Assembly (NCBI GenBank): GCA_009780415.1
Contig: WRAC01000011.1
Location: forward strand, 1-60,480
Length of the DNA stretch: 60,480 nt
Source: Defluviitaleaceae bacterium
Lineage (GTDB): Bacteria; Bacillota; Clostridia; Lachnospirales; WRAX01
Direction: 5' to 3'
Positions 1 to 60,480 of the stretch are shown piece by piece (position 1 is the first letter of the stretch; each line of letters starts with the position of its first letter). The position numbers and the translations under genes were made by a program. The notes beneath the pieces were generated by a model. That model did not search any database. It saw only the letters and a list, made by a program, of their open reading frames with translations, and was not told where the DNA came from.

Positions 1-182
1 ATCCCCTGATTAACCGGCACCAGCGCCACAATCTCGGTGTTGCTGGGAACATCCTCAACCTGGCTGATATACGTAACGCTTTCTTCACCCGCGGTAACGG
101 CGGCTTTCTTCCTCAGCCATCCCCTTTTTTCCTTCGACTCAGTTATGCTTATCTTGTCGCCTGTTTTGATTTTATAAACCAT
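1..182 (-). CDS. Flagellar brake YcgR/PilZ-like protein, N-terminal part only (runs off the window)
   Basis: The ATG is at 182 and the frame stays open to base 1, giving about 60 residues. The start reads MVYKIKTGDKISI, followed by a stretch ending YISQVEDVP and VALVPVNQG. This resembles the N-terminal YcgR/PilZN domain that precedes a C-terminal PilZ domain in cyclic-di-GMP responsive flagellar brakes. The PilZ domain itself, with its RxxxR motif, would lie outside the window and cannot be checked. The gene follows flhG by 16 bases, which is a usual place for a ycgR-like gene in clostridial flagellar operons. Identity rests on the N-terminal pattern and the position, so it is moderately certain. 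Confidence 0.6.
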   Translation of the reverse strand, partial: MVYKIKTGDKISITESKEKRGWLRKKAAVTAGEESVTYISQVEDVPSNTEIVALVPVNQG

Positions 183-198
183 ATCATGATATCCCCCG

Positions 199-1080
199 CT
201 AATTCCTCGACACAATACGCTTCATAAAGGCCAATATCCCCGTACGTTCCGGCACCCTTTCAATCCTAACGTCAGGATACAATATCCGTTTGCCCAAAAG
301 CCCGATGCCTTTCGCGTACTGGGAATTCGGGCGGCTTACCAGTACCGGAGCCTGTTCCTTCACAGCTCTTACCAGATCGTCGTCATTTGCCAGGCTGCCC
401 AAATTCTTAGGGGTCATCTTCAGAAATTTCTCACAAACACTCCTTAGGCGTTCGTAGACCGCGTTAGCTTCCTTCTCGCTTTCAACCTTATTCAGCACAA
501 TACCAAGCCCCGGCCTATATTCCCCTGTTTCGCATACCGCTTTAATCAACGTATAGCTGTCTGAAATCGAAGTCGGTTCAGGCGTGGTTATAACAATCGC
601 TTCGTTGGATGCTTTAACAAATGTCGTAACGGTCTTTGAAATACCCGCGCCCGTATCTATTAATATTATGTCAGATATTTCATCTAAATAGCCAAAACTG
701 TTTAATACCTGCGCCATTTGCCGCTCTGTCACATTCGCCAGATCCTTGAATCCCGTACCGCCAGAGATAAACTTTATCCCGCTGGGCCCTTCCGTTAAGA
801 TATCCGGTATCGCTTTGCTGCCCCTGATAACATCCGCGAACGAAAACTTGGGCCACACATTAAACAGCACCTCAATATTAGCCAACCCGAAATCCGCGTC
901 GATAATAACCACGCGCTGGCCCTGGCTTTGCAGCCATATCCCGAGGTTTACCGTAAAATTCGTTTTGCCCACGCCGCCCTTGCCGCTCGTCACGGTTATT
1001 ACCCTGGACGTCGTCTGCGGCGGCCCTGCTGTGGGCTGATTCTTATTCATGATATTGCGAAGCGACTGAGCTTGGTCCAT
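199..1080 (-). CDS. flhG: MinD-like ATPase FlhG (YlxH), flagellar number regulator
   Basis: This is a 293-residue ParA/MinD-family ATPase. Residues 2-10 (DQAQSLRNI) match the DQAxxLR activating helix by which FlhG stimulates the GTPase of FlhF. The deviant Walker A motif KGGVGKT is at 34-40 and a switch-type motif IDADFGLAN follows near residue 60. FlhG works with FlhF at the membrane to control the number and placement of flagella. The ATG at 1080 has AGGAGC six bases upstream. It lies downstream of flhF, but the 147 bases between them hold two hairpin repeats rather than a tight junction. There is no sign of truncation; family assignment is firm. Confidence 0.93.
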   Translation of the reverse strand: MDQAQSLRNIMNKNQPTAGPPQTTSRVITVTSGKGGVGKTNFTVNLGIWLQSQGQRVVIIDADFGLANIEVLFNVWPKFSFADVIRGSKAIPDILTEGPSGIKFISGGTGFKDLANVTERQMAQVLNSFGYLDEISDIILIDTGAGISKTVTTFVKASNEAIVITTPEPTSISDSYTLIKAVCETGEYRPGLGIVLNKVESEKEANAVYERLRSVCEKFLKMTPKNLGSLANDDDLVRAVKEQAPVLVSRPNSQYAKGIGLLGKRILYPDVRIERVPERTGILAFMKRIVSRN

Positions 1081-1116
1081 TGTATGCTCCTAAAGAATAA
1101 GACCTTGGGGCCCCTG

Positions 1117-1135
1117 CAAGGGACGCAGTCCCTTG
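1117..1135. repeat. Intergenic hairpin repeat, CAAGGGAC type, copy 1
   Basis: A perfect 8-base inverted repeat, CAAGGGAC-GCA-GTCCCTTG, lies between flhF and flhG. The flanks (CTTGGGG before, ACCC after) match a second copy at 19911-19929, which also carries an extra GGGGACGCTGCCCC segment on its left. Copy 1 looks like a version with that segment deleted. Confidence 0.75.
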
Positions 1136-1189
1136 ACCCGTTCGTTTTAAACAGCTGGTTTGTGCCGCTCAGGATAACTCCCGCTATCC

Positions 1190-1213
1190 GGGAGCGCGGG
1201 CGTCCCGCCCGCA
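1190..1213. repeat. GC-rich palindromic repeat (GCGGGCG-TCC-CGCCCGC), copy 1
   Basis: This 24-base element has a 7-base stem and TCC loop, preceded by GGGAGC. It lies in the gap between flhF and flhG. The same 22-base core occurs at 29108-29131, 36728-36751 (reverse orientation) and 46865-46886, so it is a dispersed REP-like element. Confidence 0.8.
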
Positions 1214-1227
1214 TTATCCCCATTTCA

Positions 1228-2610
1228 TCAATTCGTACCGCTCAGAATAGCCCTGGCTATCTCCTCCGGTTGTAAAACCCGTATATCGTCTGGTACGTTT
1301 TGTCCGAAAGTAATGTACGAAACAGGTTTGCCTACGGCGTAGCAAAGATTTAACACAGAGCCCAACGTACCCGTTTCGTCCAGTTTGGTGAAAATAATGT
1401 TAAAATCCGTTAACTGGGAATATGTCCGGGCAATTTCCAGCATGTCTTCAAATTTTGTGGTAAGGCTCAGCACAAGATATTTGTGGCAATCCTTCGCCAC
1501 GTCCAGCAATTGAGCCAGCTCGCTCATATTTTCGCCGTGTTTGTGGGAACGCCCTGCGGTATCAATTAAGATTACTTCCTTTTCCGCGCCCATGGCTTCG
1601 AGATGGTTAGCCAGATCATCCGGGCCGTAGACAACGCCAAGGTCAATCTCCAGTATATCGGCATAAGTACGCAGCTGCTCAACCGCCGCGATCCTGTAAG
1701 TATCCGCTGAAATCAGGGAGATTTTCGTTTTTTTGTTCAACACAAAATCAGCGCTCAGCTTTGCTATGGTCGTTGTTTTGCCAACACCCGTCGGGCCAAG
1801 GAACACCGCGACAAAGGGCTTATGGGGCTTCGGCGGCTTACGCCTTCTGGTACGGGGCAAATTTCCGGCGGGAGGGTTGGCCGCAACCGGGTTTTCCAGA
1901 GTCAAATCATCCAGCACCGCCGCCGCCGCGCCCTTCGTTTCTCCCTTGTTATACGCGCCGTCGGGTTTGCCTATAATCTTCACAATACCGGCGTATACCA
2001 TCTTTACGATATCGCCTACGTCAATGCCGGATTCGGGATTCGGGATAATATCCAGCCCCTCAAGCACCGCCGCCGCGACATCCTCGTTAACGCCCTGCTC
2101 AAGCATGGAATCATAGATAACCTGAATAACGTTATTCTTGAACCGCCTGTCCGTTTTACCCGCAACATAACGCGTGGCGCTTAATTTCCCGCTAAGGCGG
2201 GTAAGCATTTCCTGCGCGGAGGCCACGCTGTTCTCAAGCATACGTATCTTATCCGCCTGCTCCTCGATAACACGGTCCTTGTACGCGTCCTTCAACCCCG
2301 CCGCAAAATCCCGGTTATCCTTCATTGCCTGCTGTTCCATGGTTGATTTTGGCGCGGGAGGCGCGTTAACAGGAGCGATTTTTTCCACTTTAACTTCAGA
2401 CGGCTTGGGCATAACCGCTTTATCATCCAGAATTTCGCCCGGTTCCTCGTACGCGGCCATTATTTCAACGCGCGGCTTCTTAAACGCCCCAAGAAACCCG
2501 CGCGCGCGTACACTCTTTATGCTCACTATCGCCGCCTGCGGCCCAAGCTCTTCCCTGATCTGCCTGACGACATCCTGTTCCGCAGCGCCTTCATAACGCT
2601 TAATCTTCAT
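1228..2610 (-). CDS. flhF: Flagellar SRP-type GTPase FlhF
   Basis: A 460-residue SRP/SRalpha-family GTPase. The N-terminal B region (MKIKRYEG onward) is basic and followed by a low-complexity linker. The GTPase core carries G1 GPTGVGKTT at 272-280, the I-box SADTYRIAAVEQL at 301-313, G3 DTAGR at 350-354 and G4 TKLD at 408-411. FlhF recruits early flagellar components to the assembly site and its GTPase is stimulated by FlhG, encoded just downstream. The start is an ATG at 2610, 75 bases after flhA. At 460 residues it is longer than the B. subtilis protein because of the Ala/Pro-rich linker around residues 215-265. Confidence 0.95.
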   Translation of the reverse strand: MKIKRYEGAAEQDVVRQIREELGPQAAIVSIKSVRARGFLGAFKKPRVEIMAAYEEPGEILDDKAVMPKPSEVKVEKIAPVNAPPAPKSTMEQQAMKDNRDFAAGLKDAYKDRVIEEQADKIRMLENSVASAQEMLTRLSGKLSATRYVAGKTDRRFKNNVIQVIYDSMLEQGVNEDVAAAVLEGLDIIPNPESGIDVGDIVKMVYAGIVKIIGKPDGAYNKGETKGAAAAVLDDLTLENPVAANPPAGNLPRTRRRKPPKPHKPFVAVFLGPTGVGKTTTIAKLSADFVLNKKTKISLISADTYRIAAVEQLRTYADILEIDLGVVYGPDDLANHLEAMGAEKEVILIDTAGRSHKHGENMSELAQLLDVAKDCHKYLVLSLTTKFEDMLEIARTYSQLTDFNIIFTKLDETGTLGSVLNLCYAVGKPVSYITFGQNVPDDIRVLQPEEIARAILSGTN

Positions 2611-2685
2611 AAGTCACCATGTTTTTTGATTCTTTCGGCAATCCAAAAAGAATATAAACAATATTTCGCTTAAACGAAATTACCG

Positions 2686-4728
2686 CTATGCTGAGACTAC
2701 GCCAACCGATTGCAGCTCTACTGAAGTATCGATTTCATTATACGACAGCACCGTCAAATTAGGGACGATGGGATCCACCAAGCGTTTAAAATACGTACGC
2801 ACAATGGGCGAGGTAAGTATGACCGGGTCAAGCCCCATGGACGTTATCTTCGCGATTTCCTTTTGCAGCTTGCCGAAAATAGTCTGCGTTGTCGCGGGAT
2901 CCAGCGCAATGTAAGAACCGCGCGAGGTCTGCCTTATATTTTCGATTATTAGCTGTTCCAAACCGGGATCCAGCGTAAGCACCATATTCGCGCCGTTTGA
3001 AAAGAATTTTTTCGATATAGACCGCTTCAACGTCTGACGCACTTGTTCGGTCAGCATATCGGAATCGCCGTGGGCATCGCCCGCAAAATCAGCCAAAGTT
3101 TCAAGTATCGTCACCATGTCGCGGATAGAAATCCCCTCATGCAGCAAATTCGCAAGCACCTTCTGGATATCGCCCACATTCATCAGCTTCGGCATCAGCT
3201 CATCTACCAAAACCGGGTTCGATTCCTTTACGTTGTTTATTAATTCCTGTACATCCTGCCTGGTCAGCAGCTCATGCAGGTGCGAGCGTATAGTCTCGGT
3301 TAAATGTGTGGCGATTATCGCGGGGGAGTCAAAAACGTTGTAACCCAGCGCTTCGGCACGTTCCCGCTGGTATTCCGATATCCAAAGCGCCGGAAGCCCC
3401 GAATACGGCTCAACCGTTTCTATCCCGTCTATCTCGTCATCAACATAACCGGGATTTATGGCAAGGTAATGGTCAAACATAATCTCCCCGCCCGCAACCT
3501 CGTTGCCTTTAATCATTATCTTATACTCGTTCGGAGAGAGCTTGATGTCGTCCTGAATACGTATCGTGGGCGTTTTCGCGCCCGTCTCAAGGGCAAGCTG
3601 CCGCCTTATCATAAATATCCGGTCGGCCAAATCGCCGCCCTGACTTGATTCAACCATAGGTATCAAGCCATATCCCACATATAGGTTTATCATATCAAGC
3701 TGCATAAAGCTCAAGACGCTCTCGGGCCGCCGCATTTCCTCCACCGCTCCGGCCTGCTCCGCCGTAAGCTCCGATTCGATGCCCGCAACCTCAATCTTCG
3801 TTTTCATCTGATATCCAAGGAAGATCATCAAAAGGCCGAACGGCACCGAAAAATACCAGACCATGCGCCCGATGGTACCCAGGAAAATCAGCACCGCGCC
3901 CGTAATATACATAATAATGGGATTGCTGAACAACTGCCTTGTGACCGCGATATTGATATTCGATTCGCTAGTCGCCTTCGTTACCAAAATACCCGTGGCG
4001 ACGGATATCAGCAGCGCGGGTATCTGGCTGACCAGGCCGTCCCCGATAGTCAGCAGGCCGTACTTCGAAATCGCGTCGCCGAAATCCAGCCCGTCGCGCA
4101 GTATACCGAATGCCGTTCCGCCTATAAGCGAAATAAACGCAATCAAAATGCTGGCAATCGCGTCGCCTTTTACAAACTTACTGGCACCGTCCATCGACCC
4201 GTAAAACGCGGCTTCGTCCGAAATCTTCTGCCGCCTGTTCCGCGCTTCCTGCTCGTCTATCAATCCTGTGTTTAAGTCCGCGTCAATAGCCATCTGCTTA
4301 CCGGGCATGGCGTCAAGCGTAAACCTCGCCGTTACCTCCGCAACGCGCTCCGAACCCTTCGTTATAACCATGAAATTAACAATGACAATAATCGCGAAAA
4401 TCAGCAGACCGATACCGACTTCACCCCGGGCCACAAACTGCCCGAACGTGTGAATTACCTCACCGGCGCGGCCCTCCGCCATAATCATACGGAACGTACC
4501 GACGTTTATAACCATCCTGAACACGGTAGCCATCAAAAGGATTGTGGGGAACAGCGACATATCCAGCGCTTCCTTGGAATACAGGGCGTTCAGCAGAATT
4601 ACGATCGCCAAAAAGATGTTCAGCATCAGCAGAACATCATACAGCCCCGGGTTCATCGGTATAACAAGAACCACTACAGCCAGTACAACTAATACGCCTA
4701 AATAAGATTCCTTAAACAGAGTCCTCAT
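2686..4728 (-). CDS. flhA: Flagellar export gate protein FlhA
   Basis: A 680-residue type III export gate component. The first 310 residues or so hold about eight hydrophobic segments with the conserved FHIPEP cytoplasmic loop near residues 150-190 (DAMPGKQMAIDADL, then RRQKISDEAAFYGSMDGASK). The rest is the cytoplasmic export domain, ending with the conserved SYNEI and L-S-V-G stretch. FlhA forms the nonameric ring that docks chaperone-substrate complexes. The ATG at 4728 has AAGGGAG five bases before it. It follows flhB by 11 bases. Length and motifs are normal for the family. Confidence 0.97.
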   Translation of the reverse strand: MRTLFKESYLGVLVVLAVVVLVIPMNPGLYDVLLMLNIFLAIVILLNALYSKEALDMSLFPTILLMATVFRMVINVGTFRMIMAEGRAGEVIHTFGQFVARGEVGIGLLIFAIIVIVNFMVITKGSERVAEVTARFTLDAMPGKQMAIDADLNTGLIDEQEARNRRQKISDEAAFYGSMDGASKFVKGDAIASILIAFISLIGGTAFGILRDGLDFGDAISKYGLLTIGDGLVSQIPALLISVATGILVTKATSESNINIAVTRQLFSNPIIMYITGAVLIFLGTIGRMVWYFSVPFGLLMIFLGYQMKTKIEVAGIESELTAEQAGAVEEMRRPESVLSFMQLDMINLYVGYGLIPMVESSQGGDLADRIFMIRRQLALETGAKTPTIRIQDDIKLSPNEYKIMIKGNEVAGGEIMFDHYLAINPGYVDDEIDGIETVEPYSGLPALWISEYQRERAEALGYNVFDSPAIIATHLTETIRSHLHELLTRQDVQELINNVKESNPVLVDELMPKLMNVGDIQKVLANLLHEGISIRDMVTILETLADFAGDAHGDSDMLTEQVRQTLKRSISKKFFSNGANMVLTLDPGLEQLIIENIRQTSRGSYIALDPATTQTIFGKLQKEIAKITSMGLDPVILTSPIVRTYFKRLVDPIVPNLTVLSYNEIDTSVELQSVGVVSA

Positions 4729-4739
4729 TAAAACTCCCT

Positions 4740-5876
4740 TTAAACCGCAACTTTATTAATATTCACCAAGTGCGCGAATATCTCCGCCACGGCCTGGTAC
4801 AGCTCCGGCGGAATCTCATGGTTAACTTCAACGGTGTCGTACAGAGTACGTGCCAGCGGCTTGTTTTCAATGATACCGACACCGTTCAGCATGGCGCTTT
4901 CGCGGATACGCCGGGCCGCGAAATCAACGCCTTTGGCTACAACGACGGGCGCTTCGCCCAGTTTCTTATCGTATTTGAGGGCTACGGCGTAATGCGTCGG
5001 GTTGGTGATTATAACATCCGCGCCTGGCACGGCCTGCATCATGCGCCTCATGCTTACCTCGCGCATCCTGCGGCGTATCGCGCCCTTTATCTGCGGGTTG
5101 CCTTCCGTTTGCTTCCATTCATCCTTAACTTCCTGTTTGGTCATTTTAAGGTCTTTTTCATGCTTCCACCATTGGTAAAGGAAATCCAGCCCGGCGATAA
5201 ACAGGTACATCGCTCCAACCATCATCCCGATTGTACACACGAAATTTCCGATAAATGAAAGTATTTGGTACAAGTCCATGAATAACAGTGTCGGAAGTCT
5301 GTCTTGTTCACTCCTTACCATCAGCAATATTACCAGTGTTATGATGGTTATTTTAAGCAGGGATTTTACCAGCTCCACCAAAGCGCGCATGGAGAAGATT
5401 TTCTTGAAGCCTTTAATAGGGCTCAGCTTTGAAAGTTTCGGCATCAGCGGCTTTGCGGTGGGTTTCCAGCGTACCTGTATTAAATTAACAATGATCATTG
5501 AGACCATTACAATCATGAACATGGGCAAACCGGTCATTATAACGAGTAAAAATGTCTGCGTTACAAAGCGTGTCAGCGTGTTGCCGGTAATCTCAAAATC
5601 CGTTTGCGCGACCATGCCCAGCCCGGTCACCATAAATTCGCTTATATTCCTGTATATATACGGGCCGAATATCCTAAGCCCGCCAAACACCGCAAGCAGA
5701 AGCACCGCGACGGAAATCTCCTGGCTTTTTAAGACCTGGCCCTCTTCGCGCGCCTTTTCGCGCTTGCGGGGCGTGGCCTTCTCGGTTTTTTCCCCGCCGG
5801 TATCGTTAAAGAACGCCAGATTCAGCGGAATTCCTATATATAAGTTTTTATTGATATCGTATTTTAAATCCTTCAT
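4740..5876 (-). CDS. flhB: Flagellar export switch protein FlhB
   Basis: A 378-residue export gate protein with four transmembrane segments between residues 55 and 235 and a cytoplasmic tail. The autocleavage motif NPTH is at 292-295, inside the usual VIITNPTHYAVALKY context; cleavage there switches export from rod/hook to filament substrates. The N-terminus carries the typical EKTEKATPRKREKAREEG stretch at about 30-47, preceded by roughly 25 extra residues. The ATG at 5876 has a GGGGA site upstream. It sits 18 bases after fliR and 11 before flhA. Confidence 0.97.
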   Translation of the reverse strand: MKDLKYDINKNLYIGIPLNLAFFNDTGGEKTEKATPRKREKAREEGQVLKSQEISVAVLLLAVFGGLRIFGPYIYRNISEFMVTGLGMVAQTDFEITGNTLTRFVTQTFLLVIMTGLPMFMIVMVSMIIVNLIQVRWKPTAKPLMPKLSKLSPIKGFKKIFSMRALVELVKSLLKITIITLVILLMVRSEQDRLPTLLFMDLYQILSFIGNFVCTIGMMVGAMYLFIAGLDFLYQWWKHEKDLKMTKQEVKDEWKQTEGNPQIKGAIRRRMREVSMRRMMQAVPGADVIITNPTHYAVALKYDKKLGEAPVVVAKGVDFAARRIRESAMLNGVGIIENKPLARTLYDTVEVNHEIPPELYQAVAEIFAHLVNINKVAV

Positions 5877-5894
5877 TATACGTCCCCACGGTAA

Positions 5895-6698
5895 TTACCC
5901 CGACAAAAACCTGATTACTCCGGTTACGTTACGTAACAGCGTTTCCCGGAACGGCAGGTATATAAAATTATGCCACGCCGGTATCAACAGGAATATTGTA
6001 AAAATTCCGGCGCCCACTTTAAGCGGCATACCCACGACAAAGACGTTCATCTGCGGTACAGCTTTTACAAGTATTCCCAGAGCCACATCAATTATAATGG
6101 TTACGGCGATAATCGGCATTGCGAATTTTACGCCCAGCTCGAAATATGTGCTAAGAAGGTATATTATGGTGAAGGACAAGCCTTCATTACCTAATATAAA
6201 CGCGTTTCCCGGCGGAATGAGCTCGTATGTGTTCAGCACATAATACATCAATATGCCCAAACCGCCCTGCGATACGAAAAACACCAAGAACACAAAGTAA
6301 AACAAATTACCTGTTATAGGCGTCTGGATCTGGGTAATGGGGTCATGCACGGAAACCATGGAAAACCCGATCCTGAAGTCCGTCTGCTGGCCGATCATGT
6401 GAAAGATCGAGAACAGCAGGCTGCATGTAAACCCAATTAAAAACCCGGTTAAAAACTCGCTTATTATTGCCAAGGCGTATTCCAGTAAACTTGTTGTGAC
6501 CGGAGCCGTCACCGCCCCGCTGGACATAACCACAGCGGCGCAAAGAAACGCGAACGCGAACCTGCCCATTATGGGTATAGTCTGACCCGTAAACACCGGC
6601 ATTATGACCATAAACCCCAATACGCGGATCATAACCAGCATAAAAACGTCAATATTTGAGTATATTTCAACTAACGCCCGCGCGCCTTCGAATTCCAT
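5895..6698 (-). CDS. fliR: Flagellar biosynthetic protein FliR
   Basis: A hydrophobic protein of about 267 residues with six or so membrane spans, including the conserved region with GFTCSLLFSIFHMIGQQTDF near the middle. FliR forms the export gate channel together with FliP and FliQ. The frame could start at a TTG at 6704, two codons earlier, but the ATG at 6698 better fits an upstream GGGAT site and the family start. It begins a few bases after the fliQ stop. Confidence 0.95.
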   Translation of the reverse strand: MEFEGARALVEIYSNIDVFMLVMIRVLGFMVIMPVFTGQTIPIMGRFAFAFLCAAVVMSSGAVTAPVTTSLLEYALAIISEFLTGFLIGFTCSLLFSIFHMIGQQTDFRIGFSMVSVHDPITQIQTPITGNLFYFVFLVFFVSQGGLGILMYYVLNTYELIPPGNAFILGNEGLSFTIIYLLSTYFELGVKFAMPIIAVTIIIDVALGILVKAVPQMNVFVVGMPLKVGAGIFTIFLLIPAWHNFIYLPFRETLLRNVTGVIRFLSG

Positions 6699-6704
6699 AA
6701 CCAA

Positions 6705-6974
6705 TTATCCCGTCATCTGTGCAATAGACGCAAACGCGTATGTCATAAACCCCTGCAACCGCTCAATCATCCAATTCCCCCAGATAACCAGAGACAGAAA
6801 CACCGCCGCGATCTTCGGCACAAACGCAAGGGTTTGTTCCTGTATGCTGGTCACGGTTTGGAAAATACTTACAATGATACCGACGCTGAGACCCATAATA
6901 AGCGGCGGCGCGGCGACCATCAATATGGTAATTACACCCTGGGCTACCAAGTCAACTATAATCTGCGGGTCCAT
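6705..6974 (-). CDS. fliQ: Flagellar biosynthetic protein FliQ
   Basis: An 89-residue protein with two membrane hairpin segments and the typical start MDPQIIVDLVAQGV. It carries the conserved segment LIMGLSVGIIVSIFQTVTSI and is the small subunit of the FliP5Q4R1 export gate. Its length is the family norm. It sits between fliP and fliR. Confidence 0.96.
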   Translation of the reverse strand: MDPQIIVDLVAQGVITILMVAAPPLIMGLSVGIIVSIFQTVTSIQEQTLAFVPKIAAVFLSLVIWGNWMIERLQGFMTYAFASIAQMTG

Positions 6975-6995
6975 TTACGCCAACCTCCTTACCGG

Positions 6996-7784
6996 TTAAA
7001 ACGTTTGCACCAAACTCTCTATCACCCGCCGCCAACCGTCCGTCAAAACGAAAATCATCAGCTTGAACGGCATAGATATCATGGCGGGCGGAAGCATCAT
7101 CATTCCCATTGCCATCAATACCGAAGCAACCACCATATCTATAACAATAAAGGGTATATATATCCAAAAACCCGCTATAAACCCGCGTTTCAGCTCGCTC
7201 AGCATAAACGCCGGGGTAAGCACGGTCAGCGGAATCTCGTCATGGGACGTCCCTGTCGTAAGCTGCAGCCCGGCGATCCTGCCGAACAACCCAAGGTCGT
7301 CCCTGTCAACCTGGGCCAGCATATAATCGCGCAGCGGCAGAATCAGCCGCTCGCCGAATTCCTCCGCCGAAATTTCCTGGGCTTGGAAAGGCAGATACGC
7401 CTCGTTATATATTCTGTCCAGCGGCGTCTGCATTATGAACAGCGTTAGGATAAGCGCAATGCCCATCAACACTTGGTTTGGCGGCATTTGCTGCGTAGCC
7501 AGCGCCGCGCGCATAAAATGCATAACGACGATAATGCGTGTAAAGCTCGTCATCATCAGCAAAATTGTCGGAATAAGCGCGATGATGACAAACAGGAACA
7601 TCATCTGCAACGCCGAAGCGGTGGCGTCGCCGCCGCCCGTATCGATGTAAATGCCGAAATCGGGAACCGCCGGTATTGCCATATCCGCCGCGAAAACCCG
7701 CTCACGGGCGGGTGCAAGTATACCGGCGGCCGCAATCACCATCAGAAATATAATTATTTTATACACGCGTTTATATATACGCAT
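6996..7784 (-). CDS. fliP: Flagellar biosynthetic protein FliP
   Basis: A 262-residue export gate subunit. An N-terminal signal-like segment (about residues 1-32) is followed by four membrane segments. The conserved loops are present: TSFTRIIVVMHFMRAALATQQMPPNQVLMG near residues 80-110, and the C-terminal PFKLMIFVLTDGW. The start ATG at 7784 has AGGAGC at normal spacing. It lies after the fliO-like gene. Confidence 0.97.
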   Translation of the reverse strand: MRIYKRVYKIIIFLMVIAAAGILAPARERVFAADMAIPAVPDFGIYIDTGGGDATASALQMMFLFVIIALIPTILLMMTSFTRIIVVMHFMRAALATQQMPPNQVLMGIALILTLFIMQTPLDRIYNEAYLPFQAQEISAEEFGERLILPLRDYMLAQVDRDDLGLFGRIAGLQLTTGTSHDEIPLTVLTPAFMLSELKRGFIAGFWIYIPFIVIDMVVASVLMAMGMMMLPPAMISMPFKLMIFVLTDGWRRVIESLVQTF

Positions 7785-7810
7785 CAGTCGCTCCTAAGGC
7801 CAAAATCCGC

Positions 7811-8233
7811 TTAGTCTTTAGGTTTCTTTGCTATATTACCCAAAAGCTCTATAAAGCGGGGTTTTTGGGTTATGTCGGGCTCATCGTACGCGGCGGTTGA
7901 AATTGATTCCGCGTCGAGCTTAGTCATAAAGGTTATATGGGTCTTAGTTACCCCAATAAGAAAATACTCCTCTGAAACCTTTACCAGTTGAATGGTTGAG
8001 CCCGGCCCCACAGAAGTTATTTCCAAAACCCTCATATGTTTTGATTTGCCAAAAACAAAACCCGGCCCGCGCTTTCCTCCCGGTAAAAAATACTTGTAAA
8101 TGATATATATGACGTAAAAAACGGCAACAAATACAAAAATCATGATCAAAAGCTGCGCGGTGGTATTACGGAACCCCGATGTATCCATACCGTTAGAGCC
8201 GGTCTCAGCCAAAGTGATTATGAACGCATTCAT
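7811..8233 (-). CDS. fliO: FliO/FliZ-like flagellar export assembly protein
   Basis: A 140-residue protein with one transmembrane segment at about residues 25-48, followed by a basic stretch and a small cytoplasmic beta domain (KSKHMRVLEITSVGPGSTIQLVKVSEEYFLIGVT). This pattern, and the position just before fliP, are those of FliO/FliZ, which helps assemble the FliP ring. The sequence family is poorly conserved, so the call leans on domain layout and context. Confidence 0.85.
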   Translation of the reverse strand: MNAFIITLAETGSNGMDTSGFRNTTAQLLIMIFVFVAVFYVIYIIYKYFLPGGKRGPGFVFGKSKHMRVLEITSVGPGSTIQLVKVSEEYFLIGVTKTHITFMTKLDAESISTAAYDEPDITQKPRFIELLGNIAKKPKD

Positions 8234-8242
8234 AATCCTGTT

Positions 8243-8608
8243 TTAGCCGATTATTTTGGCCACAGCTTCCAGAACCCTATCGTTTTGGAAAGGCTTGACT
8301 ATGAAATCCCTTGCGCCGGCCTGAATTGATTCAATAACCATGGATTGCTGCCCCATGGCGGAGCACATAATAATCAAGGCGTTGGAATCGAATTCCTTGA
8401 TAGCTTTTGTGGCCTGTATGCCGTTCATCTCGGGCATCGTGATGTCCATAATAACAAGGCGGGGCTTAAGCTCCTTGTATTTTTCAAGAGCCTTCTGGCC
8501 GTTTTCCGCTTCACCGATAATCTCGTATCCGCTCTCGGACAGCAATTTTTTAAGCATCATCCGCATTATCGTCGCGTCGTCTACCAGAAGTATCGTTTTG
8601 TCTGCCAT
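8243..8608 (-). CDS. cheY: Chemotaxis response regulator CheY
   Basis: A 121-residue stand-alone receiver domain. The acidic pair D10-D11 and phosphorylation site D55 (in VIMDITMPEMNG) are present, as are a switch Ser in MCSAMGQQ and the Lys in IVKPFQ. Phosphorylated CheY binds FliM/FliY at the C ring to change rotation. The ATG at 8608 has GGGAG nine bases before it. Its place between fliY and fliO is standard for Firmicutes fla/che operons. Confidence 0.95.
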   Translation of the reverse strand: MADKTILLVDDATIMRMMLKKLLSESGYEIIGEAENGQKALEKYKELKPRLVIMDITMPEMNGIQATKAIKEFDSNALIIMCSAMGQQSMVIESIQAGARDFIVKPFQNDRVLEAVAKIIG

Positions 8609-8659
8609 TATTACACACTCCCTATTTTCATGAAATACTTTTGAGATAAATTCCGAAAC

Positions 8660-9928
8660 TTAAATCCTGTTTTCGGCGTTAATAATATCTGTAATCCTGA
8701 CGGCGAAATTTTCGTCTATTACGACCACCTCGCCTCGCGCTACGAACTTGCCGTTTATCAATATATCCATGGTCTCGCCGGCCAGCTTATTTAATTCTAC
8801 TATAGAACCGGGTTGAAATTCAAGTATCTCTTTAATTTTTTTCGAAGTTCTGCCCAATTCCACCGTAACATCCAGCGGCACATCCATGATGATGTCGATG
8901 TTTTCTTTGTGGTAAGCGTCGGCCCCATAGGGGTCAAAACTTTCAAAAGCCACCGGCTGCGCGCTGATATGAGGTTGCGGGGGAGGCACGGCATAGGCGG
9001 GCGGGGGAGGGTAATATCCCGGAGGCGGATAACCGTACGGGGGATATCCCGGAGGCGGCTGCTGGGCGTACTCCTGCGGGGGAGGCGCGGCGGAGGCAAG
9101 CGGAGGCGCGGCAGGCGGAAGCGGCGCGGCGGTAGGCAGCGGGGACATCGGCGGCGGCGAAGCGGGTTCCTGTCTCGGCGGCGCGCTTGCCACGGTTGAC
9201 GCCTTTGGCGGCTGATTCAGCTCCGCCATGAAAATGTTTACGATCTCGGTAGCGAACTCCATCGGCCAGACCTGCATGATTTCGCTGTCGATAAGGTTGC
9301 CTATCTCCATCCTGAACCGGATTACCGTAACGACGCTCCCAACGAACTGTACGTTTTCAAAGAAGTTCTCATCCCCGAAATCCAGCAAAAATGCGCTGGG
9401 CGAATCGATGTCGATTTTTGATTTGACTATTGAGGACAGGGAGGTTGATGACGAGCCGATCATCTGGTTCATACATTCCGATATCGCGCTCAGGTCGATT
9501 TCGTTGATTTCCCCGGAAGGGTCGGCCAAGCCGTCCCCTCCCATCATCAGGTCCGATATGATCTTTACGTCGCGTTCCTTCATCACAAGGATATTCACGC
9601 CGTCCAAACCCTCGACATAGTTTACCTTTATGCCGACGCAGGGTCGGTCGTAGCCCCTGGCGATATCGTCCCAATTCTGTACGCGCACAGCCGGCGTGGT
9701 TATCTCCACACGCTGCCCAAGAAGGGTTGAAAGCGTAGAAGCCGCCGTTCCCATGCTGATATTTCCAACTTCACCTAGAACATCTTTATCCTGTTCACTG
9801 AGGTAAGCGCTTGAATCCAGTTCACTGACGGGCGCTGTACCCCCGCTGACACTGTCGGCCGGATTGTCCTGGGCAGGCGGTGTACCAAACAATGCGTTAA
9901 TTTCGTCTTGCGACAACATGTCACCCAC
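8660..9928 (-). CDS. fliY: Flagellar switch/CheY-P phosphatase FliY
   Basis: A 422-residue C-ring protein. Residues 5-14 (LSQDEINALF) form a CheY-P binding peptide like that of FliM. A CheC-type phosphatase domain follows, with two active-site motifs (D-VLG-EVG-N and S-AIS-ECM-N). The C-terminal SpoA/FliN domain begins near residue 345 (MDVPLDVTVELGRT). Between them is a long Pro/Tyr/Gly-rich linker at about 235-325. The best start is a GTG at 9928, overlapping the fliM stop, with AGGAG upstream; an internal ATG at 9919 is possible. Confidence 0.95.
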   Translation of the reverse strand: MGDMLSQDEINALFGTPPAQDNPADSVSGGTAPVSELDSSAYLSEQDKDVLGEVGNISMGTAASTLSTLLGQRVEITTPAVRVQNWDDIARGYDRPCVGIKVNYVEGLDGVNILVMKERDVKIISDLMMGGDGLADPSGEINEIDLSAISECMNQMIGSSSTSLSSIVKSKIDIDSPSAFLLDFGDENFFENVQFVGSVVTVIRFRMEIGNLIDSEIMQVWPMEFATEIVNIFMAELNQPPKASTVASAPPRQEPASPPPMSPLPTAAPLPPAAPPLASAAPPPQEYAQQPPPGYPPYGYPPPGYYPPPPAYAVPPPQPHISAQPVAFESFDPYGADAYHKENIDIIMDVPLDVTVELGRTSKKIKEILEFQPGSIVELNKLAGETMDILINGKFVARGEVVVIDENFAVRITDIINAENRI

Positions 9929-10919
9929 CGGTTAACTCCTCCTCATTTATCAGCGACGTAATTTTGATCGCATTTTTTCCGCGCGAAACGCCCGGTTTTG
10001 CTTTGAATTTATATTGATCGCCAACCGTAACGATTAAATCCGAATCGACATACGAGTCCAGCGTAATAAAATCGCCTACGCGCAGGCTGGCGAACTCACC
10101 AACCGTAATGCGGGTTTTCCCGATTATCGCCCGGATCGGCATAATGGTGCGCTCAAGCTTTTCTTCCAGATTCCCGGCATAATCCTCAACGTCGTCATCA
10201 TGAAGGTTCTGCATAAACCACAGCCTGGTGTTGAGCCTATCCATATACGCCTCGATAACCAAATGCGGGATAACAAAGTTCAGGAACCCCTGAAGCCCGC
10301 CGACCCTGATTTCCAGCGTTACAAGGGCCGTGGTTTCGTTCGGCGCTATAACCTGCGCGAATTGCGAGTTTGTCTCAATATGCTCAAGCCTTGGAGTAAT
10401 CTCAACTACATTCTTCCACGGCTCAACCAGAAAACCAAGTGTATGGTTTACAAGCCTTTCCAGCAGGATTACTTCGATTTCCGAAAAATCCCTGATTTTT
10501 TTGATGGACATGCCCGGCCCGCCCAAGATCCTGTCGATCATCGCAAAGCCGATATGCGCCGAAAGCTCCATTATTATAGTACCCCTGAGCGGATGGAAGT
10601 TCACCATCGACATTATTACGGGGTTTACAAGCGTATTTGAAAATTCCTTGAATATAACCTGTTCCGCGCTTGCGACCGCTATCTCCGTCGGGACGCGTAA
10701 ATACCCGGTCAGATACGAGCTCAGGTTCCGGGCGAAGGTATCAAAGATCAGCTCAATGCTCCTAAGCTGCTCCTTGCTGAATTTCTGAGGGTTGCGGAAG
10801 TCGTACTCCTTGGCGATTTGTGTAGGCTCCGGCACGGCCTGGATTGTCTCAGACCCGCCGGGTGAGGAAAATGCCTTTAGCAGCTCGTCTATCTGGCTTT
10901 GTGATAACTTTTCATCCAA
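9921..10919 (-). CDS. fliM: Flagellar motor switch protein FliM
   Basis: A 332-residue C-ring protein with the N-terminal CheY-P binding motif LSQSQIDELL at 5-14, a CheC-like middle domain (including PVIMSMVNFHPLRGTIIMEL) and a C-terminal SpoA domain (IGKTRITVGEFASLRVGDFITLD). The start appears to be a TTG at 10919 preceded by GAGG; no in-frame ATG lies near the expected N-terminus. Its stop overlaps the start of fliY. Confidence 0.95.
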   Translation of the reverse strand: MDEKLSQSQIDELLKAFSSPGGSETIQAVPEPTQIAKEYDFRNPQKFSKEQLRSIELIFDTFARNLSSYLTGYLRVPTEIAVASAEQVIFKEFSNTLVNPVIMSMVNFHPLRGTIIMELSAHIGFAMIDRILGGPGMSIKKIRDFSEIEVILLERLVNHTLGFLVEPWKNVVEITPRLEHIETNSQFAQVIAPNETTALVTLEIRVGGLQGFLNFVIPHLVIEAYMDRLNTRLWFMQNLHDDDVEDYAGNLEEKLERTIMPIRAIIGKTRITVGEFASLRVGDFITLDSYVDSDLIVTVGDQYKFKAKPGVSRGKNAIKITSLINEEELTGG

Positions 10920-10977
10920 TGCGCCTCACATCCTTTCAGAACCGCGGGTAATAAACCATGCGCAGTACCCTACGACA

Positions 10978-11484
10978 TTATGGTACGGGGGTATAGACAA
11001 TATTGGGCGTATTTACCCTGACTATCAAGGTAGTTTGGAAAGCGTCGCTTATAACCTCCAATATCTGTTCCCTAAGCCGTTCCTCGCCGTTTACGCTATT
11101 CAAATCCTCGTAAGTCCAGTTTCCTATTATATCGTTAAGAAGACTTTTCACCATATCAATCTTATCAGTCATAAGCTTTATAAGCGCGCCTTCGCGGTCG
11201 CGGCTCCCGTCTATTTCAAAGCTGACGTCAATCTGCAGGAACCAGCCCCTGCCGGTACCCGTATTTAAAAGGTTGCGCGTCGTTCTTCCCGTTGAAAACG
11301 TTACCAGTTCCTCAAGCCTTATATCTACCGCTGCAGGCGGGGTCACCTGTATATCCTCCGGCTCCTTGTTCAACACTCCAATCACATACCAGGAAATACC
11401 GGCTATCGTTCCAAGCAAAAGCACCAGCAGCAGAATAATTACTATCATCATTATCTTGTTCTTTCCCGAACCATCCATAACCAT
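10978..11484 (-). CDS. fliL: Flagellar basal-body protein FliL
   Basis: A 168-residue membrane protein with a short basic N-terminus, one transmembrane helix at about 12-35 and an extracytoplasmic FliL domain. The domain holds the usual strand pattern (FSTGRTTRNLLNTGTGRGWFLQIDVSFEI) and C-terminal REQILEVISD. FliL associates with the stator around the basal body. It sits between motB and fliM. The start ATG at 11484 has an AAAGGG site; a second ATG two codons later is equally close. Confidence 0.88.
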   Translation of the reverse strand: MVMDGSGKNKIMMIVIILLLVLLLGTIAGISWYVIGVLNKEPEDIQVTPPAAVDIRLEELVTFSTGRTTRNLLNTGTGRGWFLQIDVSFEIDGSRDREGALIKLMTDKIDMVKSLLNDIIGNWTYEDLNSVNGEERLREQILEVISDAFQTTLIVRVNTPNIVYTPVP

Positions 11485-11502
11485 CCGCCCTTTGCTTATA
11501 TT

Positions 11503-12588
11503 TTACGCGTTTTCCGATTCATTATCCGGCCCTGCCTCCGGCTCAGTCTCATCCGGATCCGGTTCCGCATATCCTGTCTCCGGACCGCTTTCCTGTCCCG
11601 TTTCCTGATCCATAGCTTGTTCCTCTTCGTAATATATGCTTTCAATCTCAAAATAGTATTCGTCTGTAAGCTCGTTTAAGATTCCGTCAAGGATTTCATT
11701 CACGATGCCGTCAGATATTTCGCTGCCCGTATCATAAATGTTATCCGCCTGCCCGTTTACTTCCGGGAACCTCTCATTTACATCATTCAGCGGCGAGGTT
11801 TTAATATATATTACCACGCGGCGGTTCATTGCCCTGCCTTCGGGGGTGTCGTTCGATTCGATGGGGTCTTCCTCGCCCCTGCCCAATATCTGGAACGCGC
11901 TGCCCGGCAGTCCCGTCAGCCTTTGAAGCTCTATCCTCACCGAATTCGCGCGCGCGGCCGAAAGATCCCAGTTGTCGCGGACATGTGTGCCTCCCCTAAC
12001 GGGTACATTATCCGTATGGCCTTCAATTATTATGGTATCATTCGGCAAGAAGGCCCTGTTTATAACCTCGGCTACATCACTCAGTACGCCGATATTTCCA
12101 TACAGCCGCCAATCACCTGGCGCAAACAGGTAATTATTACCGATATTGATTTCTATAGTCAGGTCATTCGGATCGACAATCAAGCTCAGCAATCCGCCAA
12201 AACTCTCGGGCGTGCCGTCAAACTGGTCAAAATATGTTTCGTACGGTGACGGGAACAGGCTCGCTAGCTCCTGTTGGTACGCGCGCAACCGGTTTTCGTG
12301 CTCCTCATTATATTCTTCTGTTAAGTTTTCCGCGCTTCTTGGCACCGGAAACTCAATTATGCCGTTGCCCAGCATCTCTGTAACGCCACGGCCTCCGGTC
12401 ATATCCAGAATCGATTCGCCCGTGTTCCGCCGGAAGCTGGCGGCGAACTCATCAAACTTGCTGGCGTCAAGAACGGCAAAGCTGTACATCAGAACGAAGA
12501 AACACAGTATCAGCGTAACCATATCCGCGTATGACCCCATCCAAATAGGCGACCCAGGCGGACATTCGGTTTTTTTATCCCTAGCCAT
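11503..12588 (-). CDS. motB: Flagellar stator protein MotB
   Basis: A 361-residue stator subunit. The N-terminal transmembrane helix (about 15-38) carries the proton-accepting Asp at residue 22 (YADMVTLIL). A plug/linker region follows, then an OmpA-like peptidoglycan-binding domain with IIIEGHTDNVP and LSAARANSVRIEL at about 188-232. The last 70 residues are very acidic (Glu/Asp/Pro-rich) and longer than in many MotB proteins. It follows motA; the ATG at 12588 has a GGGGGTG site. Confidence 0.95.
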   Translation of the reverse strand: MARDKKTECPPGSPIWMGSYADMVTLILCFFVLMYSFAVLDASKFDEFAASFRRNTGESILDMTGGRGVTEMLGNGIIEFPVPRSAENLTEEYNEEHENRLRAYQQELASLFPSPYETYFDQFDGTPESFGGLLSLIVDPNDLTIEINIGNNYLFAPGDWRLYGNIGVLSDVAEVINRAFLPNDTIIIEGHTDNVPVRGGTHVRDNWDLSAARANSVRIELQRLTGLPGSAFQILGRGEEDPIESNDTPEGRAMNRRVVIYIKTSPLNDVNERFPEVNGQADNIYDTGSEISDGIVNEILDGILNELTDEYYFEIESIYYEEEQAMDQETGQESGPETGYAEPDPDETEPEAGPDNESENA

Positions 12589-12640
12589 TCTTTCACCCCC
12601 CGCGACAAACGCGCGAAGCGTTTGTTAACTATTAACTGCC

Positions 12641-13435
12641 TTATTCACCGCCGCCGCTTTCTTCTTTACTAGCTCGAAGGGCAGGTGAAAGGAACGATTT
12701 CAATTTTTCCTCTATTATGCGCGGGTTATCCCCGGCCTGTATACTTAATATGCCCTCAATCAAGACTTCCTTAACCAACAATTCATCGTTTGAAAAGATT
12801 TTTAATTTGCTGGATGTAGGGCCGCACAAAACGGTTGACACTATTGAACCGTAGAACGTTGTTACAATACATGTGGCCATGTTCGAGCCAAGCGAGCCCG
12901 GATCATTCAGGTTCGCAAGCATGTTTATCAGCCCGATAAGCGTACCGAACATTCCCCAGGAAGGCGCGCAGCCTCCCCAATAATCATAAAAGCCCCTGAT
13001 TTCCGAATGCCTTTTGTCTATGTAAGCAATCTCCGTCTCAAGGACATTGCGTACAAGCTCCGGATCGGCTCCGTCCACAACCAGCATAACCCCCTTGAGA
13101 AGAAAGGGGTCATTCATGGTTTTTACAGGCTCTTCAAGGGCCAGAAGGCTTTCGCGCCTGGCAAGGTTGGAGAGACTGATTATATTGTCAATGGCTGATT
13201 TCGCGTCCAGGTCGGGTGTTTTGAAAGTCTTTGGCAAAGCTTTGAATGCTGCTACGACCCTGTTCATCGGCGTTGCCCATAACGCGGAGCCGATGGAACC
13301 GACAAAAACTATAACTACAGAAGGACCGTCAAGATAGTATACCAGCATAGTCATATCCATTTCAATAGCCAGTAAAATTCCTAATATCAAAGCAAATATG
13401 GATACTACTACGCCTAATAGAGAACTGAGTTCCAC
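12641..13435 (-). CDS. motA: Flagellar stator protein MotA
   Basis: A 264-residue stator subunit with four membrane segments and a cytoplasmic loop between the second and third. The conserved segment GCAPSWGMFGTLIGLINMLANL and ITTFYGSIVS-type helix are present. With MotB it forms the ion channel that drives rotation. The start is a GTG at 13435 with AAGGGCGG upstream. It lies 47 bases before motB. Confidence 0.95.
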   Translation of the reverse strand: MELSSLLGVVVSIFALILGILLAIEMDMTMLVYYLDGPSVVIVFVGSIGSALWATPMNRVVAAFKALPKTFKTPDLDAKSAIDNIISLSNLARRESLLALEEPVKTMNDPFLLKGVMLVVDGADPELVRNVLETEIAYIDKRHSEIRGFYDYWGGCAPSWGMFGTLIGLINMLANLNDPGSLGSNMATCIVTTFYGSIVSTVLCGPTSSKLKIFSNDELLVKEVLIEGILSIQAGDNPRIIEEKLKSFLSPALRASKEESGGGE

Positions 13436-13496
13436 AGCATACCGCCCTTTCCGTTAAAAATGGGGATCAGTTTTGCAACTATATCAAAATACGTAT

Positions 13497-13682
13497 TTAT
13501 ACCTTAAATATTTCCTTTTTATAAGCCAGTGATTTGGCGATTATTTCCTCAACTGTTTCCCGGGCAATAATTTTCCTGCCTGTGTTCATCGTTATCGTGG
13601 TATCGGGGTTGGCCTCGATAAGCTCGATAAGCTCGCAGTTTATCACGATCTGTTTATCGTTAAGCTTGGTAATGGTAATCAT
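13497..13682 (-). CDS. flbD: FlbD/SwrD flagellar protein
   Basis: A 61-residue FlbD-family protein starting MITITKLNDKQIVIN and containing the conserved LIELIEANPDTTITMNTGRK stretch. In B. subtilis the equivalent (SwrD) supports stator power. The ATG at 13682 is chosen because GGGGA lies seven bases upstream; an earlier in-frame ATG at 13700 would add six non-conserved residues. It lies between flgE and motA, the usual position. Confidence 0.93.
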   Translation of the reverse strand: MITITKLNDKQIVINCELIELIEANPDTTITMNTGRKIIARETVEEIIAKSLAYKKEIFKV

Positions 13683-13781
13683 TGGCATTCCCCATTTCAA
13701 ACATTACATAATATTATACCAAAGTTAATTATAGGAATCAAGCAAATTTTTATGCAATTTGTGGGCTTTTTTAAGACACTC

Positions 13782-13815
13782 CAACGCAGGGGCATATTTA
13801 TACGCCCCTGCGTTG
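13782..13815. other. Perfect 12-bp inverted repeat between flgE and flbD
   Basis: CAACGCAGGGGC at 13782-13793 pairs with GCCCCTGCGTTG at 13804-13815 over a 10-base loop. It lies 20 bases after the flgE stop. There is no T-tract directly after the stem on the minus strand (the next bases are GAGTGTCTTAAAAAA), so it may be a processing or mRNA-stability hairpin or a weak terminator. Confidence 0.6.
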
Positions 13816-13834
13816 TCAGTTCATAGTTAAAATG

Positions 13835-15337
13835 TTACCTCTTTAGGTTAACCAGCTCTTGCAGCATTTCATCAGAAGTTGACATAATGCGCGAGTTGGA
13901 CTGGAATCCCCTCTGTGTTACAATCATTTCGCTGAACTCCTGCGAGAGGTCAACATTGGACATTTCCAGCACGCCTGAAAGAAGCGTTGTGCCGCTTGTG
14001 CCGGGGGCGATGCCTATGCCGTCGAAGTAACCGGAGTTGCCCGTTGCGCGGAATACGCTGCCGCCGACTTTCTCAAGGCCCGCCGGGTTCTTAAACTGGG
14101 TAAGCACGATCTGCCCAAGCACCTCGGATGTGCCGTTTGAATAAATACCCCTGATAATACCGTCCTCACCGATAGATGTTTGGGTAAGGCGCCCCGGTTC
14201 TTTTCCGTTAAGGGGCGTGGCGGTGGCGTTGGTGTTCATAGCCTTTTGGCCCAGAGCGGTCAAATCAATGCTTATCTGGTTGTTGCTTGTTTTACCCGTT
14301 GCGGGGTATATAGTTTTACCGAAACCGGCATCCGCTACGTTAATATCTATATCGTCCGCCAAAGAGGCTAAATCCGGCTGGCCCATAATCAGCCTCATTT
14401 CCGTCTGCCGTAAATCAGGCGCCGGAATCACAGGCGCGGGAGGCGTTCCGCCCACGGTGATGGGAGTGGTGCTGGCATGCTGGAGTGTGCCGAACCGGTC
14501 AAACGCAATATGCAAAGTCCTGTTCGGGGTAGCCGGCATAGGAGCCACGGATTGCAACGGGTCGGCCGCGCCGGGGGCCGTGGGGAAAGAGTCCCAGGAC
14601 ATCGGGAAATCGAACGTTATATCGGGATCCGACGCCAAAGCGGCCTGGTTAGCTATTGTAGCCGTCCATATATTGTTGCCCTGATATTTATATTCGATAT
14701 CCACAATATACCTTGTACCGAGGGTATCGTAAAACGCCATAGTGCTTACAAACCCGCTCGCGGTTGCGCTGCCGCCGTCCGCCACATTCAAGTTGCCGTC
14801 TATCTTGATATCCGACGTGGGCTCCGGATCCGCGAATTCCATATCCGCAGTTATTTTAAGCGGAGAAATCTTGCCCGGTTCAATGACATACCGGCCCAAT
14901 GAATCCTGCACCCTTGTCCAGCCGCAAACCGCCATGCCTGACGAATTTGTTATGTTGCCGGATTCGTCAACGCGGAACGCGCCGGCCCTTGTAAAGAAGT
15001 TCTGCCCGGTTTCATCCTGAAGGACAAAGAATCCCTCGCCCTGGATCATCAGGTCAAAGACCCAGTCCGTCCTCTGTGCCGCGCCGGTCGTCATGATCTG
15101 GTCAATCGACGCCACATTTGTACCCAAGCCTATCTGCATGGGGTTGCGCCCGCGGGTGCCCCTGTCCGCGTCGGCTTGCGACGCGCCGGAGATCGTCTGA
15201 TTAAACACGTCATAAAATGTAACACGGCTGCTTTTATATCCTGTTGTGTTGACGTTTGCGATATTGTTCGCTATAACGTCCATCTTGGTTTGATGTACCC
15301 GCAGGCCTGAGACCGCGGAAAACATTGAACGCATCAT
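13835..15337 (-). CDS. flgE: Flagellar hook protein FlgE
   Basis: A 500-residue hook/rod family protein. The N-terminus (MFSAVSGLRVHQTKMDVIANNIANVNTTGYK) and C-terminus (LSQEFSEMIVTQRGFQSNSRIMSTSDEMLQELVNLKR) are the conserved coiled-coil ends of FlgE/F/G proteins, and the FlgE-type internal domain (TGAAQRTDWVFDLMIQGEGFF) follows. The size fits FlgE rather than FlgG. The ATG pair at 15337 is preceded by GGAGGAA. It lies between the TIGR02530-type gene and flbD, which supports the hook assignment. Confidence 0.94.
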   Translation of the reverse strand: MMRSMFSAVSGLRVHQTKMDVIANNIANVNTTGYKSSRVTFYDVFNQTISGASQADADRGTRGRNPMQIGLGTNVASIDQIMTTGAAQRTDWVFDLMIQGEGFFVLQDETGQNFFTRAGAFRVDESGNITNSSGMAVCGWTRVQDSLGRYVIEPGKISPLKITADMEFADPEPTSDIKIDGNLNVADGGSATASGFVSTMAFYDTLGTRYIVDIEYKYQGNNIWTATIANQAALASDPDITFDFPMSWDSFPTAPGAADPLQSVAPMPATPNRTLHIAFDRFGTLQHASTTPITVGGTPPAPVIPAPDLRQTEMRLIMGQPDLASLADDIDINVADAGFGKTIYPATGKTSNNQISIDLTALGQKAMNTNATATPLNGKEPGRLTQTSIGEDGIIRGIYSNGTSEVLGQIVLTQFKNPAGLEKVGGSVFRATGNSGYFDGIGIAPGTSGTTLLSGVLEMSNVDLSQEFSEMIVTQRGFQSNSRIMSTSDEMLQELVNLKR

Positions 15338-15359
15338 ATTGTTGTTCCTCCTTTTACGT

Positions 15360-15482
15360 ACGGGACGACGTAAAATCGTCCCCTACCGCAGGGGCTGCAA
15401 GGGCGAACTGTGTTCGCCCGCCCCAAGGAGCGGCGCGTTCCGTCTGTCGTTCGGGAACGCATGCCTCCCTTTGGCTTTTTAC
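15360..15482. repeat. Composite of short hairpins between flgE and the upstream gene
   Basis: The 161-base gap holds three successive inverted repeats: GGGACGA/TCGTCCC (15362-15382), GGGCGAAC-TGT-GTTCGCCC (15401-15419) and GCGTTCC/GGAACGC (15435-15460). No coding signal is seen. The second hairpin resembles elements at 26171-26193 and 44362-44389. Confidence 0.65.
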
Positions 15483-15498
15483 CGCCGCCGGGTCCAGC

Positions 15499-15906
15499 TT
15501 ATACTATAACCGCTCCGTTAATGTTGGTGAAAACCCCGCCGTTCTGGCCGCTTTGCATCGCGGTTACAACCGTCATGCTTCTGGTGTTTACCACCAGCGC
15601 GTATCCGTCCACCAGTACCAGCGAGTCTGAAACGCCTTTTGTAAGTGCCGCCGTTACTCCGTTTTCCACGCGTTTCAATTGCTCCGGCGTCAACTCGACC
15701 TCGCGGGAATTGAGCCTTGCCGACGCGTGTTTGGAAAAACGCAGCCCCTGAGTATCCTTTCCTTCCGCGGCAATTCCCTTTGCGGCCCTTGCCAAAGCGT
15801 CGCCGAAGGTTTTGCCGGGCTGCACAGCCGGTATCGCGTTTGAATGCGCGCGTGTGCCAACGGCTGCGGCTTTTTCGATGTTTACGTTAATCCTGTGAGC
15901 ATCCAT
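15499..15906 (-). CDS. TIGR02530-type flagellar operon protein
   Basis: A 135-residue protein of the conserved family found between flgD and flgE in Firmicutes (TIGR02530/DUF3766). The diagnostic centre is GLRFSKHASARLNSREVELTPEQLKRVENGV, followed by the D-S-LVLVDGYALVVNT-R motif near residues 95-108. Its molecular role is not established. The ATG at 15906 lies close after flgD. Family recognition is good; function is unknown. Confidence 0.88.
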   Translation of the reverse strand: MDAHRINVNIEKAAAVGTRAHSNAIPAVQPGKTFGDALARAAKGIAAEGKDTQGLRFSKHASARLNSREVELTPEQLKRVENGVTAALTKGVSDSLVLVDGYALVVNTRSMTVVTAMQSGQNGGVFTNINGAVIV

Positions 15907-15931
15907 TCATCACACCACTTTCGTCCCTGAC

Positions 15932-17038
15932 TTACCCTGCCGACGTTTCGTCCGAATCCTCCGGATCAGGCGTTTCGCCCGGATTATCCGGCGTCACGCT
16001 GTTATTTGCCGCTTCCCTCGCGCTGCTCCATAGCATTGTTTTGCCGTCGGTAAGAACTACATAAACCAGTCCGGCCCTTATGCCCACGCCCGCTACCGTA
16101 CCCTCAATCGGGTTATTGTCGCCGTCGGTGCCTCTGACGTACGCTTGGCGGTTTTTCATGCTCAGTGCCTTTACCAGCCCGTCAAGCGGCTTGAAATGTA
16201 CCTGATGGTCCTTGCCGTCTGTGTCCCGGAAAATCATGTGCATGTTTTCGCCGTTTATACGGATATCGACAATCGTGCCTGGGACAGATTGCAAGCTTTG
16301 CTTTTCCTCATCGTACATAAAATAAAGTACGGTCTCGCCGATAAGCTTGTTGTCCGGCCCGATAGAGATTACTTCCTGCGGCCTGATCTCACGGTTGCCT
16401 ATTACCAGAACCGTGCCGCTTGCGCTGAAGCGTACGGAGGTTACCTCACCCTCAATGTAGCCGTTGGGTTTGCCGTCTTCGTCCACGGTTATGGCCTGCA
16501 CTTCTTTCCCGACAAGCGTCAGATACTGCTGGTTGGCGATATTGTTGTTCATGCTTTGCAGCAGATGTGTGCGGACGACGTCGTCGGAGACGGTCTCCAC
16601 GCGCTTTAACGCCAAATCGATAGTCTTGTCGTCGCCGACGGCTACCTCCAGATACGGCTCGCCGGCAACGATTTTAACGCCGGTTACGATGCCTTTCACC
16701 CTTGTGTAGGAGTTGCTCGCTTCGTTGAAGGCCAGCCCGCTGACTTCACGCCCTATCATTTCGTAGGCCTGAGTTTTCGCGTAAGCGGCGTTCATGTTCT
16801 GCATCTGTTCCAGTGCGGAGAATTGCGCCATCTGCGCGATGAATTCCCTGTCGTCCATGGGATTCAGCGGATCCTGATATTGAAGCTGAACCAACAGCAG
16901 TTTCAGGAACGCATCCTTGTCCAGCTCGTTGCCCGCCGTCCTTGCGGCGCCCTCACCGGGTTTTTTAGTTGCCTGGCCCAAAGTAAAATCGCCTGTTAAA
17001 GGAGAGTTCTGGGCCGAATTTGTTGAACTCGTTGACAT
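15932..17038 (-). CDS. flgD: Hook-cap scaffold protein FlgD with extended C-terminal region
   Basis: The N-terminal FlgD domain is clear at about residues 30-90 (DKDAFLKLLLVQLQYQDPLNP, then FIAQMAQFSALEQM). FlgD caps the growing hook. The protein is about 368 residues, longer than most homologues I know of. After the conserved part there are roughly four short beta-rich segments, each starting like (V/I)xGxVxxVxxxxGxxxV. They are centred near residues 110, 170, 245 and 315, and the protein ends in an acidic tail. The ATG at 17038 has GAGGTG five bases upstream; an ATG nine codons earlier has no good site. Confidence 0.92.
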   Translation of the reverse strand: MSTSSTNSAQNSPLTGDFTLGQATKKPGEGAARTAGNELDKDAFLKLLLVQLQYQDPLNPMDDREFIAQMAQFSALEQMQNMNAAYAKTQAYEMIGREVSGLAFNEASNSYTRVKGIVTGVKIVAGEPYLEVAVGDDKTIDLALKRVETVSDDVVRTHLLQSMNNNIANQQYLTLVGKEVQAITVDEDGKPNGYIEGEVTSVRFSASGTVLVIGNREIRPQEVISIGPDNKLIGETVLYFMYDEEKQSLQSVPGTIVDIRINGENMHMIFRDTDGKDHQVHFKPLDGLVKALSMKNRQAYVRGTDGDNNPIEGTVAGVGIRAGLVYVVLTDGKTMLWSSAREAANNSVTPDNPGETPDPEDSDETSAG

Positions 17039-17085
17039 TTTGTCACCTCGATTTTCAATGTACAAGAATAGTTGCCGGTGCCGCG

Positions 17086-18516
17086 TTATGCCTTGTAGTC
17101 TACTTCCAGCGGGTTACGCGGGGCATTGTTTTCCTCAGTTTCCGGAACTTCCCCGCCTTCTTCGCCAAGCCCGTTGCGCTTCATGATACGGGATACCCGG
17201 GAACCGGAAAGCGTTCTGCCGCTGCGCCCGTTCCATCCGCTGCCGCGCCCATCGTTGTCCTCGGCTACATAAGCGGCTATTTCCGCTATTTGCAAGCCTT
17301 TGCCTGTCAACGTGTCTTTCAGGTCGTTCAGGCTTGCCTCAATCGCTTCCTTCACGCGCTGTGATTCTGCGTATAACTGCGCGGTGACGATACCGTTTTG
17401 GGTGATAACGCGCATTGTGACTTCGCCCAGCGATTCGGGCCTCAGCGTAAGCCGCAGCTCGGTTGTGTCGGCCTTAACCTCGACTTTCATCTGCTCAACC
17501 AGTTGCTTTACAACCTCAACTGTGTCGGCCGTACGGTTTTGTGTCAGCGTTTCCCTGATTTCGGCAAATTGCGCGTCACGCAGCTCGCCGCCCTGCATGC
17601 CGGAGTTTATGGGAGCGGGATTTGAATCGTCGGTTTCGGATGCCGCGCTTTGCGTAACGGAAGCCTGTGAGAGTGTTGTTTCAGCCGCTGCCTGCGTTTT
17701 TACGGAAGTCACGGTTTCTTCGTTCAAGCCTTCTGCGTCCGCATTTTCCACGATTGCCTCCGGTTTTGCTTCCAATGCGGTCAGAGCGGTTTCATCCTCA
17801 ACCACAAAGCCTTCGCCCCGTACAATAAGCTGGGAAGCGTTTTCGTCAAGCATCTGCGCTCCTTGAGCCATTTCCGCCCAAGACAATGCGGGCGAATCCG
17901 GTACGTCGGCCTGAGCGGTAACATACTGGCTGTTTATGTCTACCTCAGCCGTTTCAGCCGCATCACCGCCGTGCCGGTGGTTATTGACCAAATCGCTTAA
18001 CTGCTCCAGCGTTTGAACCGCTTGGGACTGCCACAGCAGTTCAACGGGAGAAGACACGTTGTGGGCGGCCTGGACAAGCTGTACGGCCTGTTCCGGCAGC
18101 AACCCCTCCGTCAAGTCGATATCCAGCTCAACAAGCAATTCCGCAAGCTCCTGCATGGGCATCCCCAGCAGCGCCGCAAGCTCCGCCAGCAATTCCTCAT
18201 CCGGCAGCGCGAAAGGCTTTTCCTTCGCTTCAACGGCCGCGTTTGCCTTTTCGCCTGCGTCAGCAACGTTTTCAACCGGCTTCGCGGTTTGGAGGGCCGG
18301 CTCCGGGCCTGCCGCTTCGTGGGATTCCCTGCGCGCCTGCCGCGTATTTCCGGCCTGCCTCTGCTGGTTAGTCTTAGCCGGTTCAGCTTTCAAAAAGCTT
18401 TCAAAGCTGTTTCTTCCGGGCTCGTTCCGCCTTCCCAAAGGCTGCGCCGCGGACTGCTCGCTCCGGTTCTGCGCCGCCGCGCCGATCTGCGCGGGCATAT
18501 AGTCCATTAGCTTCAT
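17086..18516 (-). CDS. fliK: Flagellar hook-length control protein FliK
   Basis: A 476-residue protein with a long low-complexity Ala/Glu/Gln-rich N-terminal ruler region and a C-terminal Flg_hook domain at about 345-440. The domain carries VEVKADTTELRLTLRPESLGEV and IVTAQLYAESQRVKEAI. FliK measures hook length and triggers the FlhB substrate switch. The ATG at 18516 has AAGGAGG upstream. It lies between the MotE-like gene and flgD, as expected. Confidence 0.92.
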   Translation of the reverse strand: MKLMDYMPAQIGAAAQNRSEQSAAQPLGRRNEPGRNSFESFLKAEPAKTNQQRQAGNTRQARRESHEAAGPEPALQTAKPVENVADAGEKANAAVEAKEKPFALPDEELLAELAALLGMPMQELAELLVELDIDLTEGLLPEQAVQLVQAAHNVSSPVELLWQSQAVQTLEQLSDLVNNHRHGGDAAETAEVDINSQYVTAQADVPDSPALSWAEMAQGAQMLDENASQLIVRGEGFVVEDETALTALEAKPEAIVENADAEGLNEETVTSVKTQAAAETTLSQASVTQSAASETDDSNPAPINSGMQGGELRDAQFAEIRETLTQNRTADTVEVVKQLVEQMKVEVKADTTELRLTLRPESLGEVTMRVITQNGIVTAQLYAESQRVKEAIEASLNDLKDTLTGKGLQIAEIAAYVAEDNDGRGSGWNGRSGRTLSGSRVSRIMKRNGLGEEGGEVPETEENNAPRNPLEVDYKA

Positions 18517-18612
18517 TCTTGCACCTCCTTTCCGTGCATGTTTTCAATGTGCTTTTTGATACTTTATGTAAATCGCGGAGAATTGCTAACATCTTCCGCG
18601 TTTTTACCGAGT

Positions 18613-19362
18613 TTACAAGCCGCCGGGAGTCAAAAGCCTCGCCAGCGCCGCGCGTTTCTCCACTTCGATGGCGTCCATGATCATTGCGCGGTCGTCCGCC
18701 GGAAGCGCTCTCATCGTATCCGCGACGATATCGGAGTTGGTGTCCATCAGTATTTCAAACATAGCGGCTACGGACCGGGGCTCCATTCCCCTTATCATGT
18801 TCAGATGATCGCGCACCTCAAGGCTTACACGCGCTTCGCCCGCCGCTTCCCTGGCGAACTCCGCCGCCCTGTCGGGATTTATTTGCTGGTACCAGCGCCA
18901 GAAATCCGCGCGGTTCTCGTTATAAACCATTTCATGAAATACTTCCTGATCACGCTTAAACTGCTCCTGCTCGGCCTCAAAGCCCCGTAAACGCTCAGTT
19001 TCGCGTTGTAAGCCCTCGTTATTCGCGCGCAGGGTGTCGCGCTCCCTTGTCAGCGAGTCCACCTGGCGTTCCAGCAGCGTAACGCGGTTTTGCAAATCCG
19101 CCGCGGACACCCTAGGGGTCCGGTCTTCCTCTTCCGCTTCCGGTACCCAGTTCCCTATGAGCGGTACGCCGCGCAGTACGTCATACGCCATATCCCGGAT
19201 ATTGTAAAGGTTGAAATACAGAAGGCCCGCCGCCGCGCCAACCAGTAAAACAATGACGATAACCGCGATCAATCCGCCGCGGCCTTTTTTATTTTTTTTA
19301 TTGCCGGATTTTGGATTTTGCGGCTTGCCCGCCGGTCCCCGGGCCTGACTTGGGTTGGACAT
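18613..19362 (-). CDS. MotE/YlxF-like coiled-coil membrane protein
   Basis: A 249-residue protein with a Lys/Gly-rich cytoplasmic N-terminus, one transmembrane helix at about 32-55, a long coiled coil (about 85-150) and a C-terminal MgtE-N-like helical repeat (MEPRSVAAMFEILMDTNSDIVADTMRAL). That architecture and the position between fliJ and fliK match YlxF/MotE family proteins of Gram-positive flagellar operons. The exact role in Firmicutes is unclear; a structural part in the stator or basal body is likely. Confidence 0.82.
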   Translation of the reverse strand: MSNPSQARGPAGKPQNPKSGNKKNKKGRGGLIAVIVIVLLVGAAAGLLYFNLYNIRDMAYDVLRGVPLIGNWVPEAEEEDRTPRVSAADLQNRVTLLERQVDSLTRERDTLRANNEGLQRETERLRGFEAEQEQFKRDQEVFHEMVYNENRADFWRWYQQINPDRAAEFAREAAGEARVSLEVRDHLNMIRGMEPRSVAAMFEILMDTNSDIVADTMRALPADDRAMIMDAIEVEKRAALARLLTPGGL

Positions 19363-19401
19363 CGTATCACCTGCCGGTAACGGCGTTTCTATACTTCACG
19401 C

Positions 19402-19863
19402 CTACATTTTCGAATATTTATAGCTCACCACTGCGTCAACCTGCTTCTGTTCCTCGCGTTTCTCCTCTTCCACAAACTCCTCATAAGCGTTTTCGCGGAG
19501 ACGTTCGATGGTTTTCCGCGCGCGCATAGCCTCCACTAATTCTTTTCTTTTATCTTCGGCAAATTGTTCCGCGGCCTTAACGGCTTTTTGCTGCAAGGCT
19601 ATCCTTTCTTTCAAAACCTCCACAAATTCATTATACCGCGAAACCTCGTTCGCGTCTATAAGTAAACCGCTGCCAGCTCCATCGCCCGAAACCATTGCCG
19701 CCAAATGCGCGATGCAATCGGCCTTCCATTCCCGCAAAGCCCTTTCCCTCGCTCTTTCCTCTTCGAGCTTCGCAAGCGCCCTCGCGTATTCCAGTTCCTT
19801 CTGCGTTTCAAGCTTCTCACGGAGGTTAAGCACGGATTGCAGCCTAAAGTCGAACCGCGCCAA
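19402..19863 (-). CDS. fliJ: Flagellar export stalk protein FliJ
   Basis: A 153-residue, almost wholly coiled-coil protein starting MARFDFRLQSVLNLRE, the typical FliJ N-terminus (F-x-F-x-L-x-x-V-L-x-x-R). FliJ is the central stalk of the FliI ATPase ring and links it to FlhA. The start is a TTG at 19863 with GGGAGG eight bases upstream; there is no in-frame ATG near. It follows fliI after a gap holding a hairpin repeat. Confidence 0.92.
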   Translation of the reverse strand: MARFDFRLQSVLNLREKLETQKELEYARALAKLEEERARERALREWKADCIAHLAAMVSGDGAGSGLLIDANEVSRYNEFVEVLKERIALQQKAVKAAEQFAEDKRKELVEAMRARKTIERLRENAYEEFVEEEKREEQKQVDAVVSYKYSKM

Positions 19864-19879
19864 TAGACCAACCTCCCTA

Positions 19880-19935
19880 AGATCTTGGGGACGCTGCCCC
19901 TAAACCCCTGCAAGGGACGCAGTCCCTTGACCCTT
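19880..19935. repeat. Intergenic hairpin repeat, CAAGGGAC type, copy 2 (full form)
   Basis: CTTGGGGACGCTGCCCC is followed by the perfect stem CAAGGGAC-GCA-GTCCCTTG (19911-19929). The element fills the gap between fliI and fliJ. It matches the element at 1104-1140 except that the GGGGACGCTGCCCC segment is reduced there. Confidence 0.75.
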
Positions 19936-19941
19936 CTGCTG

Positions 19942-21249
19942 TTATTCTAAGATACCGTATAATTGCTTTATCACATCATCGAAATCAAATCTGTCGCTTA
20001 CGGCTTGGGTTAAAAAAGCGTTTACCGCCGGGTTGCGGGCTATGGCGTTATCTATATCAGCGCTGGAACCCTTCTGATACGCGCCGATATTTATTAAATC
20101 CTCGGCATCCCTGTAGACAGCCATTATTTTCTTAATCTCGTTCGCGGCGGCGCGGTGTTCGTTCGTCGTTACGTCGGGCATTACCCTTGAAACGCTTGCT
20201 AATACGTCTATGGCGGGATAATGGTTTCTGTTGGCGATTTTGCGGTTTAAGACGATATGCCCGTCCAATATGCCCCGCGCGACGTCCGTTACAATCTCCG
20301 TCAGATCATCGCCGTCAACCAAAACGGTGTAAATGCCCGTAATACTTCCGGTATCGGAGTTTCCCGCCCTTTCCAGAAGCCTGGGCATAACCGCGAACAC
20401 GGACGGGGTATAACCCCTGGTAACCGGCGGTTCGCCCGTCGCAAGGCCTATTTCGCGCTGAGCCATTGCGTAGCGTGTCAAGCTGTCCATCAGGAGCAGT
20501 ACGTCCTTGCCCTGATTACGGAAATACTCGGCTATGCTGGTTGCCGTTTCGGCGGCTTTGGTGCGGACAAGCGCCGGCTGGTCAGACGTTGCGATAACGA
20601 GTACCGAACGCTTCACACCTTCCTCGCCCAAGTCTTTTTCCAAAAATTCCCTTACTTCCCTGCCCCGCTCCCCAATCAGCGCGATAACGTTTACGTCTGC
20701 CTTGGTATTGCGGGCGATCATGCCCAGCAGCGTACTTTTGCCCACTCCGGAGCCTGCGAAAATACCTATGCGCTGACCCCTGCCGACTGTCAGCAGCCCG
20801 TCTATGGCCTTGACTCCCAAGGGAAGCGGTTTTTGGATACGCTCCCTTGTAAGCGGGTTTGGCGGCGGGTTTGTGATATTGTACATCTCGCCCGGCGGCA
20901 AATTCCCCAAATCGTCCATAGGCTGGCCTATGCCGTTCAAAGTCCGCCCCAGAAGCCCGTCGGAGACCTTCACGCGCATGGGCTTACCCAGCGCCTCAAC
21001 AATGCTGCCCGGCCCTATGCCCGACATATCGCCCATCGGCATCAGCAATATATTGTTGCTGCGAAACCCCACAACCTCGGCGGTTATAGGCTTCGCGTAC
21101 TTATTCGCCTTTATGGCGCATGCCGCGCCCAGATTTACCTCCGGCCCCGTGCTTTCAATCGTCAGCCCGACAACCTGTGTAACGCGCCCCAGTTTCTTGA
21201 TATAACTGGGCGACAGCGCTTCCTTATACTTTGATAAATCTATGCTCAT
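19942..21249 (-). CDS. fliI: Flagellum-specific export ATPase FliI
   Basis: An F1-beta-like ATPase of about 435 residues. Walker A AGSGVGKS is at 165-172, followed by the conserved ALIGERGREVREF, LLLMDSLTRYAMAQREIGLATGEPP and YTPSVFAVMPRLLERAGN stretches. FliI hexamers supply export energy together with FliH and FliJ. The ATG at 21249 matches the family N-terminus; a TTG seven codons upstream is an alternative. It is flanked by fliH and fliJ. Confidence 0.96.
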   Translation of the reverse strand: MSIDLSKYKEALSPSYIKKLGRVTQVVGLTIESTGPEVNLGAACAIKANKYAKPITAEVVGFRSNNILLMPMGDMSGIGPGSIVEALGKPMRVKVSDGLLGRTLNGIGQPMDDLGNLPPGEMYNITNPPPNPLTRERIQKPLPLGVKAIDGLLTVGRGQRIGIFAGSGVGKSTLLGMIARNTKADVNVIALIGERGREVREFLEKDLGEEGVKRSVLVIATSDQPALVRTKAAETATSIAEYFRNQGKDVLLLMDSLTRYAMAQREIGLATGEPPVTRGYTPSVFAVMPRLLERAGNSDTGSITGIYTVLVDGDDLTEIVTDVARGILDGHIVLNRKIANRNHYPAIDVLASVSRVMPDVTTNEHRAAANEIKKIMAVYRDAEDLINIGAYQKGSSADIDNAIARNPAVNAFLTQAVSDRFDFDDVIKQLYGILE

Positions 21250-21291
21250 ACTATGAAGTAATAAGGGCAAAGACTTCCGCTTGGTGATTTT

Positions 21292-22143
21292 TTAAGCATC
21301 TTCCCCTCCGGAATCAGCATCCCGCTTTATTAAATATAAATTCTCGCGAAGCTGCTCAAACCCCTGCCCAAGGCTTGTGTCAATATAGCCGTAGGCTGTT
21401 TTAATTATGCAGTCAGACTTATTCAAGCTTGGATCCTTGATAATCTCAAGCTTAACGCCGCCGCCGGTTATTTTCAGAAGGTCGTCTTTATTTTCAGATA
21501 CCGCGTCGAAATCGTCCTCGGAAACCATTACCGCAATTTCGCCGGACGCGGCGGTATCCCTGCTTTCGGCAAGCCCCGCCCTTATCAGGTGCAGAATCAA
21601 CTGCGGGTTAAACGCGGCCTTGTCGTGGATAAGCTTCTCCGTCATAGCGGAAATCAGTTCCACAAGCTCCGGTTCAAGCCTTTCAATCATCTGCCGCCTT
21701 TGCCGCCTCGCGTCCTCAAGAACCTCCGCCGCCTCGTTTTCCAAACGCTGGCCCTCGGCCAGACCGGCGGCGACACCCTCCGCGAATCCGGCCTCATAGG
21801 CCTCGTCGCGTATCTTACCCCTTGAGTTTTCAGCTTCCGTAATCGCGTCGCGCATATATTTGTCAGATTCTGCCCGCGCCTGGCTCATCATGCGTTTAGA
21901 GTCCTTCTGCGCCTCGCCGATTATTTGTTCCTTTAATATTTCCACCGTAGCCAGCTCACGCTCGCGGATTTCGGCTACGTCGGCAAGCTCCAGGTCTATC
22001 AGGCGCTGCTTTTCCTCTTCCTTTTTCCTCTCTTCTTCGGCCTCAATTTCCTCCCAATTATCGGGCGGGTTCACGCGGAATTTCTTATCCAGCATCTTAA
22101 CGCTGCGCCCTCTGGTAATATTCGACCTGCTATACAATGACAT
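21292..22143 (-). CDS. fliH: Flagellar export regulator FliH
   Basis: A protein of about 283 residues. A short N-terminus (MSLYSRSNITRGRSVKML) leads into a very long charged coiled coil (about 45-150), then a C-terminal V-ATPase E-subunit-like domain ending with GYIDTSLGQGFEQLRENL. FliH binds FliI and the C ring. The ATG at 22143 is preferred over a TTG at 22167 because it carries the conserved start; it overlaps the 3' end of fliG by 14 bases. The sequence is poorly conserved but length, composition and context agree. Confidence 0.9.
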   Translation of the reverse strand: MSLYSRSNITRGRSVKMLDKKFRVNPPDNWEEIEAEEERKKEEEKQRLIDLELADVAEIRERELATVEILKEQIIGEAQKDSKRMMSQARAESDKYMRDAITEAENSRGKIRDEAYEAGFAEGVAAGLAEGQRLENEAAEVLEDARRQRRQMIERLEPELVELISAMTEKLIHDKAAFNPQLILHLIRAGLAESRDTAASGEIAVMVSEDDFDAVSENKDDLLKITGGGVKLEIIKDPSLNKSDCIIKTAYGYIDTSLGQGFEQLRENLYLIKRDADSGGEDA

Positions 22144-23164
22144 CGTCGCCACCGCCGCCCCTTGCAACGATTATTTCGTTTTGATCCTGCAGTTTCCTTA
22201 CGATGTTAACGATCTTCTGCTGCGCCTCCTCAACATCGGAGCGGCGCGTGGGGCCGAGGATGTCTATTTCCTCCTGAAGCATGGCGGCAAGGCGTTTTGA
22301 CACGTTGGAGAACACCAGCTGCCTCAGCTCATCGCTGGCGCTTTTAAGCGCAACGGCCCATTCCCTTGTATCCGGCGTTTCCCTGTATAGCCGCTGTATA
22401 TCCCTGCCGGAAAGTATGACAAGATCCTCGAACACGAACATTTTTCTCTTGATTTCTTCGGCAAGATCGATATCTTCGTTTTCCAGCGTTTCCATGATGT
22501 TCTTTTCCGTGGTTCTGTCCACTTCGTTCAATATATCGACAACGGCGTCCACGCCGCCGGCCTGGGTGTAATCCTCTGTAAGCAGCGCCGAAAGCTTCCT
22601 CTCAAGCGCTTTTTCGATTTCCTTTATAACATCGGGGGAGGTACGGTCCATCTGCGCGATCCTCCTTGCCACTTCCGCCTGACGTTCCGGCGCCAGTTCT
22701 ACAATAACCTGCGCGGCCTGATTGGGCTTCAGGTAAGACAGAATAAGCGCGATTGTCTGCGGATGCTCGCTTTGGATAAAGTTAAGGATCTGCGAAGCGT
22801 CCGTACGCCTGATAAAGTCAAAGGGCTTAGCTTTAAGCGACCCGCCGAGTTTTTGCAAAATCTCGAAAGCCTTTTCCTCACCCACGGATCTTTCCAGAAT
22901 CGTCTTGGCATAATTTATGCCGCCCTCGGTAATATATTGCTGAGCCAGGCAAATATCGTAAAATTCCATCAACACGGCTTCCCTGGCCTGAGGCAGGATA
23001 ATGCTTGTATTGGCGATCTGCAGCGTCAGCGCTTCTATCTCGTCCTCTTTCAAATGCTTAAACAGCGCGGCGCTTTTCTCAGGCCCCAAAGTAACTAAAA
23101 GAATCGCGGCCTTCTCCCGACCGCTTATTTGCAATTTCTCCATAACAGCCACATTGTCCGACAC
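22130..23164 (-). CDS. fliG: Flagellar motor switch protein FliG
   Basis: A 344-residue rotor protein with all three FliG domains. The EHPQT motif is at 133-137 (FIQSEHPQTIALILSYL), and the C-terminal torque domain includes MFVFEDLVILSGRDIQ. FliG connects the MS ring to FliM and interacts with MotA. I place the start at a GTG at 23164 because AGAGGGGTGA lies just upstream; the frame is open further upstream to a TTG that would overlap fliF. The last codons overlap fliH. Confidence 0.95.
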   Translation of the reverse strand: MSDNVAVMEKLQISGREKAAILLVTLGPEKSAALFKHLKEDEIEALTLQIANTSIILPQAREAVLMEFYDICLAQQYITEGGINYAKTILERSVGEEKAFEILQKLGGSLKAKPFDFIRRTDASQILNFIQSEHPQTIALILSYLKPNQAAQVIVELAPERQAEVARRIAQMDRTSPDVIKEIEKALERKLSALLTEDYTQAGGVDAVVDILNEVDRTTEKNIMETLENEDIDLAEEIKRKMFVFEDLVILSGRDIQRLYRETPDTREWAVALKSASDELRQLVFSNVSKRLAAMLQEEIDILGPTRRSDVEEAQQKIVNIVRKLQDQNEIIVARGGGGDDVIV

Positions 23165-23196
23165 CGTATCACCCCTCTTACCTACTACCTGTTTTT

Positions 23197-24846
23197 TTAG
23201 TCCCAATCCTCGTTCAGCCAGTTACGCAGCAATTGCGCGGCGGCTTCGGGGCGCAAATCCACAAATTTCTCGATTTGCTGCTTTGTTTCGGAATCTTTCT
23301 GAAGCTTGATTTCGCGCAAGCGTTCTTCTTCTTCCATCTCTTTTTCCTTCTCCTCGTCGATCTGCGTGGAAACAAGCAAGTCCTCGACGGACAGCTCGGG
23401 TTCTATATCGCCAATCTCGACAGGTTTCTGGCGCTTCAGCAGCCCGTAAGCCAGAAGCAGGATGACAAGGGACATCAAGGTCAGCATGACTATTTCGTTA
23501 ACCGGGACGGGGCGGATTTCCTCATCAATGAACACCATACGTTCCATCACTATAAGGGCGACGTTCTGCAAGCCCGTAGCGATACGCACATGCTCCAAAA
23601 GCCGCTGGTGCTGCTCATCCAAAGGCAAAAGCCTTGTATCCGGCGTATTTATCCGAAACTGCTCCCACGTCGTGCCCGGCGGGATGTTGAAAAGGTCGTT
23701 GTAAGATCCGTTATTGAAGTAACGCTCGTCTAAAGTCACCAAATTTGCCGCCGTTACTGCGATACTGGACTCTGAGCGCAGGATTTCGCCCGATTTGTTG
23801 TCCTCAAACAGCGTATGCGCGCGGTTGTTGATGAAATCGCGCTGGCTCTCGAAATATGACCTGTTACCGGTGCCGCCGCCGCCCGCGGGGTAAGTGATCA
23901 GGTTGTTCGCGGCAATGCCGGGCTGCTCGGCTATATCGGTCATTTCGCTGGATTCGCGGATTGTAATGTCCCTGTCAATAAGCCCGGTCGGGCTGTCGGG
24001 GCCAAGCGGGCTTGTGAACTCCAGGGATTCTATTAAAGTGTTTGTATAGTCGAAGAACAGGCTGGGCGCGGTATGCACCTGTCCGAATAGCGGGCCCAGG
24101 ATGCTTTTGACGGCTCTGTCAATTTGCGCGTAGAAGCTTTGCTCAAACTCGCGGCGATGGTTGAAATTGCCTGTTTCGCTGAGTTCGCCGCTGAAAATGA
24201 CCTCCGCGTTTTGGTTGTAAATGTATACATTTTCAAGCTCAAGCCCTATAACGGCGCTTTGCACAAGCCTTGCCAGGGTGTCGCCCGAATTTTTGTCGAA
24301 AAGATTGTTTGTTTGGATGCCGACGGAAGCTCTGGGTACTTCGCTTGAGGGCATAAACAGCGACGAATCCGCCGGAAGGCCAAGCTCAACCTGAGCCTCC
24401 ACTATACCCCTGACAAGCAGAAGCATGTTCTCAATACGCGTCTGATGCGCCATCCGTGTATTCAGGTCAATAACGGTTCTGGACGCCGTCAGGCCCATGG
24501 CGTCAAGCGCGTCGGGCATATGCCAGTTGGTCCGGCTCCCCTGCCCCGACAGGATCATGGCTACGTTGGCCCTGTCAACATCCTGCTCCCGGACGCTTAT
24601 AAGCATGCCGTTCTCCCAGTACCTGATATCCTCGGCGTTCAGGGCGGATTTCATGTTCATGGTTTCCACATAGTCGGAGCCTTGGTAAATAACTACCCTT
24701 GTGGGATTGGCCTGCACGAAAATAAGCGCAAACAGGGCCAACGCAACTAAGGCGGCGGCTCCACCATAGTAAAGCTTCCGCCTGCGTTCCAGGCTTTTCC
24801 ACCATGCAACTATACCGTTAAACCATGAAACAAGCCTTGCTTGCAC
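23197..24846 (-). CDS. fliF: Flagellar MS-ring protein FliF
   Basis: A 549-residue MS-ring subunit with transmembrane segments at about 27-45 and 440-462. The conserved periplasmic region includes DRANVAMILSGQG, RMAHQTRIENMLLLVRGIVEAQVEL and the SVGIQTNN-type motif. The C-terminal cytoplasmic tail, which binds FliG, ends LLRNWLNEDWD. The start is a GTG at 24846 with GGAGTGA upstream. It follows fliE. Confidence 0.96.
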   Translation of the reverse strand: MQARLVSWFNGIVAWWKSLERRRKLYYGGAAALVALALFALIFVQANPTRVVIYQGSDYVETMNMKSALNAEDIRYWENGMLISVREQDVDRANVAMILSGQGSRTNWHMPDALDAMGLTASRTVIDLNTRMAHQTRIENMLLLVRGIVEAQVELGLPADSSLFMPSSEVPRASVGIQTNNLFDKNSGDTLARLVQSAVIGLELENVYIYNQNAEVIFSGELSETGNFNHRREFEQSFYAQIDRAVKSILGPLFGQVHTAPSLFFDYTNTLIESLEFTSPLGPDSPTGLIDRDITIRESSEMTDIAEQPGIAANNLITYPAGGGGTGNRSYFESQRDFINNRAHTLFEDNKSGEILRSESSIAVTAANLVTLDERYFNNGSYNDLFNIPPGTTWEQFRINTPDTRLLPLDEQHQRLLEHVRIATGLQNVALIVMERMVFIDEEIRPVPVNEIVMLTLMSLVILLLAYGLLKRQKPVEIGDIEPELSVEDLLVSTQIDEEKEKEMEEEERLREIKLQKDSETKQQIEKFVDLRPEAAAQLLRNWLNEDWD

Positions 24847-24894
24847 GGACTCACTCCGTTCGTCTTAATCGGGGAGAGTTAACACTTCAAACTA

Positions 24895-25233
24895 TTACAT
24901 CTGCATCCGCATAATCTCTCTGTATGCTTCAAGTAAACGGTTCGTAACCTGTACGGTGAAGTTAAGCGACGCGTTTGCTTTTTCAATCGCCAGGCTAAGG
25001 CCGATAAGGTCGTCGGAATAGCCTTGGGCCACATCAAGTTGAAACTGCTGCGAGGTCATTATCGCTTCGTTTGTTTCGTTTACATTATCCAGCATGGCGC
25101 GTAAAAACGCGTCAAAAGACTTTTCGGGCCGAGAGGCGGCAATTTCCGTGCCCAACCCCGGGATTTGCCCGATTTGCCCTATATCCCCAATCCGCCATAA
25201 CGGGTTAAGGCCTTGCACACCGGTTATTTCCAT
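24895..25233 (-). CDS. fliE: Flagellar hook-basal body protein FliE
   Basis: A 112-residue protein that joins the MS ring to the rod. The C-terminal half is typical: FDAFLRAMLDNVNETNEA, then LSLAIEKANASLNFTVQVTNRLLEAYREIMRMQM. The ATG at 25233 has GGAAGG eleven bases upstream; a TTG three codons earlier sits too close to that site. Confidence 0.94.
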   Translation of the reverse strand: MEITGVQGLNPLWRIGDIGQIGQIPGLGTEIAASRPEKSFDAFLRAMLDNVNETNEAIMTSQQFQLDVAQGYSDDLIGLSLAIEKANASLNFTVQVTNRLLEAYREIMRMQM

Positions 25234-25258
25234 ATTAATCAAAACCTTCCATTACATG

Positions 25259-25738
25259 TTACTGGCTTCGGGTAAGTTCAAATGTTTTGGTAATCATTGA
25301 CTTCGTGATGTTCATAGCCGTTATATTGGCCTCGTAAGAACGCGAGGCGGAGATCATGTCGATCATTTCCGTTACAACGTTAACGTTGGGCTTTTCGACA
25401 TAACCCTCCTCGTTGGCGTCCGGATGGCTTGGGTCGTAAACCATCTGCCCCGGGCTTGGATCCGTTGTAATACCCCTCACGATTACGCCCATATTCCTGC
25501 GGGGGTCGGCGTCAATCAAACCCCTGGAAGATTTGCTTCTAACGGTATTGCGCAACGTATCATTGAATGAATCAAATGCCTTGTATTCCTGGAACAGCAC
25601 GTTTCTGCGCCTGTACGGGCCGCCTTCCGCCGTTCTCGTGGTATCGACATTGGCCATATTCTGTGACAGCATATCCATCCTAAGCTGCTGCGCCGTTAAT
25701 GCCGAAGCCGATATACTAAGGGTTTCCAGTAAGCTCAT
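25259..25738 (-). CDS. flgC: Proximal rod protein FlgC
   Basis: A 159-residue rod protein. It begins MSLLETLSISASALTAQQLRMDMLSQNMANVDTTRT and ends with the conserved EMIDMISASRSYEANITAMNITKSMITKTFEL. It includes the FlgC-type YVEKPNVNVVTE segment. The ATG at 25738 has AGGAGG upstream. It follows flgB by 39 bases. Confidence 0.96.
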   Translation of the reverse strand: MSLLETLSISASALTAQQLRMDMLSQNMANVDTTRTAEGGPYRRRNVLFQEYKAFDSFNDTLRNTVRSKSSRGLIDADPRRNMGVIVRGITTDPSPGQMVYDPSHPDANEEGYVEKPNVNVVTEMIDMISASRSYEANITAMNITKSMITKTFELTRSQ

Positions 25739-25777
25739 AGAAAACCTCCTGATTTTAATCTATTCGTAACCCGGATT

Positions 25778-26152
25778 TTAGTTTATGCCATTATAGACGA
25801 TGCTATGTAATTGTTTATTGGCCATGTAAGAATTTGCGAGCATGTCATATATGATGGAGTTTCGGTAGACCAGCGCACTTTCCTCGTTTATGTCAACATT
25901 GTTGCCGTCAATACGTGTGCTGAGGTTAGTATGTACGCGGTGCGCGACGGGCGTTGCGCGGGACAGATCCAGAACCCCTGTCCTCTTGTAGCCGTCCACT
26001 GCCGTGCGCAGGCTTTCCTCAAAACTGACCTCATATTTTTTGAATTTCGGTGTATCGTTATTTGCGATGTTGTGCGCGTAGACGCGGTCCCTGAACGCCG
26101 CGGCCTGCATTGCGGAGCCAAGGATGTCATTTAACGCGGTTCCCGTTATCAT
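25778..26152 (-). CDS. flgB: Proximal rod protein FlgB, first gene of the flagellar run
   Basis: A 124-residue rod protein with the FlgB signature YAHNIANNDTPKFKKYEVSFEE and C-terminal YDMLANSYMANKQLHSIVYNGIN. The ATG at 26152 has AGAGGGGGGTG at good spacing; an upstream GTG in frame is less likely. It is the first flagellar gene after purD, 46 bases from the purD stop. Confidence 0.95.
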   Translation of the reverse strand: MITGTALNDILGSAMQAAAFRDRVYAHNIANNDTPKFKKYEVSFEESLRTAVDGYKRTGVLDLSRATPVAHRVHTNLSTRIDGNNVDINEESALVYRNSIIYDMLANSYMANKQLHSIVYNGIN

Positions 26153-26170
26153 GCCGCACCCCCCTCTTAA

Positions 26171-26193
26171 TAGGCGCACACAGTGCGACCCTA
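26171..26193. repeat. Hairpin in the flgB 5' leader (TAGG..GCAC-ACA-GTGC..CCTA)
   Basis: An imperfect inverted repeat with core CGCAC-TGT-GTGCG (read on the minus strand) lies between the predicted promoter and the flgB ribosome site. It resembles hairpins at 15401-15419 and 44362-44389 in layout. Confidence 0.5.
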
Positions 26194-26197
26194 CATC

Positions 26198-26227
26198 ATT
26201 ATAAATTATTTACTAGGCTTTTGTCAC
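26198..26227 (-). promoter_or_regulatory. Predicted sigma-A promoter for the flagellar operon, inside purD
   Basis: On the minus strand GTGACA (26227-26222) is followed by an 18-base spacer and TATAAT (26203-26198). The -10 is perfect and the -35 has one mismatch to TTGACA. It overlaps the end of purD and points at flgB. Confidence 0.55.
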
Positions 26228-27509
26228 TAGTAATTTCTCCTATGTCTGTACGATTATGCATGTTTTGGAAAGTAATATTAGAAACGGCGGCATAGGCGCG
26301 CCGCGCGGCTTCCTCTTGGTTTTGGCCCGTTGCGGTCACGCCAAGCACCCTGCCGCCATTTGTAAGTAAGCCTTCGCCTTCGTTGGATTTTTGCGTTCCG
26401 GCGTGAAAAATCATTATATTTCCAGCATTTTCGTTAATTTTATCCAGACCGTTTACGGGGTAGCCCCTTCCGAATTCACCGGGATATCCGCCGGACGCCA
26501 CAACCACACAAACGGCATTCATATCATTATGCCACTTAATTTTTACTTTGTCAAGGGTTCCGTTGCTGCACGCAAAACAAATCTCAAGCAAATCGGTTTT
26601 CAACAGGGGCAGGACGGCCTGCGTTTCCGGGTCGCCGAACCTGGCATTGTATTCAATCACATACGGGCCGTTTTTTGTAAACATCAGCCCAAAGTATAAA
26701 ATTCCCTTAAACTCGATGTTTTCGGCTGCTAAGCCATTTTGCGTCGGCAAAACTATATTTTTATATATAAGGTCCTGTAATTCCGCGGTGTAATAGGGGC
26801 TGGGGCAAATTGCGCCCATACCGCCTGTGTTGGGGCCTTTATCGCCATTAAGTGCCTTTTTATAATCCATGCTTGACAACATTGGAACCACGGTTTTGCC
26901 GTCCGAGAACGCCAGCAAGGTTGTCTCCGGGCCTTCCAGAAATTCCTCAATCACCACTTCCGCGCCCGATCCACCGAATTTCTTATCCAGCATAAGCTCA
27001 GACAGCGCTTTCCCGGCCTCTGCAGCGTCCTTGCAGATATAAACTCCCTTACCGACAGCCAGCCCGTCGGCTTTAATCACAACAGGCCATTTCCCGGCAT
27101 TTTTTATATAGGACAGCGCGGTGCCATATTCGTTAAAAACCTCGCAAGACGCCGTAGGAATGCCGTATTTGCGCATAAACGCCTTAGCGAAGGATTTGCT
27201 CCATTCAAGCTTTGCCGCTTCCCTTACGGGGCCGAAAACCCGCAAACCCTTGCCGTTGAAGGCATTTACAATGCCCAAAGCCAGCGGTTCGTCCATGCCG
27301 ATTATTGTGTAATCAATTTTTTCCCTCACGGCAAAATCAAGCAAAGTCTCTGTATCCGTGGCGGAAATCGGCACACACTCCGCTATTTGCGCAATCCCGG
27401 CGTTACCAGGCGCGCAGTAGATTTTTCGCGCTTCACCGGCGGGGTTGTTAATCAAACGCCAAACAATAGCGTGTTCCCTGCCGCCGCCGCCAACAACCAG
27501 TATTTTCAT
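26199..27509 (-). CDS. purD: Phosphoribosylamine-glycine ligase PurD
   Basis: A 436-residue ATP-grasp enzyme that joins glycine to phosphoribosylamine to form GAR, the second step of IMP synthesis. It shows the N-terminal VVGGGGREHAIVWRL, the ATP-grasp loop VIKADGLAVGKGVYIC, and the segments GGMGAICPSPYY and FGDPETQAVLPLL. Its ATG at 27509 overlaps the purN stop by an ATGA. Length is normal. Confidence 0.96.
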   Translation of the reverse strand: MKILVVGGGGREHAIVWRLINNPAGEARKIYCAPGNAGIAQIAECVPISATDTETLLDFAVREKIDYTIIGMDEPLALGIVNAFNGKGLRVFGPVREAAKLEWSKSFAKAFMRKYGIPTASCEVFNEYGTALSYIKNAGKWPVVIKADGLAVGKGVYICKDAAEAGKALSELMLDKKFGGSGAEVVIEEFLEGPETTLLAFSDGKTVVPMLSSMDYKKALNGDKGPNTGGMGAICPSPYYTAELQDLIYKNIVLPTQNGLAAENIEFKGILYFGLMFTKNGPYVIEYNARFGDPETQAVLPLLKTDLLEICFACSNGTLDKVKIKWHNDMNAVCVVVASGGYPGEFGRGYPVNGLDKINENAGNIMIFHAGTQKSNEGEGLLTNGGRVLGVTATGQNQEEAARRAYAAVSNITFQNMHNRTDIGEITSDKSLVNNL

Positions 27510-28096
27510 ATATCCCCTCGCGCGAAAATATTTACCGCCTCGGCAATCAATACCCGCTCCGCTTCCTCCATAACGCGTTTCCGCAGCGTTTCCGGCGTGT
27601 CTCCGCCCTTGACCGCAACGGCTTTTTGAAGCAAAATCGGCCCGCCGTCAACCTCATCCGTCACCATATGCACCGTCGCGCCGGTAACCTTAACCCCCGC
27701 CGCCAACGCCGCCTCGTGTACCTTTAAGCCGTAAAACCCCTTTCCGCCAAAGGACGGAAGCAGCGCGGGATGTATGTTTATGGTTTTGCCGTTAAAGCTT
27801 CGCAAAAAGCTTCCGTCCAGGATAACCGTCCAACCCGCCAGCACCGCCAAGCCGATTCCGTTACCGTTCAAGATACCGGCCAGCATTGCCTCAAAAGCTC
27901 CCGGCTCCCTATAATCGCGCTTGCGTACAACAACCGACGGCAGACCGTTATCCGCCGCCCTCCGCAGCGCATATATACCGGGCTTTGAAGCGATCACCAA
28001 AGCAATCTCGGCGCAAAGCTCCCCGGCACATGACGCGTCAATCAACGCTTGCAGATTAGTACCGCCGCCCGAGCATAAAACAGCTATTCTAAGCAT
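27506..28096 (-). CDS. purN: Phosphoribosylglycinamide formyltransferase PurN
   Basis: A 196-residue GAR transformylase. The phosphate-binding CSGGGTNLQALID is at the N-terminus and the active-site HPALLPSF lies near residue 105, with D-EVDGGPIL further on. It uses 10-formyl-THF to make FGAR. The ATG at 28096 lies inside the end of purM (overlap of 13 bases). The usual purH gene is not between purN and purD. Confidence 0.95.
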   Translation of the reverse strand: MLRIAVLCSGGGTNLQALIDASCAGELCAEIALVIASKPGIYALRRAADNGLPSVVVRKRDYREPGAFEAMLAGILNGNGIGLAVLAGWTVILDGSFLRSFNGKTINIHPALLPSFGGKGFYGLKVHEAALAAGVKVTGATVHMVTDEVDGGPILLQKAVAVKGGDTPETLRKRVMEEAERVLIAEAVNIFARGDI

Positions 28097-29145
28097 AATC
28101 CGTTTCCTTGCGTCACATTGCCTATAATATAAGCTTTTTCGCCCATTTCCGCAAGTTTTGCGCAAACCTTGCCGGCGTTCTCCCGCGCCGCGCAAATAAC
28201 CATGCCCACACCCATATTAAAAGTGTTGTACATATCGTCCCTGCCGATGTTTCCGGCCCGCCGGATCAATCCGAATATAGGCGGCACAGGAAAACTCCCT
28301 GTATTCACGCGCGCAGCCAAGCCTTCAGGCAGGATACGCGGTATATTCTCGTAAAAACCCCCGCCGGTAATATGGGAAATACCTTTCACTTCAACGGCCT
28401 TGATCAGCGACAGTACGGGCTTTACGTAAATTCTTGTAGGCGTAAGCAGCGCTTCGCCAAGTGTCATGCCTAATTCGTCTATATGTTTGTTAAGTTTTTC
28501 CTTATCAATACTCAAAGCCTTCCTTATCAGCGAAAACCCGTTGGAATGCACGCCGCTGGACGCAATTCCGATAAGCGCGTCATCCTCCTTGATTGTTTCC
28601 CCGCTGATAATATTTTTCCTATCCGCAATTCCGCAGGCAAAACCCGCAAGGTCGTACTCCTCCGGAGGCATTGTGCCCGGATGCTCGGCCGTTTCGCCGC
28701 CAACAAGCGCGGCTCCCGCCATTTTACAGCCTTCCGCCACACCCTTCACGATTTGCTCAACGCGTTCGGGCATATTCTTCCCGCATGCGATGTAATCAAG
28801 GAAAAACAGCGGTTCCGCGCCGCAGCAGACGATGTCGTTCACGCACATCGCCACAAGGTCAACGCCCACCGTATCGTGCTTATCCATCATCAGCGCGACG
28901 GCAAGCTTCGTCCCCACACCGTCCGTTCCGGAGACCATCACCGGATCGTCCATATCCTTTATCCGCGCCAGCGAATACATCCCGCCAAAGCCGCCGATAT
29001 CCGACAGCACGCCCGGGGTAAAAGTCCCGCGCACATGATTCTTAATAAGCTCGACGGCTCGGTACCCGGCGCGGATGTCAACCCCCGCGTCCGCGTACGC
29101 TTGATTTGGGAGCGCGGGCGTCCCGCCCGCAAACACTTTACTCAC
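28084..29145 (-). CDS. purM: AIR synthetase PurM with a repeat-encoded N-terminus
   Basis: A 353-residue FGAM cyclo-ligase. SGTDGVGTKLAVAL, VGGETAEHPG and HITGGGFYENIPR are all present. It converts FGAM to AIR after PurL. The start is a GTG at 29145 with AGGGGG six bases upstream, three bases after the purL stop. The normal family start (AYADAGVDI) appears at residue 17; the preceding FAGGTPALPN is encoded by a copy of the GC-rich palindromic repeat (29108-29131). No start codon with a ribosome site lies between repeat and domain, so the repeat is probably translated. Confidence 0.94.
   Translation of the reverse strand: MSKVFAGGTPALPNQAYADAGVDIRAGYRAVELIKNHVRGTFTPGVLSDIGGFGGMYSLARIKDMDDPVMVSGTDGVGTKLAVALMMDKHDTVGVDLVAMCVNDIVCCGAEPLFFLDYIACGKNMPERVEQIVKGVAEGCKMAGAALVGGETAEHPGTMPPEEYDLAGFACGIADRKNIISGETIKEDDALIGIASSGVHSNGFSLIRKALSIDKEKLNKHIDELGMTLGEALLTPTRIYVKPVLSLIKAVEVKGISHITGGGFYENIPRILPEGLAARVNTGSFPVPPIFGLIRRAGNIGRDDMYNTFNMGVGMVICAARENAGKVCAKLAEMGEKAYIIGNVTQGNGLCLE
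29108..29131. repeat. GC-rich palindromic repeat, copy 2, inside the purM reading frame
   Basis: The 24 bases are identical to copy 1 and contain GCGGGCG-TCC-CGCCCGC. Read on the minus strand it encodes AGGTPALP near the PurM N-terminus without disturbing the frame. Confidence 0.8.
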
Positions 29146-29148
29146 TCA

Positions 29149-32100
29149 CTACCCCCTAAAATATTTAACTGCTGCCTCAAATATCTTTTGGTCATAATTA
29201 CCCGGAATGTTTTTATAAAGCCCTTCGCCGATACGCTCCGAATGCCCCATTTTGCCTAAAACGCGCCCGTCCGGGCTTGTAAGCGCCTCAATCGCGTAAG
29301 CCGAACCGCCCGGATTAAACCGCACGTCCATAGTTGCGCGGTTTACCATGTCAACGTACTGAGCCGCGAGCTGCCCGTTTTCGGACAATCGCTTGATTTC
29401 GGCATCGGCTGCCGTAAAACGTCCCGATCCGTGGGAAACAGGCAGATTAAAAACCTCACCCGGTTGAACATACGCAAACCACGGCGATAAAACCGAGGTT
29501 ATCATCGTACGCGCAATAAACGAACGGTGCCTTCCGGCAGCATTCGGCGCAAGCGACGGCGAACCCGCCGTGATATCGCATATTTCTCCATACGGAAGGA
29601 GTCCCAGTTTCATTAAAGTATGGAAACCCGCGCCGATTCCCAGCATCAGCCCCCGGCGCTCATTCATGAAATAAGTAACGGCTTCAGAAACCGCCGCATC
29701 CCTGAACATCGCCGCGGCGTAAATGCTATAATTCTCATCCCCGCCCGGCATCGCGACTATATCCGCCGCGCTAATCCTTTGTATAAGGGATTTTATAGCT
29801 TCGCCAAGCATTTGCGGACTTAAATTTTTAATCACAAACAACTCTGTTTCCGCTCCGGCCCGGTCAAAGCGCGCGCGCAAATCGTACTCGCCGTTGCTTC
29901 CCGGGAAAACGGGAATTAAAACACGCGGCGTATTACATATACCGCGCGGCTTTTTGCGCGAAATATTTCTTTCCGTTATATGCATGTTCGGCAATTCCGG
30001 ACATGAGGATATATCCGGAAGCCCTGCCGGGAAAACGTCCTCCAGCGGCGCAAGCCAGTTTTCAAGCGCTTCGTCCAGCGTAATTACATTGCCGTTAATC
30101 CATATAATTTCTTTGGCAGTTGTATGCCCTATAACCTCAAACCGCCGCGTTTCGATTAATTTATCAGCCAAAGTCCCTTTCACCGGAAGCTCCAGCACAA
30201 AACCGCCGTAATCCGCATCAAACATGTCGGTACCAGGCTCGGTATCCAAAGATACGCCAACGCCGTTCCCGAAAGCCATTACAGACACCGCCGCAGCCGC
30301 GCCTCCCGCGCCTATCGCATAAGCGGATATCAAGTTCCCCTCGCGGATAAGCCTCTCAATCAACTTGACATTATCCAGAAAAGCCTCAAAATCCGGCAAC
30401 CCGTCCTTATCCCTGCCGCATTTCAAAAGCCCTACCGCATTGTCCGGCTTCTTAAATTCCGGCGAAATAACAACCGCGTGTTTCTCCGCGCAAACGGCAA
30501 AGCTTATTAGCGTCGGCGGCACGTCAAGGGTTTCTCCGTCCGCGCCGGTAAAACTGCCGCTCATGCTGTCCTTGCCGCCGATAGCGGGCGTTTTCAACAC
30601 ACTCTGAGCCTTATAAGCCCCCAACAGCGCCGCAAACGCCGCGCCAAACCGTTCCGGATCTTCCCCCGGTTTCCCGAAAATCTCCTGAAAACTCAGCTTT
30701 ATATGTTCCAAAGCGCCGCCCGCCGCCACAACCTTCGCCACAGACTCGGCCACTGCCGCCGCCGCGCCGTGAAACGGGCTCCACTCGCTCAGCCACGGAT
30801 CATACCCATAAGCCATAATCGTGCAAGTATCGGTATCCCCGCCCTCAACAGGCAGTTTCGCCGCCATTACCTGCGCCGGGGTAAGCTGCCTCGCCCCGCC
30901 AAAAGGCATCAGCACCGTCCCCGCGCCCGCCGTGCTGTCAAAACGTTCGGCCAAGCCCTTCTGCGCGGCTGTATTCAGGCGCGAAAGATTTGATAGCCAT
31001 AAGGATTTAAGCTCTTTTGGCGCTTGCCCCTTGACCCTTTCGTTTTGGTCAGGAGAAGCTACTGCTATGGGAGTTTTTCTCCTTGCGCCGTTTGTGTCTA
31101 AAAACGCGCGGGATATATCGACGACGGTTTGTCCGTTCCAAGTCATTGCCAGGCGGTTGCTGCCCGTAACTTCGGCTATTACGTAAGCCTCAAGGTTTTC
31201 GGCTTCGGCCAGCTTAATAAAAGCGTCCGCGTCGCCAGCCGCCAGCACAACAGCCATGCGCTCCTGAGATTCGGACAACGCAAGCTCGGCGCCGTTCAGG
31301 CCCTCGTACTTGGTTTTTATGCTGTTCAGGTTAATTAACAGCCCGTCAGCCAATTCACCCACGGCCACGGATACGCCGCCCGCGCCGAAATCGTTGCATT
31401 TTTTTATAAGGCACGCGGCATCCGGGCTGCGGAAAAGCCGCTGCAGGCCGCGTTCAATATGCGGGTTACCCCTTTGAACCTCCGCTCCGCACAGCGCCGC
31501 GCTTTCGTTTGTATGAGACGCCGAAGAGCCCGTTGCGCCGCCTACCCCGTCTCTGCCCGTGCGCCCGCCCACTAATATTACGACGTCGCCGGGCACGGGT
31601 TTTTCGCGGCGGACATGGGATTTCCTTGCCGCGCCGATAACCGCGCCGGCTTCCATGCGCTTTGCGGCGTAGCCGGGGTGGTAGATTTCGGAAACGATTC
31701 CCGATGATACGCCGATTTGGTTGCCGTAAGCGGAAAAGCCCTCCGCGGCGGTCTGCGTGATTTTACGCTGAGGGAGCTTGCCGGGAATGGTTTCGTCAAA
31801 GGGCGCGCGCGGGTCAGCCGCGCCGGTTACGCGCATTGCCTGATAAACATACGAACGCCCGGACAGCGGGTCGCGGATCGCGCCGCCAAGACAAGTCGCC
31901 GCGCCGCCGTAAGGCTCAATCTCGGTGGGATGGTTATGCGTTTCGTTTTTGAACATAACCAGCCATTCCGCCTCTCGCCCGTTTTCTAAGGCTTTTACAA
32001 CAAAAGAGGCGGCGTTTTGCTCGTCGGAGGTGTCCAAATCCGTCAGCAAACCCCGGGAAACCATACTTTTCGCGCAGATCGTCGCCAAATCCATCAGGCA

Positions 32101-32880
32101 TATGGGTTTACGGTATAAATCATCGCCGTATAGGCGTTCACGCTCCGCTAAATATTGATTGTATGTTTCTTCGATTATATTTTTATACGGGCCTTGCCGG
32201 ATGTCTACGCTTTCCAATTCGGTTAAAAACGTTGAGTGCCTGCAATGGTCGGACCAGTATGTGTCCAGAACGCGCAGCTCCGTTTCCGTAGGCTCACGTT
32301 TTTCAACATCGCGGAAATATGCCTGCACGAGGAGCTTGTCCGCTTCGCTCATGCCAAGTGAGAAGCTTGAAACCGTCGGGTTTGCGCAAGATTCAAGGGC
32401 ATCATTGAAAGGCTTGTCCTCAGTTTCGTCAACGGGATTTATAACATATTGTTTTATGCGGCTTTTGTCCTCAGGCGTTAAATCGCCTGATATGGCGTAA
32501 ACCCTTGCCGTCTCCACAACGATTGCGGACAGGGGTTCGTAAAGAGAACAAGAAAAAGCGGCAGAGTCCGCTCTTTGGTCAAAAACGCCGGGGAGGTATC
32601 TTACCGCAAATACAAATTCATTTTTTTCGGGAAGGCAATCAAGATAAACATTGTCCAAACCGGGATCAGAAAAAATACGGGGAACGCATGCCAAGAAGGT
32701 TTCACGCGCCATCCCGCTTACGCTGTAGCGGCAGAGAAGCCTTACACCCGTTACGCGCGGTATACCCAAGTAGTTTTGAAACTCGCGCAGTTTATGCTCC
32801 GTAGCCGGGTCCAGGCCGTGCCGTCTTTCGGTAAACACGCGAAATACGCCGGTTTCTATAATATTATTACTAATTATCAT
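29149..32880 (-). CDS. purL: FGAM synthase PurL (long form) with a degenerate glutaminase nucleophile site
   Basis: A 1243-residue single-chain FGAM synthase of the clostridial type. Synthase motifs include SDHCRHSTF near 210, MFKNETHNHPTEIEPYGGAATCLGG near 315-340, and ARQLTPAQVMAAKLPVEGGDTDT. The C-terminal class I amidotransferase domain starts near 1010 (PRVLIPVFPGSNGEYDL). Its nucleophile motif, normally G-x-C-N-G-x-Q, reads GIGAGFH at 1081-1087: Gly1083 stands where Cys is expected. HGEGRF reads HGSGRF, while the H-x-E pair in GHSER remains. Ammonia or a separate glutaminase may supply nitrogen. The ATG at 32880 has a weak ribosome site and follows cheV by one base. Confidence 0.95.
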   Translation of the reverse strand: MIISNNIIETGVFRVFTERRHGLDPATEHKLREFQNYLGIPRVTGVRLLCRYSVSGMARETFLACVPRIFSDPGLDNVYLDCLPEKNEFVFAVRYLPGVFDQRADSAAFSCSLYEPLSAIVVETARVYAISGDLTPEDKSRIKQYVINPVDETEDKPFNDALESCANPTVSSFSLGMSEADKLLVQAYFRDVEKREPTETELRVLDTYWSDHCRHSTFLTELESVDIRQGPYKNIIEETYNQYLAERERLYGDDLYRKPICLMDLATICAKSMVSRGLLTDLDTSDEQNAASFVVKALENGREAEWLVMFKNETHNHPTEIEPYGGAATCLGGAIRDPLSGRSYVYQAMRVTGAADPRAPFDETIPGKLPQRKITQTAAEGFSAYGNQIGVSSGIVSEIYHPGYAAKRMEAGAVIGAARKSHVRREKPVPGDVVILVGGRTGRDGVGGATGSSASHTNESAALCGAEVQRGNPHIERGLQRLFRSPDAACLIKKCNDFGAGGVSVAVGELADGLLINLNSIKTKYEGLNGAELALSESQERMAVVLAAGDADAFIKLAEAENLEAYVIAEVTGSNRLAMTWNGQTVVDISRAFLDTNGARRKTPIAVASPDQNERVKGQAPKELKSLWLSNLSRLNTAAQKGLAERFDSTAGAGTVLMPFGGARQLTPAQVMAAKLPVEGGDTDTCTIMAYGYDPWLSEWSPFHGAAAAVAESVAKVVAAGGALEHIKLSFQEIFGKPGEDPERFGAAFAALLGAYKAQSVLKTPAIGGKDSMSGSFTGADGETLDVPPTLISFAVCAEKHAVVISPEFKKPDNAVGLLKCGRDKDGLPDFEAFLDNVKLIERLIREGNLISAYAIGAGGAAAAVSVMAFGNGVGVSLDTEPGTDMFDADYGGFVLELPVKGTLADKLIETRRFEVIGHTTAKEIIWINGNVITLDEALENWLAPLEDVFPAGLPDISSCPELPNMHITERNISRKKPRGICNTPRVLIPVFPGSNGEYDLRARFDRAGAETELFVIKNLSPQMLGEAIKSLIQRISAADIVAMPGGDENYSIYAAAMFRDAAVSEAVTYFMNERRGLMLGIGAGFHTLMKLGLLPYGEICDITAGSPSLAPNAAGRHRSFIARTMITSVLSPWFAYVQPGEVFNLPVSHGSGRFTAADAEIKRLSENGQLAAQYVDMVNRATMDVRFNPGGSAYAIEALTSPDGRVLGKMGHSERIGEGLYKNIPGNYDQKIFEAAVKYFRG

Positions 32881-32881
32881 A

Positions 32882-33802
32882 TTAATATATAAGCAAGTCT
32901 ATGGTCGGAAGCAGCTTGTGCAGATCGGCCTTGGAAATCTGCGCGTTTGCGCCGACCTGTTCGCCTTTATGCCTCATATCGTTATTAATAAGCGACGAGA
33001 AAATAATTACGGGTATTTCGCGGAGGTATTCGTCGTCCTTAATAAGCTTCGTAAGCCTGTGCCCGTCCATCTTGGGCATTTCGATATCGGTAATCAGAAG
33101 GCTTATGTGGTCGGTGACGGGTAAGCCGCTGTCTTTGAAGCTGGCGATAATATCCCAAGCCTCCTTGCCGTTGGAGCATTCGATAATATTGGTAAACCCG
33201 GCTTTTTGCAGGAACTCGTTAAGAAGCCTTTCAAGAACGGTCGAATCCTCTACAACCATAATCGGCCTGCTGTATCTCGGCCTGTTTTCGCCGTTATACG
33301 GTTCCTCGGTGCCAAGGCCCGATTTCAAGCCGATCTCAAGCAAAATCTTCTCAAAATCGATAATAGTGACGAGCCTGCCCCCGATACGCGCTATGCCTGT
33401 GGCAAGCCCGTCCGCGCCTCCATATATTGTAGGGTCGGGTTTTTCGATACGTTCCCAGGTGATGCGGTGGATAGCCTCGACGGTATGCACATGGAAAGCG
33501 CTGTAATTGTTGTTAAAGTTTGTTATGATATATATATCCCTGTCGGGAAAGTCCGATTCCGGCAAACCCATATACGCGCCAAGGTTTATCAATGTTAAAA
33601 TGCCGATCTCTTCCCTGGGTTTAAAAATGCCTTCGACAAACGGGCTGGCGTTAGGCATCGGCGTAACCTCAGAAGTCTGCATTATTGAATTGACCTTTGA
33701 TACATTGATGCCAAAATGCTGGTTCGCGATTGTAAACTCAAGAACCTCGAGCTCATTTGTTCCTGAATCCAGCAGGATATTGGATTTTCTGACCCCCGCC
33801 AT
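32882..33802 (-). CDS. cheV: Chemotaxis coupling/receiver protein CheV
   Basis: A 306-residue protein with an N-terminal CheW domain (VLEFTIANQHFGINVSKVNSIM) and a C-terminal receiver domain. The receiver has the acidic pair in VVEDSTVLERLL and the phospho-acceptor Asp in LLITDIEMPKMDGH. CheV couples receptors to CheA and adjusts adaptation. The ATG at 33802 has GGAGG seven bases upstream; an in-frame extension has no ribosome site. It stands directly before purL, which is unusual for a chemotaxis gene. Confidence 0.95.
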   Translation of the reverse strand: MAGVRKSNILLDSGTNELEVLEFTIANQHFGINVSKVNSIMQTSEVTPMPNASPFVEGIFKPREEIGILTLINLGAYMGLPESDFPDRDIYIITNFNNNYSAFHVHTVEAIHRITWERIEKPDPTIYGGADGLATGIARIGGRLVTIIDFEKILLEIGLKSGLGTEEPYNGENRPRYSRPIMVVEDSTVLERLLNEFLQKAGFTNIIECSNGKEAWDIIASFKDSGLPVTDHISLLITDIEMPKMDGHRLTKLIKDDEYLREIPVIIFSSLINNDMRHKGEQVGANAQISKADLHKLLPTIDLLIY

Positions 33803-33832
33803 ATATATCCTCCTTATTTTTTCCTTCTTTAC

Positions 33833-33861
33833 ATTATAAAGCACAAGCAATTTTTTTGCAA
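33833..33861 (-). promoter_or_regulatory. Predicted sigma-A promoter for cheV
   Basis: On the minus strand TTGCAA (33861-33856), a 17-base spacer and TATAAT (33838-33833) precede cheV by about 30 bases. The -10 is perfect, the -35 matches four of six bases. Confidence 0.6.
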
Positions 33862-33901
33862 CATTAATTTTGAAAGTTTTCTTTCTTATAGAGTTTTTAG
33901 G

Positions 33902-33930
33902 TTGAAATTCTTTCAGACGTGGGATATAAT
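33902..33930 (+). promoter_or_regulatory. Predicted sigma-A promoter for the sigma-factor gene
   Basis: TTGAAA (33902-33907), a 17-base spacer and TATAAT (33925-33930) lie 22 bases before the ATG at 33952. It diverges from the cheV promoter. Confidence 0.65.
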
Positions 33931-33951
33931 ATATAAACTGGGGGGGCTGTG

Positions 33952-34545
33952 ATGTCTCAGAGACAGGACGAAAAGCTGCTGAAGCAACTTGGCGAGCTGC
34001 TGGAAAAAGCGGCTTCCGGTGATATAGCGGCGTTTGAGTTACTGATAGCCGAGTATGAAAAACTTATATTCTCACAGGCGTTCCGGATGATGGGAAACGC
34101 TTGGGACGCGCGCGACGCGGCGCAGGAGTCGCTTATTAAAATTTATAAGAACATACATAAATGCCACGATATCCATTCATTTAAATCCTGGATCCGCGCA
34201 ATTACGAACAATACCTGCATTGACGAGCTGCGCAGGCGCGGAAACAAGCGCGAGGATTCGCTGAACCGGATGTTTGAAACGGAGGAGGGCGAAGTCGAGC
34301 TGCAATTCGAATCAACCGACCCCGGCCCGGAAGCGGTTCTTCTTGGCATTGAAAAACAGGAGCGCATACAGCTGGCGATAAACAGGCTGCCCGTAAAATA
34401 CAAAACGCTGATAGTCCTGCGGGACATTAACGGCCTTAGCTACGAAGAGCTGGCGGAAACCACCGGCCTGTCGCTTGGAACCGTTAAGTCAAGATTATCA
34501 CGCTCCAGAGAAAAGCTGAAAAAATTGCTTGCCGGAGAGTACTAG
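33952..34545 (+). CDS. Sigma-70 family (ECF-like) RNA polymerase sigma factor
   Basis: A 197-residue sigma factor with region 2 (AYEKLIFSQAFRMMGNAWDARDAAQESLIKIY, then FKSWIRAITNNTCIDELRRR) and region 4 (LPVKYKTLIVLRDINGLSYEELAETTGLSLGTVKSRLSRSREKL). No sigma-1.1 or region 3 is present, so it is ECF-like. There is no obvious anti-sigma gene next to it; the following gene is a receiver/HD-GYP protein. The ATG at 33952 has a G-rich site five bases upstream; a GTG one codon earlier is possible. Its regulon cannot be read from the window. Confidence 0.9.
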   Translation: MSQRQDEKLLKQLGELLEKAASGDIAAFELLIAEYEKLIFSQAFRMMGNAWDARDAAQESLIKIYKNIHKCHDIHSFKSWIRAITNNTCIDELRRRGNKREDSLNRMFETEEGEVELQFESTDPGPEAVLLGIEKQERIQLAINRLPVKYKTLIVLRDINGLSYEELAETTGLSLGTVKSRLSRSREKLKKLLAGEY

Positions 34546-34591
34546 TCCGTCTTGTGCATAACATTCGGTAAAAGACAGCCCGGAGGTTTGT

Positions 34592-35656
34592 ATGGGTAAG
34601 AGCGGCACTATATTGGTTGTTGACGATGTTGATACTAACAGAATAATTTTAGAAGCTATATTGGATGAGGATTTTGATACCGTCCATGCCGCTGACGGCG
34701 AAGAGGCTTTGGAAGTGATATTCCGGCGCGGTGTTAAGCCAGACCTGATATTGCTTGACATTATGATGCCTAATATCAACGGTTATGAGCTTTTGGCGAT
34801 ATTGAGAACCGAACCGGATACCGCCGACATACCCGTTATCTTTATTACCGCGGAGGATGACGGCCGCGCGGAGCTTGTGGGGCTTAGCGCCGGCGCTGTG
34901 GATTATATCACGAAGCCGTTTATCGAGGACGTAGTGAAGCGGCGTGTGGAAAATTACATGGAGCTGCTGATTTACAGGAAAAGCCTTGAGGAAATGGTTA
35001 CGGCAAAGGTTACGGAGCTTACGGCGGCCAAGGACCATATGATAGAATCCATGGCGACGATAATCGAATACCGGAACCTTGAATCCGGTTTGCATGTTAA
35101 GAGGACGACGGCCCTTGCGGGCTTGATGGTTAATCAAATAATTAAGTATCCCAGATATAAAAAAGCGTTGAAGGACATGGATTATGAGGTTATGGTGAAG
35201 GCCGCGCCCTTGCATGATGTGGGTAAAATAGCCGTGCCTGACGAGATTTTGCTTAAACCGGGCAGATATGAACCGTGGGAGTTCGAGATAATGAAAGGCC
35301 ACTCGGCCAAAGGCGGCGAGATCATCGAAGCCATGATGGAATTCAATAAAGACAAGTATTTCCAGCATTGTTACGATATAGCGAAATACCACCACGAACG
35401 CTGGGACGGCAGCGGTTACCCGGATAAGCTGTCGGGGGAGGATATCCCGCTTTCAGCGCGGATAATAAGCATAGTCGATGTTTACGACGCGCTTATTACA
35501 AAGCGCGTTTACAAGCCGGCATTTCCCCACGGGAAAGCTATTGATATAATGAAGGAGGGCGCGGGGACGCAATTCGACCCGCATCTGATAGATATACTTT
35601 TAGAGATTGAGGGCGACTTCCGCGATATTGCGGAAAAGTTGAAAGATCCGGATTAG
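34592..35656 (+). CDS. Response regulator with HD-GYP domain (putative cyclic-di-GMP phosphodiesterase)
   Basis: A 354-residue protein. The receiver domain has D11-D12, phospho-acceptor D56 (LLDIMMPNINGYE) and ITKPF. A helical linker of about 40 residues leads to an HD-GYP domain with HDVGKIAVPDEIL and HHERWDGSGYPDKL. HD-GYP proteins hydrolyse cyclic-di-GMP, so it could tune the motility/sessility switch in a genome with a YcgR-like brake. The ATG at 34592 follows GGAGG. It probably shares the promoter of the sigma-factor gene, 46 bases upstream. No cognate kinase is in the window. Confidence 0.9.
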   Translation: MGKSGTILVVDDVDTNRIILEAILDEDFDTVHAADGEEALEVIFRRGVKPDLILLDIMMPNINGYELLAILRTEPDTADIPVIFITAEDDGRAELVGLSAGAVDYITKPFIEDVVKRRVENYMELLIYRKSLEEMVTAKVTELTAAKDHMIESMATIIEYRNLESGLHVKRTTALAGLMVNQIIKYPRYKKALKDMDYEVMVKAAPLHDVGKIAVPDEILLKPGRYEPWEFEIMKGHSAKGGEIIEAMMEFNKDKYFQHCYDIAKYHHERWDGSGYPDKLSGEDIPLSARIISIVDVYDALITKRVYKPAFPHGKAIDIMKEGAGTQFDPHLIDILLEIEGDFRDIAEKLKDPD

Positions 35657-35737
35657 GTTTTAACGCTTGCGGTCTATGTTATTACGATGGATTCCGAGTT
35701 ATGCCTGTGATACACTTAAACGGCGGATAAGATTCAT

Positions 35738-36718
35738 ATGATGGCAAAATGGAGTTTGATATCTATGGAAAAGTATATAACAAGCATCACACAGGCGATT
35801 GGCGGCACGCATTTACTTAGGCTGGATAAGCTTCGGGATATATACGGCTTTGACGGTGAGATTTACGCAAAGCTTGAGCATATGAGCCCCGGATTCAGCA
35901 AGAAGGACAGGATCGCGCGGGGGATGATCGAGGAAGCCCTGCTTCGCGGCCATCTTTCTCCCGGCAAGCCGGTAATTGAGACAACGAGCGGCAACACCGG
36001 CATCGGCGTGGCGATTGTTTGCGCCGCTTTGGGATACAGGTTTATCTGCGTGATGTCGCGGGGCAATTCCCAGGAGCGCGTAAAAATGATTGAAAGCTTC
36101 GGCGGCGAGGTAGTGCTGGTTGACCAGGCTCCGGGCAGCAGGAAAGGTTTTGTCAGCGGCGAGGATCTAAGCTTTGTCCAGGCGGAGACGGAGCGTATTG
36201 TGCGTGAAACGGGCGGATTTTATCTGGATCAGTTTAATAATCCGGATAACTCCAAAGCTCAGGAAGAGATGGGCGAGGAAATTTGGCTGCAAACGGGCGG
36301 AGAAATTCAGGTTTTTGCCGATTTTATCGGTACGGGCGGTACGTTTGCCGGTGTTTCCAGGCGGCTGAAACAGCATAACCCCGCGATAAAATGCTACGCT
36401 GTCGAGCCGGAATGCTGCGCGTTTTACGCGGGAGCGGAAATAACCGGCACGGGGCACCGCATACAGGGCGGCGGTTATGGCAAGCACCAGATGAATGTGG
36501 ATAAATCGTTGATTGACGGTTGTGTGCAGATTGATGATGATACGGCTATTAAGACGACGCGCGGCCTTGCGCTGTGCGAGGGTGTTTTTGGCGGATTCTC
36601 CTCCGGCGCGAATGTGGCGGCTGCGGTGAGCTTGCTGAACGGGGCGGAAAAGGGTAAAAAAATTGCCGTTGTTATAAACGACTGCGGGTTGAAATATATG
36701 AGCGCGGAATTATTCTAA
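35738..36718 (+). CDS. PLP-dependent cysteine synthase family protein
   Basis: A 326-residue fold-type II PLP enzyme like CysK/CBS. The PLP lysine is K56 in SPGFSKKDRIA, the substrate loop TSGNTG is at 83-88, the phosphate loop GTGGT is near 205 and GGFSSGAN is near 290. It would make cysteine from O-acetylserine and sulfide, or a related beta-replacement. The motif around K56 (FSKKDR) departs from the usual GSVKDR, so the true substrate may differ. An internal ATG at 35765 (MEKYITSITQAIGGT) with GGAG upstream may be the real start. Confidence 0.88.
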   Translation: MMAKWSLISMEKYITSITQAIGGTHLLRLDKLRDIYGFDGEIYAKLEHMSPGFSKKDRIARGMIEEALLRGHLSPGKPVIETTSGNTGIGVAIVCAALGYRFICVMSRGNSQERVKMIESFGGEVVLVDQAPGSRKGFVSGEDLSFVQAETERIVRETGGFYLDQFNNPDNSKAQEEMGEEIWLQTGGEIQVFADFIGTGGTFAGVSRRLKQHNPAIKCYAVEPECCAFYAGAEITGTGHRIQGGGYGKHQMNVDKSLIDGCVQIDDDTAIKTTRGLALCEGVFGGFSSGANVAAAVSLLNGAEKGKKIAVVINDCGLKYMSAELF

Positions 36719-36727
36719 CAAGGATGC

Positions 36728-36751
36728 TGCGGGCGGGACGCCCGCGCTCCC
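36728..36751. repeat. GC-rich palindromic repeat, copy 3 (reverse orientation)
   Basis: The element sits nine bases after the cysteine-synthase-like stop and 19 before the next ATG. It is the exact reverse complement of copies 1 and 2. Confidence 0.8.
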
Positions 36752-36770
36752 AGACACGAAAGGGGATATT

Positions 36771-37244
36771 ATGTTTTACGACAAATTAGATGAGGTTATG
36801 AGGCATTTTGCTGAGGCCGGCGGATTTTTGACGGTAGAAAACGATGGGCTTGTGAACACTATGACCATTAGCTGGGGTTTTATCGGGCATATGTGGAGCA
36901 AGCCTCATTTTATCTGCGTTGTGCGTCCGCAAAGGCATACGTTCGGCATTATTGAAAAGGCTCAGTCATTTACCGTCAGCATACCGTTCGGCGATATGCG
37001 CGAGGAACTTAAAATATGCGGGACACAATCCGGCAGGGATATCGACAAGGCCGGGGTTGTAAGCTTTGTGCCGGCGAAAGCCGTTGAAAGCCCCGTTGTG
37101 GCGGGCTGCGCGCGGTATTTTGAGTGCGTTGTGCGTTACGGGGACGATTTTAAGGGGGAGCTTTTGCCGGAGGCTATTAAGGGTACGCATTATGACGGTG
37201 ATTTCCATCATTTTTATATAGGGGAAATCGTGGAGGTTTACTAA
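36771..37244 (+). CDS. Flavin reductase-like FMN-binding protein
   Basis: A 157-residue protein of the flavin-reductase-like split-barrel family. It shows the typical GFLTV, NTMTISWGFIGHMWSKPHFICVVRP, FTVSIPFGDMREELKICGTQSGRDIDKA and the closing YIGEIVEVY. Such proteins bind FMN and act as small oxidoreductases in anaerobes; the substrate is not predictable. The ATG at 36771 has AAAGGGG upstream. It stands alone between the palindromic repeat and the M55 peptidase gene. Confidence 0.85.
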   Translation: MFYDKLDEVMRHFAEAGGFLTVENDGLVNTMTISWGFIGHMWSKPHFICVVRPQRHTFGIIEKAQSFTVSIPFGDMREELKICGTQSGRDIDKAGVVSFVPAKAVESPVVAGCARYFECVVRYGDDFKGELLPEAIKGTHYDGDFHHFYIGEIVEVY

Positions 37245-37288
37245 GAGCCTGTTTAGTATCCAGACTCTAAATAACAGGAGGTTGCATT

Positions 37289-38101
37289 GTGAAAATTTTC
37301 ATCAGCTCCGACATTGAAGGCACAAACGGCATCGCAAGCTGGAGCGAGGGGGACAAGGCAAACGGCGGGGAGTTTAATTATTTCGCGGCGAGGATGACGG
37401 AGGAAGTAAACGCCGTATGCCTGGGCGTGAACGACTTTTCCCCGGACGCGGATATTTTGGTGAAGGACAGCCACGCCACGGCGCGTAACATCGACCACAG
37501 GGGGCTGCCGTCCAATACGCGGCTGAACAGGGGCTGGCCGGGACAGCCCGCCTCCATGGTGAACCATTTGGACGGGAGCTTTGACGCCGCGATTTTTACC
37601 GGATATCACAGCCCGGCTTTCACCGGCGGCAATCCCATGGCGCATACCATCAATTCCGCCAAAATATCGCGCATAACCATAAACGGCGTTATTGCCGGGG
37701 AATTCCATATTAATTACTACGCCGCGCTGTCGCTGGGCGTTCCGCCGGTAATGGTCAGCGGGGACAAGCTTCTGGCGGAGCTGGTGGCGGAGACCGATAA
37801 AGATATCCTGACTGTCGTAACGCTTGAAGGCTCGGGCAACTCCACTACCAGCGCACATCACAGCGTTACCCTCAGGCAGCTGCGCGGGGCGGCGAAAGAG
37901 GCCGCGGCAAGGGCGGCGGAGCTTAAAACCAAGGTTAAGTCCAAACTGCCCGGAAGCTTTGAGGTTACTATTACATATAGGCGGCATTATGACGCTTTCC
38001 GCGCGTCTTATTTCCCCGGGATGTACGTGGTTGACGATATGACCGTCGGCTACAAATGCGAAAACTTCTTTGACTACTTAAAAGCCTGGATGTTATTATA
38101 G
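37289..38101 (+). CDS. M55 family D-aminopeptidase (DppA-like), copy A
   Basis: A 270-residue M55 peptidase. The metal ligands expected from B. subtilis DppA are in place: D8 and E10 in SSDIEG, His in KDSHATARNID, His in FTGYHSPAF and Glu in IAGEFHINYY. The family cleaves D-Ala-D-Ala and related D-amino-acid peptides, probably from cell-wall turnover. The start is a GTG at 37289 with AGGAGG upstream. It is followed ten bases later by a HAD phosphatase and then by a second M55 gene. Confidence 0.92.
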   Translation: MKIFISSDIEGTNGIASWSEGDKANGGEFNYFAARMTEEVNAVCLGVNDFSPDADILVKDSHATARNIDHRGLPSNTRLNRGWPGQPASMVNHLDGSFDAAIFTGYHSPAFTGGNPMAHTINSAKISRITINGVIAGEFHINYYAALSLGVPPVMVSGDKLLAELVAETDKDILTVVTLEGSGNSTTSAHHSVTLRQLRGAAKEAAARAAELKTKVKSKLPGSFEVTITYRRHYDAFRASYFPGMYVVDDMTVGYKCENFFDYLKAWMLL

Positions 38102-38111
38102 GAGAGCGGAT

Positions 38112-38771
38112 ATGGCGTATGATTTGTGTCTGTTTGATCTGGACGGGACCATTACGGAATCCGGCGAGGGGATAGTAAAGTCCGTCTGTTACGCGTTAAA
38201 GCACTTTGGCATTGATGTAACCGACCAAAACGGGCTGACAAAGTTCATCGGCCCGCCGCTTGGCGAATCGTTCCGGTTGTATTACGGTTTTTCGCAGGAA
38301 AAGGTTCAAGCCGCAATGGCAAAGTATCATGAGTATTATTCGGTGACGGGAATGTTTGAGAATTCCGTTTATGACGGGATTATAGAGCTTTTGGAAAAGT
38401 TAAGGGCGGATGGGGTGACATTGGCCGTCGCTACGGCAAAACCAACCGTCTACAGCGAAAAAATTGCCGAGCGGTTTGATTTTAAGAAATATTTCGTTTT
38501 AATATCCGGAAGCGGGATGGACGGTACCCGCAGCCAGAAAAGCGAGGTTATAAGCTACGCTCTGGATAAACTTGACCCCGCCGGGCAAAAACGCGCCGTT
38601 ATGATAGGCGACCGCAAGTATGATATTACCGGCGCGAAACAAACGGGCGTGGACAGCATCGGCGTGCTTTGGGGCTACGGTTCGCGCGGCGAACTTGAAG
38701 AAGCCGGGGCGCGGCGGATTGCCCGGACAACGGCTGAGCTTTATGATATGCTTACAGGAGGAACGACATGA
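38112..38771 (+). CDS. HAD-family phosphatase (phosphoglycolate phosphatase-like)
   Basis: A 219-residue HAD hydrolase of subfamily IA. Motif I DLDGT starts at residue 9, motif II is in VATAKPT, and motif III/IV are in MIGDRKYDITGAKQTGVDSIGVLWGYG. It resembles Gph/PpaX-type phosphatases, with the substrate unknown. Its stop overlaps the start of the second M55 gene by ATGA, so the two are translationally coupled. Confidence 0.9.
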   Translation: MAYDLCLFDLDGTITESGEGIVKSVCYALKHFGIDVTDQNGLTKFIGPPLGESFRLYYGFSQEKVQAAMAKYHEYYSVTGMFENSVYDGIIELLEKLRADGVTLAVATAKPTVYSEKIAERFDFKKYFVLISGSGMDGTRSQKSEVISYALDKLDPAGQKRAVMIGDRKYDITGAKQTGVDSIGVLWGYGSRGELEEAGARRIARTTAELYDMLTGGTT

Positions 38772-39577
38772 GAGTATTTATCAGCGCAGACATAGAGGGC
38801 GTTACAGGCATCGCCCATTGGAACGAAACGGATATTGAAAAGCCTTCCGAATTCGCCCCATTCGCGAAGCGGATGACGCTTGAGGTGGCGGCGGTATGCG
38901 AGGGCATAAACGATTTTGACGCGCAGTCGGACATTTTGGTTAAAGACGCCCATGGCCCGGGCAGGAATATCGACCATGAGCTTCTGCCGGAGAATGTCAG
39001 CCTGAACCGCGCGTTTTCCGGGCATCCCCATTCCATGATGAATCTGATAGACCAGGGCTTTGACGCGTCAATGCTTACGGGCTACCACAGCCCCGGTTAT
39101 AACAACGGCAACCCCATGGCGCACACAATGTCCGGCGCTTACGGCAGGGTACTGATTAACGGCATTATCGCCAGCGAGTTTTTGATCAATTATTATACCT
39201 CGCTGTATTATAACGTGCCCATGGTGCTGGTTTCGGGCGACGCGCGGCTGATGGAGCTGGTTAAGGAGACGGATCCCGATATTATAACGGTTGAGACCCT
39301 GCGCGGCTTTGGCGCAAGCGTCACAAGCATGCACCCCGGCAAAACGCGGCGTCTTTTACGCGAAAACGCCAGGCAGGCCATGGAAAACGCCGGAAGGCTG
39401 AAGGCGCTCTGTTCCGCAAAGCTGCCGGATGTGTTCAACGCCGAGGTGCGCTTCCGCGAACACCACCGCGCCAATGCTGCCTCAAACTACCCGGGGGCCG
39501 TATCAAAAGACGCGCATACCATCGCCTTCACATGCAAGGATTATTTTGATTTCCTCAGGTTTTTTCAGTTCATTTAA
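38768..39577 (+). CDS. M55 family D-aminopeptidase (DppA-like), copy B
   Basis: A 269-residue paralogue of the gene at 37289. All expected metal ligands are present: D8 and E10 in SADIEG, His in KDAHGPGRNID, His in LTGYHSPGY, Glu in IASEFLINYY. The two copies share layout and many short stretches but differ throughout, so the duplication is old or the pair was acquired as a unit. It overlaps the HAD gene by four bases and is followed ten bases later by a DD-carboxypeptidase homologue. Confidence 0.92.
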   Translation: MRVFISADIEGVTGIAHWNETDIEKPSEFAPFAKRMTLEVAAVCEGINDFDAQSDILVKDAHGPGRNIDHELLPENVSLNRAFSGHPHSMMNLIDQGFDASMLTGYHSPGYNNGNPMAHTMSGAYGRVLINGIIASEFLINYYTSLYYNVPMVLVSGDARLMELVKETDPDIITVETLRGFGASVTSMHPGKTRRLLRENARQAMENAGRLKALCSAKLPDVFNAEVRFREHHRANAASNYPGAVSKDAHTIAFTCKDYFDFLRFFQFI

Positions 39578-39587
39578 GGTGGTTTAA

Positions 39588-40970
39588 ATGTTTCGTAAGC
39601 TTTCATTAACGCTTTTCATTATTTTTATATCTTTCATCATTTTCCTGCCGGAGCCGGCATTGGCGCAGGAACCTCCGCAGGTTTCGGCGGCAGCCGCCGT
39701 ACTTGTGGAGGCCGGCACCGGCAAGGTTTTATTCGGCAAGGAGGAGCACAGGCGCATTTTTCCCGCCAGCCTGACCACGATATTAACGGCGATGGTAGTG
39801 CTCGATTACTTTGACCTGGACGAGGTTATCGTAACGGGAAGCGAAGTGCGGGCGGTGCCGGACGATTCCAGCAAAGCGGGCAATGTGGAAGGCGAGAGCA
39901 TCACCGTCCACAATCTTTTACGCGCCTGCATCATTATATCCGGCAATGAATCCGCCTCCGTGCTGGCTATGGCCGTCGCGAAGCGCGTCACGGGGGACAG
40001 CTCGATACCTTATACGGCGGCGGAGCGGCTGTTCGGCGAGCTTATGAACGAAAAAGCGCGGGAGATGGGCGCGTTTAATTCTAATTTCGTAAATCCCCAC
40101 GGCTATCACCATTCCAACCATTATACCACCGCTTACGATATGGCCCTTATCAGCCGGGAGGCCATGAAGAACGATATTATCCGCGCGCTTTGCGCGGAGG
40201 TGCGCTGGGCCGGCAACGGCGCGGGGCCGGACGCGGACCCTTCATGGACAACCAGAAATTATAATTTCACGGCCCGAAACGAGTTGATTGTCCCTGCCGG
40301 CGAATTCCATTACCCTTTCGCCACAGGCATGAAAACCGGCAGGCATTCCGCCGCCGGCGACACGCTGGCCGCCTCCGCCATGAAGGACGGGATTGAGCTT
40401 ATCGCGGTTATCAGCAATTCCAGGGACCCGGGGCGCTGGCTGGATGCCGTTTCGCTGTTTGAATACGGTTACGGCAGCTATTCGCATGTTATATTGCAGG
40501 AAGCCGGGGACGTGATAGGCGAGATAACCGTGCGAAGCCCGCGCAGGCAGGATGTTGAGGTTATGGAGCTTCTGATCACCGACACCGTTGCGGGGTTTTT
40601 AAAGCAATCCGAGCTTGAAGGGCTTGTGGTTGACACATTCTTTCTGCCCGAGGCAATCGTGGACGACCCGGAAACGATAATAGCCCTGAGAACGCCCGTT
40701 GAGGAGGGGCAGGTCTTAGGGCGCATCACATACTCCGCCGGCGGCGAAATACTGTACACCGGGGATTTTATCGCCGCGCAAAGCGTTGGGGCGCGGACAT
40801 TTGCCACCGATATTGATTACTATTGGGAGATTATCGAATCAATCTTCTTTACAAGGCAGGCCGTACCGTATTGGATTATCGCCGCGCTTTCGCTTATCAT
40901 CATTTCATATGCCGTTTACAGGATTATTAAAAAATATAAAGCCGTAACCGCTTTCGGGCGCAGATGGTAG
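39588..40970 (+). CDS. S11 D-Ala-D-Ala carboxypeptidase homologue lacking the SxxK lysine
   Basis: A 460-residue PBP5-type protein with a signal peptide (about 1-26, ending ALAQ) and a C-terminal membrane anchor (about 425-447). In active enzymes the nucleophile motif is S-x-x-K; here residues 61-64 read SLTT, with codon ACG where AAG or AAA is expected. The SxN motif (SGN 118-120) and KTG (249-251) remain. The frame is intact and the rest is well conserved, so it is not an obvious pseudogene. It may be inactive on D-Ala-D-Ala or have a regulatory or binding role. It follows two M55 peptidases. Confidence 0.9.
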   Translation: MFRKLSLTLFIIFISFIIFLPEPALAQEPPQVSAAAAVLVEAGTGKVLFGKEEHRRIFPASLTTILTAMVVLDYFDLDEVIVTGSEVRAVPDDSSKAGNVEGESITVHNLLRACIIISGNESASVLAMAVAKRVTGDSSIPYTAAERLFGELMNEKAREMGAFNSNFVNPHGYHHSNHYTTAYDMALISREAMKNDIIRALCAEVRWAGNGAGPDADPSWTTRNYNFTARNELIVPAGEFHYPFATGMKTGRHSAAGDTLAASAMKDGIELIAVISNSRDPGRWLDAVSLFEYGYGSYSHVILQEAGDVIGEITVRSPRRQDVEVMELLITDTVAGFLKQSELEGLVVDTFFLPEAIVDDPETIIALRTPVEEGQVLGRITYSAGGEILYTGDFIAAQSVGARTFATDIDYYWEIIESIFFTRQAVPYWIIAALSLIIISYAVYRIIKKYKAVTAFGRRW

Positions 40971-40985
40971 CTATTACTCCGCCGA

Positions 40986-42335
40986 TTAACCCTTTTCACG
41001 GGAACAAAGTATGTTTAACAGTGCTTCCCGCTCATTAAGCGCAGGGTCTTCCTGCACACGTTCAAGCAGATAGCCCAGGGCATCGCCTATGGCTTCCCCC
41101 GAGCGGATACCCAGCGCCTTCCCCACGTCGTAGCCGTTTACGGCCAGCTCAGTCATGTGGATGGGTTCTCCGCTTGCCAGCACATCTTCCAGTAAGGCAA
41201 TGTTCGCGTGCAATACCGGCAGGGTAGTTTCCTGAGCGAAGCTGTTTTTCCCCATGCAGTCGGCAAGCGCGAAGGTATAAAGCTGCCGCGTCAGGTTCGC
41301 CCCCCTGTTATGTACGCGGCGTTTAACGGCAAAGCGCGAGAGCTGCTTGGCGACATTATGCATGCGCACTATGGCTGTGACGGCCTGAATGCGGTAGTTG
41401 TCATATTTCAAGCGTTTCAGCACCGCATAGGCTATTTCCCGCGATACCTCCGCGTGCCCGGGGAAGCGCGTCTCGCCGTTTTCGTCAATAACCATTACCT
41501 CCGCCTTTCCCGTATCGTGGAACAAGGCGCAGAGCTTCTGGGTCAATTCATTTTCGGCATACTTAAAAACCTCCATCGTATGGTCGTACGCGTCCAAATG
41601 ATGGTAGGGATTTTTCTGCGGCACATCTTTTAACCTTGTTATTTCAGGCAGTAAAACAGACCCGAGATCCTCCATAAAAATCAGGAACGCGTCATGTGAG
41701 CCCGACAAAATCAGCTTATCCAGCTCAACGCGTATGCGTTCAGCCGCGATACGCGTTATTTTTTCCCTGTTTTTCTTCACCGCATGCCTTATCTCCGGCT
41801 CAATGTCAAAGCCCAGCACAGCGGCAAACCTGTACGCCCGCATCATCCGCAGGTAATCCTCGCCGAACCGCTCATCCGGCGTGCCGACGCAGCGCACCAG
41901 CCTCCGCTTGATGTCCTCCGCGCCGCCGAAGGGGTCGGCAAGCCCCGTACGCGGATTATAGGCCATGGCGTTGATTGTAAAATCACGCCTTGACAAGTCG
42001 TCGTTTAAGTCATTCGTATAACGCACCGTATCAGGCCTCCGCCCGTCCGAATAATTTCCGTCGATGCGGTATGTGGTGATCTCATAAGCCGCGCCTTTTA
42101 ACATCAGGCTCACCGTGCCGTGCTTGGCCCCTGTGGGCAGAACCCGTTTCCCGGCGAAAACCTTCGAAACCTCCTCCGGCGTCGCATTGGTGGTGATGTC
42201 CCAATCCGACACCTCCCGCCCAAGGATGCTGTCACGCACGCAGCCGCCCACCGCGAAGGCCTCAAATCCCCCCGCTTCAAGCGTTCCGATAATTTGCGCC
42301 ACCGTTTTTGGTATAGTAATCAATTCAGTAATCAA
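40986..42335 (-). CDS. cca: CCA tRNA nucleotidyltransferase
   Basis: A class II CCA-adding enzyme of about 449 residues. The phosphate loop VGGCVRD is near residues 29-35 and the catalytic DxD is D44-W-D46. The RRDFTINAMAYN motif and RMMRAYRFA are present, and an HD domain (LCALFHDTGKAEV) follows. It adds or repairs the 3' CCA of tRNAs. No ATG fits the N-terminus; the TTG at 42335, which overlaps the stop of the upstream gene (TTGA), is the likely start, with a second TTG four codons later. Confidence 0.93.
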   Translation of the reverse strand: MITELITIPKTVAQIIGTLEAGGFEAFAVGGCVRDSILGREVSDWDITTNATPEEVSKVFAGKRVLPTGAKHGTVSLMLKGAAYEITTYRIDGNYSDGRRPDTVRYTNDLNDDLSRRDFTINAMAYNPRTGLADPFGGAEDIKRRLVRCVGTPDERFGEDYLRMMRAYRFAAVLGFDIEPEIRHAVKKNREKITRIAAERIRVELDKLILSGSHDAFLIFMEDLGSVLLPEITRLKDVPQKNPYHHLDAYDHTMEVFKYAENELTQKLCALFHDTGKAEVMVIDENGETRFPGHAEVSREIAYAVLKRLKYDNYRIQAVTAIVRMHNVAKQLSRFAVKRRVHNRGANLTRQLYTFALADCMGKNSFAQETTLPVLHANIALLEDVLASGEPIHMTELAVNGYDVGKALGIRSGEAIGDALGYLLERVQEDPALNEREALLNILCSREKG

Positions 42336-42925
42336 AGCTCAATTTCTGTCCCGGCGGGTACGATCAGCTTGTCCGGCGCGCTGTATGCTTCGGCGCGCTC
42401 CATGCAGAACAGCGCACCGGGCTTCATGTGTATCGGGATGTTAACGCGCGCGCCTATTACACGGGCGCATTCCGCAGCTTCATCCAAATCCATGTTATAT
42501 ACGCCGTCGCAGGGCAGCAGCGCGTAATCCAGCCCCATGGCCGCGAAACCGCCCATGGCCGCCGTGGTTGACGTATCCCCCGCGGCGTAGAGCTTTAAGC
42601 CGTCAACATCAATGATATAGCCCACACAATCCGCAGGGTTATGGTTCTTATTCTCAGCCGGCACGGCCTTTATCCGAATCCCGCCCGGCACGTCAATGGT
42701 ATTATGTTTGCCGCCGCTTAGGGCTTCTTTCTCCGTAATTACAACACAGCCCGGATTTTGCGCGCACAGCTCCGCCTTGTTATGGTCGCCGTGCTGATGC
42801 GAAACAAGGATAAGGTCGGCCGGCGGCTCATATCCGTCGCCCGCGTAGGGATCCACATATATTACCTTTCCGTTGTCCGCCGTAATCCTAAAACTTCCGT
42901 GTCCTTGAAAATACAGTTTCGCCAT
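42332..42925 (-). CDS. Metallo-beta-lactamase fold hydrolase (UlaG-like)
   Basis: A 197-residue MBL-fold protein. The metal motif H43-x-H45-x-D47-H48 (SHQHGDH) is present, followed by a GDTS motif and IPIHMKPG near the C-terminus. This short form resembles UlaG-like hydrolases often found in anaerobes; the substrate is unknown. The ATG at 42925 matches the conserved start MAKLYFQGHGSFRI; a longer frame adds a Lys/Ile-rich stretch with no ribosome site. It overlaps the start of cca. Confidence 0.88.
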   Translation of the reverse strand: MAKLYFQGHGSFRITADNGKVIYVDPYAGDGYEPPADLILVSHQHGDHNKAELCAQNPGCVVITEKEALSGGKHNTIDVPGGIRIKAVPAENKNHNPADCVGYIIDVDGLKLYAAGDTSTTAAMGGFAAMGLDYALLPCDGVYNMDLDEAAECARVIGARVNIPIHMKPGALFCMERAEAYSAPDKLIVPAGTEIEL

Positions 42926-43111
42926 TTTATTTTTCCCTTTCCTTATAAAAATCACAAGCATGATGATAACATACATATCAAAACTTGTCCAATAATTATT
43001 TTTATGTTTTAATGCCTTTTATGGTTGAAAAATGATCCGTCCTTATGATAATATTAGTATAATTTTCGTTTAAGTTAAACATAATATCCTAAACAAAGGA
43101 AGGTGTTTAGC

Positions 43112-43270
43112 TTGCCGGACCACGAAAAAAACAATGACAAAACAACAAAATCAGCGTACCGTACCCATGCCATATACGACGAGGAATCCCGCGACCGGGC
43201 CGGTGTTATAAACACAACAAAGCGCGGGGTTATCGAGGCTAAAGAGTTTGTGGAAAAAAATCAATTGTAG
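43112..43270 (+). CDS. Small DUF3787-like protein
   Basis: A 52-residue frame from a TTG at 43112 with GGAAGGTG seven bases upstream, ending at 43270. The C-terminal half (GVINTTKRGVIEAKEFVEKNQ) resembles the conserved end of the clostridial DUF3787 family, which ends in a VxxAKExVxxN pattern. It is hydrophilic with no membrane segment. Function is unknown. The strong ribosome site and family-like ending support coding; the non-ATG start lowers certainty. Confidence 0.65.
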   Translation: MPDHEKNNDKTTKSAYRTHAIYDEESRDRAGVINTTKRGVIEAKEFVEKNQL

Positions 43271-43286
43271 GGATACCCCTGCAATT
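43263..43286. other. Inverted repeat at the end of the small DUF3787-like gene
   Basis: AATTGTAGGG pairs with CCCTGCAATT with one mismatch over a short ATAC loop and overlaps the stop codon at 43268-43270. No T-tract follows, so it may be an mRNA-stability hairpin or weak terminator. Confidence 0.45.
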
Positions 43287-43307
43287 ACATAGAATGAGGT
43301 ATTAAAA

Positions 43308-44339
43308 ATGAAAATCAGAACCTATTTGGCAAAAGTATTCGACGGCATGGCAAAAGGGCTGTTCGCATCGCTCATTATCGGCGTTATAATCAAGCAGATC
43401 GGCGATTATACGGGCATCGCGGCTTTGCAAACCTTCGGGCAGGCGGCTCAATTCTTAATGGGCCCCGCTATCGGCGCGGGTATCGCGCTGTCACGTAAAG
43501 CCCCCATGTTTACGCTGCTGGCGGCAATAGCGGCGGGCGCAATCGGCGCGGGCTCTATCCAGTTTTTGGAACATGCCGGCGTGTGGGGCGCGCGTGTGGG
43601 CGATCCCATTGGCGCGCTGCTGGCAGCTTTAATCGGAATAGAGATAGGCAAAAAGCTTGAGGGAAAAACGAAATTCGATTTGCTGATAATACCCGCTTTG
43701 GTCATCCTCTCCGCGACGCTGGTGGGCGTGTTCATTTCCCCGCCCGTCGCAAGATTTATGGAATTACTGGGAAACAGCGTAAACCGCCTGACAGACCTGC
43801 AGCCCATACCGCTGGGTATCCTGATAGGCATTTCCGTGGGCATGATCCTGACCAGCCCCATATCCAGCGCCGCGCTGTGCATCGGCATCCAAATCGGCGG
43901 CCCATTGGTTACGGATTCCAGCATAGCGGCAGGGGCGGCATTGGCCGGCTGCTGCGCGCAGATGATCGGTTTCGCCGTAATCAGCTTCCGCGAAAACAAA
44001 TGGAGCGGTTTGATATCGCAGGGCCTTGGCACATCCATGCTGCAAATGCCCAACATCATAAAAAACCCGTGGGTATGGCTTCCGCCGACCATAGCGAGCG
44101 GCGTCGGCGGCTTTTTATCGGCTGTGGTATTCGGGATGAGGACAAACTCAACCGGAGCGGGCATGGGAACATCGGGTCTTGTGGGGCCGTTCACGGCATA
44201 CGCGGCAATGGAGGGCGGCAGAAGCACCGTCGCCGCCATCGCGGCCGTGCATTTCATTTCGCCCGCGGTTGTAAGTCTTATTGTTTGTGAGCTGATGCGT
44301 AAGAGAGGGTTAATAAAGTTTGGGGATTTAAGGCTTTAG
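43308..44339 (+). CDS. PTS-type sugar transporter IIC-like membrane protein (PF13303 type)
   Basis: A 343-residue very hydrophobic protein with about nine or ten membrane segments and many Gly-rich stretches. It resembles the PTS_EIIC_2 family (conserved FGQAAQFLMGPAIGAGIA and SSAALCIGIQIGGPLV). Members are single-domain transporters without attached IIA or IIB domains, and none of those partners is next to it. The substrate is unknown. The ATG at 43308 has GAGGT upstream. Confidence 0.82.
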   Translation: MKIRTYLAKVFDGMAKGLFASLIIGVIIKQIGDYTGIAALQTFGQAAQFLMGPAIGAGIALSRKAPMFTLLAAIAAGAIGAGSIQFLEHAGVWGARVGDPIGALLAALIGIEIGKKLEGKTKFDLLIIPALVILSATLVGVFISPPVARFMELLGNSVNRLTDLQPIPLGILIGISVGMILTSPISSAALCIGIQIGGPLVTDSSIAAGAALAGCCAQMIGFAVISFRENKWSGLISQGLGTSMLQMPNIIKNPWVWLPPTIASGVGGFLSAVVFGMRTNSTGAGMGTSGLVGPFTAYAAMEGGRSTVAAIAAVHFISPAVVSLIVCELMRKRGLIKFGDLRL

Positions 44340-44361
44340 GTTAAAATAACGGTATATAAAA

Positions 44362-44389
44362 TAGGGGGCGAACAATAATTCGCTCCCTA
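44362..44389. repeat. Intergenic hairpin (TAGGGGGCGAA/TTCGCTCCCTA)
   Basis: Eleven-base arms with one G-T wobble surround a CAATAA loop. It lies between the convergent PTS-like gene and the Cys-rich gene and overlaps the stop of the latter at 44387. It resembles hairpins at 15401-15419 and 26171-26193 and could end transcription from either side. Confidence 0.6.
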
Positions 44390-44518
44390 CGATTTAAGCC
44401 TTTGGCACGATGTTAAATTACCGTTCTTTTCGTGATTGGCTTGGCAAGCCTTGCAATCCCCGCGGCGGGGGCATCCGCTGTTGGCGCAGGGGCAGTTTTT
44501 GTTCAGTTCTTTACTCAT
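44387..44518 (-). CDS. Small Cys-rich protein (DUF6485-like)
   Basis: A 43-residue protein with six Cys: NCPC, SGCPRRGDCKAC, then a His and a final SCQR. The spacing C-x-C...C-x-R-x-G-x-C-x-x-C...H...G-x-L-x-x-C resembles the DUF6485 family of small clostridial proteins and suggests metal or Fe-S binding. The ATG at 44518 overlaps the stop of the upstream GNAT-like gene by ATGA, so the two are coupled. No function is established. Confidence 0.72.
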   Translation of the reverse strand: MSKELNKNCPCANSGCPRRGDCKACQANHEKNGNLTSCQRLKS

Positions 44519-45150
44519 TTGAATTCCTCCTTATAAAGCTTCAAAAGCCCGGGGTATCTTGCCAATAGCTGACCTTCCAGCATACCGGCGCTTTCAGCAT
44601 AGTATATCTCCCCGCCCGAAATATTATCACAGGCATACGACAAGCCTATAAATTTACACATCGCCCTGCCCTCCCGGGTATACGCGTTCGCACACCAGCG
44701 GGAAAAGTAAATCCCCCTATTTGCGTAGATTTCAAGCTGCTCAAAAAACGAGTCCATCAGCAGCATTAAATTCTTTGACGTACGGAAAGAGGGCAGAAGG
44801 TTTATGGACAGGAAATAACCGTTATACCTGCCCTTGCCCGACAGCGGCTGCGCCGTGGCGTGCGTAATGTCGCTGTCCCGCATATTGCCGTTTTTCATTC
44901 TCTCAAAATGCCCGTCATCCAGACATACAATGTTCCAATACCCGGCTATCTCCTTGCCGACCATAAGCAGCCTGTACATCTCGGGATATTCCTCGGCAAG
45001 CTCAACCCACTGCTCAACCGTCCCTTCCTGCTCCGGCGTCAGCCCCTTCATGGTCTCGTAGTCCATATGCATAAGCTGTTCCATTATGTAATCAATATCA
45101 AATAAATCCGTAATCTGCTGCGCGTCCACTATTACCGGTTCGCTAACCAT
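44515..45150 (-). CDS. GNAT-like protein, function unknown
   Basis: A protein of about 211 residues. The centre looks like a GNAT fold: a strand LLMVGKEIAGYWNIV, then GYFLSINLLPSFRTSKNLMLLMDSFFEQL where acetyl-CoA binding strand and helix are expected, and AMCKFIGLSYAC near the end. The canonical Q/R-x-x-G-x-G/A motif is not clear. The ATG at 45150 is preferred over a TTG three codons earlier, which sits directly on the GGGGG site. It is coupled to the Cys-rich gene downstream. Confidence 0.6.
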   Translation of the reverse strand: MVSEPVIVDAQQITDLFDIDYIMEQLMHMDYETMKGLTPEQEGTVEQWVELAEEYPEMYRLLMVGKEIAGYWNIVCLDDGHFERMKNGNMRDSDITHATAQPLSGKGRYNGYFLSINLLPSFRTSKNLMLLMDSFFEQLEIYANRGIYFSRWCANAYTREGRAMCKFIGLSYACDNISGGEIYYAESAGMLEGQLLARYPGLLKLYKEEFK

Positions 45151-45292
45151 TGTAACCAACCCCCATAGTATTGCTTATAAATTAACTGTATCACATGTCG
45201 TCCCTTTTTACAAACATTATTATCTATGCATACATAAAATACCATTTTTTTCTATATATTAGATAAAAAGTATAAGCAGGAGGAATGTACAC

Positions 45293-46852
45293 ATGCTTCT
45301 TAAAGAAGCCATAGCCCTTACGCAATGCATTGGCAGCGAGCAGACACAGCTTTTGATCGAGGGTGACATAATCGTCCCCGACTCCAAGCCGGATATGCGG
45401 ATGCTCCTCAGGACAGATGCCGCGGCGCGTATTGAGCGCGGCGAGATTTCTGCCGACCGCGTAAGTTTTTCCGGTAAACTGGTGATAAAGGCCCTATACC
45501 TTGCGAAGGGGTCAGAAAAGCCCGTACATAGCCTGAACCTCAGCGCGCCCATCGAGGATTTTATCCAAATCGAAGGCGCAAACCGCGATATGTGGGCCGA
45601 TACCGCCGCGGAGATCGCCCATATTGATTACAAAATGGTAAACGACAGGAAAGTAAACTACCGCGCCGTCGTAAACATCAGCGTGGGCGTGCACGCCAAG
45701 ACCAGCCACGACGTGGTGGTCAGCGTGGATGGCCTTGCCGAGTCCCACCTGAAAAAAAGCCGCCACAGCGTCTGCCGGGTTATCGCGACCTGTTCCGACG
45801 TCATCCAGCTCCGCAACGACCTGCCCTTGCCTCCCGGAAAACCCGGTATAGTCAACATCTTACAAAGCGACGCCCGTATCTCCAACAAAGAAGTAAAAGT
45901 CCAGAACGGGCGCGTCGCCATAAGCGGCGAACTGTTGATCCAAAGCCTCTACACGGGCGACGACGGGACCATCGCCGAATTCGCGGAGCACGAAACCCCG
46001 TTTTCCGGCTTTATCGAGGCCCCAGGAGCTAAAGAGGGAATGCAGGCCGACGTCACCCTTGCCATAGCAGACCTCAGCATCAACATCGGCAAGGACGAGG
46101 ACGGCGAGGACCGCGTGTTCGCCGCCGACGCCGTAATCAGCGCCAACCTTCGCGTTCAGAGTCTGGGTGAGGTCGTCCTCCTTGAGGACGCATACCACAT
46201 CAACAAAGACCTGCACTTCACCCGTGAAACCGTCAAATTCCCGCGCCAGATCTGCCGCAACAAGAACCAGTGCCCCATCAAGGAAATCATCCAGCTTGAC
46301 GACACATGCCCGGAAATCCTGCAAATCTACCAGGCATCCGGCAATCTTTTCGTCGAAAGCGTAAAGCTATTTGAGGACCGTATGACCGTTGAGGGCGTTA
46401 TCCACGCCGACATCCTCTATATTGCCCGCGATGACGACACACCGCTTTATAACCACCGCTCCGCCATCCCTTACAAGCAGACAATCGAGGTAAAAGGCGC
46501 GGCGCCCGGCATGGAGGCCTTCATCGACCATTCCATTGATCACATAGGTTTCAACATGCTTTCGGGTAAAGAAGTGGAAGTCCGCTACCTCGTCTGCTTC
46601 ACTGCCCGCGTCGTTGACAACCGCGCCGTTAACGTTATCAGCGACATCACTTTCACCGACATGGACAAATCCGTTCTCGACAAGATGGCCTCCATCACCG
46701 TCTACGTCGTACAGTCCGACGACAGCGCCTGGTCCATCGCCAAGAAATTTAACACAAGCCTCGACGACCTCCTCGAAATAAACGAGCTGGATTCACCCGA
46801 GGCCGTTGCTATGGGGCAGAAATTGCTGGTATTGAAGAAGATTGCGGTTTAG
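45293..46852 (+). CDS. SPOCS-domain (DUF3794) protein with C-terminal LysM
   Basis: A 519-residue protein with about three SPOCS/DUF3794 repeats (about residues 30-140, 185-290 and 335-440) and one LysM domain at 468-515 (YVVQSDDSAWSIAKKFNTSLDDLLEINEL). This architecture belongs to spore-coat-associated proteins of the SafA/SpoVID-interacting type. It implies a role in coat or cortex assembly, with LysM binding peptidoglycan. The ATG at 45293 follows an AGGAGG site. A CATACATA box at 45229-45236 resembles a sporulation sigma-E -10, but no convincing -35 was found. Confidence 0.88.
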   Translation: MLLKEAIALTQCIGSEQTQLLIEGDIIVPDSKPDMRMLLRTDAAARIERGEISADRVSFSGKLVIKALYLAKGSEKPVHSLNLSAPIEDFIQIEGANRDMWADTAAEIAHIDYKMVNDRKVNYRAVVNISVGVHAKTSHDVVVSVDGLAESHLKKSRHSVCRVIATCSDVIQLRNDLPLPPGKPGIVNILQSDARISNKEVKVQNGRVAISGELLIQSLYTGDDGTIAEFAEHETPFSGFIEAPGAKEGMQADVTLAIADLSINIGKDEDGEDRVFAADAVISANLRVQSLGEVVLLEDAYHINKDLHFTRETVKFPRQICRNKNQCPIKEIIQLDDTCPEILQIYQASGNLFVESVKLFEDRMTVEGVIHADILYIARDDDTPLYNHRSAIPYKQTIEVKGAAPGMEAFIDHSIDHIGFNMLSGKEVEVRYLVCFTARVVDNRAVNVISDITFTDMDKSVLDKMASITVYVVQSDDSAWSIAKKFNTSLDDLLEINELDSPEAVAMGQKLLVLKKIAV

Positions 46853-46864
46853 GCAACACTTTGT

Positions 46865-46886
46865 GAGCGCGGGCGTCCCGCCCGCA
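46865..46886. repeat. GC-rich palindromic repeat, copy 4
   Basis: The 22-base core GAGCGCGGGCG-TCC-CGCCCGCA lies 12 bases after the SPOCS gene. It is identical to the other copies except for the first two bases of the 24-base form. Confidence 0.8.
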
Positions 46887-46917
46887 AATTGCTTTATACA
46901 AGAATTCCCATATCAGG

Positions 46918-46962
46918 AAAGCCGTGGTTTATGTTGACGATATCCTTCAAAACCACGGCTTT
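46918..46962. other. Long inverted repeat upstream of the giant lipoprotein gene
   Basis: AAAGCCGTGGTTT (46918-46930) pairs perfectly with AAACCACGGCTTT (46950-46962) over a 19-base loop. It ends 18 bases before the predicted -35 of the next gene. It may terminate the SPOCS transcript, although the T-tract is only the three Ts in the stem. Confidence 0.5.
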
Positions 46963-46980
46963 GCTGTCGCGTAATTTATC

Positions 46981-47009
46981 TTGACAATCTCGGCGTTATG
47001 GGGTATATT
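46981..47009 (+). promoter_or_regulatory. Near-consensus sigma-A promoter for the giant lipoprotein
   Basis: TTGACA (46981-46986), a 17-base spacer and TATATT (47004-47009). The -35 is perfect and the -10 has one mismatch. It lies 51 bases before the GTG start at 47061. Confidence 0.75.
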
Positions 47010-47060
47010 GTTAGGGAGTATTATTTTGTCTATAATAATATCTTGAAAGGAGTTTTAGAT

Positions 47061-50000
47061 GTGAAGAGAAGATTCTTTGTGGCGCTTCTCGCTACGGCGT
47101 TTATAATCGCCAAGACAGCTTTGGCCAGTTGTCGACCAGCGGAACCCACACCCGCACCCACCCCGACACCAGCACCCGTCGCCACACCTACGCCCCAGCC
47201 CACGCCGGAACCGACGGAAGCCCCTGCTGACGATCCTGTCGACGACCCCGTCGATGATCCCGCTGATGACCCCGTTGACGATCCCGTTGCAGCGGCAGGC
47301 GCAGAAGCCTTGGCTGGTACATATCACCTTGATTTCGCACCCGTAGGCGCGCCTTTGCGTGTCACGGTTGAAGTCAGAGCGGACGGTTTGTTCCGTGCCT
47401 CCACCGTTTACGGCGGTCTTAACGTCTGGGGCGACGGAGTCATTACCGGAGCGGACGGCGCTTTCATGCTGGAAGTCCCGGAATTTGGCATTGCTTTCCC
47501 CTTTGGCCTGTCAGCGGACGGCAGCCTCACTTATGATGAGGATATTTTCTGGGGTATAGTTGAAGCCCCCGACTTCGTCAGTCTTATCAACTCCCTGTTC
47601 CCCGGGCTGTTTAATCAGCCCGGCACACAGGAGCAGGCTCCCGCCGAAACAGTGACGGTGCCTCCCGCCGAACGTTTTGCCTTATCCGGCAACTGGACGA
47701 TCGACCTGCGACCCATTAACTGGGACGCGGTTATCCGCGCTGATATAGATGAAGCCGGCAACTTCTACGCCCTTGCCGGTACGCCTTTCGGTGAGTTCTT
47801 CGCCATAGGCGGCATCGTTGCGGAAGGCAATCTGATGCATATAAGCTTCCCCGATTTTAATATCCATGAAACAATAACGGTTATTGACGGCATTTATTAT
47901 GTGGATGAGGCGCAGTACAGCTTCTATGAGGCACTTATCCTGGATATGATTGCCAATTTCAATCAGCCCGTTTCCGCCGTGCCGGTAACCACGCAGCCTG
48001 TTGCGCAAGCTCAGGGGCCGGAACCGCTCACGGACCTTATAGCCGATCTGGCGGGGACATATAGTGTCAGCCTTCGCCCCCTTGGCTACAGCAACGAATT
48101 TTACGTCGCGGTAAGCTCAACAGGCGAGATGTACATCGAAACCACGATTGAGGGTTTCGGCCAGATGTACGTTAATGCCGATCTTTCCGAATCCAACGGC
48201 GTATATCAAATCCGCGCCCCAGGTTTTGACGCGTCACTGCGGTTCACCATCGAAAACGGCGAGTACATACCGAATGCGTCCGATATAACGGCGTTAGCGG
48301 AGCTGGCCGCGCAGTTTTTCCCGCAGCCGGCCGCGCCCGCAGCGGAGACAGCTGTGGCAGTGCCGGAGCCGGAGCCCGCAGCGGTTGACCTTGTCGCCGC
48401 GCTTGCCGGAGAATATAAAATAGATTTAACGCCCGTGGGATTTACAGCGGAGATTTATCTGTCCGCCACCGCAGCCGGTGATATTTACGCCGAAGCGGAA
48501 ATCGAGCCCCTGGGCGTTTTTTATATTACCGGCGTGTTGACCGAAGACGGCGAAGGGTTCAAGATTTCTGTGCCGGCGTTTAACGAGTCGCTTCGCTTCC
48601 TTGACCTTGACGGCGTATTTGTGCCTAACTGGGAAGATTTGAGAAGGCTTTCCGGTATGGCGGCGCTTCTGATTAATTCCATGATTCCCGCCGCTCAGCC
48701 CGAGCCGGAACCCGTTGCGGAACCGGAACCCGAGCCTGTTGACCCCATTGCCGAGCTGGCGGGGATTTACAGTTTCGATCTAAGGCCCGTCGGCTGGGAT
48801 GCCAGAATTGATGCCGTGCTTGGCGAAGACGGAGTGCTTTACGCGCAGTCGTTTATTGAGGGCGCGCTGTTCTACATTCAGGCTAATGTGACCGAGCATA
48901 TCGGTGTTTTCCAGATTGATCTGTCGGAGTTTGCCACGCGCCTGCGCTTTACTGCCGAAAATGGCGTGATTGTACCGTTTACCGAGGATCTATTGAGAAT
49001 TGAAGAATTAATAATTTTCGCCGCGGCTTCTATGTTTGCCGAAATACCCGCCGAACCCGAGGCTGTGGCGGCAGCAGAGCCTGAGCCCGAGCCGGAACCA
49101 GCGGATCCCATTGCCGAATTGGCGGGGATGTACAGTTTCGATCTAAGGCCCGTCGGCTGGGATGCCAGAATTGATGCCGTGCTTGGCGAAGACGGCGTGC
49201 TTTACGCACAGTCGTTTATTGAGGGCGTACTGTTCTACATTCAGGCTAATGTGACCGAGCATATCGGCGTTTTCCAGATTGATCTGTCGGAGTTTGCCAC
49301 GCGCCTGCGCTTTACTGTCGAAAATGGCGTGATTGTGCCGTTTACCGAGGATTTATTAAGAATTGAGACATTGATAGTTGCCGTCGCCGCGGAAATGTTT
49401 GCGGCGCAGTCGCAGGCTCCCGTTGATGCTCCCGCTGTAGTACAAGCCTCCGCCGATCCCGTAGCCGCCCTTGCCGGCGAATATTTCTTTGACCTCTCGC
49501 CCATGGGGTACGCGGTGACGATTAAAGCCATCGCCGGACAGCTTGGCAGCGTTTATGCCGAAGCGGCCCTTGAGCCTTTAGGGACTTTTTACGTTTACGG
49601 CGTAATAACCGACGCGCCGGGCGGTTTCCATCTTACCGCGCCGGATTTCGGCGTTTACATTCCTTTTAACGCAGTAAACGGCGAGTTTGCTATTGCCCCT
49701 GAGATTTGGGTGCTGCTTCAGGAAGCCGCCGATATGCTTTACAATGAGTTCTTCGCGGTTTCGCGCGGTTTTGCGTCTAATGAGCGAGCTTTGAGCGCCG
49801 CCCCGCTTGCCGGGGAATACCATTTTGATCTGTCTCCGCTGGGTTATGCGCTGACTGTTAAAGCCATCGTTGAGCAAAACGGCGGCGTTTATGCAGAAGC
49901 CGATCTCGCTCCCTTCGGGACTTTCTATGTACTGGGTAATGTACAGGCTCAGGGTACTGACTACCGCCTTACAGCGCCGGATTTCGGCGTTTATATTCCT

Positions 50001-53000
50001 TTTAGCATCGTAAACGGCGAATTTGGCGTTGCCCCGGATATCTGGGCCTTGCTTCAGGAAGCCGCCGATTTTGTTTACTACGAGCTTTTTGTGCCGTTTA
50101 CCGCTCCTGCGGTATCCTCAGCCGATCCCGTAGCCGCCCTTGCAGGCGAATATTTCTTTGACCTTTCGCCCATGGGGTACGCGGTGACGATTAAAGCCAT
50201 TGCCGGGCAGCTTGGCAGCGTTTATGCCGAAGCGGCCCTTGAGCCTTTAGGGACTTTCTACGTTTACGGCGTAATAACCGAAGCGCCGGGCGGGTTCCAT
50301 CTTACCGCGCCGGATTTCGGCGTTTACATTCCTTTTAACATAGTAAACGGCGAGTTTGCCATTGCCCCTGAGATTTGGGCGCTGCTTCAGGAAGCTGCCG
50401 ATATGCTTTACAATGAGTTCTTCGCGGTTTCGCGGGGTTTTGCGTCCGCCCGCCGCGCTTTGAACGCCGCCCCGCTTGCCGGGGAATATTATTTCGACCT
50501 GTCTCCGCTGGGGTATGTACTGACGGTTAAGGTTGTAGTTGACCACAACGGCGATGTTTATGCCGAAGCAACCGTTGACCCCTTCGGAACCTACTATGTT
50601 CTGGGTAACGTAACAGGAGCTCCGGGCGGGTTTTACCTTACCGCGCCGGATTTCGGCTTTTACATACCCGTTAGCGTAACAAACGGCGAGATGGGCGTTG
50701 CCCCGGATATCTGGGCGCTGCTTAAAGAAGGCGCGGACATGGTATATAATATGCTATACCCGCCAATGGCGACAGCGGTTACGGATATTGCGGCGGTCTA
50801 TGTGCCCGCCGATCCCGTCGCCGCCCTTGCCGGCGAATACTATTTTGACCTTTCGCCGCTGGGTTATGTTGTGACGGTTAAAGCCATTGTTGACCAAAGC
50901 GGAGGCGTTTACGCCGAAGCTAACCTCCCTCCCTTCGGATCTTATTATGTTTTAGGCGAAATAACCGCGATACAGGGCGCTTACCATCTTACCGCGTCGG
51001 ATTTCGGCGTTTATATCCCCTTTAGCGTAGCAAACGGCGAATTTGGCGTTGCCCCGGAAATTTGGACGCTGCTTAAAGAAGGCGCGGACATGGTATACTA
51101 TACTCTTTTCCTGACGCTTATCGACGAGCTGTCAGCCGCCGGACTCACTGCGGACATTGCGGGAACTTACTATTTCGACCTGTCCCCCGTAGGCTATGAC
51201 GTTGTCGTAAAGGCTGATATAAACGAATGGGGCAAAGCGTATCTTGTATCCACCATCGAACCCTTCGGGACATATTACGTTCACGCCAATGTGGAGCCGA
51301 CCCTTCTGGGATACCGCGCGACAGAAGATAATTTGGGAATATCTCTGCGTTTCATAGTCTTGGACGATATATTTATTCCCGATATTGACGACATAACATA
51401 CATTGAAAACTTAATACTGGACCTGCTGGCCGCCCCCTTTACGGGCGGCTCAGCAGTTTGTTATGAATTGGGAGCGGATTCCGCGAGCGTATCAATCGCG
51501 CAATTACCCGACATATTCGGCCTTCCTATTGAAACCATAAAGAATGCCGCTGAAATGATCCCGTATTTCTTAGATTTCCTGAACCCCGTCATGATCGACT
51601 TCCTGTTGCAAACGGCTGCTTTCAATGAATCATGTGATTTGTTTGATTACGGAATCCCGCTGTCGTTTGACGCGTCTTTTGACGGCAGGGACCTCTCCCT
51701 CGGCTTGAATTTACATGGCATAAACGAGATGGTCAAAGCCATTGCCGCCGATCCTCTCTTCATGCTCATTGTTTACGAGGTTTTGGAAATCCTTGATAAT
51801 ATTGATGTTTTAATAGCCGAAGCCGCAGCTCAGATGGATATGCTTATGGAAATAGCGGAGCTTGCCGAAACGGATCCCGTTGCTTTCATCTTGGCTCTGG
51901 ACAATCTCCTCCCCGGCCTTCTGCCTTATGAGTTCATCGAAGGCTATATGCTGGGAGTTGAGATAACCGAATTCATTGAATACCTGATCTGGCCTTACGA
52001 CTTTGAAGATATCTTCTGGCTTTTCGAGTTCCCGGATTATCTGTGGCTTGCGGAGGAAATCTATTATGAGTTCTTCTTTGATTGGGACAGCTACATGTAT
52101 GATTTTGATTCCGGCATTGAGGTTGATTGGGGCGATTGGGACTGGGACTGGGATTTCTATTCCGAGCCTTACGAATATACCGCTTTTGTTGACTTAAACG
52201 AGTATGGCATCGACGCCGAAGCAATGCTTATCTTTTACGAGGAGTATTTCAATGTAGAAACCTTTTATGCCGAAGTGGTTTTGCCCGACGGCAGCGGGTT
52301 TTTCCTTGACGGCCTTGTTGAGATAATCGGCGGCGAATTGGCGATGGTATACCCGCAAACCGGCATGTACCTGACATTCTACGCCGAAGTTGATATTTAC
52401 GATGATTTGTATGTCTTTTTCGACGGTTCCGAGCTTGTCCGTGTCTGGAATACCGCATTTGAAGCCCTTGCCGGCCCCGCTCCCGCAGCCCCGGCTATTC
52501 CCGCGTTAAATATAAATATCGCCGGAACGTATTTTGTTGACATGGCGCCGGTTGGGCTGGGTCTTAATATTTTCTTCATTGTGGAAGAGGACGGCACGTT
52601 CTACATAACCGATTTCCCAAGCATTGACCAGATGGCTTATTACTACGCGGAGGGCGTTATCCTCTTTTCCGAGGGTCCCTTCATGAGTATCCCGGAATGG
52701 GATTTGCATTTCCCCGTCACCTTTTATGACGGCGATATTGCGATGCATGCCGGTCACTTTACGCAGATTATGGGCTTTGAGCCCGCCGGAAACATTGGTC
52801 ATCTCGAGAGGGTCAAGTACGACATGCGTAACGTGCAGTTCTATAACCCCGCTCCCCGCTATATCCCTTCCAGCCGCGACGGTGTCTATCAAATCGACCT
52901 TTCCCCCGCGGGGATACCCGATTACATCTACCTCGTCCTTGAAGGGGAATACGCCGCAATCGTAACCGGCGCCGTTGAACTTATTGCCGATGCTTATGTC

Positions 53001-53159
53001 TTTGCCGACCAGGGATTGCTTTTCCTTTATATCCCGGATGCCGGTATTGTTGCCCCCTTCGTAGCCTGGCAGAATACCGTTTCCTTCGACCCCGCCGATT
53101 TTTATGGCTTAGGTTTGATTTACATGGCGGATGAGATAATCGGATACAAGGTTTATTAA
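47061..53159 (+). CDS. Giant modular secreted lipoprotein (about 2030 residues), family unknown
   Basis: The GTG at 47061 has AAAGGAG eight bases upstream and lies after the promoter; upstream in-frame codons overlap the -10 and are rejected. The start MKRRFFVALLATAFIIA and lipobox LASC (Cys24) mark a lipoprotein. Residues 25-75 are Pro/Thr-rich, then Asp-Pro repeats (DDPV five times). About 15 modules of roughly 95 residues follow, each like LAGEYxFDLSPxGY...VYAEAxxxPFGTxYVxGxVT...APDFGVYIPF...NGEFGVAPEIW; starts near 47310, 47680, 48048, 48403, 48756, 49119, 49470, 49805, 50139, 50475, 50825, 51155, 52165, 52518 and 52874. A unique acidic, aromatic segment lies at 51440-52160. Lys and Arg are rare. 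I recognise no named family; a surface or binding role is inference. Confidence 0.85.
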   Translation: MKRRFFVALLATAFIIAKTALASCRPAEPTPAPTPTPAPVATPTPQPTPEPTEAPADDPVDDPVDDPADDPVDDPVAAAGAEALAGTYHLDFAPVGAPLRVTVEVRADGLFRASTVYGGLNVWGDGVITGADGAFMLEVPEFGIAFPFGLSADGSLTYDEDIFWGIVEAPDFVSLINSLFPGLFNQPGTQEQAPAETVTVPPAERFALSGNWTIDLRPINWDAVIRADIDEAGNFYALAGTPFGEFFAIGGIVAEGNLMHISFPDFNIHETITVIDGIYYVDEAQYSFYEALILDMIANFNQPVSAVPVTTQPVAQAQGPEPLTDLIADLAGTYSVSLRPLGYSNEFYVAVSSTGEMYIETTIEGFGQMYVNADLSESNGVYQIRAPGFDASLRFTIENGEYIPNASDITALAELAAQFFPQPAAPAAETAVAVPEPEPAAVDLVAALAGEYKIDLTPVGFTAEIYLSATAAGDIYAEAEIEPLGVFYITGVLTEDGEGFKISVPAFNESLRFLDLDGVFVPNWEDLRRLSGMAALLINSMIPAAQPEPEPVAEPEPEPVDPIAELAGIYSFDLRPVGWDARIDAVLGEDGVLYAQSFIEGALFYIQANVTEHIGVFQIDLSEFATRLRFTAENGVIVPFTEDLLRIEELIIFAAASMFAEIPAEPEAVAAAEPEPEPEPADPIAELAGMYSFDLRPVGWDARIDAVLGEDGVLYAQSFIEGVLFYIQANVTEHIGVFQIDLSEFATRLRFTVENGVIVPFTEDLLRIETLIVAVAAEMFAAQSQAPVDAPAVVQASADPVAALAGEYFFDLSPMGYAVTIKAIAGQLGSVYAEAALEPLGTFYVYGVITDAPGGFHLTAPDFGVYIPFNAVNGEFAIAPEIWVLLQEAADMLYNEFFAVSRGFASNERALSAAPLAGEYHFDLSPLGYALTVKAIVEQNGGVYAEADLAPFGTFYVLGNVQAQGTDYRLTAPDFGVYIPFSIVNGEFGVAPDIWALLQEAADFVYYELFVPFTAPAVSSADPVAALAGEYFFDLSPMGYAVTIKAIAGQLGSVYAEAALEPLGTFYVYGVITEAPGGFHLTAPDFGVYIPFNIVNGEFAIAPEIWALLQEAADMLYNEFFAVSRGFASARRALNAAPLAGEYYFDLSPLGYVLTVKVVVDHNGDVYAEATVDPFGTYYVLGNVTGAPGGFYLTAPDFGFYIPVSVTNGEMGVAPDIWALLKEGADMVYNMLYPPMATAVTDIAAVYVPADPVAALAGEYYFDLSPLGYVVTVKAIVDQSGGVYAEANLPPFGSYYVLGEITAIQGAYHLTASDFGVYIPFSVANGEFGVAPEIWTLLKEGADMVYYTLFLTLIDELSAAGLTADIAGTYYFDLSPVGYDVVVKADINEWGKAYLVSTIEPFGTYYVHANVEPTLLGYRATEDNLGISLRFIVLDDIFIPDIDDITYIENLILDLLAAPFTGGSAVCYELGADSASVSIAQLPDIFGLPIETIKNAAEMIPYFLDFLNPVMIDFLLQTAAFNESCDLFDYGIPLSFDASFDGRDLSLGLNLHGINEMVKAIAADPLFMLIVYEVLEILDNIDVLIAEAAAQMDMLMEIAELAETDPVAFILALDNLLPGLLPYEFIEGYMLGVEITEFIEYLIWPYDFEDIFWLFEFPDYLWLAEEIYYEFFFDWDSYMYDFDSGIEVDWGDWDWDWDFYSEPYEYTAFVDLNEYGIDAEAMLIFYEEYFNVETFYAEVVLPDGSGFFLDGLVEIIGGELAMVYPQTGMYLTFYAEVDIYDDLYVFFDGSELVRVWNTAFEALAGPAPAAPAIPALNINIAGTYFVDMAPVGLGLNIFFIVEEDGTFYITDFPSIDQMAYYYAEGVILFSEGPFMSIPEWDLHFPVTFYDGDIAMHAGHFTQIMGFEPAGNIGHLERVKYDMRNVQFYNPAPRYIPSSRDGVYQIDLSPAGIPDYIYLVLEGEYAAIVTGAVELIADAYVFADQGLLFLYIPDAGIVAPFVAWQNTVSFDPADFYGLGLIYMADEIIGYKVY
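48756..49440 (+). repeat. Tandem duplication of modules 5 and 6 in the giant lipoprotein
   Basis: The units starting at 48756 and 49119 (363 bases apart) are nearly identical at DNA level for about 250 bases; for example AGTTTCGATCTAAGGCCCG occurs in both. Their linkers differ. Confidence 0.8.
49470..50815 (+). repeat. Two-module duplication (7-8 and 9-10) in the giant lipoprotein
   Basis: Modules 7 (49470) and 9 (50139) are 669 bases apart and nearly identical. The joint after each (NEFFAVSRGFAS, then AAPLAGEY) is also shared, so a unit of two modules was duplicated. Modules 8 and 10 have diverged more. Confidence 0.75.
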
Positions 53160-53172
53160 GAAATTCATTAAT

Positions 53173-53220
53173 AAAAACGGTCAGGACCGGATTTTCTTAA
53201 TTCCTGTCCTGACCGTTTTT
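53173..53220. terminator. Strong bidirectional terminator between the lipoprotein gene and spo0A
   Basis: AAAAACGGTCAGGAC (53173-53187) pairs perfectly with GTCCTGACCGTTTTT (53206-53220). The A-run and T-run at the ends suit termination of both convergent transcripts. Confidence 0.88.
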
Positions 53221-53260
53221 GGAGTTAAATATATAAAGACCGGATTTTCTCAGTCTAATA

Positions 53261-54055
53261 TTAATTCGCTTTCAATTCCAAGCGTGTGCGGTCCGCGATA
53301 AGGGCGATAAATTCGCTGTTTGTAGGCTTGCCCTTTTGCGTGTTTACGGTATAACCGAAAATGGCGTCGATAACCTCTATGCGCCCGCGTCCCCAGGCGA
53401 CCTCGATAGCGTGGCGGATGGCGCGTTCGACACGGCTGGGCGTGGTACCCGATTTTTTCGCGATAGTTGGGTAAAGTTCCTTTGTAATATAATTTAGGAC
53501 ATCCAGGTTATTGACCGCTATAATAATTGCGTCGCGTACGTAATGATAGCCGCGGATATGCGCCGGAACGCCGATATCATGCAGAATTGACGTGACGCGC
53601 GTCTCTATGTCGTGCTGGATTTCCGCTTCGCTCTTTGCCGGCTGTTTAGGGACACTGCTCGCGGAAACGGGCTTCCGGCATAATTGGCGGATGCGTGCCA
53701 GCAAGGATTCGATGTCGAAAGGTTTCACCATATAATAGTCGGCTCCCAATTCGATGGCGCGGCTTGTGATATGCTCATGACTTACGCCCGAAAGCATTAT
53801 ACACACAGGCTTTTGACCGGATTCCCAAGCCCGGCGCGCCGCGATCCTTTCCAAAACCCCAAGACCGTCCAATTTCGGCATTATTCCATCCAGAATGACA
53901 ACATCGGGCTGCATGTTTATTATTTTGTCACAGGCCTCCACCCCGTCATGCGATATGTTCACAACATCAATGTCCTCATGCTTTCCCAGATATCCGCTTA
54001 CCACATCGCAAAAATCCGTGTTGTCATCAGCAATTAATACCTTAATTTTCTCCAT
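53261..54055 (-). CDS. spo0A: Sporulation master regulator Spo0A
   Basis: A 264-residue response regulator. The receiver domain has D10-D11, the phospho-acceptor D56 ([13 protein letters not shown]) and MVKPFD. The C-terminal Spo0A DNA-binding domain contains [19 protein letters not shown], the recognition-helix region [18 protein letters not shown] and the closing [23 protein letters not shown]. Phosphorylated Spo0A starts sporulation. The ATG at 54055 has AGGAGGG nine bases before it. It shows that the organism descends from spore formers. The neighbours spoIVB and spo0A-type recN are not in view. Confidence 0.97.
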
Positions 54056-54113
54056 AATTCCGTACCCTCCTGATTCATATTGTATTTTTATGTAAATATT
54101 TCCAGTAATTTCC

Positions 54114-54142
54114 ATTATAAACTATAAGTTTTATAAAAGCAA
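54114..54142 (-). promoter_or_regulatory. Predicted promoter of spo0A
   Basis: On the minus strand TTGCTT (54142-54137), a 17-base spacer and TATAAT (54119-54114). The -10 is perfect, the -35 weak, which would fit an activated promoter. A box TTTGTCGGA at 54170-54162 resembles a 0A box with one mismatch to TGTCGAA. Confidence 0.45.
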
Positions 54143-54223
54143 CAGTTTTTTTATATCAAATTCCGACAAATTAAATTTCATAAAACCCTTGTTTATTTAC
54201 CCGTTACGCTATAAAATAATTAT

Positions 54224-54814
54224 ATGTTTCTTAAATATTTATTTGGCAGAAGAATAAAGGAAATAAATGTAGATTATAATAATCTACAGCTAATAAAACC
54301 CGATATCCGCTATTTTTCAAGCTTCCGCGATTCGTATAGGGAATACCGCGCTCATAAGGTGGAGGATTTTGGATATTATAAGGTTGATACGCTTGTTGAT
54401 TTCCGGCGTTTTCTTATGATGGCGGACGAACTGGACCGGGGCGTTAACCTGCAGCGTTACAATTCCGTCCAAACCTCCATGTTCTGGCTTACCGACGGGT
54501 TAAATTACCTGGGCTCCGGCAGCATAAGGCACCACCTGAACGACCATTTGCGCGTGTTCGGCGGTAATATCGGCTATTGCGTGCGCCCGGTGGTATGGGG
54601 GAATGGTTTGGGTACTATCCAGCTCCATTTCCTGCTGATGGAGGCAAAGAAAATTGGCATCCAAACCGCGCGCCTTACATGCTACGAGCAAAACACCGCT
54701 TCCCAGCGGATAATGGAAAAAAATGGCGCGAAGCGCATCGGACGGGTTGTAAACCGCATTTCCGGTAAAGACCGTCCGACTTTCATATACGAAATTGATT
54801 TGACGTATTATTAA
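54224..54814 (+). CDS. GNAT family N-acetyltransferase
   Basis: A 196-residue GNAT protein. The acetyl-CoA loop region reads GYCVRPVVWGNGLGTIQLHFLL, then ARLTCYEQNTASQRIMEKNGAKRIG, the usual end of the fold. The first 45 residues are variable. The substrate is unknown. The ATG at 54224 has no visible ribosome site; the upstream region is AT-rich with TTGTTT and TAAAAT 17 bases apart. Confidence 0.82.
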   Translation: MFLKYLFGRRIKEINVDYNNLQLIKPDIRYFSSFRDSYREYRAHKVEDFGYYKVDTLVDFRRFLMMADELDRGVNLQRYNSVQTSMFWLTDGLNYLGSGSIRHHLNDHLRVFGGNIGYCVRPVVWGNGLGTIQLHFLLMEAKKIGIQTARLTCYEQNTASQRIMEKNGAKRIGRVVNRISGKDRPTFIYEIDLTYY

Positions 54815-54860
54815 ATATATACTATAATAATTGAGTTACAATTTTACAGGAGGTATACAG

Positions 54861-55178
54861 ATGGCAAAAATTATTTCCAGCGCGGAATTTGACGCCGAGG
54901 TTTTGAAAAGTGATGTCCCCGTATTGGTGGACTTCTACGCCGAATGGTGCGGGCCATGCAAGATGATCGCCCCCGCTCTTGACGAGCTTGCCGCCGATTA
55001 CCAGGGCCGCGCCAAGGTAATAAAAATTGATGTGGACCGAAGCGGCGAGCTGGCTAAATCCTACGGCGTGCGCAGCGTCCCGATGCTCTTGTTCTTCAAG
55101 GGCGGGCGCGTTGCGGAAACACAGGTAGGCGCCGTGGGCAAGGCCGATTTGGCCGCAAAAATCAATAGACTACTCTAA
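54861..55178 (+). CDS. trxA: Thioredoxin
   Basis: A 105-residue thioredoxin with the active site W29-C30-G-P-C33, cis-proline in RSVPMLLFFKGG, and the usual strand order. It reduces protein disulfides. The ATG at 54861 has AGGAGG seven bases upstream. It is followed by a long-stem hairpin and then uvrB. Confidence 0.96.
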   Translation: MAKIISSAEFDAEVLKSDVPVLVDFYAEWCGPCKMIAPALDELAADYQGRAKVIKIDVDRSGELAKSYGVRSVPMLLFFKGGRVAETQVGAVGKADLAAKINRLL

Positions 55179-55208
55179 AAATCTAAACGTACAAAGCTTT
55201 GAGGGAGT

Positions 55209-55285
55209 TTGAGGGAACTTTTCCTTAGAATTGCTGCCGGGTTCTGGGCGACAATTTCAAAAGTTCCCTCAAGGTCTTTTTCATT
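55209..55285 (+). terminator. Long-stem hairpin between trxA and uvrB
   Basis: TTGAGGGAACTTTT (55209-55222) pairs perfectly with AAAAGTTCCCTCAA (55259-55272) over a 36-base loop holding an inner AATTG/CAATT stem. GGTCTTTTTCATTTTT follows. It probably ends the trxA transcript or attenuates uvrB, whose start is 28 bases after the stem. Confidence 0.6.
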
Positions 55286-55299
55286 TTTATGAGGTGAAC

Positions 55300-57306
55300 A
55301 TGAATACATTCAAAATAGTTTCCGACTTCGTGCCAACGGGCGATCAGCCGCAGGCCGTGAAACGGCTGGTTGAAGGCTTCCGCAAGGGAACCAAGTTTCA
55401 GACGCTGATGGGCGTTACGGGTTCGGGTAAAACATTTACAATGGCGCATATTATTCAGGAGCTGCAAAAGCCCACCATTGTCATGGCGCATAACAAAACT
55501 CTGGCGGCCCAGCTTTACAGCGAGTTTAAGGAGTTTTTTCCGAATAATTCGGTTGAATATTTTGTCAGTTATTATGATTACTATCAGCCGGAAGCGTATG
55601 TTCCGAGTTCTGATACATATATTGAGAAGGATTCGAGCATAAACGAGGAGATCGACAGGCTGCGGCATTCTGCTACGTCGGCTTTGTTCGAGCGCCGCGA
55701 CGTTATTATAGTGGCTAGCGTTTCGTGTATTTACGGGCTTGGCGACCCTAAGGACTATTGGGAAATGTCGCTGTCGCTAAGGCCCGGCATGGTTTTGGAC
55801 AGGGATGATATGCTGAGAAAGCTGGTTGAGATACAATTTGTAAGAAACGATATTAATTTCACAAGGGGGACGTTCCGCGTGCGGGGCGACGTTGTGGAGA
55901 TATTCCCCGCCTGGTCTATGGACATCGCGTTCAGGGTGGAGTTTTTCGGCGATGAGATTGAGCGTATACAGGAGGTGGATTCGCTTACCGGCGAGGTGCT
56001 GTTCCTTAGAAACCATTTATTGGTTTACCCCGTTTCACACTTTGTTACAAACCGCGAAAAGATGGAGGTCGCCATCAGGCGGATTGACGAGGAGCTGCAT
56101 GAGAGGCTGATGACGCTGCGCGCGGACGGGCGGCTGCTGGAGGCGCAAAGGCTTGAGCAGCGCACGTCTTATGATATTGAGATGATGCGGGAGATGGGTT
56201 TTTGTTCGGGCATCGAGAATTACAGCAGGCATTTGGCGGGGCGCGAGGCGGGCAGCACACCCTATACGCTGTTTGACTTTTTTCCCGATGATATGTTGAT
56301 TATCGCCGATGAGTCGCATCAGACGATCCCGCAGGTGCGCGGCATGTTTGAGGGGGACAAGTCCCGCAAGACGACGCTGGTGGAACACGGGTTCAGGCTT
56401 CCCTCGGCGCTGGATAACAGGCCGCTTCGGTTTGATGAGTTTGAGGGCAAGATAAAGCAGCTCCTGTTTGTGTCCGCCACGCCGGGGCCTTATGAGCATA
56501 GGCACAGCGAGTATACGGCGGAGCAGGTTATACGCCCCACGGGGCTTCTGGACCCTGAGGTAATCGTCAGGCCGGTTATGGGGCAGATTGACGATTTGAC
56601 CAAGGAAGTGCACACCGTCACCCGGAAAGGCCACAAGGTACTTGTTACGACGCTGACAAAGAAAATGGCGGAGGATTTGACCGCGTATCTGAAGGACAAC
56701 GGCGTATTAGTGAGGTATCTGCACAGCGATATCGAAACGCTGGAGAGGCTTGAGATTATCCGCGATTTACGGATGGGCGTATTCGATGTGCTGGTGGGGA
56801 TAAACCTTTTGCGCGAGGGGCTGGATTTGCCCGAGGTTTCGCTGGTTGCGATACTGGACGCGGACAAGGAGGGTTTTCTGCGCTCCGAAACATCCTTGAT
56901 CCAGACCATAGGACGCGCGGCGCGGCATGTCGAGGGCCGCGTAATAATGTACGCGGACAAGCTGACGGACTCCATGCGCAAAGCCATTTCGGAGACGAAC
57001 CGTCGCCGCGGCATTCAGATGGATTATAACGAGCAAAACGGGATTACGCCTAAGAGCATTGAAAAAAAGGTGCATGGGTTGATACAGGTTTCGGTTGACA
57101 CTTCCGAGGCGGATAAAGACGGCTTCAAGGGCAAGAAGCGCGGGGGATTGGATAAGGATCCCGAATCCATGAACAGGGACGAGCTGATCGCCGCTATCAA
57201 GGAGCTTGAAAAGGAAATGCGCAAAGCCGCGCAGGAGTTGCAGTTCGAGAGAGCGGCGCTGATCCGGGACAGGGTTTTAGAGATGAAAAAGTTTTTAAAT
57301 AAATAG
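55300..57306 (+). CDS. uvrB: Excinuclease ABC subunit B (UvrB)
   Basis: A 668-residue UvrB. Walker A GVTGSGKT is at 38-45, the beta-hairpin region [21 protein letters not shown] near 92-112, [13 protein letters not shown] near 337, and helicase motif [17 protein letters not shown] near 538. A C-terminal UVR domain closes the protein. UvrB checks damage after UvrA loading. The ATG at 55300 has GAGGTG just upstream; an in-frame extension would run into the trxA-uvrB hairpin and is rejected. Confidence 0.97.
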
Positions 57307-57425
57307 CAAAACATGACATACTGCTGTCAGATTTTGTTTAGTATAATGCCGTTAGATAAATTATTCCTCGATGAAATAGCCCTCAATCCGGATAAGCAAA
57401 AGTTGAATCAAGGAAGGATTGTTGT

Positions 57426-57923
57426 ATGGAAATTGTACGCCTAGATAACGATTACCATAAAGAGGTAACGGACTTTATTGACAATGAATGGGGTACCCCT
57501 ATTATAACAAAAGGTAATATTATTGATATATTCAGCTTGCCAGGATTTGCCGCTGTTGATAACGGCAAGCTTGCGGGCGCGATTCTATATCAGGTAAAAG
57601 ATAACGAGTGTGAAATCGCCGCTTTTTTTAGTTTAACCAAAAATAAAGGCATTGGGTCAAAGCTGATAAACGCCGTAATAGATGCGGCGAAAGAACATGA
57701 TTGCGCACGCGTATGGCTTATCACCACAAATGATAATACACAGGCCATCCGTTACTATCAGAAAAGAGGCTTTACGCTTAAAGCGGCTCATATAAACGCG
57801 TTCAAGATTACCCAGCGGCTTAAAGGCGAGTTCGGTAAATGTAATGGGGGTAAAGACGGTCTGGTGCTAGGAATTGATGATATCCCGATTTTGCATGAGT
57901 TAGAGTTTGAGGTTGTTTTATAA
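57426..57923 (+). CDS. GNAT family N-acetyltransferase
   Basis: A 165-residue GNAT protein. The core reads LAGAILYQVKDNECEIAAFFSLTKNKGIGSKLINAVIDAA with acetyl-CoA loop KNKGIGSK, then WLITTNDNTQAIRYYQKRGFTLKAAH, typical of the family. The C-terminal extension ending DDIPILHELEFEVVL is also seen in small clostridial acetyltransferases. The ATG follows GGAAGG. It begins the accessory region that separates uvrB from uvrA. Confidence 0.87.
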   Translation: MEIVRLDNDYHKEVTDFIDNEWGTPIITKGNIIDIFSLPGFAAVDNGKLAGAILYQVKDNECEIAAFFSLTKNKGIGSKLINAVIDAAKEHDCARVWLITTNDNTQAIRYYQKRGFTLKAAHINAFKITQRLKGEFGKCNGGKDGLVLGIDDIPILHELEFEVVL

Positions 57924-57928
57924 CGTTT

Positions 57929-58402
57929 ATGAAAGGAAACTTGCCCGTGACTTATCGTCTTGCTGACGTAAACGATGCCGAACGCTTGGCCGAACTGCTT
58001 TGGGATCATGTTGACGAAGATACCCCGCTCGATTCCGCCGGCAAAGCGGCGTACATCCTGCTCTGTTCGGAACATATAAAAAACAGGCTGGGTATCGACC
58101 TCCATTGCTGGATAGCTGACGATAGCGGGCTCATTGCGGCGCACATCTATATCATCATTACGCCTAAAATCCCAAAACCCGGAATGTTAAATAGAGTTTC
58201 GGGGCGGTTGTCCAGTGTCCGTACCGTCCCTGAGTACCGTAATCAAGGCGTAGGCAGCGCGTTGATGGATAAGGTAAAGACTTGGAGCCGTGAAAGAAAT
58301 TTAGAGGAACTGGCGGTCTGGCCCAGCGAACGAAGCGTGCCGTTTTATGAACGTGCCGGGTTCAAAAACGAGAACGAAATAATGGAAATGTTATTTGAAT
58401 GA
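57929..58402 (+). CDS. GNAT family N-acetyltransferase
   Basis: A 157-residue GNAT protein with RLADVNDAERLAELL at the N-terminus, LSSVRTVPEYRNQGVGSALMDKV (loop YRNQGVGS) and SERSVPFYERAGF near the end. The substrate is unknown. The ATG at 57929 lies close to the previous stop; a GTG at 57947 with AAAGGAAA eight bases upstream may be the true start, giving MTYRLADV. Confidence 0.87.
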   Translation: MKGNLPVTYRLADVNDAERLAELLWDHVDEDTPLDSAGKAAYILLCSEHIKNRLGIDLHCWIADDSGLIAAHIYIIITPKIPKPGMLNRVSGRLSSVRTVPEYRNQGVGSALMDKVKTWSRERNLEELAVWPSERSVPFYERAGFKNENEIMEMLFE

Positions 58403-58447
58403 TAACCGCGGACATAAGATCATTTTTTCATCCTACGGGATTATACG

Positions 58448-58672
58448 ATGATTAAAAGAGCGCTTGACTTTTTGGAAAGTAACGGCGTATTGGATAAATA
58501 TACAAGGAGAGGCTTTGCGTTAGAGCTTTTGGGTTATATAGTGAATGTTTTGCTATGCAAAAGGGAAGTTCCCTATTCCCAAATTGAGTTCAATAATGAA
58601 GCCTCCGTTGGTTTGCATAAAAAGCTGGGTTTTGAAATATCAGCGGATAAACTGTACCGGTTGATTAATTAA
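58448..58672 (+). pseudogene. C-terminal fragment of a GNAT acetyltransferase
   Basis: A 74-residue frame with YTRRGFALELLGYIVN and IEFNNEASVGLHKKLGFEIS, which are the acetyl-CoA helix and the final strand of GNAT proteins. The N-terminal half of the fold is absent and there is no ribosome site before the ATG. It is most likely a decayed gene. A short open piece in another frame just upstream (58402-58447) may be part of the same remnant. Confidence 0.6.
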
Positions 58673-58741
58673 TAAATAGGAGAGTATCATGATAAAGGAT
58701 TTTATACAGGTATGATTAATAATTGAGGGGCTGAAGCCAAA

Positions 58742-59791
58742 ATGAATGTGGCGGAGAGAATGAGGCATTTTAACGTACCCGGCGTGAGTGTTTGCTATTT
58801 CGATGAATTTGAAATCCAATGGGTCAAATGCTTTGGGACGCTTGAAGCCGGAACGGATAAAGCCGTAACCGAAGATTCTATTTTTCATGCCTGCTCAATA
58901 AGCAAGATGATTACGTCGTTGTGTGTGTTAAGGCTGGTACGGAACGGGGATTTGGATTTATATAAAGATGTAAACGAATACCTCGTGTCATGGAAAATAC
59001 CGGATAACGGGTTTACCAAGGAAAGGAAAATCACCTTAGCGCATTTATTGTCGCATCAAGCCGGGTTTTATGATTGTGACGGCAGCTTCGCGCCATATAA
59101 AAAAGGCGAAGGAATCCCCAAACCCATTGATATTTTAATGGGAACGACCCGTTATAACCCGGAGGAGGTTAAAGCGGTTTACGTTCCCGGGACGGATTGT
59201 AATTATTCCGACGCCGGATATTGCGTCATCGCACAAATCCTTGAGGATGTGTTTGGCGAATCGATCCCGCAAATCGCTGAACGGCTTGTTTTTGAGCCGC
59301 TTGGCTTGAGCAGGACATTCTTTTGGGAAATAGGCAAAGATAAACATGAAGGTATAAATGCATCCGAATGTGCTGCCGGCCACGATAAAAACGGAGAAAT
59401 TGTTGAGGAAATCAGGGCTTGTTATCCCAATACAGAAGGTGCGGCGTTGTGGACGACGCCCAGTGATTTGGCGCTTATTACTATTGATATAATAAAATCT
59501 TATCAAGGTTCAAGCGGTAATATTTTAAGCCATGACATGGGGAAATTAATGCTGACACCGTTTGGATGCGACGAAAACGCGGGAATGGGCGTTTTTCTGG
59601 AAAATGATTCATACGGAAGCCCATATTTCTTTTCGCAGGGCTGGGGCGTTGGTATGCAATGTAAATTACGTGCCTACTATAAAAATAAGAACGGCGTTAT
59701 CGTAATGACTAATTCAGAGCCGGGTATGGAGCAGGATGAATCGTTGGTGGGTGAAATAATTGAATATGTTTGTAAAAATCACGTTATATAA
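58742..59791 (+). CDS. Serine hydrolase of the beta-lactamase/class C family
   Basis: A 349-residue serine hydrolase. The S-x-x-K motif is S52-I-S-K55 (ACSISKMIT) and the Y-x-N position is Y156-S-D158, with Asp where Asn is usual. HLLSHQAGF near 103-110 is typical. Such proteins are esterases or peptidases more often than antibiotic-resistance enzymes. There is no signal peptide. The ATG at 58742 has only a distant GAGGGG site; a well-placed ribosome site upstream (AGGAGAG) starts an eight-codon frame at 58689 that stops before it. Confidence 0.82.
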   Translation: MNVAERMRHFNVPGVSVCYFDEFEIQWVKCFGTLEAGTDKAVTEDSIFHACSISKMITSLCVLRLVRNGDLDLYKDVNEYLVSWKIPDNGFTKERKITLAHLLSHQAGFYDCDGSFAPYKKGEGIPKPIDILMGTTRYNPEEVKAVYVPGTDCNYSDAGYCVIAQILEDVFGESIPQIAERLVFEPLGLSRTFFWEIGKDKHEGINASECAAGHDKNGEIVEEIRACYPNTEGAALWTTPSDLALITIDIIKSYQGSSGNILSHDMGKLMLTPFGCDENAGMGVFLENDSYGSPYFFSQGWGVGMQCKLRAYYKNKNGVIVMTNSEPGMEQDESLVGEIIEYVCKNHVI

Positions 59792-59823
59792 GTTTTATAT
59801 TCATTACGTGCTTAAAAACATTT

Positions 59824-60281
59824 TTCAACCACAAAAAGCACAAAAAAACACAAAAGGATGGGAAGCAATGGACGAAAATGAAGCCAAACGTATATGTGAT
59901 ATTATAAGGCAAACCGGATATGATATACAAGCATATTTTGGAAAAGGTTTCTTGAAGGAAATTTATGCGAATGCGTTATATAAGCGATTAAAGAAAACTG
60001 GATTAAATGTGGGAGTAAAATCGCTTATAACTGTATTTGACGAGGACGGTACAACAGTTGGTGAACATATTGTAGATATTTTAGTAGAGAACGCTATCAT
60101 TGTCCTTGTTTTCTATACCAATACTATAGAAGCAAAGCATATGGCACTATTGCAAGGATACTTGAAAGCCTCTCGTTTAAAACACGGTATGCTTATTAAT
60201 TTCGGCTCGGATAAATACGAAGTGAAGAAACGTATAAATTGATAGATTTTTTTGTGTTTTTTTGCGCTTTTTGTGGTTGAA
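59824..60281. mobile_element. Inverted-repeat-bounded unit carrying a GxxExxY-type gene
   Basis: The 32 bases at 59824-59855 (TTCAACCACAAAAAGC and so on) and 60250-60281 are inverted repeats of each other with one mismatch. They enclose a single gene of 124 codons. The unit is AT-rich compared with uvrB and the flagellar genes. No transposase is encoded, so it would be a non-autonomous or hitherto unrecognised unit. Confidence 0.5.
59868..60242 (+). CDS. GxxExxY family protein (PDDEXK_3-like) with altered motif
   Basis: A 124-residue protein. The family motif G-x-x-E-x-x-Y appears as GFLKEIY (27-33), with Lys30 at the Glu position. The PD-(D/E)xK-like core keeps D70 (HIVDILVEN), but the following E-x-K is replaced by VLV at 79-81, then [30 protein letters not shown] is the conserved end. 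Nuclease activity is therefore doubtful. The ATG at 59868 follows GGATGGGAAGCA; an earlier frame would read through the left inverted repeat. Confidence 0.78.
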
Positions 60282-60303
60282 TAAATAAAAAAAAGGTGAA
60301 CAT

Positions 60304-60480
60304 ATGCCATCAGATAAAATCGTAATTAAGGGCGCGAGAGAGAACAACTTAAAAAACATAAACCTCGAAATCCCCCGCGACCGGTTAGTGGTCTTTACCG
60401 GTGTCTCAGGCTCCGGTAAATCCTCCCTGGCTTTTGAAACCATCTACGCCGAGGGCCAGCGCCGTTATATGGAATCCCTC
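60304..60480 (+). CDS. uvrA: Excinuclease ABC subunit A (UvrA), N-terminal part only
   Basis: Fifty-nine codons are in view from the ATG at 60304, which has AAAGGTG upstream. The sequence [24 protein letters not shown] and Walker A GVSGSGKS (33-40), then [16 protein letters not shown], are the unmistakable UvrA start. The gene continues past the window end. It is separated from uvrB by about 3 kb of accessory genes. Confidence 0.97.

Follow-up and report, generated by a model that had tools for sequence, protein, structure and literature searches.

A giant lipoprotein of tandem modules with a predicted calycin-like fold in a Defluviitaleaceae bacterium

The giant lipoprotein gene and its repeated module

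The window analysed here is the whole 60,480-nucleotide stretch from contig WRAC01000011.1 of a Defluviitaleaceae genome (assembly GCA_009780415.1), and the features of the gene that concerns us are collected in Table 1. The gene is an open reading frame that begins with GTG behind a ribosome-binding site, and the coordinates and core motifs (such as PFGTxYV) given for it in an earlier note on this DNA are correct. A longer frame from an ATG at 46998 was rejected. The GTG start is preferred because the start region, AAAGGAGTTTTAnnTGTGAARAGAAG (a pattern that occurs once in the window), is exactly conserved in the relative described below, which keeps the ribosome-binding site and GTG instead. 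The promoter-like site upstream has a perfect -35 box, and reading by eye places TTGACA-17-TATAGT upstream of the relative's gene as well. This predicted near-consensus promoter and the strong terminator support the earlier proposal that the gene is an independent unit. The terminator hairpin separates it from a convergent spo0A-like gene, and a gene for a SPOCS/LysM protein lies upstream. The gene boundaries, like the repeat and the lipobox described next, are firm.

Table 1. Features of the giant lipoprotein gene, in window coordinates
Feature	Position	Strand	Basis and remarks
Sigma-A-like promoter TTGACA-17-TATATT	46981..47009	+	Consensus scan, 11/12 matches, predicted
Ribosome-binding site AAAGGAG	47046..47052	+	Sequence; same bases and start region kept in relative (L024)
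Giant lipoprotein gene	47061..53159	+	ORF, 2032 aa
Signal peptide and lipobox LAS-Cys24	47061..47132	+	Sequence; Lgt and LspA encoded in genome
Pro/Thr-rich, then DDPV-repeat stalk (residues 25-84)	47133..47312	+	Sequence
Module 1	47313..47600	+	HMM; leave-one-out E 1e-9
Module 2	47685..47963	+	HMM; leave-one-out E 8e-11
Module 3	48051..48329	+	HMM, leave-one-out
Module 4	48405..48686	+	HMM, leave-one-out
Module 5	48759..49040	+	HMM, leave-one-out; 91% DNA identity to module 6
Module 6	49122..49403	+	HMM, leave-one-out
Module 7	49473..49757	+	HMM; predicted fold, seven strands and helix; 96% DNA identity to module 9
Module 8	49809..50090	+	HMM, leave-one-out
Module 9	50142..50426	+	HMM, leave-one-out
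Module 10	50478..50759	+	HMM, leave-one-out
Module 11	50829..51110	+	HMM, leave-one-out
Module 12	51159..51440	+	HMM, leave-one-out
Unique insert (residues 1461-1704), D/W/Y-rich end	51441..52172	+	No family match; counterpart in relative
Degenerate module 13	52173..52460	+	3 bits in HMM scan; alone E 3.4, not significant
Module 14, conserved between genera	52521..52802	+	HMM, leave-one-out, predicted fold
Module 15, C-terminal barrel, last strand ending GYKVY	52878..53156	+	HMM, leave-one-out, predicted fold
Intrinsic terminator hairpin, 16-bp stem then T's	53172..53221	+	-29.5 kcal/mol

The protein opens with a signal peptide read in the sequence as KRRFFVALLATAFIIAKTALAS-C24, whose lipobox is LASC, and the stalk behind it is Pro/Thr-rich in residues 25–54 and carries DDPV repeats at about 56–76, as the earlier note had described. 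Twelve consecutive modules are followed by the 244-residue insert, degenerate module 13, and the C-terminal modules 14 and 15. The composition is, as had also been remarked, very acidic and aromatic with few basic residues (Asp+Glu 14.7%, Phe+Trp+Tyr 14.2%, Lys+Arg 2.8%, net charge -242); among the 24 window ORFs compared, no other has so negative a net charge, so little Lys+Arg or so high an aromatic content.

One HMM finds clear modules at residues 85, 209, 331, 449, 567, 688, 805, 917, 1028, 1140, 1257, 1367, 1821 and 1940, with i-E values of 1e-23 to 3e-40 (69–123 bits; these same 14 modules built the HMM), and a degenerate one at residue ~1705; the best of 200 shuffled versions of the protein scores 9.5 bits. 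In a leave-one-out test, in which each module was scored by an HMM made from the others with any near-identical partner also removed (database size 100,000), 13 of the 15 modules have E values of 1e-9 to 7e-33, module 15 has 6e-4, and module 13 alone gives no significant match. In the relative, the counterpart of module 13 reaches 16.4 bits with the HMM used for the scan; module 13 has therefore probably decayed. The count of about 15 copies made in the earlier note is thus upheld as 14 clear modules and one degenerate one. The repeat period is 110–124 amino acids, with a conserved core of about 80 amino acids plus a helix, and identity between modules is only about 20–40% outside the recent clades.

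Sequence family and predicted fold of the module

The whole protein has no match in NCBIfam or among PDB sequences, and against the latter a profile of the module reaches E 0.15 at best. Neither the protein, the 14 aligned modules nor the relative matches the lipocalin, avidin or lipocalin-like Pfam families at E up to 1; neither the insert nor the C-terminus matches any family, and searches of the protein for known domains revealed no dockerin, cohesin, SLH, LysM or catalytic domain. We found no description of such a module array in the literature. The sole match to a named family is to Pfam PF02246, the Protein L B1 domain, which has about 69 profile positions in hairpin-helix-hairpin order. 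At 28.5 bits the whole protein exceeds the cut-off of 25, but it does so by summing half-domain matches (profile positions 32–65 of 69) and no single stretch passes. One of five junctions cut out singly matched (13.4 bits, E 0.084, profile positions 30–66 of 69), and the relative's protein gives E 0.27. We read the match as many weak half-domain similarities added together, and membership of the Protein L family was rejected on the single-copy scores. Judged by its sequence, the module is a new family.

AlphaFold2 models of moderate quality were obtained for module 7 (using the 14 window modules; pLDDT 78.5, pTM 0.58) and for modules 14–15 (using other module pairs and the relative; pLDDT 73.7, pTM 0.46). 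The first has seven strands and a C-terminal helix, with short turns at SPxG and PDF; the second repeats the strand order of module 7 twice and adds an eighth strand at the C-terminus of module 15. In VIA-align comparisons module 7 resembles NlpE (Z 7.3), SP_0198, YedD, Bacteroides lipocalin-like proteins, TP0435 (Z 6.4), lipocalins and streptavidin at Z 5–7.4, and module 15 resembles YedD (Z 9.3, 2.9 Å over 92 residues), SP_0198 (Z 8.3, 84 residues; 19–20% identity to these two in the structural alignment) and fatty-acid-binding proteins (Z ~5), most of these values lying below 8, a range in which chance arrangements are common. Foldseek with the module models gave no match below E 0.001, and its matches to the two-module model, mostly implausible long alignments, were set aside.

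Members of the calycin superfamily often have no detectable sequence similarity to one another, and their signature is a first-strand Trp (GxW) stacked on a last-strand Arg or Lys, with a 3-10 helix cap (PMC2954199). Strand A starts with G-x-[YW] in 14 of the 15 modules (usually as Tyr, with Trp only in module 2), and in both genera the final strand of module 15 contains GYK; the two motifs recall that signature. No Arg/Lys partner was seen in the internal modules, only module 15 having the Lys in its last strand, and the module 7 model has seven strands against the eight of a full calyx, a number that the module 15 model does have.

Since the two separate models agree on one fold class and most of the high-scoring structural matches lie within it, we think it likely that the module is calycin-like, a term used here of the predicted fold and not as a claim of proven superfamily membership. 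The module is therefore probably not a new fold. The earlier note had called the module unrecognised and had proposed structure prediction as a check; module 7 and modules 14–15 are modelled as the same small antiparallel barrel, and novelty is kept for the sequence but, given the calycin-like matches, probably not for the fold.

Distribution and evolution of the repeat

The gene is present in a single copy in its own genome. Two of the 16 genomes of the family carry it, counting the source genome, and the other carrier, the MAG Clostridiales bacterium Mx356_bin48 (G006), belongs to another genus. Beyond these two, the 392 genomes of the order contain no clear carrier, and samples of 391 genomes from the class and 398 from the phylum add none. 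A scan of genome contigs with the two-protein alignment found the same relative only; it uses two peptide patterns, so absence elsewhere is not strict. Viral contigs, phages and plasmids yielded no relative. Several weaker matches were discarded: those in G539 and G183 proved on reading to be unrelated and to lack the repeat, the ones in G958 and G1090 (E ~0.008) were taken as chance, a whole-protein match in G005 is a different repeat protein, and most other whole-protein matches reflect the signal peptide and Pro/Thr stalk (for example, a polysaccharide-deacetylase-like lipoprotein of the same genome).

The relative is split in its assembly: the C-terminal 968 residues are on contig C123 and the lipobox (SVTGC, where ours is LASC) with a first-module fragment is on C225, the two parts being treated as one gene by assumption. 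It has the start region, a counterpart of the insert and the C-terminal modules in common with the giant lipoprotein, with 42% identity in the best-aligned C-terminal part. The order of the genes around it differs, so the neighbours give no functional hint. With the gene in only two genera, our statements on conservation rest on few sequences.

In a tree of modules, module 15 and the last module of the relative form a pair (100/99), and modules 7–11 (100/99) and 5–6 (100/100) form clades of this genome alone. The dS values of 0.14–0.17 for modules 7/9 and 0.27–0.34 for modules 5/6 indicate real copies rather than assembly duplicates, and pairwise dN/dS is 0.17–0.54. The sequences thus point to amplification of modules 7–11 and 5–6 in this lineage under purifying selection, and the gene offers a clear example of how repeats evolve, with young copies (7/9, 5/6), older ones and conserved ends side by side. 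Such a pattern, with anchor and tip constant and the middle varying, is expected of a spacer that carries a tip.

Anchoring, possible roles and comparison with known systems

The genome encodes Lgt (PF01790, E 2e-51) and signal peptidase II (LspA; PF01252, E 3e-41), both above cut-off, and a search for Omp85 had no match in it, though seven control genomes do match. The cell is therefore most likely monoderm, with the lipoprotein on the outer face of its sole membrane, which supports the surface anchoring proposed in the earlier note; the host is a spore-forming, probably single-membrane bacterium. No sortase-like tail was seen by eye at the C-terminus.

These observations suggest a protein anchored on the outer side of the cytoplasmic membrane by a lipid on Cys24, from which the flexible Pro/Thr and DDPV stalk would lead to some 15 small calycin-like barrels in series. 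After each barrel would come a helix and a short linker, in many cases rich in Pro and Glu. The chain would be a long, strongly negative rod spanning the cell wall and displaying the conserved C-terminal part (the insert and modules 13–15) at the cell surface; at about 3 nm per barrel (our own estimate), 15 barrels and their linkers would be longer than a cell wall is usually thick. Module number would shift by duplication of internal modules, with anchor and tip retained. We put the chances of a membrane-anchored rod that carries a conserved, perhaps binding, tip through the wall at about even. The binding or stalk role named in the earlier note stays an inference, and the evolutionary pattern suits a stalk whose tip is conserved.

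The main rival reading makes the repeats themselves the functional part, each barrel holding or docking a hydrophobic small molecule, a carbohydrate or a protein and the array providing avidity. Calycins as a class are largely ligand binders (PMC2954199), the SPxGY, PFG and APDFG loops are strongly conserved among modules 7–11, and aromatic residues are abundant, but the low identity between modules outside the recent clades argues against it, as does the barrel of U-Omp19, of the same fold group, which is small, tightly packed and without a cavity (PMC9486555). We regard such a multivalent binder as possible but rather doubtful. We are equally tentative about the broader proposal that this is a new domain family, confined to a small Clostridia clade, whose calyces bind ligands multivalently along a membrane-anchored rod of about 15 tandem barrels, the lipocalin-like equivalent of an Ig-like or cadherin-like stalk. 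A surface enzyme or enzyme scaffold, with its activity in the unique insert or C-terminal part, would account for the retention of the insert and end modules between genera; the failure of these regions to match any family and the lack of the scaffold and catalytic domains searched for above make it improbable. We think slightly less still of an array of protease inhibitors that would protect the cell, like I38-type (Inh) barrels or potempins: U-Omp19 and potempin E are among the structural matches of module 15, but at Z 5.7–6.6, within the range of common arrangements, and U-Omp19 inhibits through a disordered N-terminal region and not its barrel (PMC9486555), no equivalent of which was identified here. 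An immunoglobulin-binding protein of the Protein L kind is hardly credible, the above-cut-off score of the whole protein being outweighed by the single-copy and relative's scores and by the seven or eight strands predicted for the module.

Bacterial surface proteins mostly draw on a few familiar folds for their stalks, and the calycin-like fold normally occurs singly or in pairs, often for ligand binding. If the prediction is right, here is a stalk built of calycin-like barrels, and the module would merit a new family entry; in our judgement the protein is of a familiar type but brings a new domain family and, for a stalk, an uncommon fold.

Among known proteins, YedD (4hwm, 9fz5), SP_0198 (5cyb, 3ge2), NlpE (2z4h) and Treponema TP0435 (4u3q) are lipoproteins with a small antiparallel barrel like the one predicted here, but their PDB chains have 89–190 residues where some 15 barrels are chained here, and the giant lipoprotein has no sequence-profile match to them. 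Lipocalins, fatty-acid-binding proteins and avidins share the up-and-down barrel (predicted here), the G-x-[YW] in strand A and the post-barrel helix; our modules are shorter, and in the internal ones there is neither a clear eighth strand nor a conserved last-strand Arg/Lys. Finegoldia Protein L also repeats a domain in a surface protein, and its B1 profile shows half-profile similarity at module starts; it differs from our module, for which seven or eight strands are predicted and of which single copies score below the cut-off. The giant lipoprotein is best seen as one lineage-specific giant surface protein among many. It probably forms a long rod at the surface, with modules that are not closely related to anything named; its N-terminal lipid anchor and unnamed module family set it apart from the giant repetitive adhesins and stalks of Gram-positive bacteria, with which it shares an anchor, a long flexible stalk, tandem modules and a lineage-specific copy number.

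Flanking genes and probable lifestyle

The giant lipoprotein gene lies between one gene for a SPOCS/LysM protein and another for a Spo0A-like regulator, so its host is probably a spore-former; the large flagellar operon in the window indicates that it is probably motile as well. A perfect 13-bp inverted repeat (folding energy -24 kcal/mol), which has no clear T-run, lies between the SPOCS/LysM gene and the sigma-A-like promoter.

Features of the window
Feature	Position	Strand	Content
Flagellar operon	199-24846	-	FlhF-like SRP54 GTPase, FlhA, FlhB, FliM, FliN/CheC-type FliY, FlgE, FliK, FliI, FliF
SPOCS/LysM protein gene	45293-46852	+	
Inverted repeat	46917-46965		
Insert	51441-52172	+	contains DWDSYMYDFDSGIEVDWGDWDWDWDFYSEPYEY
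Spo0A-like regulator gene	53261-54115	-	

The insert and comparable proteins

No family match was found for the insert between modules 12 and 13, within which an acidic, Trp/Tyr/Asp-rich stretch (DWDSYMYDFDSGIEVDWGDWDWDWDFYSEPYEY) is missing from the relative in another genus. The Pro/Thr stalk is of a type not peculiar to the giant protein, since a polysaccharide-deacetylase-like lipoprotein in the same genome (locus L002, 1378-2379, G000 contig C17) has one of the same kind. A second very large repetitive ORF, a 2595-aa open frame (locus L010, G005 contig C15), occurs in a member of the same bacterial family; its repeats are β-type and unrelated to the giant lipoprotein modules.
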